64,000 nt of DNA from Patiria pectinifera (taxonomy: Eukaryota > Echinodermata > Asteroidea > Valvatida > Asterinidae), in assembly GCA_029964075.1 (NCBI GenBank), contig CM057140.1, positions 7,954,643 through 8,018,642 of the forward strand, given 5' to 3'. Position numbers and translations under genes: made by a program. Shown here in pieces: positions 1-64,000 of the stretch. The number at the start of each line of letters is the position of its first letter. Positions within the stretch are counted from its first letter, which is position 1. Under the pieces are notes generated by a model. It worked only from the letters and a program-made list of their open reading frames with translations, was not told where the DNA came from and did not search any database.

Positions 1-1159
1 AGCCAAACGGTCCCTTTTTTTCCCCCAAAAAACGTTGTGGGGTCACTTTTCCTGCTAATGACTTTGCGTAGAAATTCTCACTGTGCATAATCAAACGCGA
101 ATTAATTGCGTCCTCTGTCGTTCTAATCGCGCCAGTCGGATATCGCTGTTATAATCGCTGTTATAATCGCTGTTATGATGACGTTATCGGTACTCTTTGT
201 GGGTCGGGCCAAACAAGTGTTATTCTTGAATATTTACACTGAGTACACCACCCACAAAACTCAACAAAAGCAATACATTGGAACCCCTCTAGCTTTTCAT
301 GTTAAAATTTGGCGGAATTTTTGGTTATTCGGGAACAAAAAAACACCCCGGCCCCCCAAAAAATTGTGTTCTGCCGGAATTGTCCGGCATTACTAGCACG
401 TTGTCGTAAAAGTTGATACCTTGATCCTGTCTTAACTTATTTTTTTTAAAATGGGGCTTGCGGTCGCTGCCGAATTTAACTGAGCGTGATGGGGAGTAAA
501 AAAAATAACCGTTTGATATTTTCTACTCAAACCCCAGGTGTAGGGGGTTTTGTATAGAAATATCTAGATACCAACCTTTACGACAATGTGTTAGTAATGA
601 AGACCGATCATCCATCACTTACCTGCGTCCACAAAAAGTCTACTTTAATTGGACTAGAAAATAGTCCAACTTGCACCCAGCTGACCCTTGCTGCATGTAG
701 TCAGCTGGGTACAAGTTTACTTTTTTTCTGTCAAATCTAGGTAACTGTGTTTATAGATATAAATAATCGTTCCTATACCGTCGTCTTCGATGAACCCCAT
801 CCACCGAGAAGAAGGTCTGGAGCAACTGACTCCTCGTCCTCCAGCAGTCGGGCACATCTTCCAGGCCTTGTCCCAGCAACCCTCCAGCTTCAACATCAGG
901 GTATCTAGAATTTTTTTTTTTAACAAAGCGAGCGTGGGTGAGGGGGGGGGGGGGAAACGGGGGCGTCAGACCCGAGAGGATGCTGAGCTATGAGCCATAT
1001 ATAGCAAGCGAAATGTACAGGCATTGATCAACATGTATACATTATTGACATAACCATGCACAACAATAAGCCTGACTATTGTGTATGCATAAATTGTAAA
1101 GTTTCGTGTATATATCCTCTATACGTGTCTCGATTTAGTTTGTTTCGGAGGACGTGGTT
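1..1159. other. Intergenic, no gene recognised
   Basis: Short uninformative reading frames only. A near-palindrome at about 661-720 (CAGCTGACCC ... GTCAGCTGGG) could form a hairpin. A poly-T and poly-G stretch lies at 908-953. Confidence 0.5.
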
Positions 1160-2790
1160 GAACAAAGGTAATTATGTGCGATGGTATGCCAGGCTGTGTG
1201 TTTCACGAAGAAATCAGAAAATTCTGTCAAAGGAATGGAGGGAAAGCCTGTGACATAGACTCCATCCGACATCACCGCAGCAACAAAACTTATGACAGAA
1301 CTTTTCAAAACCATCTGGGTTACACATCATCCCCAAAGACTGGTCAATATAATTGTCAAACTCCTGATGAAGCTGGATATCAGCAAGGCTTCTGGCCTAG
1401 ACGATGTCTCAACCCCTGAGCTTTTTTTGCCACACCATTGGCCAGACTCTTCCAGCTGTGCTTTGACAACGGACACATGCATGCCAGCCCAATGGAAGTA
1501 TGCAAATGTCATACCCTGCCACAAGAAAGGGGACAAACGCACACACCGCAGGTAACTATACATGCCCAGTCACTGCATGCTGTCATCTCAAAAGTGATGG
1601 AAAAGCTCATCAGCATGTAGATGTGGAGGCGCCTGGGCCAGCACCGCCTGATCTCCCACCGACAGTTTGGTTACAAACCATGCAGGACATTCCACATCAG
1701 ATGCCATGACATACATGTACATTTCACAGAGTCTCACACACTGCGCTTAAGTAGTGTCTGCCTTGACATCAGCAGAGCTCTTGATCGCGTCTGGCACCCT
1801 GGCTTGCTTGCTACAAGCTTGCTAAATAATGGCTTCTCTGGAACAGTGATTACCTCAAAGATCGATCACTGAAGGTCGTCTTGAGCGGAAAGGAATCTGA
1901 TGAAAAGATGATTAACGCTGGCGTACCTCAAGGCTCCGTGGGTCCCTGTTGTTTATCACCTTATTCCTGGATGACATATCATCAGACCTTACAAACCAGT
2001 CTATCCTGTATGCAGATGATGTCACCATAATTTCCTTCACTTGATCCAAACATGACAGGAACCCTGCAGCTAAGTCTCTCAACCAAGACCTGGACAAGAT
2101 TGAGACATGGGCTAATTAATATAAGGAACGTTCTGTTTGGAGCTGCCAAGTGTAAAACTATCACCATCTCAAATCGTAGAGATGCAGCAGGTACTCATCC
2201 TCCCCTCAGCTTTTTCAGCACTACACTTCTGCTGATACAGTGGATCTCCTGGACCTTATCCTGAGCAACAACCTGTCTTGTGGTGCAGTCTGCTGGTCAG
2301 CGGCTAGGACGTCTGAGAAGAGTTTCTCCTTATATCTTGCCTGCCAACAGAGCCATTATCTACAATACGCTCAAAGATGGAGTATGCGAGTACTGCCCTT
2401 GCTAACGTGATTCAATTCAGAACAAAGCTGAGCGTATCATCGGACTTTCTACCTAGACCATCGTATCCATCCATTGAGTCGCCGCAGGGCAGTATACGCA
2501 ACAACTCTATTCCATCGTACTGTTGATCAGGAGGCTCCAGAACTCCTCTGCCAGCTGGTACACTCCAGATTCAAGGCTTTGGCAGTCGGTCCGACCACAT
2601 CCTTCCAGTTGAGGTACCAAGATCAAAACAGAGTCAGCCATCAAAGGTCCTTTTTACCATCCACGGTCTGAATATGGAACTGCTCTTCCTGCCCACATAC
2701 CTACTATCAGAAAACAGGCCAGCTTCAGTAGGGAGGTGAATCGCTCTCTGGGCGACAAGCCGTCAGCAAAGGCCTAGTATCTATTAGTCA
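1160..2790 (+). mobile_element. Broken CR1-like non-LTR retrotransposon (3' half of RT ORF)
   Basis: Reading across frames gives reverse-transcriptase blocks in order: KLDISKASGLDDVSTPELF, MPAQWKYANVIPCHKKGDK, VISKVMEKLIS, QHRLISHRQFGYKPCR, CLDISRALDRVWHPGLL, INAGVPQGS, then the catalytic region seen as SILYADDVTIISF, and a C-terminal HRRAVYATTLFHRTVDQEAP. The finger/palm order and C-terminal style fit the CR1/jockey group. Several frameshifts and stops separate the blocks; the endonuclease and 5' end are missing (5' truncation, usual for LINEs). A TTA/TAT microsatellite at about 2878-2902 follows the 3' end. Confidence 0.82.
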
Positions 2791-2877
2791 ATAACGTTTC
2801 TTGCTGTTAATGCCCTCGGATATGCCTTGCATGAGAAAGCAACCTTTAAAACTGTAACAACTGGCGAGGGATCACCT

Positions 2878-2903
2878 TACTATTATTATTATTATTATTA
2901 TTT
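2878..2903 (+). repeat. (TAT)n tail after the LINE
   Basis: About eight copies of a 3-nt unit follow the RT remnant; some CR1/jockey LINEs end in short 3' microsatellites, so this is probably the element's 3' tail. Confidence 0.7.
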
Positions 2904-3556
2904 AATTATTTCTGGTAATGAAACCAAGGATTCCTCAAAAGTGCCCTAGGCACTGTGGCTCGCAAGCCTGAGGAAACCTGTAGAGAGGAGACAATGAGAA
3001 GAAATTACAGTTTTAGTGGTGGGAGGAAAACCCCATTAAAAATATTTTGGGGAAAACCCAAGGAATCAGCGATAGGACTGTAAAACCAGCAAAGTATTTT
3101 GTAGAGTGCTGCTTAAGAGGATCGAGACAGCTATCGACACCAAGCTGAGGCAAGAGCAAGCGGGAGTTCAGGAAAGGAAGAGGGTGTATATAGATCAATT
3201 TTTTTTACTACGCGACATCGTAGAACAGCGGCTGAGTGGAATACCCGCTTACATGTGTCCACGGGCGTCGCTTTCAAGGTTTATTGTCCCCGAATTTAGC
3301 AGATAACTTTCCAAAACTTTCAGGAAAGTTTTTTTTTATTATGACTTTTACATCAGTGTTCATCGAGCACAGGATTTGTTAATTTCAAAATGGAATCGTC
3401 AACTCGCGTTTGAGCCCTTTAATAAGGATTTTCTTTTTATCAGAACAGAAGGTACCAGTTGCATATTTGCTAAATACGGATGGACAGTTTTTGAAATCCT
3501 GTACTACACTTATAATCAACTTTAACTCTAACTAGAGGTTGTAGGAACAACCACAC
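2904..3556. other. Intergenic, no gene recognised
   Basis: Nothing recognisable on either strand beyond AT-rich unique-looking sequence. Confidence 0.4.
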
Positions 3557-4710
3557 GGTGTTGGGCCATGGATTACCGCAAACTTTGCCACACACATCAA
3601 CTCAAAATGTGCATGTTGAAATCCATGTAAGTTGAATTTTTCAACATGCCGCCAGAGGGCGCTTTAAGATTTGATGACGTCACCTGTAAACTTTTTATAC
3701 AGTACTGCCTAGGCAGACACTCACATCATTGAAAGCAAGTTCGCATCTTCTGCCAATTTTAAATAATAAGGCACTTCCGGTTTCGACCGGAAGAAAGGGT
3801 CACGTGATTTTGCACTTAATACCAAAAATGAAGACCCTGCAATATTGTATCGATTGCCATAAAAAACAAAATCAAATCTGTAGCAGTTGATTTTATATTG
3901 ATTTTCAAAGATTAAATCTAGAAATCTTTGATTGCTTGTAATATGATACTTGATGACGTCATTGTGACGTTATTACCAGAAAGTTCAAGAGCTATTTTAA
4001 CTGTGCTATATATATAGCCAAATCTTGATTATATTTATCACGGTTGTTTTTTTTAGCAATTTTTGAAGGTTTAAAGGTCTTTTTATTGTAACTTCCGATC
4101 TGATGACGTAATCAATTTTTTTTTCGCGCATAGGTCTTGTCTGCATTAAGGTCATCATGTACATTAATTTTGAAGCGAATACTGCAAACTTCGCCACAGA
4201 CATCAAGTGAAAATGCTTTTTTGACATTTTTAACCTGCCGCTAGAGGGCGCTCCAACTCTTCATGGCGTCACCCATTATTTTTTTTGAAAGGCCAATCCA
4301 GGCAGACACCTACATCATTAAAAGCGAATTCATATCTTTTTCCACTTTCAAATTATTAGGCACTTCCGGTTTCGACCGGAAGGAAGGGTCACGTGATTTT
4401 ACGCGCACAAGATAAAATGAAGAGCATGTATTATCATGTCGATTCCCACGAAATTCAAGTTCTGGTCTGTCACGGTTGATTATATATGGAATTTCAAACA
4501 TTAAATCTATTAAACTTTCAAGTGATGTCACGTGACCCGTGATGACGTCATAATGACGTAATTACAAAAAGCACATCTCAGTGGATTGTGCATTCATGTA
4601 TTGACAAATGAAGTTCATATAACAGTTCTGGAAACGAATTGTGTCTTGGAGAATAATAATAACATTGAACCCATACAATAACAATAGGTTTTGGGCTAAA
4701 GCCCAACACC
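3557..4710. mobile_element. TIR element made of two diverged direct copies
   Basis: Ends match as GGTGTTGGGC / GCCCAACACC. Inside, a ~590-bp unit occurs twice: GCACTTCCGGTTTCGACCGG at 3771 and again at 4360, each preceded by a 'GCCGCnAGAGGGCGCT' block and followed by GGGTCACGTGATTTT. No coding capacity. A non-autonomous DNA element is the simplest reading; target duplications are not clear. Confidence 0.5.
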
Positions 4711-4819
4711 TAAATATTGTTTTGACTGACGCAAGAATCATGTTGTGTTCGTCAGATCACTATACATGTATCATTACGTCTCAGCGTAAGCCAAGAGAAC
4801 ACACACAGGCCTAACAGTG

Positions 4820-5640
4820 AATCTACACTGTAAAAATGACGTTTAGAGTATATAATCACATTTCTAAACACACATATGTACCCACTTTTTTTCACATGTT
4901 TAGCCCACGACATGTTTAGAGTTTGCATTTAAATGTTTAAATTTTGACATGTTTAGCTTTAACATTTAATCGACTTCTGTTGTATACGTTAGGATAGGTT
5001 TCCAGAAAGTAACTGCATATTTACAGAATCATTTACAGAGGTGGGAGCCAGACTTTTATATTATTGGGATTTAACTTGTTTCACATTACTTAAAGTAGAA
5101 TGTACCAATGCTACGATATGCCTAACCTGATTTACACTAGGCTCACTTGAACTTGTGGTGGTTTAGCTTTATATTCAGCTATTCCCACCATGATGAAGTC
5201 ACGGGTTCACCATGAATAATTTCAATATTTAAATACGAAAAGAGGTTTATCGCGAGTTTTCAATTATGTTTGCAAAAATCGAAATTCTATCATGGATTCG
5301 TTTGGATAATTACACATTTCGGTCAAGAAAGTGCGTTTTTGGACAAAATGCACAATTCAACATGACTTTTGTTCTGATTGGCCAGTGCTGCGTAATGAGC
5401 TCTGACATTCTCTGTAAATAAACATGTCTCCAAAACTAAATATGTTTATAGCTTTGTGGCGTTAACAAACACTTTCCTAAACGCGTTCAATGCAAATATG
5501 TCAACATTGTGTTGAAACGCTAAGCACGTTTAGTTTCGTGACGTTAAAAAGGAGTTATAAGCGTTCAGCATTTAAACACATTTCTAAATGCATTTAGCTG
5601 TAAACACGTTTTAAACGAGTTTAAAACCTGAACATCAATG
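4820..5640. repeat. GTTTA/TAAAC-rich repeat stretch
   Basis: Variants of CACATTTCTAAACACG and ACATGTTTAGAG recur in both orientations (for example near 4860, 4900, 5465 and 5578), suggesting another short-repeat non-autonomous element. Ends not resolved. Confidence 0.35.
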
Positions 5641-5835
5641 TTACAAGGTACTTACATTGAGCGAGGGTTTCTATTTTGAAAACGCGAATTCTAAAAAATA
5701 AATTCTATAAAATCTAGAAAGAAAGATCCTTTTAAGAATAGCTATCCACACGCGATACAAAATATTATTCATTTTGGAAAGACTCATCGACTGAAAACAA
5801 ATAGGCCCTCGTTTAGTCATTGAATAACTTTACAA

Positions 5836-6375
5836 ATTCGAAGTACAAGAACAGTACATCTTTCATAATTACGGTCCACTTCACGCATAGGTTCATGCTG
5901 CAGTTCTTCAAGGAAAGCGATAAGTTTCAATTGGTACCAATAAACTCCCAGGTCTCCAGGTCGCACTTCAGCTGGGTAGGCTAATACATTCCATTTAAGT
6001 CGGATAACAAGCATTTCCCGAACCACCAGTCTCCCTTGCAGTGTTGTGAACAATTCTGATGAGGTGCAATATCATTGTCACAGTCCTTGATTGTAAAGAG
6101 ATGTCCCCTTTGATGGCCAAGAGAGTCGCCAGCAGTGCTGCTGACGTCGTATTTGCCAATAGTCAGATTGCACTCCCTCGGCGACATTTGAAAATCTGCG
6201 TACTTCGCCCATGCCATGGTATTCTCCCAATCTCCTAAATCAACTCTTAGCTCCCATGTTTTTTTGTGAATCATAAGATGTCACACAGTGTGACCGAGTT
6301 ATCATTTCCTAACCAGAACTCACCAGAGAGATCGCCAAAGCCTATCTGGTACTCCGCCTAGTTACGATGTATGAT
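5836..6375 (-). pseudogene. Broken fibrinogen-related domain (FReD)
   Basis: Minus-strand reading shows the fibrinogen C-terminal fold in order: EYQIGFGDLSGEFWLGNDN, ELRVDLGDWENTMAWAKYADF, a central NLTIGKYDVSSTAGDSL, FTIKDCDNDIAPHQNCSQHC, the KGDWWFGKC and DLNGMY motifs, then GVYWYQLK and SLKNCSMNL. These keep the calcium-site DxDND-like acidic run and the paired cysteines. The frame is interrupted: a TAG stands where Trp is expected before EYQ, a frame change follows NDNSVTL, a TAG follows NGMY, and the last ~40 residues need two further frame changes. No splice sites explain these. Function in live relatives: secreted lectin-like or matrix binding (ficolin, tenascin, angiopoietin and FREP families). 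This copy looks dead; sequencing error at every site is unlikely. Confidence 0.8.
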
Positions 6376-6839
6376 AAGAGCATCTCGCAACTTCGATTCA
6401 AAGAGCTTTTAGTCAGTGAGTGCCCTCATCAGCATCAAAATACACACTACTGTACATTTCATAAATTGTTTTGGCTGTTCGCGTCTTGCAGCAAGGTTCA
6501 ACTCGCACATTCTATTGCAAGTTATTAAAGTTAAACGACTTGCAACGTTCATTCATGCAGCATTCCCGTCCGCAGATAACGCGAGTCATTACAATAATGT
6601 GTGAATATGCCAAATCTCTCAGGGTGCGATCTTCGGCAGCATGAAACGTTGACAGGCGCTGGTGACAGTGACGTAATATTCCAACTATACAGTTAAAGCT
6701 GAACCTAATAAAACGATGAGTCGACAGCAAACCAAATTCCCCTTATAAAATGCCATCATCTAAACTTCTGGAAAAATCTCAGTTGATACTTCGTAGCACC
6801 GATCACTATCTTGTGCATTTGAAGTTCTGAATCGATGCG

Positions 6840-7114
6840 CATGGGCGTCGCCAGGATATTTTCTAGAGGGGGGCAACACATATTTTCCCCAAACAATTCT
6901 TGTATTTCTCTCGATTTATCAGTTTTAGAGGGGGGCAGGGACATTTTGCCCCCCCCCAACTCATTAAATTTACACCACTATGACTTCGCACCTCTTTTTC
7001 TTTTCTTTTTTCTCTTTTTTCCCTTTTTTGTTTTGTTTTGTTTTTTTGGTTGCTTTTCCGGGGGGGGGGGGGCCAAGCGCCCCCTTGCCCCCCCCCCCCC
7101 TCGCGACGCCCATG
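6840..7114. mobile_element. Small hAT-like element with G/C tracts
   Basis: Ends CATGGGCGTCGC / GCGACGCCCATG, with an exact 8-bp target duplication TCGATGCG at 6832-6839 and 7115-7122. 8-bp duplications and short TIRs are the hAT pattern. The interior is non-coding with long G and C runs that create spurious Gly/Pro-rich frames. Confidence 0.85.
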
Positions 7115-7557
7115 TCGATGCGAACTGATATCGATACAGTTTGTTGGTTGATGCTGGAGGTTTTAGAATACGATCAAAACTGTCCGGTGAAGCCTGTGAT
7201 TGTCGATTTAAGTAAAGCGTCTATTTCGTAGTGTAGATGCAGTTAAGCGATACCTGTGTGGTTGACTGAACCCACTGCGATACGATGTGTAAGGCACTGA
7301 TTGGTCGATATGCGTGACGTTATTGTATTAACCAATGAAATTGAGACCGGTGTATTTGACATTTATTGTATACAAATGTGATTGGCTAATGATTATTAGT
7401 CGTCCAGTGAGTAAGAAAAACAGAGTAGCCTGAAATATGTGGACAAGTTGAATTGAGTCACCTATAGGCGTCGTATATGATACCCTATAGGCCTATACTA
7501 ACCCGAGTTATACCAAAATTACTTTCTTTCTTTTAATTAGAAAATGTACTTATCACG

Positions 7558-9190
7558 CAGTGGTGTAACCGGGGGGGGGGGGGCAAGGGTGCCCCCCCCC
7601 CAGCGGATGTCCGTGCCCCCCCCCTATTTGAAATCTTGAAATTGACACACAATTATATACCGCGCTGTCGAAATGAGCGCTTGGACTGGTGTTCATATCT
7701 AAAAGCAAGTATGCGTACGCCAATGTATTTACACTTTCTCATGCCAAAACTGTTGGGCAAACGCTGTAATAATTACGCATGGCTGTATAATGTCGAATGC
7801 AAGCACATGTGAATTTCACGAGCACATCGAGCTCGCCGTTAGTAGTATTGTAGTTGCAAGTTTTGAAACAGTGGATGCCATACTACTGAGCACCCTGCAT
7901 ATTGGCAAGACATTTCTTCCCCGTGAGTATGTTCTTCGTAAATTTATAGTCTAAGCTGATTTTTGCAGCTGCTCATAATTTCATTTAAAATACATTCATT
8001 TTTGGGAGTGTGCATGCTGTTATAGTTGCTGGCCCTGCTCCAATATATTGAGAAAAAATCCACCGTTTCAGTCATACGAAACAAAAAATATCGTTACAAC
8101 TTGGAATGCAGCGATAGCCCATCATGAAAACGCTGAATTCCATGAAAGCCTATCATGGGAACGTGGAAATCCGTGGTAGGTTATCGTGGAAACGTGGCAT
8201 TCCGTAATAAGCTATCATGAATAAGTGGAATTCCGTGATATGCTATCGTGGAAACGCGGAATACTGTGATAGCCTATCAAAAAAACGTGGAATGCAGCGA
8301 TAGGGTATCTCAGCAACATGGCATTCCGTGATGTTTTATCGTGACAAAGCGAAATGCAATGATATCGTTAGCCTACACAATATTCCACGTTTCCACGACA
8401 GCTCATCACGGAATTACATGCTTGCATGATAGCCTATCACCGAATTTTATGTTTCTGTGATAGGCTATAACGATATTCCACGTTTCCGTGATGAGCTATC
8501 ACAGTATTCCACATTTCCATGACAGCCTATCACGGAATTCCACATTTCTGTGATAGGCTATCACAGTTTTCCACGTTACCACAATAACCTATCACGGAAT
8601 TTCACATTTCTGTGATAGGCTATCACAGTATTCCACGTTTCCACGATAGCCTTTCAGGGAATTCCATGTTTCCAAAATATTTTATCTCAGTAACGCAGTA
8701 ACGCAGTAACGCAGATGGTCATACACGCTTCCGTATAGCGGAGTCCCTAACTCCCTACAGGCATGAGCATCTTCCTGTAAACGTTTATATTTATTTTGAC
8801 CATGTTTTGGGGCTTTTTTGCCCGATTTCACATCTTTTCCTGCACAAGTTTCCTGGTTTTCTTTTCATGTGAAATGTTCATTCTCATGCGTGCCCTAAAA
8901 AAACGGACTCCACAAAAATATTGTCCGGAAAGCACAACAATAGAAAAATCCAGTTGTTTTAAGTTGTATTGGTAAGATTTGTTAACAACAGGAGCGTAAC
9001 TCCTGGTGGTTGTGTTTCAGTATAACAGCTATAGCATTTACGTCCATATGATATGCAGCAGACTTTATCAGTCCCAAAACGAAAAAGGCAAGTCAAATCT
9101 CAATTGCTTTCAGTGCCTACTTGAAAAAAATGTGCGCACCCCCAGGTGCCCCCCCCCCGATGTTTCACCCCAGTTACGCCCCTGGATTTC
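7558..9190. mobile_element. Possible TIR element enclosing the palindromic array
   Basis: Left end CAGTGGTGTAACCGGGG at 7558 resembles the reverse complement of CCCAGTTACGCCCCTGG near 9170, and both ends adjoin C/G runs. No target duplication was found, so the link between the two ends is tentative. Confidence 0.35.
8090..8690. repeat. Mirrored array of ~36-bp palindromic repeats
   Basis: Variants of GATAGCCTATCATGGAAACG and its reverse complement CGTTTCCACGATAGC, alternating with GGAATTCCGTGATA-type blocks, run for ~600 bp. The first half (to about 8360) has one orientation (GTGGAAT), the second half the other (ATTCCAC), so the array as a whole is an inverted repeat. Confidence 0.8.
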
Positions 9191-9223
9191 ATACTTGGGA
9201 TATGTGTTTTGCCGGAGTGGAAA

Positions 9224-9267
9224 GTAATTCTGTCCCCCGGTAAAAGTGTCCGGGGGGACAGAATTAC
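9224..9267. repeat. Perfect 17-bp stem hairpin
   Basis: GTAATTCTGTCCCCCGG, a short spacer, then its reverse complement. Further single copies of the same GTAATTNTGTCCCCC motif follow to about 9330. Confidence 0.75.
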
Positions 9268-9931
9268 CTAAGTAAAAGTGTTCTCCCCGGCCCGTTAAAT
9301 CTGTCCCCCTCCCGGTAATTTTGTCCCCCGAGGTTTTGTTTGGGGTCCCTCTCTTTTGAAACCTGGAAGGCCAGTTCTCTTTATTGTTTTTATGAATTCA
9401 CTCTACAAGGTATACATTTTGGACTTTTAGTCTGCCTTTCATGAATATAAAAATAGTTACTATTAGATGATAATTATGTGAACACAATGTTTCGATTCGG
9501 AGTACGGTAAAATCTATCGCGATTCTACCGCGATAGGTCAATACAGCGGCGATGCATGGCGATGGCCCTCGTCTCATTGATACAACGCCTACTTGGATTG
9601 GTCTGTGTTCCCATCATAGCGCGTAACGAAATTTCCTATTGGATGAATTTCCATTGTGGGGGAGACGCATTATGAACACGTGATAACATTGATCCCATTA
9701 GTCTTACTATTTGTATTTCTTTTGGTGATTAATAAAAACACATTGTGCCTGGAATATAAAAAAAATACCAAAACGCAATTTGCAGTTATTGCCGTCTTTA
9801 TTTTTATGAGTCATTTTTTTTTTTATAAAAGTGTGGTTTTGTAATAAGACGCTTCAACTTATCTATCTGGAAAGCACTCATTGCGTGCAAAAAGGTTTCT
9901 GACTGTGTCAGTAGAGGGCGCTGTCTATTAT

Positions 9932-10140
9932 CATGGGCGTCGCGAGGGGGGGAGGCAAGGGGGGGGGGGGCGCTTGTCCCCCCCGGAAAAGCAAACGACC
10001 CCCCCCCCCCCAAAAAAGGAAGAAATAAAATGAAAAAAAAAATATAAAAAAGAGGGACGAAGTCATAGTGGTGTAAATTTAATGGGTTGGGGGGGGGGGC
10101 AAAATGTCCCTGCCCTCTCTTAAACTGATAAATCGAGAAC
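9932..10140. mobile_element. Partial copy of the CATGGGCGTCGC hAT-like element
   Basis: Starts CATGGGCGTCGCGAGG and runs in reverse orientation relative to the copy at 6840-7114 through the C/G tracts and the ACTGATAAATCGAGAA block, where it stops; the last ~70 bp and the second TIR are absent. Confidence 0.7.
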
Positions 10141-10439
10141 ATCGCCTATCGCCTATCTCGAAAACTAAAGCGTTTTCGGCCTCTCGTCCCATGGACTAAT
10201 ATGATCGCTACTTGGATTTACCCAAAGACACAAACTAAAACAAAAGAATAAGCTGATTAGTCTTCAGGAAAAACAATACTATCAAAACTTTTGGCAATTT
10301 GCCAAGAAATGTTGTCAGGGCGTTGTTGTCTCAATAGCGAAGTGCAGAAACCAACATTCTCCAAAGAGCATGCTGATGTATTTTATCCATCGAAATATTC
10401 TTATAACCTACATTAAACATTTTGTATATTTTCCTTTAC

Positions 10440-10870
10440 GTCTTGCTTTATAATAAGAAGGCAAATGGCCCATTTATATAGAGTTTAATGCACTCTTGAA
10501 AAATAATACACCTTTGTGTTTCATATATATTACTTTTCTTTTCAACTTTGTATTGCCATTTTACGGGTAGTTTGGTGTCTTTTTGGTTTTGAACATCCAT
10601 TTTCATGACTTAAACTGTGATGTCATTTCAAGCAAAAACTTCAGTGTAAGAGCTACCTCTTCAAAACTTCCCAGAATTTCGGAGTTTTCGAGGTTGCAAA
10701 GTTCCTCTTTTTCTTGATGATTCATTGTATTTTCAGTACCACAATGAACCAACTTTATGCACAAATATTTCAATGAGCAAATTTTGGGTAACAAAAAACC
10801 CTTAAATGTGCCTGAAATAACATTTAGCTATAGTTGTCAGGAAAAAGACGAAACATTTTATTTAATTTAA
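10440..10870. repeat. Dispersed repeat R1, copy 1
   Basis: Shares ordered blocks with 17330-17770: ACACCTTTGTGT, GTNTTTTTGGTTTT, TGTGATGTCATTTCA and CCAGAATTT. Non-coding. Probably a short interspersed or miniature element of unknown class. Confidence 0.6.
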
Positions 10871-11337
10871 ACAGGAGCATGTTTAACAATTTTATTAAAA
10901 AAGGATATTTCATTGTTACGCACAAAATACGTTCCATGGTAAGAATTTACCCATTTATGGACGTCATGAATTGGCCATTGAAAGATATTCATATTGTATT
11001 ATATGGAATGCTGTCTTATGTATTATATAGACCTTCTCTCATATTGAATAAAGATATGAATGAAAAATTAATGAACATCTCTGTAGGCCCTTAGTCTGGA
11101 ATAGTCGCTTGCACAGTATTCTTGCGATTAATTATGCAAAACACCACTGCGTCTTCTAGATTCTGACCATTCAGCAGCGCCTTCTATCGGTCTTCGGCAA
11201 ACCTTTGTTGTATTGCAAAAACATGGCAGCCTCAGATAAATAGGTCCTATCGTTAGCTTACATTCTTTAAAAAAATCCAATAAAAGGGGGTGAAGTTTTT
11301 CTTTTCATAGTTATATTTGATGATAGGGCGTAAATGG

Positions 11338-12003
11338 TCTGTCACACTGTCACGTTCTGGCATGGAGTTCGTACCGCGACCAAAAACTTTGACTAAAACA
11401 TGTTGGGAACGCAGATGACGGCGTGGGGACTCATTGATACTAGGTGAGGAGTTCAGAGGGACTCCAAGAACTTCGCTGAACGCCAAACTGCCACGTTCGT
11501 TGCACGAAACAAACGCCGCGCCTCGGCGTTTTGACCAGAATTGAAAACACGCAGGCCGACGGGAGTGACGTCGTGAGAACCCCACGGGCGTGAATGCATC
11601 AGGACTGCGCGTCTCCTCTGCGTCTCCTGCGTCTATGCCGTTAAAAATGTGAAGACTCACGATGACTATCGCCCGTTTTCACATGTACGTTATAAGGTCG
11701 CATCAAGTGCGCAATAAGGACTCCACGAACGTCGAACGAACTTATTGGACGCCATGAGGAAGCAGCGAGGACGCAGAGGACGCCGAGCAGACCTCTAATT
11801 GGTCTTGAATGGAACTCATAGAGAACGCCGCAAGGACGCCATAGAACGCCACACGGACGTCTTAGTCTTTCAGTGGACTTCACATAGACGCCTTGCAAGC
11901 CACTGGCGCCATAAATCCTGCGTCTTCACGGTGTTTTGTTACATTTGCAAGAATTTCAACAACGCAATATGAACGCTATGCATGGACGTGACAGTGTGAC
12001 AGG
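11338..12003. mobile_element. TIR element with CTGTCACACTGTCACGT ends
   Basis: Left CTGTCACACTGTCACGT and right ACGTGACAGTGTGACAG are inverted. The interior is richer in GC than its surroundings with many GGACGCC/AGGACGC-like words; reading frames there (11253-11898) have no recognisable domain. Superfamily not determined. Confidence 0.6.
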
Positions 12004-12009
12004 GCCTTA

Positions 12010-13130
12010 AGGTATAAGCTGGACGCACCAACAGTTTTGAGTCCATATCAAGAGTCAGCACTGGTCTCACTGATGTCTGTTAAAAAGGGACATTATAGTG
12101 AAAGAAGTTTGTTTTTGTAGACTTCTGTACAAGTTTTTTTTTTCAGGCTTCGGTGCTAATAACCCGACGTTTCTCTACTATATTAGATGCATTGGGGGAA
12201 TTTAGCAATTGCCATGGGAAGATGCTTGCATTAAACATGTCCGACTGCATATCATTTGTATTTTGTTCTTACTATGCATACATTATACTCTAATATATAA
12301 ATGCACCTATCAATTAATCATTATGTACATTATTTTCAGATACTTATATAACTGTGATTAACTTATTTATGCTTAACAAAGTTTGGAGTCTCAATTGAAA
12401 TTCAGTTTTACAAATTTATAGGGTAAAGAAAATCGTAAATTTCTATCTAATTTATACTGAATCCTTTGTTATTTTACATTGTTCTATGCTTAGTTTTTAC
12501 GTGATTATTTACATACTTGTTCATGGTAAACCTGAAAATATTAATTCGATGTATTTTTTTAGGTCAAGTTTTCTTTTTGCAACCAGGTTGGATTCCATAT
12601 ACAATTGACATTAATGTAACTATAATATGTATCATAAAATTAGTCAATAAAAAAATATAACTAAAAAGCCGAACATAAACAAGTAAAATATGAAAGGAGA
12701 AGGCATACAAATTTTGATTCAGGCTAATAGTTTAAAATAAAGTAAAATTATCTTAAAATTCATGCATGTAACAAATCTAATTTTCTTTCAGGAGAACACT
12801 GTTTAACTCATTTCACTCTGAACTCTACTTGTTTTCAATTTCAGACTTATCTTAAATTGTCAGCTCAATATAAAAAGTAGCATTAATTGTTACCATTCAA
12901 CTCAGTATAGGCCTATATACTATGACTGCAAGATGAAAAAAAAATACATTACCATTAAACATATTTTTTTTAAGACTAAATCTAAATCTAAATCTCACTT
13001 ACATATTTAAAGACTATAAGCGATCGAAAAGCGATCTGCATGTTGTCAATTAACTTTAATTTTGCCATGGCGAATCTACCACTTTGTGTAAAAAATGATC
13101 AGATCTAGAATATCGCTGATCCAGTTAATC
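12010..13130. other. AT-rich 3' flank of the receptor gene
   Basis: Downstream of the receptor stop on the minus strand. Probably includes its 3' UTR; ATTAAA (minus) at 13055-13060 is a candidate poly(A) signal about 75 nt after the stop. Nothing else recognised. Confidence 0.45.
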
Positions 13131-13132
13131 AG

Positions 13133-34936
<21,804 letters not shown>

Positions 34937-35415
34937 GGTGTCTTTCGAACTCAGCTAATGGTATGTCAACCTGTAAAGTTGATAAAGAAAAGCAATATAC
35001 ATGTATATACCAAATATTTTACGGACTTTACGGACAAAACAGTCTACAGTGTTTTATAAAATTACAGCCGGCGCATATGTTGCTTTAGGACATATATTTA
35101 AAGGCAAACCAAACATACCTTTAGTTTTAATATACAATGTGGAAATAACGCACGATACTTCATCCTTCCCCCCTTTTTGAAAAAAAACCCTCAAACCCTC
35201 CTGCCTCTCCACCCCACCCACCCCAAAAATTTGGTTCCAAATAAAAATGGACAATTAGAAGATAATGTTTTATTCAGAAAACAAATTTAGAAAACAAAAT
35301 TTGTTGTCAAACAAGAGCTACCATGGCTCCACCCCTGAATGTCAGCATTACACTTGCTGAAAGAAACGAAATTAAGCGATGAAATACAAATTCCCGACTA
35401 AAAGTATAGACTATA
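34937..35415. other. 5' flank of the receptor gene
   Basis: Presumed promoter and 5' UTR region on the minus strand. I see no clear TATA box or other motif; no gene. Confidence 0.4.
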
Positions 35416-36676
35416 CACTCTCAGAAAAAAAATACACAAGTTGTGTAAAATTTTACCATGTTTTATATTTCTATACGAACTCGCTTGCAATAGTGTAAAA
35501 ATTTACATAATGACGTGTTGGGTAAAAGTTTTCTGGACAGTTGTGTAAAAGTTTACTTGATGTTTGTGTAAATATATTTACACATTATTATTAGGTAAAA
35601 GACAATAAAGTAAACTTTACATAACTTTCAGGTGAAACAATAACTATATTATCATGTAAAATCGTGTTTTCTAAACCGTAACAACTACGGAAGCCCATCA
35701 AAACACGACCTGTTTCATTTTGATTGTGTTTATTCCCTTCCCGAACTGTTGGAGAAACCAGGACGTCTGTGACAACTTACTGTCGGTCTTTTGAAGATAA
35801 CATTTTCCTCAAGCTCTTTGTGATTGTCATACCGTCCCCAATCCATAGCAAGTATTGGACACTTTGCAAGATAAGATACAACAGTACAGGATGCATAACC
35901 CATGGCCCACAGCTCGGCCACGGCGAGTATGCAAGCATGAATGTATACGTGTACATTCATGGTCAACTACATACATACATACAGGTCAACTCGTACGCGA
36001 ACCAACTCGTACGCGACCAACTCGTACACAGGACAACTCGTACGTGGACAAATTCGTACGCGGTCCAACTCGTACACAGAATTAAACTCGTACACAAAAT
36101 TATATGTGGTCGACGATTCTTGACTATGTACTACTGGGAACGGTGTATCGTTCAATTTCTTTAATTTGGCTAATTTTGGCCCGCATACGAGTTGGCTGGC
36201 GTGCGAGTTGTCCCGCGTACATGTACGAGTTGTCTCGCTACGAGTCGGGTTCACGTACGAGTTGATACTAATAATATTAAGACTATCCTGAGGCTTTTAT
36301 CGTACAAAGTGTCCAAGCATTTCTGGGGCTGGGGGACGGTGTAACAATCACAAAATCTTTAGAAAATTTACCTTCAAAGACCGAATTAGCTGCGGCACAT
36401 CCCCTCGTTGTTCGAGACGTCACGGCGTACTCCATCTTCACTTATGCTGTGCTGTGCTGCATCGCGTCACAGCGTGTACGTTTTTACCTTGTTTTTAGTG
36501 AGTTTTACCTAATTGCAGTACGTTTTTACATAATTAAGGTAAACTGACTACTTTACTTATTCAATATGTATTTTACAATTTACATGTTTTCGAGTTTTTC
36601 GAATTTTACCGAAATTGTGCATTATTTTACATAACAATTTGTACCTAATTATTTTTTACATATCTTTTTGAGAGTG
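35416..36676. mobile_element. Foldback element with CAACTCGTACG minisatellite, copy 1
   Basis: Ends CACTCTCAGAAAAA / TTTTTGAGAGTG, flanked by TATA/TACA. Subterminal arms carry GTGTAAAA-TTTAC motifs in mirrored order; further in, TTGAAGATAACATTTTC ... is mirrored by GAAAATTTACCTTCAA. The centre is an array of CAACTCGTACGCG units (35985-36110) that reverses to CGAGTTG (36180-36260). Non-coding. Confidence 0.85.
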
Positions 36677-36879
36677 TACAGTCTCCGGTCTCTTAAAACT
36701 CAGTGTCACTAAATATTTGTACACATGTAGTTTTATTGCGCAGATATGAATTCCCACGTCATATTCTGATTCATCTGTGTATACTTTCTCTCGGTTTTTT
36801 CATGGCTGATTGTTTGCATTTAATATTGGCTTCCTGCTTCTTCTTTTGTTGGCCTCAGAGGCTTATAACACACTTCTGG

Positions 36880-37320
36880 TCAGGGGCGTAAATCACGGGA
36901 GGGGGCGGGGCGGGGGAATATATCCCCCAACTTTTTGACCAGGGAAGATGGGCTATTAAATCGAGTCCCCCCCCCCTCCGCAGTTTTTCGTGATGAGAAA
37001 AAAATGCAAAATTTGAGGTTTTTTCCGAACATCCCAACAACAAAAATGTATCAAACAGCACTGAACTGTGTAGAAACAAAGCACAAAAGCTTTTAAAATG
37101 CGCCGTGTTGACGTAAGCGCGCCCCCATCTGAAGAACGCCCCCTAGTGTAATGTGGTATCCCCCCCCCCCCCCGCTTTTCGAATTTCCGGTCATCTCTCA
37201 TCTCCCCACTCGCCGACACTGCTTCGGGGGAAGGGGGGGGGGGGGGGGTTGACACCTGCGCCAGGAGGAACAGGGCTTTACTCCGAAACACAATAACTGC
37301 AACTGAAAACCGACTCGTCA
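36880..37320. repeat. G/C-tract repeat debris
   Basis: Begins AGGGGCGTAAATCACGGGAG and contains several 8-12 bp C and G runs like those in the hAT-like elements; ends not identified. Confidence 0.4.
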
Positions 37321-37683
37321 GGTAAAGGAGAGACTTTTAATGACAAAATCCAGAAAAGTCCAAACGCACGTTGATACCGCGAAAAAAGACGCGGCACAGA
37401 GGGCGCTATCACCACTACTGGCGCTGGGGGTGCATAAATATTTTGAAGGTTGGGGGGGGGGGGGAACTGAAGGCACTAATGATACACATTTCTGTTCAAA
37501 AAAAGATTTTAAATGGGAGCACCTGGGGGCATGGACTTTCGGGGGTGGGGGTGGGGGAGGTGTGTGCATCCGTGGCCCATCGTAGCAAAGATGGTAGATG
37601 GGATAGCCTTGGTCAAGGCGCTAAATGTTATTCATCCCGGCCGTGGCGCGTAAACGATACCCTCGCTATGGCCATGCATTATG

Positions 37684-38234
37684 CAGTGCATTAAAAATAC
37701 AGCGCGAACAGCGACCTCATGCGGCCACCATTTCTATGCAAATTACTTGGACCCAATATCGCGCCTTGGTTCAATCGTCGGCAAAAGCTTATTTTTTTCT
37801 TAATTTTGCGCTGGATTCTAGCGCACGACCTCGTATGCGAATACAGATAAGTGTACGCGGGGCTGATAATTATGTGGAGTGTCCAATCACACCTTGGTAA
37901 ATCCGGACGTCATCAAATTGTTTGCAGCTAGCTATTCGCCTTTTGCGGAAGTGACAGGAACCACAGTTTTGTGCATTGGTGCCGTGTGCAGAGACACATA
38001 ACGTGTACGTGTACATGTATGGATTATGTACATGTACATGTACGGTGCCACGTTTTACTAAGCAAGTTTCCCCGCAACGATCGACCAATAAGAAAACGAC
38101 ATTTAACATAATGAGCACCACCCCCAAAACCTCACATGGACGATTGAACCAAGGCGCTATATTGGGTCCAACTGATTTGCGTAAAAATAGTGGCCGCGTG
38201 AGGTCGCTGTTCGCGCTGTATTTTTAATGCACTG
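37684..38234. mobile_element. Nested inverted-repeat element inside the 4.66-kb element
   Basis: CAGTGCATTAAAAATACAGC at the left is mirrored by GCTGTATTTTTAATGCACTG at the right; arms of ~95 bp stay about 90% alike through TTGGACCCAATAT and GCGCCTTGGTTCAAT. Target duplication not clear. Confidence 0.85.
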
Positions 38235-38250
38235 TACTGCATGCATAGGG

Positions 38251-41200
38251 GTGCAGACCAGTAAATCGGTCCGAAATTGCCTGCGCCGGCCAAATCACGA
38301 TTTGCATGCCCTCAAAATCTTCGGTATTTGAGCATGCTGTGGGCCATGAACTTGAGGGTTTGTTAAAAATATGGATGGAAACCGTGCACAGGACTTGGAG
38401 CTTGCAGTTCTGTGTAATTTTGATGTAATTTGGACCCTAAAAGCGCTCTACTTTGCAATGGAGTGTAGGCATCGTTTTTCAAAATGGCGATGGGCTTCAG
38501 GACTATTTTCAGGGGTGATCGTCTTCAGATGGAAATTTCTCCTAAAAGTCATCAGTTGACCCCCCGTAAATTGAACAGAAATTGAAAGATGATGAAATAA
38601 GCTTTAATTTGATGTGTGTCTCGAACACCTTGGAGAGTTGTGAGTATTTTTCCCGAATTTTTGAAGTTGGAGCATTTACCATTGGGGTCTATGGAAGTTT
38701 ATTTACTGGTCTGCTACCTGTAGTTTCAAAATGGCGTCTTCCACCGTTTGTTGTCAAAATGTTTGCGGAGTGGTTTTTTTCAGGGGGCGGAACCTGGGGG
38801 CAGCGTTTCAAAAGGGGTCACCAATGGCGGTTCCGCAACAAATGCGCCCAAAATCTGAATAGGGCCGATGGACCGTCCTCCGAGCTCAGGAATTTCGAGC
38901 GAAAAAGGGGGGGGGGGTAATTTTGGGTCGGAAGGCGCAAACACTCAATTCACGCCCGTTGGGGGCGCCCTACAGTAAGGTAGCCGCAAACAGAGGGCTT
39001 GTTTTCAGGCCAGAAATCGCAGTCAGAGATTTTTTTCTCGCAATTTTTTGATGAAATATGAGTCATCCATCCTTCCTCGCGCCGTACAAGTGGTTTGGAG
39101 AAATTTTTCAAAACCTCGCTTCTCTGTAGTTTCAAAATGGCGTCTTCCACCGTTTGTTGTCAAAATGTTTGCGGAGTGGTTTTTTTTTCAGGGGGGCGGA
39201 ACCTGGGGGGGGGGGGCAGCGTTTCAAAAGGGGTCACCAATGGCGGTTCCGCAACAAATGCGCCCAAAATCTGAATAGGGCCGATGGACCGTCCTCCGAT
39301 CACAGGAATTTCGAGCGAACAAGGGGGTAATTTGGGGTCGGAAGGAGCAAAACTCAATTCACGCCCGTTGGGGGCGCCCTACAGTAAGGTAGCCGCAAAC
39401 AGAGGGCTTGTTTTCAGGCCAGAAATCGCAGTCAGAGATTTTTTTCGCAATTTTTGATGAAATATGAGTCATCCATCCTTCCTCGCGCCGTACAAGTGGT
39501 TTGGAGAAATTTTTCAAAACCTCGCTTCTCTATAGGGTGCAGACCAGTAAATCGGTCCGAAATTGCCTGCGCCGGCCAAATCACGATTTGCATGCCCTCA
39601 AAATCTTCGGTATTTGAGCATGCTGTGGGCCATGAACTTGAGGGTTTGTTAAAAATATGGATGGAAACCGTGCACAGGACTTGGAGCTTGCAGTTCTGTG
39701 TAATTTTGATGTAATTTGGACCCTAAAAGCGCTCTACTTTGCAATGGAGTGTAGGCATCGTTTTTCAAAATGGCGATGGGCTTCAGGACTATTTTCAGGG
39801 GTGATCGTCTTCAGATGGAAATTTCTCCTAAAAGTCATCAGTTGACCCCCCGTAAATTGAACAGAAATTGAAAGATGATGAAATAAGCTTTAATTTGATG
39901 TGTGTCTCGAACACCTTGGAGAGTTGTGAGTATTTTTCCCGAATTTTTGAAGTTGGAGCATTTACCATTGGGGTCTATGGAAGTTTATTTACTGGTCTGC
40001 TACCTGTAGTTTCAAAATGGCGTCTTCCACCGTTTGTTGTCAAAATGTTTGCGGAGTGGTTTTTTCAGGGGCGGAACCTGGGGGCAGCGTTTCAAAAGGG
40101 GTCACCAATGGCGGTTCCGCAACAAATGCGCCCAAAATCTGAATAGGGCCGATGGACCGTCCTCCGATCACAGGAATTTCGAGCGAACAAGGGGAGGGGG
40201 TCATTTAGGGGAAGAATGGAGAAAACGGTCGATGCCGGCCCATTGGGGGCGCCCTACAGTAAGGTAGCCGCAAACAGAGGGCTTGTTTTCAGGCCAGAAA
40301 TCGCAGTCAGAGATTTTTTTCTCGCAATTTTTTGATGAAATATGAGTCATCCATCCTTCCTCGCGCCGTACAAGTGGTTTGGAGAAATTTTTCAAAACCT
40401 CGCTTCTCTGTAGTTTCAAAATGGCGTCTTCCACCGTTTGTTGTCAAAATGTTTGCGGAGTGGTTTTTTTTCAGGGGGGCGGAACCTGGGGGGGGGGCAG
40501 CGTTTCAAAAGGGGTCACCAATGGCGGTTCCGCAACAAATGCGCCCAAAATCTGAATAGGGCCGATGGACCGTCCTCCGATCACAGGAATTTCGAGCGAA
40601 CAAATTGGGGGGTAATTTGGGGTCGGAAGGAGCAAAAACTCAATTCACGCCCGTTGGGGGCGCCCTACAGTAAGGTAGCCGCAAACAGAGGGCTTGTTTT
40701 CAGGCCAGAAATCGCAGTCAGAGATTTTTTTCTCGCAATTTTTTGATGAAATATGAGTCATCCATCCTTCCTCGCGCCGTACAAGTGGTTTGGAGAAATT
40801 TTTCAAAACCTCGCTTCTCTATAGGGTGCAGACCAGTAAATCGGTCCGAAATTGCCTGCGCCGGCCAAATCACGATTTGCATGCCCTCAAAATCTTCGGT
40901 ATTTGAGCATGCTGTGGGCCATGAACTTGAGGGTTTGTTAAAAATATGGATGGAAACCGTGCACAGGACTTGGAGCTTGCAGTTCTGTGTAATTTTGATG
41001 TAATTTGGACCCTAAAAGCGCTCTACTTTGCAATGGAGTGTAGGCATCGTTTTTCAAAATGGCGATGGGCTTCAGGACTATTTTCAGGGGTGATCGTCTT
41101 CAGATGGAAATTTCTCCTAAAAGTCATCAGTTGACCCCCCGTAAATTGAACAGAAATTGAAAGATGATGAAAGAAGCTTTAATTTGATGTGTGTCTCGAA

Positions 41201-42185
41201 CACCTTGGAGAGTTGTGAGTATTTTCCCGAATTTTTGAAGTTGGAGCATTTACCATTGGGGTCTATGGAAGTTTATTTACTGGTCTGCTACCTGTAGTTT
41301 CAAAATGGCGTCTTCCACCGTTTGTTGTCAAAATGTTTGCGGAGTGGTTTTTTTTTCAGGGGGGCGGAACCTGGGGGGGGGGGGGCAGCGTTTCAAAAGG
41401 GGTCACCAATGGCGGTTCCGCAACAAATGCGCCCAAAATCTGAATAGGGCCGATGGACCGTCCTCCGATCACAGGAATTTCGAGCGAACAAGGGGGGGGG
41501 GGGTAATTTGGGGTCGGAAGGAGCAAAAACTCAATTCACGCCCGTTGGGGGCGCCCTACAGTAAGGTAGCCGCAAACAGAGGGCTTGTTTTCAGGCCAGA
41601 AATCGCAGTCAGAGATTTTTTTCTCGCAATTTTTTGATGAAATATGAGTCATCCATCCTTCCTCGCGCCGTACAAGTGGTTTGGAGAAATTTTTCAAAAC
41701 CTCGCTTCTCTATAGGGTGCAGACCAGTAAATCGGTCCGAAATTGCCTGCGCCGGCCAAATCACGATTTGCATGCCCTCAAAATCTTCGGTATTTGAGCA
41801 TGCTGTGGGCCATGAACTTGAGGGTTTGTTAAAAATATGGATGGAAACCGTGCACAGGACTTGGAGCTTGCAGTTCTGTGTAATTTTGATGTAATTTGGA
41901 CCCTAAAAGCGCTCTACTTTGCAATGGAGTGTAGGCATCGTTTTTCAAAATGGCGATGGGCTTCAGGACTATTTTCAGGGGTGATCGTCTTCAGATGGAA
42001 ATTTCTCCTAAAAGTCATCAGTTGACCCCCCGTAAATTGAACAGAAATTGAAAGATGATGAAATAAGCTTTAATTTGATGTGTGTCTCGAACACCTTGGA
42101 GAGTTGTGAGTATTTTTCCCGAATTTTTGAAGTTGGAGCATTTACCATTGGGGTCTATGGAAGTTTATTTACTGGTCTGCTACCA
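38251..42185. repeat. Higher-order tandem array (A-B-B)(A-B-B)(A-B)(A)
   Basis: Period of the full unit is 1286 and 1289 bp; the third unit lacks one B (891 bp). The last A stops at CTGGTCTGCTACC exactly where the element's right arm begins. Confidence 0.95.
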
Positions 42186-42287
42186 TAGCGCTAGACATTA
42201 TGACTGCATGCATGACTGCGCTACGGCCGGATAAAAAACAACTAGCGCCTTGACCAAGGCTATAGATGGGAAAGATCGGACACTTAG

Positions 42288-42774
42288 CAACCTCGTCCCC
42301 ACTGTTACTTTATTTCCAACAGCGTTTCCAATAGTAAACCCTGGATAGGATACTGCAATTGGCTAGTAATGGATTTTTATCGTGTACTTGGTGCTATATA
42401 TTCACAACGTGCAGTACGTGTTTTCGCGATCATTCGTCCACGCCTGCTCGAAAATACTAATTTCCTTTCCAATTTGCTCATATTAATATGAAATATGATA
42501 CTGCATGTTGTCTCGATAAGATCGTTACAGTTTGATTTCAAAAATCGTGTTTTCGTAACTCATGCCGTGCTCGCGCTGCTACGAATTGACTCTGTTTTTA
42601 CCCCAGACACCGCATACAAAAACAAACGCTTATGTGTAAAGCATGTCCAGGCACCAGACTGTTCCTCATTTGCATACGTGTGCAAAAATCTTGCACATGC
42701 AAATGATCCAATACCAGGGTGAGAGAGCAGGTAGTGGTGGGCGCGTACTGCTCGACACCCTGGGGACGAGGTTG
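42288..42774. mobile_element. CAACCTCGTCCCCAG miniature element, copy 1
   Basis: Ends CAACCTCGTCCCCA / TGGGGACGAGGTTG, flanked by GACACTTAG and GACACTCAG (9 bp, one mismatch). Lies 16 bp beyond the 4.66-kb element. A fuller relative lies at 59534-60533. Confidence 0.85.
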
Positions 42775-43052
42775 GACACTCAGCTGAAAAAATATGAAAA
42801 GTAGCTGCTCATGGGGAAGGGCGCCACGGCCGCCACTACGTTCCAGGTAGGTAAAAAGAACATTTGCTCCAGTCACTCCACGCGATAACGTAGTTGTACA
42901 TAGCCACTGAGTATTTTTCTTTTGGAGAAAAGAATCTCCAATCTGGAGAAAAGGATCCCCCATAGTGAACAAATTCAATGCTGATGCCAGAAGTCGGTTG
43001 TTTGTTTCTGTCATTTATCCTAACCTGTCATACATCATTATTAATAATGAAG

Positions 43053-43378
43053 CAAGGGCGGATCCAGAACACAATTTTTTGGGGGGGGCCGGGGGGAACA
43101 AATTTTGGAAACCAAAAAGTGGGTCCAAAAAATTACGGCTTGGGGTTCTGTGCCCGCTCAACGGCCCGAAAAATGTTTGGATTGTAAATGCTCTGTAATG
43201 TGGTGGGATCTGAGGCAATTTCTGCCCACATTAACCAATTTATTTTTGAGGAAAAGATGGCGGTGTACGCAGTGCTTGCCTTTATTGCGACGTCACTTAA
43301 AAACAAAAAAAATGGTTGTTTTTTTTTGGGGGGGGGGGGCATAATTGGTTTTTTTTTTCTCCTTGATCCGCACTGAAG
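43053..43378. mobile_element. GGGCGGATCCAG-type element, second copy
   Basis: Left AGGGCGGATCCAGAACACAA, right CTTGATCCGCACT, with G runs near both ends and TGTGGTGGGATCTGAGGCAA inside; same family as 32364-32668. Confidence 0.65.
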
Positions 43379-43389
43379 CGTTCAATCAT

Positions 43390-44590
43390 TGCATTGTACA
43401 ATGTATATAGAGTACGTGCATTCAGCGTATTATTTGGCCATTACATGGGCCAAGGGATTGAGAATATGACAAATCGGAGGAATGAATTAAGATTCAAGAA
43501 CCATATAATTTCAGAGCATTCATCTCTGTGTAAAAAGAACGCATTAATTAAAATAACACAATGTAAATATATTGGCTCCAGTTTGTCATACTGCGCCCTT
43601 TGGAATACCTACAACTGGTATATGTATATACAAGAATAAACACAAGCGCAAAATTAATATTAACTGCTTTTCATTGAGCACGTGCATGGCCCTTCATTTG
43701 AAAATAAAAAGAGAGCTACTTTTGAATAGCCCATTCTGTCTAGAAACAGACTAATATTAAATGCACGCGCAAACGGTTCATACTACTGTAGATGAATATC
43801 GTAAAGGCAATTAGGTATGATGTTATGTTAGTTTAGAAGTTCTTTCATACGGAACGCCATTGCAGCCTTCGCTGGTCTGTTCGTGTTTTGAGTCATTGCA
43901 TGGTCATTCAACTCGGCTGTTTTGTCATTTTCTTCGGCTGTTTTGTAGTAACCATTTTGTAAGTTTGGCATTTTTATTATTTTGGCTATTAATTATTCCA
44001 TTCTGTTATTTTGTTATCATTCCGTTTGCCCGTATGCAGTTTTCATCGTTTCATTTCTGCGAAATAGTGCGAATGCGGTGCGGCGGTAGCGTCATTCTAG
44101 TGGCCCTGAAACGACCGTTATTCACGGCATCGCAATTTTGTTTTCACAACATCTCAATGTTTAACGTTATCGCAGAGTTTTGCAAGTCGAGTCATAAAAG
44201 GTCAAGAAGGTCGAGTCACAGTGTGGGGTTGAGTCGAGTCGCTTCAAATTTATGCTGGAGTCAATTCGAGTCACAGGATTTGAACACCATCTTATAAATT
44301 ACAGAATGGAAGAAGGAAAACACATAGGCACCAGTTATGATAAAGATCCAAAGACTTAAAATATACTGCAATGGTACCCATTACACAGCTTCTGATGGAC
44401 ATTCCTATACCAAAGATCTACGTAACAATTAGCAACCTTGAAACTTCGGTATTATCTCTGGTTTGGCGTCGGGGCGGCATGGAATAATGTTTACGCTGAC
44501 AATGTCAAAACCAAATTGCAACGTATGAAATTGTTTCTGATTATATGGAATGTATCTAATTTTTTTTTTTTGAAAGCAGGACATAAATTT
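43390..44590. other. Intergenic, no gene recognised
   Basis: A 145-codon frame at 43860-44297 has no recognisable domain and unusual Phe/Ser content; near its end GAGTCGAGTC words recall the GGACTCG arrays. Not called as a gene. Confidence 0.4.
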
Positions 44591-44604
44591 AGCCAGAGTT
44601 CCAT

Positions 44605-45548
44605 CAGTGGCGTAGCCAGGAATTTTTCAGGGGGGGCGGCGCTGGAACATTTCACGGGGGGCGTCATGTAGGGGCGTCAATCGCTTCTCAAAAGTGGGGG
44701 GGGGGGGACATACCTTGATCAGAACTGATGCGAGCGCGAAGCCCTTACGGCGTGGGGGTTCGGGGCCCGCTTAAGGGCCCCGAAAAAAAATGGATTCTAG
44801 ATGTTCTGTGGTGTGATCTGAAGCAATTTCTTACCACTTTCCTCAATGCTTTAACTAATATTTTCTTAGCAAAAGATAGTTATTTGAACATCGTTTTCGA
44901 GGTAGGAGTCATTGAATCAGCTATCGGTATTCTGAGCTATAGGCGTGGGGTTCGGGGCCCGCTTAAGGGCCCCGAAAAAAAATGATTCTCGCTGCTCTGT
45001 GGTGTGACCTGAGGCAATTTCTTACCACTTTAACCAATAATTATCTTAGGGGGGGGGGGCGACTGGGGGGGGGCGACAAGGTTTCGTGGCTATCGCCCCC
45101 CCCCCACGCCCCGCCGTGGCTACGCCACTGATTTCAAGGAATTTTAATTGGTCTATTATTATTATTTAGCTTACATGAATGGAGGGAAAAGTTTGTGCGT
45201 GGCCGATTCGCGTGATATCGCTGACTGAAACTGTGTGACCCACGGACCACCTGTCTATAATACGTGTTCCGTGGTGTGAGCGAGCAGTGCATGTGCAGTG
45301 GGTGTTAATACGCATTTTAGATTACATTATACGCGCGCTATGTCACGCCGGTTGTCAGCTTACTGGTCCGCGGTCGCCGGTCGAAGGGTCGTTTCTCAGT
45401 GGTCATCATGTGGATCGTTCGCTACTATTTAGATTTAGATCAATGATAATTTTTTTAGAAACTTAAAATTTCAGTGGGGGGGGGGGGGGGCGACAAGGTT
45501 TCATGGGGGGGGGACGCCCCCCCACGCCCCCCGGTGGCTACGCCACTG
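44605..45548. mobile_element. Composite hAT-like element, CAGTGGCGTAGCCAGG family
   Basis: Ends CAGTGGCGTAGCCAGG / GGTGGCTACGCCACTG with exact 8-bp duplication AGTTCCAT at 44597-44604 and 45549-45556. Inside are two GGGGCCCGCTTAAGGGCCCC tandem units (44700-45050, reverse of 28130-28740), an internal second end GGCTACGCCACTG at 45130, and ~340 bp of unrelated DNA (45131-45470) before the G tract resumes, so it has itself been interrupted. Confidence 0.88.
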
Positions 45549-45764
45549 AGTTCCATCAAGGGCTTGAGAAATCGCCCGAAGCCGATGATCAAACCAAGCA
45601 TTGGTAATGCGTTGAAAGTCTGGTTCCGGGATAGTAGTTTGTGTGCTACAGTATAAACCATGAGGTGGGAGTCCTCGAGTACGGCGTTTTACATGCGACC
45701 ACAATTTGATGGTTTTGCGAACATAAATTACTTTGTACATGACGCCTAGCGCACACCGTTTATT

Positions 45765-45793
45765 GGCTGTTTCGGCAACCGGCCGAAACAGCC
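45765..45793. repeat. 12-bp perfect hairpin
   Basis: GGCTGTTTCGGC, five-base loop, GCCGAAACAGCC. Confidence 0.8.
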
Positions 45794-46034
45794 TTTGTTT
45801 CCGTTATGATTTTTAATATTTTTCTTTTTTTTCAGTCATTTTACCCGTAGCATTTGTACACGATTTTTTTTGTCCAAGGCACTTTGGGCATTAAAATCAA
45901 TCCGATTGCCTTTTTTACGCCCGAACTATGGCATCGATCTGTCAGGACAAGTCCCAACTGTAGTGCGACAGTTGGGTCGGCCCAACTGTAGTTAGGACGC
46001 TCGCCGCGTGGCGCTGTATGAATCGGCCAACATG

Positions 46035-46350
46035 AACAGAGCTCAGAGCTGTTGGGAATGTTTGATATAGTTGTACAGCATCGTAAACTATAGTTCGGAC
46101 TGCAAAATAAAAAGATTGGAGTGACCATAGATGGGCCATCCCATAGCTAATTTTAATGGTCCCAAGTAAAGTCAGACGTGTATCAAAGCTGTAGTGAATG
46201 TTTTATAGTTGTGATACAGCAACGTAAACTATAGTTCGGACCGTAAAATAAGAATGTTGGAGTGCAACTATAGATGGGCCCCACTCATAGCTAATTTTAA
46301 TGGTTCCAAATAAAGTAAGACGTGTATCAGAGCTGTTGGGAATGTGTTAT
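46035..46350. repeat. Two tandem copies of a ~150-bp unit
   Basis: CGTAAACTATAGTTCGGAC, then ATAGATGGGCC and ATAGCTAATTTTAATGG, recur at about 46083 and 46232. Confidence 0.8.
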
Positions 46351-46383
46351 ATAGCCAGGTTGCATACGGTTGGAATAGATTCC

Positions 46384-47331
46384 TATAGCCCCAAAGAAGA
46401 TATTTAGAAGGGGTGACACCTGAAATTCTTTTGGGAAGAGTGCCTAATTTGCATAAAGCGTTAATCCCTGTCGTGTAATATATTTATTCCCATATTTGGG
46501 TAGATTTTTTATTTTTGAAAAGTATATTTTGGGGATTTTACTTACATATCCTTACTTAAATAACATTTTCTAAAAAATATCGGAGACCTGAAGATTCTGA
46601 GGACATATAAGGATCCAAAATGGCTACTATTATACCCTAAAGTTGGGCGCATTTCCTTTTCCCTCAGATATTATCAAGTAGTTTTGCCAAACCTCAGTAC
46701 TAATGAGCTTCAAATTCTCAAAGAAACTTACTGACACAGTTACCCTAACAAAAACCAATGGGAAATTATGTGAAAAATAATATTTTCTTGATATTTGGCC
46801 CACAAAAACAAAAAGGGGGAAAATGAGGTGTCCGTAAATTGGGCTAAAAATTACGCGAAGCCTGACGTGTGGGGGACTTGATCACGTTCCCCGTTTTTGT
46901 TTTCTGGGTTAATATCACAATGTTATGATTGTCCACATGATTTTCCATGAATTTTAATCGAGTAACTGTGCCAGTAAGCAACTTGGTGAATTCGAAGCTC
47001 ATCAATACTATTTGGCAAGACTACTTGATGATATCTGGAGACAAGGTTAATGAGCGCAACTTTAGAGTATAATAGTAGCCATTTTGGATCGTTACTATGT
47101 CCTCATAATTATCCAGTCAGTCTTAAATGCTTTCGAAACTGTTATTGAAGTAAGGATGTGTAAGTGGAACCCCCAAAATATACTTTTCAAAAAATAATAA
47201 AATTAAAAATGTACTCAAATATGGGAATAAAATGTATTACGCGGTAGGGATTAACGATGTATGCAAATTAGGCACCCTTCCCAAAAGAATTTCAGGTGTC
47301 ACCCCTTCTAAATATCTTCTCTAAGGCTATA
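46384..47331. mobile_element. 0.95-kb near-complete inverted repeat
   Basis: Left TATAGCC...AAGAAGATATTTAGAAGGGG is mirrored by CCCCTTCTAAATATCTTCTC...GGCTATA. Arms of ~440 bp meet around 46830-46885. Matching pairs include ACTGACACAGTTAC / GTAACTGTGCCAGT and AAAAGTATATTTTGGGG / CCCCAAAATATACTTTT. Non-coding foldback element. Confidence 0.88.
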
Positions 47332-47885
47332 ACAACATATCTGCCAAGTTTGGTGCTTTGGACTAGTCGGTCACGATCTTGTCAAAAATTGGGTTTAAAT
47401 AAGCCACCTGACTATCATGAGGGGAAAAGAATATAGGCAGGAAAGTCGAAAATACAGAAGCACACTTTGACACATGCTTAGCTTTGGAGAGTCCCAGACG
47501 GTGTATAATCTGTGCTCGCTCGGTCCAATATTTGAATATAATTTTGGTAAGTTTAGAAGAGAAATCGGTTCTCGATTAGGGCAATCATCGCCCGATGAAT
47601 AGTACATGGAAGCGCACATTATTAGCAAATAGAAACTGTGCATACTTTGGTGACAGTATTGTCTTGGCGTCTCCAAGAAGAAAGCGAGGTGAAAGACAAT
47701 ACATACATTCACAAATCGTAAAACGTATTTGCGTTTATGCTCACGTAGTATTAGTATACCGGGCGTAAATGATTTTAATTCTACCGGGCGTAAATGAGTT
47801 TAATGATAAATGGCATAAAGCTAATAATAATTTACTAAATTTGTAAGGTTTTGATATTGTTTATCAATTTATAATAACAAAAAAT

Positions 47886-48675
47886 GGTCTTTGAAGGTAA
47901 CATTTTCTAAAGCTCTTGTGATTGTTATACCGTCCCCCAGCCCCAGAAATGCTTGGACACTTTGTACGATAAAAAACCCAGGATATTCCTAATATTAGTA
48001 GTGTTTAACTTGGCCACTGCGCGTATTATACAACTCGTTCGTGAACCAACTCGTAGCGAGACAACTCGTACATGTACGCGGGCCAACTCGTACGCCAGCC
48101 AACTCGTATGCGGGCCCAAATTATCCAATTCAAAGAATTGAACGATACACCGTTCCCAGTACATAGTCAAGAATCGTCGACCACATATAATTTTGTATAC
48201 GAGTTTAATTCTGTGTACGAGTTGGACCGCGTACGAGTTGACCTGTATGTATGTTATGTATGTAGTTGACCATGAATGTACATGTATGCATTCATGCTTG
48301 CAAACTCGCCGTGGCCGAGCTGTGGGCCATGGGTTATATGCATCCTGTACTGTTGTATCTTATCTTGCAAAGTGTCCAAGAACTGCTATGGAATGGGGAC
48401 GAGGAAAATGTTATCTCTAAAAGACCGAAAGAAGCTGTTGTCACAGACATCATGGTTTCTCCAACTTATCATGAGCTATTTGCTGTGATATGCTGCACAG
48501 TTCGGGAAGGGAATAAATAAAATTGAAATGAAACAGGTCGTGTTTTGATGGACTGTCAAGAAGACTTGTATCCAACACGCATTATGTAACTTATTACACA
48601 TTTCAAGCGAGTTCGTATAGTTCATATAAAACATGGTTAAATTTTACACAACTTTTGTAATTTTTTCTGAGAGTG
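47886..48675. mobile_element. Foldback element with CAACTCGTACG minisatellite, copy 2 (inverted, truncated)
   Basis: Reverse-complement relative of 35416-36676: shares CAAACTCGCCGTGGCCGAGC, GGCCATGGGTTATATGCATC, the mirrored CGAGTTG arrays and the end TTTTTTCTGAGAGTG. The left subterminal GTAAAA arm is missing. Confidence 0.85.
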
Positions 48676-48679
48676 TGAG

Positions 48680-49625
48680 TCCGTCGGGGAGTGAGTCAGT
48701 CAGCTAGTCAGTGAGATAGGTGCAAAGAGGACGGTAGGCTGGCCCATTGAGACAAGCCACAACAAAAACATGACGAAACTTAATGTGGACTGGTATAATG
48801 AGTTTGTACGCGTAATTTAAAACCCACCTGCTCTCCATCAAAGACGGCTTGTTGATTACTGCATGGACAATCTTGGCTGCGATATTCTTTTTTTCTCTTC
48901 CTCGGTGTTTTGGCCAGCAAATTGAATAAATTCTGATTGATTCGAGGCTAGCACGAGTCTGATTATCATCCGTTCGCTGGAACCCACTCCTCACAGACTG
49001 ATGATGTACTTGTTCATACTAATAATGTAACGCCCCTGCGCCAGCCAATCGGAGCCGACTTTACGAAATTGTGGCGTAATCGCGGAGAAAAACAACATGA
49101 AGATTGTTGATTGGTAGCTAGCACGGTCACCTGACCCCATTGGATGTATTATTCTTTGCTGAGGTGCGGCACCCGGAAAGCCGAGCCCTTAAAGTGGCCC
49201 GGACCCTAATGTAGACCAAAACCCTTCATCTGACTGAAGCCCGAGCCATGTAGCCTATATTCCTGTATCTAAAATGAAACCGAGCTACAATAAGGTGCAG
49301 AGTTGGAGATACATTGATGGTGCAGGCTAGACGGCGGGGTACCGCGCTGTGCTAAGCTTTCTCATTTACAACACTTCAAACGTTTTATGGGCTAAGTTCA
49401 TGATAAAAAAAATCGGTTCATTCAATGAAGTCGCGGAGAGGATAAATTCGAAATAAGCCCGCTTTTGATTCACTCTGTGTCTTGTGAGTCAATAACTCAT
49501 TTTCGTGGGTTGTTAATATCGTAAGGTCCTGCTGCCAAAGTCTTAAACCTTAAAGGAACGCGATTCTGTGGTTTTAAAACCTCCACAACATTTTGTTGCG
49601 ACCCGTGACGTATACAAATTTCCCA
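48680..49625. other. Intergenic, no gene recognised
   Basis: No domain-bearing frame on either strand. Sequence looks unique within the window. Confidence 0.4.
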
Positions 49626-49629
49626 AAAG

Positions 49630-50195
49630 AAGAGGTTCATTAGCCCGAAAATGAAATAGGTTCGTTAATCCGAACATTATTTTTTGATGCGACAGTCCGA
49701 AGGTTTGTTAGTCCGGTTTGATAATCCGAAGGTTCATTTGTCCGATTTAGAATAAGGTTAATGAGTCCGAACTTAAGGTTCAATTGTCCGAAACAAAACA
49801 AGGTTCGATAGTCCGAAGGGTCATTAATCCGAAAGCACACTAGGTTCGATAGTGCAGATTGATTGTTATGTTCAATACTGTCAATTCGGACTATCGGACC
49901 TTGTTGTCGATTCGGACTATCGAACCTTGTTGTTGATTCGGACTATCGAACATTATCGTCTATTTTCGGACTATCGAGCCTTCAGATTATTTAACCTTAT
50001 TCTATTTTCGGACTAATGGGCCCTTCGGACTATCGAACCTTCGGACTATCGAACCTTCGGACTATCGAACATTCGGACTACTGAACCTTCGGACTATATA
50101 CTGAACTTTCGGACTACTGAACCTTGGAACATAACGACCCTTCGGACTAACGAACCTTCGGACAAACTTACCTTCGGACAATCGGGCTGTCACCG
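49630..50195. repeat. Mirrored TTCGGACTATCGAACC array
   Basis: First half (to about 49860) reads AGGTTCGATAGTCCGAA-type units; second half reads TTCGGACTATCGAACCT units, the reverse complement. About 25 units of 16-20 bp in all, with no unique spacers. The outermost words GCCCGAAAA and ATCGGGCTGTC may be the element ends. Confidence 0.85.
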
Positions 50196-50199
50196 AATT

Positions 50200-51165
50200 T
50201 CATATGCTTTTAGCAAATCAATCTAGTTTTTTAATCATTCAGTTTCCAAGTTCGGTCAACCGATTGAAGTATTTGGTCAAGAATACTCGTCAATCGAATA
50301 GAATTCGTCTCGGCTATTGCGGAATGACACCATCAGAGATCGAAATCGTCCTATATCAATCATTTCAATAATTTGTCTTGTTTGTGCTTAAGCCTTTTCC
50401 TTGTGTCCTCGAGCACAATTCGGCATATTTGTTCACATGCTGCTATCCGACCAAGTTGGTGTATTGAACTCAGAGAACAGTTACCAAAAGAAAAGTGTAG
50501 ATATTACTAAGAACCAGGAAACAAATTTGTTTTTATGAATTACATAGTTCGGCGTGGACGAGACGAAATCGAAAACTCCTTGACGAAAATTTGTACCCAT
50601 GGTGTTAATTTGCTTGAACTAAAATTGAAATTGAATGATAAAGGACGACACTAAACGTTGTAAAAATGCACCAAGTCGAGTTTGCTGGACGAGTTTGAAT
50701 ACATGTATTTGAATCTGTGAATTAGGATGACAAATGTTTTAAAATAGCCAGAAAAACTAAATAACGGACCGATAGTGTTTCAGAACATCTTGCAATGTAA
50801 ACAAAAATGGGCATATATCATACGACATCAACGCCACTAATGTATTCCAGTGTAGTAGAGTTGCATTGGTTGTATTGCACATGTCTAATGAAGTTAATTT
50901 GGACAGTGACAGGTCACGCGTGAGGGCTGGAGTCCATTATAAGGAAAGGAGACCAGATCCCATTGGAGTCAAAAATTTCATACGGCAGCGGCTTATGAAC
51001 ACAGTTCGATTCATGAAGTTGGTCCATCCTCATCTGTGCAAGTTGGCACATACAAATATTTTTTCACTTGGTTTCCTGGTATGTGTTGACATAATTCAAT
51101 GATGATGATACCACTTCAAGGTTGAGGGGAGGCATGTGACATGTATTGATAATACTTCAAAAAAA
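50200..51165. other. Intergenic, no gene recognised
   Basis: A 78-codon frame at 50866-51102 has a plausible composition but no recognised domain. Confidence 0.35.
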
Positions 51166-51170
51166 AAAAA

Positions 51171-51500
51171 TATTTCCGTTTATTTTACCCATGCACTTGG
51201 CCCTTTCTACAGTTTTGTTTTGTCATACAGAGCCAGCCGCAAAGAGGTCAATAATGACACAAACAGAATTTAAGGGGAAACATCAAACACAATGAAAACT
51301 TATTTCCGTTTATTTAACCCACACTTGGTCCTTTCTACAGTTTTGTTTTCTCATAATTTTTCTTACAAAGCCAGCCGCAAAGAGGTCAGTAATGACACGA
51401 ACGGAATTTAAGGGGAAACATCAAGCACATCAAAACTTATTTCCGTTTGTTTTTACCACTCTTGGTCCTCTCCACATGTCTTTTTTCTCATAATTTTCCG
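51171..51500. repeat. ~135-bp tandem repeat, 2.5 copies
   Basis: TATTTCCGTTTATTT... starts at 51171, 51301 and 51438; each unit contains AGCCAGCCGCAAAGAGGTCA and GAATTTAAGGGGAAACATCA. Confidence 0.9.
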
Positions 51501-51509
51501 TGATGAAGT

Positions 51510-53628
51510 ACCGTGCATCGAAATGTCTCGTATATTACCAATATCGTTTGTTAAAGGCATATATCATTTGCATTTATCCGAAAAGTAAATACCGACTAAC
51601 TATCGACAAGCTTACTAAGTCTTGGATTATAGACTAGTACCGTACACCCCGTGAAATTTATTGTAGGTGAATCCCAACGATCAGTTAATATTAACTGACT
51701 TTTGAAGGAAAAAAGTGCTATTGACGAAATCGTGTGTCGCGATCATGTGTACTGTTTTTGTTTTCTCGAAAAGTGTACCTTCTACTGAGCTGAAACTTTA
51801 ACAGAATTTGAGTGGTGTTATCCGTTTTATTATTGGAAACGACCAATATGCATGAAAAGTAAATGATCCTACGCGCCTTAAGTCCATGCACATTCTGCCT
51901 CTCGGACCGAATAAAATAGGAAAATCGTGCAGAAAAACAAATGCCTGATACCCCCCCCCCCCACCCTGGCAGCACGAGCTAGTGCTCCCTCGGGGTGTGG
52001 GTGCCGGTGGTGCCGGTGGTACTGGTGGTGCATGCACCCACTCTGCCTCCTCCGAGAGTCGTGTAAAGTTGCGTTGTGTGTAAGTGTGGGTTTGTTTATG
52101 ATATAAATCGAGGACACACATGTGAAACATCACTGAGTAATTGAGGACAGGAGTCAAATCGAGGCGTGATGTCTTTCCTTAACCGGCGTAATGTGGCGGC
52201 GTGATGTCTATGTCCCCTATTTGCCCCTTCTGAATAGTGAACCGGCACATTTCCAACGGGCACTGCACTAGTTACTTGCTCAATGTCAGAATTAAAGTTC
52301 AGTTAGTTCGCAATACCTTAGGCCCTACTCCTAAAAGAGTCTATACCGAATTGTGGACAAATAAGTTTTAGTACGGGAGGCATCATTATTGTCCACAATA
52401 TTCTCCAGTTAACTTCGGCATCATTGAACGCAGACTGAAAACGCTAAAATCTTTTTATGTAGCGTTACCGCTAGGGCGATGTTCACGCGTGTGTACTACA
52501 CCCGTGCGACAGTTCCTCGATTGCGTCGTAAAGCGCATGCGTAGTAGACTGTCACTACAGCTCAATGATGGTCTACGTATAAACGCGTATACATGCCTGT
52601 ACCATAGATATACGTAACCGGGGAGAGCGATATGAATAAGTTTTTAATGTGGCACTCTCCTCTCAACCGAGTGGTTCCACTAAATAATTTGGGTGGAGCG
52701 AAGTCTTTTGGATGTCTCAGTAATATCAACATATTTTATTTACAACACAATTAAATTGATCTCGAATATATGAGACAATGTATTTACAAATTTATATCTG
52801 GTGTTAACAAAAGAATTAGTGTACAAAGAACTTTGGTATGAAAAGAACTTGTGTATATAAAAAGAACGACAGTGAATAGGGAATGGAATCTGTCTAGATC
52901 TATCCAATGATCTGAAATCACAAACAATAAACCACTAATGAATTATGTGAAAACTTTCAGATCAAAGTACATTATTAACGACATTAAATTCAAAGTAATT
53001 TGGGGAAACACTGTTTTTTCTTGTTTCTAAATCAAAGAATACTTTTATAAATACATCAGTCAGTGAACAGATGTTGCATAAAAAGATTATGGCATAAAAA
53101 GATTCAGGCATACAAAGTTAAATAACACACAAGGGATTTACTCACCACTTGGGATGACCTACGTTCATGCCTTCCTCTCCGTGCTCGATGTTAAAATCGA
53201 AGAATCAGCAGCAAAATTGAAGAAAATAATGCAAAAAACTGCAGTGCCGGCCGGCAACGCCGGATATAAAATTATATTGCTGCTACTACGGGGAGCCGCA
53301 CCCAAAATTTGCAGTAATAAAAGTGGAGTGTGCAATGCTCGCTATAAAATGCTGGTCGCAAAGCAGGAGCATGAGCTGGAAGATGTCAACTCAAGGTAGA
53401 GTTGGAACGGCATCAACGATATTTAGGACCTAGCCCTACAGGAAAACTATACCGAAACGCCAGGAATGCCAGCTATCTAACTTAAACAAAGCGCGGTGGA
53501 ATGTAGAACTCGCCTGCTCGCTACGCCCTTTGCATAGTTTCAAAAGTAGAGGGCAAAATTCTTGGTGGCGCGCGCTGTGCTAAAAAGTTTAGTTGGCCGC
53601 AAGAGGGCGCTAGGCAAAAAGATGATCG
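51510..53628. other. Intergenic, no gene recognised
   Basis: A short GGTGCCGGTGGTGCC run lies at 52000-52030. Frames at 51798-52157 and 53154-53399 have no recognisable domain. Confidence 0.4.
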
Positions 53629-54011
53629 ATCGCAACCATAGACATAAAGAACCTATAGACGGACAACAGGGGGCGCAAGACCGTAATTTCAGTGAAGCCG
53701 CCATTTTTAAAAACCATGGGCAAACTTGTTCGACGCGGTCACACAGTACGCGGCTGTCTGGTGAGGTCCTCCAAGCAGAACGTCACAGTGATGGGTAAGT
53801 TGTAGTATTATTGCCTTTTATGACAGTAGAACAAACCTGACAATGTGTACATATCATGTATGATATACCTGGGCATTGAGCAAGGAAAAAAAGCAAGTAT
53901 TTTGGGAAAATTTCATTGGATATTTTGCAAATAAAAATTGATCCAGACGCCACTGTTCTGGCTGTCATGGTTGTGCACGATTCAATTGTAGCACATAATC
54001 ATCTCGGTGTC

Positions 54012-54999
54012 AGGTCAACTCGCCCCCTGGCCGACTCCCCCCCTAGCTGACTCCCGTCCCAGCCAACTCGCCCCCTGACCGACTCGCCCCCTTGAAAATT
54101 ATGAACCATACGGGGACATCGTAAAAAAAATTAAAATAGACAGTGGAGCACATTGCCCGGTGCCCCGGTCGCAACGTGAAACTTAATGGGGCCAAATTAT
54201 TCAAACGTCAGTTTGAAGGATTTCCGTAAACAAATGAAAAAAACTGTTGATCCTTTATAAGAAACTCAGATAACGAAGCTGATTGGCTGGACCCTCTGTG
54301 TTCCCCTCCACTGTCTATTTTTTTTTCACGATGTCCCCCTACGGTTAGCCCCATAAATGTGGCCTATTTACTGGACTGCCTCCGTAAACATAGGCCACAC
54401 ATCCACCATGTACAAAAATGTGTCGACGGAGCCAAATTTCGATTTTCACATTTGGGCTTACTTTGTAGGTTTTTTTCGCTTCAGAAGCATTCTCACCCTC
54501 TATATAGGCTAATCAGAAAGTGCTGCCTTTTTCAGATGTCCATTTTTCGTGAAATTTCCAGATTCATTTTTACACGTTTTCGTATCAAAATTTCAACATG
54601 AAATTTCACAAAAATTAGACATCTGAAAAAGGCAGCACTTTCTGATTAGCCTATATAGAGGGTGAGAATGCTTCTGAAGCAAAAAAACCCTACAAAGTAA
54701 GCCTAAACGTGAAAATCAAAATTTGGCTCCGTCGACACGTTTTTGTACATGGTGGATGTGTGGCCTATGTTTACGGAGGCAGTCCAGTAAATAGGCCACA
54801 TTTTGGGGCTACCCTACGGTGCATCATTTTCCAAGAGGGCGAGTCGGTTAGGAGGCGAGGGGGCGAGTCAGCTAGGGGGCGAGTCAGCCAGGGGGCGAGC
54901 TTGTAAGGGGCGAGTCGGTCAGGGGGAGAGTCGGGCAGAGGGCGAGCCAGTAAGGGGCGAGTCGGTAAGAGGCGAGTCGGTCAGGGGGCGAGTTGACCT
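54012..54999. mobile_element. Foldback element with GACTCGCCCCCTG arrays, inside the P-like element
   Basis: Ends AGGTCAACTCGCCCCCTG / CAGGGGGCGAGTTGACCT. Arrays of CGACTCGCCCCCTGA (54012-54095) are mirrored at 54836-54999. Next, ~225-bp arms (54340-54565 and 54599-54825), close to perfectly inverted, carry TGTCGACGGAGCC / GGCTCCGTCGACA and AGAAAGTGCTGCC / GGCAGCACTTTCT. Loop about 30 bp. Confidence 0.92.
54113..54339. mobile_element. Miniature element inserted in the left arm of the foldback
   Basis: GGGACATCGTAAAAAAAATT and its counterpart CACGATGTCCC, with AATAGACAGTGGAG / CTCCACTGTCTATT inside. It is present in the left arm only, so it arrived after the foldback formed. TACGG on both sides may be a target duplication. 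Confidence 0.8.
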
Positions 55000-55036
55000 A
55001 CAATCATCATCTCATAGTCCCAGTCACTCACTCACT

Positions 55037-55583
55037 CAGGCATGTCAGGAAAGAATGTTGTAATCTGACGCTACTTCAGCGGTTGTGTACAAAGGGTATG
55101 GAGAGTCTAGACAAATTTCTAAATATTTCCTAGCAAATTTGTGTTTCTCAGTCCCAGATTCATATCTTATCATCATTTTCGCTATTACTGACATTCATTG
55201 AGATAATATATGAAGAAAAAAGCAGCGTCAGGTTACAACATTCTTTTCCTCACGGAGTCATGGCAATGTTGAGCAGATTAATTTAAAACTTGCACAAATT
55301 TGCAAGAGTGGACCCTTTTTCTTTGTCAGGATTGTCAACAATTTGCATAACAGTCATTGGGAACTTAATAACAATGTCACAATGTGGCCAACCAGAACAT
55401 AGCAACTGCCAGAAGAGCATAGAATGATCCAAAGAATACAGCATTAGTGTATTCAAATTTTGTTGGAATTCTGTAAAGCTACATTGTATTTTAGGAGTGT
55501 GTCACATGAAACTTCTTGACTCTCTATAGATTTTGTGCACAACTGCTAAAGTAGCGTCAGGTCACATCATTCTTTCTGATCGC
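55037..55583. repeat. Inverted pair of AGCGTCAGGTnACA repeats
   Basis: AAAGAATGTTGTAATCTGAC, then GCTACTTCAGC at the left, mirrored by GCTAAAGTAGCGTCAGGTC at 55541; a third partial copy lies at 55228-55250. Possibly a further miniature element within the P-like element. Confidence 0.6.
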
Positions 55584-55863
55584 ACATAAACATTTTGAAT
55601 TTGCACAAGTTCTAAATTTGTGTTCAACACCATTAAAAGTCATTCATTCCTTTGCTACTTGCAGTCAAGTCTGAAGTGTGGACAGCTTTCAGCGACATTT
55701 TATTTTCCTATTCCGTGTTCATCCTCAACTTAGCTCTAATTTTGCAAGTGCCTATAATCATAGATATATATTACTGTGACCTACACCATGTAGCTTGATA
55801 TTTTTCTAATAATATAAGATCATTTTTAATAAACCTTTGTTTTCTCTTGTATTTGTTTTGCAG

Positions 55864-56312
55864 AATCTAAAGTGATGCACAATGCCTCGAACCTGTGTAG
55901 CATGGGGGTGTAAACAGCGTTATTCACAAGAATCAAAGGCGAATGGAATTACATTCAACTATATTCTGAAGGACCTCACCAGACGACACCAGTGGGTGCA
56001 TGCTATGCGTTAGGATGGCTACAATCCTTCTAGTCAAGATAGCCTCAGTCGAAGCACTTTGATCCCGAGTCTTTCAAAACAGGCGGTAAAACCAAAATTC
56101 TGAAGAGAAATGCTCTGCACACGTTGTTCGAATTTCCCAAACACCTTCAGCCTAGGCATCTTAAGGAGCGTCGAGTATTGAATGTTGCTGTAGGTCGTGA
56201 GACAGCAAATCCTCTTCTTGAACCCGACGAAGACCTGGATATGCGTAGAAAAATAGTGACAGCTGTCCAGAGTGATCATGGATTCTACACATTGCCATCA
56301 GAGCTCTATCAG
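55864..56312 (+). pseudogene. THAP-domain exon of P-like transposase, broken
   Basis: Acceptor TATTTGTTTTGCAG and donor CAG/GTCAGA bound the exon; ATG at 55882. Residues start MPRTCVAWGCKQRYSQ, then GITFNYI, RRHQWVHAMR: the C-x4-C start, aromatic core and Trp of a THAP zinc finger (C2CH, DNA binding). TAG at 56011 interrupts; after one frame change SKHFDPESF and NALHTLFEFP follow, matching the CxxHF and AVPTIF motifs. The third zinc ligand (Cys before SKHF) and the Pro of AVPTIF are altered. A basic/acidic region (LKERRVLNVAVGRETANP) completes the exon. THAP proteins include both P transposases and host factors; the surrounding TIRs favour transposase. Confidence 0.82.
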
Positions 56313-56439
56313 GTCAGAAACTATTTTTTTAAACCTTGGTCTTGGAGTTAGACAAGGTACTGAATTTGGCAAAGCGTTTTGCTGAAATTGTGTATTATGA
56401 AAAAATACAGGTTGCAGTAAGTTTTATGGTATATTTATT

Positions 56440-57320
56440 GAAGTTAATGCTTTCATTGTGTATAGTTGTACATACAATTTTACAGTTTGTGTTTGTACCC
56501 TTCTGTCTTTTCACAATTATATTTATTCCAAGAAAATTTTAATACCACAATTTTACCTCCAGTTTATTTTTTTAATGTATATCAAATGAACAGCTTATTA
56601 ATTTTGTACAAAACTGCAAAGTGTAATTAAGAAATTGTACTTGTATGAGCAAGTGTATACAATGTTAGCATTCATTTGTGTTAATATATTGTAGATTTCT
56701 ATTTATTGGACGCTCAAGTGCAAAATGGAATTAAGAACTTGTACTTGTTTATTAGAATTATTTTGTGTTTTGTACCGGGGTAAATTTCTATTTTTGTGGA
56801 CACTCATGTGTATTCACATTCTCAAATGCACATAATCAGCAAACGGATCATATGAATGGGAAAAAATAAACGTAAACAAACAACTTTGCATATTTATTTT
56901 AATTGATATTTTTGCTGTGTATAATTGTACACTGACATTTTACAATCTGTGTGTGTACCCTTTTATCTTTTCAGAATCATACTTATTTATTTGAAAATTT
57001 ATTTCCACAGTTTTACCTCCATTTGTTTTTACAAAGCCAATATTTATTTGAAAACACAAAATGAAAAGGTTGTTGATCTTGTGTGAATAATATGCAAGTG
57101 GAGTTACATTAATACTCATTACATCCATTAATTGTGTATTGTGCTCATTGCACAATTCTCAAACTAGTTACATTTGTACATGTATACCTTTGAGTTTCCA
57201 AAGATGTTTTAGTATTCATGAATGGAACAAGGTTAACCTAAACATTGAACATAATAGATTTATTTTAGTTTATTTTTTTTTTACCGTGTATATATTTGTA
57301 CGCAGATAAGACAGATGTTG
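56440..57320. repeat. AT-rich imperfect tandem duplication, ~460 bp period
   Basis: TGTGTATAGTTGTACATACA, followed by a TGTGTACCCTT block and TTTTACCTCC, at about 56457 and again at 56916, with a third partial start near 57283. Inside the P-like element, where transposase coding would be expected. Confidence 0.7.
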
Positions 57321-59195
57321 TACAAAATTTATGGAAATTATAGCCTATATCAAATTTATCCTTCTATGAATATTGCTTTGTTTGATTTCAATTGTTACAA
57401 ATAAATTGAAATTTATTTTGAAAGCTAATTGTGTACAAATAATACATTGTATCACTTACAACCAGCATGGCAGCTATAGTGGACATGCTGTATATGAACA
57501 GGCCTTCCTTTTTCATTAATACCTAGGTACTTGTACATCACATCTTTGGCTCTCAATTTTTCTTTCATATAAAGTTATTTAATAAAAATAACTATAAATC
57601 AGAGATGAGTCTCCAATTAGATCCAAGACATCATGACGTCACGCTTTGTTTACATGTGCGCTTTCCTATTACGTCCCAGCTGGCTCAAATAGGGAAGCAT
57701 ACATGTATTTAACAGAGCGTGTCGTCATTATATTTTAGGTCTATTGAAATGATGAACAGAATCTGTGGAGAACACATGACAAGCAGACCCCACTTTTTGA
57801 AGTAACTGGAGGAATCATGGCTGACAGTAGTAGGCATATAGGTGGGGTGGGCGTGGACATTGGCTGATGTAGCTCCCTGACCTACAATACATGTACATGT
57901 ATGTTCTAGATCGCTTGAAAGCTCAATGGTTCTGGACTAGTGCTGAATAGTAACACGTGACGTAGCAACCAGGCGCAGATCCATATGGAGGGTTTGGGGG
58001 TCAGAAACACCGCCCCCCCTTCTTTGACTGGGCTCCCTTAGTAATAATAAAAAAAATAACATGTGCCTGATGGGCCCGAACCCCCCCCCCCCCTAAAAAA
58101 AATCACCATCCTGGATCTCCCCCCGGCAACCGATTAAAACGTTTTTTGGTGTAATGAATTGTTACCATGACAACTGACACATAAATATGGCTCAAATACT
58201 CTCTTTCCTAGGCCTAGTAGGGTTTTCCTTTTATAGTGAGCCACAACACAGCACATGCTTTTCTGATTAGCTATGACTATGTGCGAGGAAAAGTTGAAAG
58301 AAAAATTGAAATCAAGAGTTGTTCCACTTGAAAGTCCTACCTGAAGTTACCTGGTTAATATTATCCAGCATGTCCAGGGAAATTAAATTCTGTTTCTATA
58401 GTAGGGCATATCCTGTAAATTTCAGGCGAAATTTGCAGATTCATCATGTTCATTTGCTGATATTTTACTGATGTACACTCGACCTTTTATTGATTTCCCT
58501 TGTTTTTAGACCCATTTTATACTAACATGATTAACCAAACAAGTATCTGCCGTAGTCAATATCAAGTGAAACAAACAGTCCCGATTTCGATTTCCTCAAA
58601 GTCAAAAGACAACTGACCTCGCACCATATACGCGTACCGCACAAACACATAACATTATGACAACTCACACGACTTACGTGTCAGAAATGCATGACCAACG
58701 CAGCACCCAGCGCGGCGTGCCGCGTTGCGGCGGTTGTAGACCTTATTAATTTATTTTGAAATTACACACACACAAATACATAGCTGTACATCATTATGAA
58801 GTCAACTTTTCAAAGGGTTTTCAGTCACCATCAATGCGTTTTCAACCGAAATTGTCGATTTGTATCATTCCTTCCGATGTTATTCCATAGAGTCATGCAC
58901 ATTTATTCAAAACTCCCGCCCATGGTTTCATACCTAGTCGGGCGCCGTCAAAATTACGGTACCCTGACGTTGATTTCCATAGGCGCTGTCCGTCTATAGG
59001 TTCTTTATGTCTATGATCGCAACGCAACGCTCATGGCTGACAAAGTGACATGCAAGTAATTTACTAAAGTTATGACATGTGATGCATGATGGAGTACGGA
59101 ACCTGTCGGAGTGTGTACGAAAACCCGACCTGGTTACATATTGAATATCTATGCCCTGTACGTGAATACTCGCTTTAAACAGCAAAAACGGCCTC

Positions 59196-59351
59196 TGGCA
59201 CGTGATGGTGAATGGACCAGTGAGCCTTCGGCTCTTGATCATGAATATGTATGAGGTATAGTAATTTGCTTTAATTACTATACCTAATACATATACGAGT
59301 CGTGATCGAGAGCCCTTGAACTGTCACTGGTCAATTCACCATCATGTGCCA
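59196..59351. mobile_element. 156-bp palindromic miniature element
   Basis: TGGCACGTGATGGTGAAT mirrored by ATTCACCATCATGTGCCA; arms (~72 bp) continue through CTTGATCA/TGATCGAG to TAGTAATT-TGCTTT-AATTACTA at the centre. Confidence 0.88.
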
Positions 59352-59759
59352 AAATAATATCTGCCAAATTTCGTTGGCGATTTACGAATTATGTAGTAGA
59401 TGGATCGGAATTCAACAGGCCCCTATGACAATTAAAGGGACACTGGGTCCTGGAACAGCCCAATTGGGATACAAAACGCGCTTTGAACGAGATGATGTTA
59501 ATCGGAAAGAACATTTAAAAATAAGATATAAACCAACCTCGTCCCCAGTGCTTACTTTATTTCCAACCTCGTTTCCAATAGTAAGCCCTGGATAGGAAAC
59601 TTTCTTCCTGTATCCTGATTCGATACCGCAATTGGCTTGAAATGGATTTATCGTGTAATAGCTTGGTGTTGTTATTCACAACGCCTTCTCGAAAATATTA
59701 ATTTCCTTTCCAATTTGTTAATATTAATATGAAATGTGATACTGCATGTTGTCTCGTTA

Positions 59760-60275
59760 AAGGGAATATACATCATTTGCTTTTGCTGTAATTTTCAGAA
59801 ATGGATGGAATTGGGGGGTTGGAAATATATAGCAAATATAGTTACGCTGACTTTTTTGAGGTTTTGGGTTCGAAAATGCTATAAAAACAAAGAAAAACAA
59901 TCATTTTCCTGTAGTCTGGTTCCCTGACTCCATATAAGAAGAAACAGAGCAGTGTACATACATTGGGGAATTGTAAGGTCAGGGAACCAGTCTAGCTGGC
60001 TTGTACTCGTTCATAGGTGTGTAATCGATTGCAAACAAGTGCGATGGTCAATTGGGGCCAGTATTTGAAAAAAAGCCAGTTTTTTCCAACGCTGGTCGGC
60101 CGACCAGCATTTGAAATTGATACAAAAATACCACTTTTCTTGAAAATGACAGTATACCAGGTGCCATGATTTTACAGGATGCTTTACACTGTCATTCACT
60201 AAACGTCCAGCAAGGTATTTCAAAATGATTTGGTAGTTTTATTTTTTGATGTTTGCAAATGTTGTATTTTCCCTT
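59760..60275. mobile_element. Second-level insertion with TA target
   Basis: AAGGGAATATACATCATTTG mirrored by CAAATGTTGTATTTTCCCTT, flanked by TA on both sides. Copy 1 shows the empty site (CTCGATAAGATCG), which proves insertion. A TA target suggests a Tc1/mariner-like or PIF-like miniature element. Confidence 0.9.
59912..59994. mobile_element. Third-level 83-bp hairpin element
   Basis: TAGTCTGGTTCCCTGAC mirrored by GTCAGGGAACCAGTCTA inside the second-level insertion. Confidence 0.75.
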
Positions 60276-60587
60276 TAAGATCGTAACAGTTTAATTAAAA
60301 TAAAATCGTGTTTTCGTAACTCACGCCATGCTCGCGCTGCGACGAATTGATTCTGTTTTTACCCCAGACACCGCATACAAAAACAAACGCAAATGTAACG
60401 CACAGGTAGGCACCAGACTACTCCTCATTTGCATTCGTGTTCAAAAATCTTGCACATGCAAATGATCCAATACCAGGGTGAGAGAGCAGGTAGTGGTGGG
60501 CGCGTACTGCTCGACATCCTGGGGACGAGGTTGGATATAAACATCCACCCAACTATCCTTTAACAACGGGGCGTTTTGTGTTATTAA

Positions 60588-60752
60588 GGGAATAAATGTG
60601 TGCTCCGGAGGTTTTTATCACTCTGTTTAATACAACTTAGAGTCTGGGTGCTGATAATTACCCGAGCCGGAGGCGAGGGTAATTATCAGCACCCAGACTC
60701 TAAGTGGTATTAAACAGAGTGATAAATACCGACCGAACACACATTTATTCCC
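60588..60752. mobile_element. 165-bp palindromic miniature element
   Basis: GGGAATAAATGTGTG...AGAGTCTGGGTGCTGATAAT mirrored by ATTATCAGCACCCAGACTCT...CACACATTTATTCCC, with a short GAGCCGGAGGCGAG centre. Confidence 0.88.
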
Positions 60753-60930
60753 ATTCATAAATACCTTTTCGGTAAAAATAAGATCAAACAATTCGTTAAA
60801 AAAATCCTGATTTTGTTCAGCAAGTTCACTTCATGCTTTTTGAAACATCCCTCTAGAAAAATAATGGAATATTCAGCTGGCAAGTAAGATGTAAACAACC
60901 CTTTTATGGAGATTGACGCGCGCGTAGCAT

Positions 60931-60965
60931 GTTCTGCGCGACATGGACGCGATGTCGCGCAGAAC
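60931..60965. repeat. Perfect 14-bp stem hairpin
   Basis: GTTCTGCGCGACAT, loop GGACGCG, ATGTCGCGCAGAAC. Confidence 0.85.
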
Positions 60966-60969
60966 GCAC

Positions 60970-62700
60970 CTGGGGCGTTGCGTTTTGAATTTAGAACTAT
61001 AATACTTTGACTCGCTGGTAGTGTTGCGCATGCCTACGTGAGGACTGAGAACGTTCAACCAATAAAACGGTAAGAGGCACTGGATTTTTAGGAGTCCACA
61101 TTTTATGTGACACTGGAAAAGTGTTTAAGACCAGCTAGCCATGTCTTTATCATCCGTTTAAGACCGGCCACGTGACGGGCTCTCGACCAATAGGAATAGC
61201 TAAACTGTCTGAGGTATTTATGAATCCTGTATTATGCTAACAACTGGGCGTTTTGTGTTATTCCTGTATTATGCGTGCGAAAACGAATTTCGGGGTCCAC
61301 TTTTGCGACCCCATAAATTCGAGCTGTTTTGATGCTAGTTGTGATTTCATTCGTAAAGTGTTCGCCTTTTGCGGACGTTGATGAAACCATATTTTTTGCA
61401 TTGGTGATTGGTCACCGCTGTTCCGCTGGCATCATTGTTCGATTCTGTATTCCAAAGTCAGTGCGCCCTCAATAAGTTATGTTTTGTAGTTGGCTAGAAT
61501 CCAATCTGACCTTGACAATCACACGACTACTTCCGCCTTGTATGGCGTTCTCAGCATTTGATACCTATCCACCGTCCGATCAGCACTACAAATGCTGGAT
61601 CGGGACCGACAATTAACTGTTACTAAGGCGGGACCTACCCATGCCGATTGAGGAACACGGTAATAATAAATTCCCTTTTTTTTTCGAGTTGAAAAAGCTA
61701 TACATAATGGGCCTATAGGCCTACTCATAGTACAGACATCATAGAGAGCTAGAGGCGTACTGTTATCAGCTAGATACTTAACTAATGAAGTAATAAACTT
61801 CTAAAGTTCAACTTTTATGTCGACGAAAATATACAGCTAGTTTAAAGTGGGGCACACAGGGAATTGGATATAAAATCAAGACACTCCAAATGTATCTTGG
61901 GTTAAGCCAGTGCATGAAAGCGTGAGTCCAGGGTTCCTTAATGCACAGACGTGTGTGATTATGTCCCCCGTCTTTACAGTTTGTTGTTTTCAGGAAATTT
62001 CAATAGAATCAAATTAATGACATGGGAACAAAGTTAAAACAGAACAAACTAAAAAATGAGATATTTGAAGGATTTGAACTGGTGTGGCAACAACAGCTGA
62101 AATGTTACCTTAGTTCGGAGTTCAGTTCAAAAATTGACAAAATGTGTGCCTAGCTCCATGCTTCTTGCAGCGTTCAATTTGTTGTTTGTGAGTTACCTAG
62201 AAAAAATAGCCAACAAGTAAATTACATATCTTTTGGTTAACAATCATCTATTTATCAAGTAAACTTTGTTCTTATGAGTGTTTTCTAATATGTTTCGATT
62301 TTCTCCACAATCGTGTCTAATAGAAATAAAAAAAAATGAAAAGTGGATTATTTATTGCATACATCACCTTTATTTCTGTATAGTTGCAATTGTTCATCTA
62401 TTTTGGTGAGCGGGGGGTGAAAAGGTCGGGGTCGGTAGGCGTACTATCAACGGACTCACTCAAGCGATGCTTGGTTGGTAGGCTATCCTTGGATCATTTG
62501 GATCATTCTATGGAAAGCCGCAATGCATTGCTTTTCATTTGTACTAACCAGTACAATGGAAAACAACTAAAGGCAGTTCGCTTAAACCGTGCACGCGTAC
62601 GCCAACACCTTACCATCATATTAGTAACAAGCATAAGTAATAGTCGAAGTAGAGGTTTGCGTTTGTATTCTATAACCCAGGGTGTGATGGGGCGCTGAAG
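60970..62700. other. Intergenic, no gene recognised
   Basis: GGGCGTTTTGTGTTATT, seen just before the palindrome at about 60568, recurs near 61247. A 104-codon frame at 62384-62698 has no recognised domain. Confidence 0.4.
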
Positions 62701-62704
62701 CACG

Positions 62705-62880
62705 CTGATACTATACTGTGATCGTCGCGTTTCAAGTTCTTTCTTTCCCTGATACTGTGATCGTCGCGTTTCAAGTTCTTTCTTTCCCTGATACTGTGAT
62801 CGTCGCGTTTCTTTCTTTCTTCATATCAGCGGGAGCACGCTGATAATACTGTAATCGTCACGTTTCTTTCTATGATCGTT
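62705..62880. repeat. ~39-bp tandem repeat
   Basis: ATACTGTGATCGTCGCGTTT plus CAAGTTCTTTCTTTCCCT, about three copies and decayed further units; another single unit lies at 63651. Confidence 0.88.
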
Positions 62881-62914
62881 GCGTTTATTTCTTTCTTTAT
62901 TATCAGCCGTGATA

Positions 62915-63102
62915 GGGCTTCGTGCACAAGTACCCCATCAACAACCAGAAAATGAGAGTTGGGGTGACCTGGATTGGTTCCCGATCATTGATCTCCATAT
63001 ACACAGACATATGGACTTCAATGTTCCCGATCCATCCACTGCGAATTTCGAATGTATCCGAAGTTATTGGAGGCGGGGATTAGTCTCGGAGACCATCGCA
63101 AG
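62915..63102 (+). other. Orphan open stretch, possible exon or relic
   Basis: Uninterrupted frame encoding LRAQVPHQQPENESWGDLDW and then PIIDLHIHRHMDFNVPDPS. Its composition is more protein-like than the surroundings, but no domain is recognised. It begins after a polypyrimidine/AG stretch and is cut off by the repeat at 63105. Confidence 0.25.
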
Positions 63103-63104
63103 TC

Positions 63105-63198
63105 AACCTCGTCCCCAGGGTGTCGAGCAGTACGCGCCCACCACTACCTGCTAATGGAAACGAGGTTGGAAATAAAGTAAGCACTACGGACGGGATTG
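63105..63198. mobile_element. CAACCTCGTCCCCAG element, copy 3, internally deleted
   Basis: Joins the reverse complement of the right end (CAACCTCGTCCCCAGGGTGT...) directly to that of the left end (GGAAACGAGGTTGGAAATAA) with ~390 bp missing; the far terminus has decayed to CGGACGGGATTG. Confidence 0.8.
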
Positions 63199-63199
63199 A

Positions 63200-64000
63200 A
63201 TTTGAACTGTATTCGCGCGCCGGCGACGCCTGACGCTCACGCAAAGACAGTAGCCAATAGCATTCAGGAAGTCGTATGTAGGCCGCGCGAATTATGCGCA
63301 CGCTGTGTGTCCCGTCCACGCATAGACATCCACGACACAGACATAGTCAGCCTCAACCTCGTTCCCATGGGTACGAGATCTTGCTGCGCCATGTTGTTTC
63401 CCATCATGTCTTGCGCGATCTTAACCCCTGGATTTGTCTCATTTAAATGTGTCAAAATATGGCACATTGCGTACGGTACCGACTGGCTCCATGCACGCAA
63501 AATATCGCTGCAATGCGCGTAGTCTGGACCAAATGATGCTGACTTAGATTCGTCGCAACCAGGCCGATTACGTACAAGTCTTATACCAGCCGGAGTTCGA
63601 CTGAAGTTCACGAACAAAAATGACTATCTAACGACTTGTCATCAAGTCTAATACTGTGATCGTCACGTTTCTTTCTTTCTTTGGGCAAACGCTCACAAGA
63701 ACGCTATAGAGGGTCCAATAAACATTGTGCATTAAGAATCACTGATTTTCTCAACAGTTGGTCAGACTAAGCTCATCACATTTTATGTTATTTTAAAGCC
63801 TATGGTCTTGTTTATAATTGGTGAAAATATCAAGAAAAATCCATCCATGGAAAGCAGAGATATCGTTGATTTTGTAAGGCTATATTATTTTCCTCCTGCA
63901 CAATTAGAATCCTGTAGTTAAGCATGTTAACAAAGAACGTCAAAAGGGTCTATACAACATTGACGCTCGAGTAATTTGCAATTAGAGCAGTTACCACGTG
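63200..64000. other. Intergenic, no gene recognised
   Basis: Frames at 63196-63617 on both strands have no recognisable domain; the rest is AT-rich. Confidence 0.4.

Follow-up and report, generated by a model that had tools for sequence, protein, structure and literature searches.

A mobile A-(B)n-A array nested in a long-TIR element of Patiria pectinifera, and its dispersed family

Two repetitive structures lie one inside the other in the stretch of Patiria pectinifera contig CM057140.1 analysed here, 64,000 nucleotides in all (the window; Table 1). The outer structure, the framing element, has a TIR of 20 perfect base pairs, TAGCCTTGGTCAAGGCGCTA (37604–37623), with its inverted copy at 42243–42262, and is flanked by the exact 9-bp repeat TAGATGGGA (37595–37603 and 42263–42271). 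Both features had been noticed in a preliminary description of this DNA, and we recovered them in a scan of the window for perfect inverted repeats of at least 16 bp with a flanking exact duplication. The scan yielded two other pairs (53637/59015 and 59533/60534, with duplications of 8 and 9 bp, respectively), and 20 simulated sequences contained 0–1 such inverted repeats each. The inner structure (38249–42184) is bounded by a 4-bp duplication of its own, ATAG. As the same description reported, it is an A-B-B-A-B-B-A-B-A array of near-identical copies: the A copies are 0–1 substitutions apart over ~469 bp and the B copies 2–24 apart. The B copies split into two classes by homopolymer length (B1 and B3 versus B2, B4 and B5), so the higher-order pattern is real. 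B3 carries a divergent patch, for which two exact probes match none of the 108 other B copies compared. Since all five B copies are distinguishable and the same structure is found on many contigs, a simple assembly duplication, one of the objections the description had foreseen, is unlikely.

Table 1. Framing element and A/B array, with positions in the window
Feature	Position	Strand	Basis
9-bp target site duplication of framing element, left copy (TAGATGGGA)	37595..37603		exact repeat
Left arm (TIR) of framing long-TIR element, first 20 bp perfect	37604..37779	+	arm alignment
Framing-element spacer	37780..38138	+	single scanned ORF without Pfam match
Framing-element right arm, inner part, broken at CATAG	38139..38248	+	strict alignment stops at 38248; sisters
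4-bp target site duplication ATAG of A/B array, left copy	38245..38248		flank comparison, sisters
Mobile A-B-B-A-B-B-A-B-A array, 3936 bp	38249..42184	+	unit comparison, flanks, sisters
A1, 470-bp TIR module (GGGTGCAGACCAGTAAAT ... ATTTACTGGTCTGCTACC)	38249..38718	+	unit comparison
B1	38719..39124	+	unit comparison
B2, TATA at end before A	39125..39534	+	unit comparison, junction count
A2	39535..40004	+	unit comparison
B3, with ~48-bp divergent patch	40005..40408	+	unit comparison, probe matching
B4	40409..40823	+	unit comparison
A3, 1 substitution and 1 gap versus A1 and A2	40824..41292	+	unit comparison
B5	41293..41714	+	unit comparison
A4, identical to A1 by substitutions	41715..42184	+	unit comparison
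4-bp target site duplication ATAG of A/B array, right copy	42185..42188		flank comparison, sisters
Framing-element right arm, outer part; contains 20-bp perfect TIR 42243–42262	42185..42262	+	arm alignment, sisters
9-bp target site duplication of framing element, right copy	42263..42271		exact repeat

The framing element belongs to an old family of long-TIR elements, ~720 bp in length, with inverted arms of ~180 bp (about 176–184 bp) and 9-bp target duplications. We scored 39 other copies, some of them partial, at 84–93% identity from 814 candidates; of the six sisters fetched, five, read by eye, have an exact 9-bp duplication. Long TIRs are not exclusive to the Mutator-like group. A 9-bp duplication fits the 8–11 bp range of that group, and the framing element shares such duplications and long TIRs with MULEs as outlined in PMC6446971, although no transposase is seen in this candidate. 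An inner foldback (37666–38248) was considered as a separate nested element and rejected, since no duplication of its own was seen and all six sisters contain it.

All six fetched sisters run uninterrupted, through GCATGCATAGCGC, at the position of the array. The array is a second element, inserted into the right arm of the framing element with duplication of ATAG. The insertion point is settled by these sister copies and not by arm alignment, which was discarded as sole proof because a scan of 21,250 cut pairs left many equal alternatives: 467 score at least as high as the cut at CATAG, and 1678 score as well as the cut at ACTGCATGCAT, an 11-bp direct repeat that is part of the framing element. 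Two details of the preliminary description change accordingly. The last A was thought to end exactly at the right arm; it ends in ...GCTACC (42184) and is followed by ATAG (42185–42188). It was suggested that the left part of A may stem from the interior of the frame; the genome contains 1472 exact A left ends (reversed control, 0) and neither A nor B has a match elsewhere in the window at E 0.001, so there is no sign of such a derivation. Growth of the array within the framing element, or its capture by that element, has next to no probability left: the array does lie between the TIRs, with the 9-bp duplication intact, but the six uninterrupted sisters contradict this reading, a separate duplication bounds the array and many A copies lie outside the frame. 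What stands of the earlier view is that an element and a young higher-order array occur together; the framing TIR pair is neither the carrier nor the maker of the array.

Arrays of the A-(B)n-A type constitute a dispersed family flanked by 4-bp target duplications. The family comprises solo A, A-B-A, A-BB-A and arrays up to 28 kb, and insertion boundaries are seen on arrays of ~1.3–28 kb. A has the same orientation at both array ends, around one or more tandem B units. The 4-bp duplication lies just outside the A ends in 34 of the 38 arrays with both ends compared (31 identified by script, plus C253, L022 and L026, where the script had taken the end of a nearby old A), versus agreement in 66 of 1406 pairings in a control with mismatched flanks. 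The four arrays without an exact duplication are L012, L040, L084 and L085. All five of the last-fetched test arrays have the duplication, and a fitting one also bounds the longest array, C10 (28.3 kb, of which ~7.6 kb of interior is known solely from listed B-B junctions); C253 measures 22.1 kb. Array L014 terminates in a 50-bp A fragment. Arrays were located via A, A-free arrays being detectable through the B-B junction list only. Two cases were omitted: L020, which starts within a fragment of B, and a cluster on contig C1 that lacks a start. On C1, 79 A left ends fall into 54 clusters, with spacings that mostly equal A plus whole numbers of B, and 35 single-A sites (two duplicated site pairs entering twice) compare with 18 arrays with both ends fetched. 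The preliminary description proposed to look for empty and single-copy versions of the element: array-free frames do exist, and the array itself exists in solo-A, A-B-A and 28-kb forms. A/B arrays outside the TIR pair, which it had named as evidence against itself, exist too, but look mobile themselves. Its more general idea, that mobile elements seed satellite-like arrays, holds here. A nested insertion together with a mobile A-Bn-A family is close to certain. For our main reading, two nested mobile elements of which the second is the A-(B)n-A family, with the route of its spread left aside, we estimate a probability of about 0.8.

Judged by its sequence, A alone appears to be an old MITE-like TIR element of 470 bp. 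Its TIR is perfect over 14 bp and imperfect over 18 bp (as good in 0 of 5000 shuffles), its ends read GGGT...TACC with the 4-bp duplication directly outside, and the A-type end sequence is GGG(T)TGCAGACCAGTAAAT. Nine old relatives, 70–88% identical, are without B and have TIRs that are still recognisable; the right end reads GGTTGCAGACC inward in five of them. An exact 4-bp duplication flanks 21 of the 28 single-A sites on C1 with a recognisable right end. A therefore combines the features of MITEs, namely TIRs, a fixed-length duplication on solo copies, a short non-coding sequence and a high copy number. No Pfam match was found in two ORFs scanned across the array, no homologous protein for one array ORF at E 0.001, and no match to A, B or frame patterns in prokaryote and viral collections (A only in one collection). 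Homology between A and B has no support, 82 of 300 shuffles being as good, and neither does a ribozyme (retrozyme) in A or B: at the gathering score, Rfam yields a single tRNA across the window and nothing else, and matches in 38200–40450 are far below that score. A repeat at 54.4 kb has a motif resembling the TIR of A and no wider match, and was not accepted as a relative.

The B-to-A junction occurs 445 times and the B-B junction 327 times in the genome; on C1, all 27 exact B-B junctions have A copies on either side. With each site taken once and repeats removed, the junction 4-mer is TATA from B to A (75/76), TGTA from A to B (67/69) and TGTA from B to B (52/62). There is thus one junction 4-mer where A is missing and two where it is present. 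A may have inserted once, as an old DNA element, at TGTA within tandem B, which would since have spread as its passenger; the one-base difference between the 4-mers beside internal A (TATA and TGTA) keeps this founding insertion tentative. The B-B junction reads TATGTA in 9 of 62 cases, which may be an excision footprint of A, although TATGTA also occurs between A and B.

The first and last A of the same array differ by a mean of 2.14 substitutions versus 7.11 in other pairings (permutation, 0/5000), and are identical in 18 of 36 arrays. In the 12 arrays with at least three A copies, first–last distances total 7, whereas random pairs would give 30.4 (P 0.007); in L045 and L075 the end copies are identical and a middle A differs by 10 and 15. 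Because there are few A haplotypes, the partner from the same array is jointly nearest in only 26 of the 36 arrays and strictly nearest in 10; the likeness of the end copies is partly confounded by subfamilies. Unlike ends are found in L048, L081, L040 and C5a (21, 17, 9 and 7 substitutions, respectively). In 13 of the 15 arrays with at least two B, the B copies resemble one another more than they resemble those of other arrays, and for 45 of 109 B copies the closest one belongs to the same array (shuffled labels: mean 22, maximum 40); pooled B distances are equal, at 2.75% within and 2.81% between arrays. Local homogenisation may therefore add to the likeness of the ends. We consider it fairly probable that, at insertion, a single template gave rise to both the first and the last A. 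The likeness of B within arrays lowered our estimates for this copying and for the DNA-circle route described below.

In the route that we prefer, recombination between two A copies would leave a solo A behind and set free an A-Bn molecule, circular (or tandem) in form. The molecule would open at one A and insert, the opening A becoming doubled, after which the array would lengthen or shorten in place by unequal exchange while the terminal A copies stay. This DNA-circle route is put forward tentatively, and TRIM-like LTR retrotransposition is about equally likely. Under the latter, A would be an LTR and A-(B)n-A a non-autonomous LTR retrotransposon whose internal domains are tandem; single copies of A would correspond to solo LTRs, and arrays with several A to tandem TRIMs. 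Direct terminal repeats, 4-bp duplications, end A copies that are alike while internal A can differ, the occurrence of both a solo and an array form at a single duplicated site and the failure to see B outside A on C1 all agree with this. So does biv-TRIM, which forms solo repeats and arrays and for which PMC6934838 reports that no canonical primer site was identifiable. Yet A ends in GGGT...TACC and not in TG...CA, and its 18-bp TIR is recognisable in the 70–88% relatives. Read by eye, the first 13 bases after A contain no TGG of a primer binding site on either strand, and no polypurine tract precedes A, where CGCTTCTCTATA stands (GAAACTACA on the other strand). Moreover, the B-B junction behaves like the empty site of an A insertion.

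Composite cut-and-paste, in which a transposase acts on the left end of one A and the right end of a second A within a standing array and mobilises everything in between, is unlikely. It predicts A at both ends with a 4-bp duplication, as in the 34 arrays above, and predicts solo A as the commonest form, as on C1; homogenised donors would also give alike ends without copying, in keeping with the local likeness of B. It does not predict, however, the closer agreement of first and last A relative to internal A. More improbable still is conversion on the spot, in which a solo A already in residence would become an array by recombining homologously with an A-B circle or another array. At one duplicated site, the two copies have matching flanks but different contents, A-BBB-A and solo A (L081/L102 and L082), and the array ends differ as a single crossover could leave them, but such conversion should leave unlike ends unless the partners were alike, and most arrays compared have alike ends. 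Returning to the DNA-circle route, the fullest version of our proposal, that satellite arrays travel whole as unit transposons, the TIR module serving as an LTR-like end and A-Bn circles re-inserting with a doubled opening A and a 4-bp duplication, is a possibility to which we give somewhat less weight than to the route itself.

The A-(B)n-A family resembles known associations of transposons and satellites, as a variant for which circle and LTR mechanisms are about equally likely. The biv-TRIM elements of bivalves are described as solo terminal repeats and arrays of the form TDRx_I(x-1) (PMC6934838). TRIMs share with A-(B)n-A the direct terminal repeats, non-coding inner domain, solo repeats and tandem repeat-inner-repeat arrays set out there, whereas the repeat of A-(B)n-A is 470 bp long, with an 18-bp TIR, GGGT/TACC ends and no purine tract seen, and its inner domain consists in turn of a variable tandem, (B)n. 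The MITEs Xstir and miDNA4 carry or seed satellite repeats, capture of a pre-existing tandem repeat being one model in the account of PMC12628747. Like A, they are TIR elements linked to tandem repeats, but there the tandem repeat is inside, or derived from, the MITE, whereas whole A copies stand at both ends of A-(B)n-A in the same orientation and also inside. Tandem transposon dimers and hobo arrays, for which insertion into a shared target duplication is one proposed route (McGurk and Barbash, as cited in PMC12628747), likewise show transposons building tandem arrays able to become satellites. By contrast, A alternates with B, and the whole A/B array has one 4-bp duplication. The foldback element Tetris of Drosophila virilis, as presented in PMC4079207, has long TIRs, 8–10 bp duplications and satellite-like arrays, much as the preliminary description pictured the frame; the Tetris repeats are part of its own TIR, whereas the A/B array is foreign to the frame.

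The spread of satellites between chromosomes is usually argued from remnants. Here boundaries survive, so that each array can be read as an insertion, possibly datable by comparing its two terminal A copies, and as the local growth that came after, recorded in internal A and B. With population long reads, it thereby becomes possible to test directly, within one genome, how satellite arrays are seeded, grow and collapse. Should the two ends really derive from one template with no reverse transcription involved, this mode of transposition would be unusual among animal DNA elements. Circle re-insertion, if true, would parallel the LTR cycle using DNA alone, B being an obligate passenger, or, alternatively, would be an animal analogue of the translocatable units of bacterial IS elements, which offer a comparison for re-inserting A-Bn circles.

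The window lies at C12:7954643-8018642 of the animal genome assembly searched (613.5 Mb, 1020 contigs), and two of its ORFs match the 7tm_2 (secretin-family) domain in a Pfam scan. The window sequence confirms what the preliminary description reported: TIRs of 20 bp, a 9-bp duplication and units in the order A-B-B-A-B-B-A-B-A. The outer TIRs are part of an element with ~180-bp arms. The length of its arms and of its duplication is similar to that of Mutator-like elements (PMC6446971), but no transposase was seen for it. A genome search for this frame yielded 814 candidates, 40 of which were scored: the window copy plus 39 more that are 84-93% identical, not all of them full-length. Of these 39, six were fetched, each among the better matches. 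The right arm runs unbroken through the position of the array in 6/6, and exact 9-bp duplications flank five of them (alignment read by eye). Since these sisters, the empty-array versions that had been called for, are uninterrupted at that position, the frame is an ordinary older element into which the array inserted, which contradicts the proposal that the array grew in or was captured by it.

Features of the window and their positions
Position	Feature	Details
20730-21188	AT dinucleotide repeat	about 460 bp
37604-37623, 42243-42262	Outer TIRs of the frame
38249-42184	A-B array	duplication ATAG; CAAAATGGCG, which may resemble a YY1-type site, has 9 occurrences, all oriented alike, and is absent from the rest of the window
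40005-40408	B3, third B unit	~48-bp divergent patch
42288-42776	Repeat copy closely right of the frame	related to 59534-60535, pieces 76-90% identical; CCAACCTCGTCCCCAG-type ends
53637-59015	Another TIR element	pair of inverted repeats of 29 bp without mismatch (CATAGACATAAAGAACCTATAGACGGACA), separated by 5.4 kb; 8-bp direct repeat (ATCGCAAC) on the outside; presumably hAT-like, judged by duplication length; contains other repeats
54355-54803	Palindromic element	perfect arms of 64 and 63 bp; ~16-bp minisatellite on both sides, in inverted orientation
59534-60535	Repeat copy	CCAACCTCGTCCCCAG-type ends; flanked by 9-bp direct repeat (inverted-repeat scan)

Arrays of this kind form a dispersed family. 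Among the best matches scored and listed in a genome search with A, arrays are found on many contigs, and those in the stretches fetched first start and finish with A and are flanked by 4-bp duplications. The exceptions are L012, without an exact duplication, L014, terminating in a 50-bp A fragment, and L020, which starts within a B fragment and is left out of the array count. To avoid the bias of best matches, exact A left ends were listed in full for contig C1. There are 79, 26 of them preceded by B, and they form 54 clusters, within which most spacings equal the length of A plus an integer multiple of B. Starts were retrieved for all 53 clusters that possess one, and for the 19 multi-A clusters the final A as well. 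An exact 4-bp duplication is present in 15/18 C1 arrays with both ends fetched and in 21 of the 28 single-A sites (out of 35) with a recognisable right end, some single-A sites being duplicated copies of each other; L061, one of the other seven, continues into B sequence. A later test set comprised five arrays rich in B-to-A junctions plus one very long array, represented by its left end; it fits in 6/6 cases. Overall, exact duplications lie outside the A ends in 34/38 distinct arrays (all but L012, L040, L084 and L085), with L023 and L024 treated as identical to L063 and L066 of C1 and counted once each. A script finds 31 of the 34; at C253, L022 and L026 it took the end of an old A close by, and the printed right ends yield ATAA, TTGT and TTAC, respectively. 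In the control, mismatched array flanks agree in 66/1406 pairings. The longest arrays are C253:1988-24112 and C10:7156353-7184608, about 7.6 kb of the latter's interior being known from B-B junctions alone.

Module A, 470 bp long, begins with GGGTGCAGACCAGTAAAT and finishes with ATTTACTGGTCTGCTACC. Nine relatives of 70-88% identity (L011, L022, two in L026, L054, L055, L060, L067 and L077, with L054/L055 being one site copied) lack B and retain recognisable inverted ends, the right one reading GGTTGCAGACC inward in 5/9; the five from C1 were picked by exact left end. On C1, divergence from the A of the window is no more than 4.5% for array copies and up to 22% for single copies. In array C5a the divergence goes up to 5.5%. 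A thus seems older than its association with B, although choosing copies by exact left end is biased toward young ones. At L021 (G000:C4, about 15.17 Mb), an A-A tandem with TGTA between the copies precedes BB-A-BB-A, which looks like an A inserted at TGTA beside another A.

The tandem unit B measures ~406 bp; its scanned ORFs have no Pfam match, and no RNA family reached gathering score. On C1, each of the 27 exact B-B junctions listed has A copies of its own array on both sides. Across distinct fetched loci, B|B junctions carry TGTA (52/62), TATGTA (9) or TATA (1), A|B junctions TGTA (67/69) and B|A junctions TATA (75/76). One 4-mer without A and two with A are expected from insertion of A with its usual 4-bp duplication and one later change, which suggests a single founding insertion, whereby A would have entered tandem B and one base changed afterwards. 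Within the window, A copies differ by 0-1 substitutions and B copies by 2-24; two exact probes from the B3 patch had no match in the 108 other B copies compared.

How the arrays move was approached through their terminal A copies in 36 arrays (the 38 minus L014 and L085). On average 2.14 substitutions separate first and last A, versus 7.11 for other pairings (permutation 0/5000); the two are identical in 18/36. However, because few A haplotypes exist, the A at the other end of the same array ties for nearest in 26/36 and is strictly nearest in 10/36. A stricter test used the 12 arrays for which both ends and internal copies were in hand, each with three or more A. Here first-last distances total 7 versus 30.4 for random same-array pairs (P 0.007), and the ends are identical in 8/12. 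L045 and L075 have identical ends and a middle A differing by 10 and 15, respectively, whereas L056, L057 and L073 lack this contrast. Local homogenisation could account for part of the likeness: B is tighter within than between arrays in 13/15 arrays having at least two B, and the nearest B lies in the same array for 45/109 copies versus 22 expected. However, pooled B distances are equal (2.75% within, 2.81% between). Copying of both end A modules from one template fits best.

At one site present in duplicate (C1, about 10.58 and 10.44 Mb), L081/L102 is A-BBB-A and L082 a solo A, with matching flanks and CGAA duplications in both, suggesting that A-A exchange converts one form into the other, array to solo or the reverse. 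Further C1 pairs with like flanks are L070/L071, L054/L055, L038/L087 and L039/L086; C1 thus contains duplications or leftover haplotype copies.

Published work covers satellite arrays that originate from MITEs, foldback elements, Helitrons and LTR elements or within them; in the portions of this literature consulted, we found no example of a family whose satellite arrays are moved, with target duplications, by a TIR module standing at both ends. Copying from one template could proceed through LTR retrotransposition, or through insertion of a circle that doubles the A where it opens. Direct terminal repeats, 4-bp duplications and solo forms are as for an LTR element, and tandem forms are shared with biv-TRIM (PMC6934838). 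By contrast, the ends lack TG/CA, neither primer site nor purine tract was seen, A has an 18-bp TIR that can still be recognised in its old relatives, and B-B junctions behave as empty sites. We weight the two routes about equally, with a narrow preference for A-(B)n-A moving by the DNA route.
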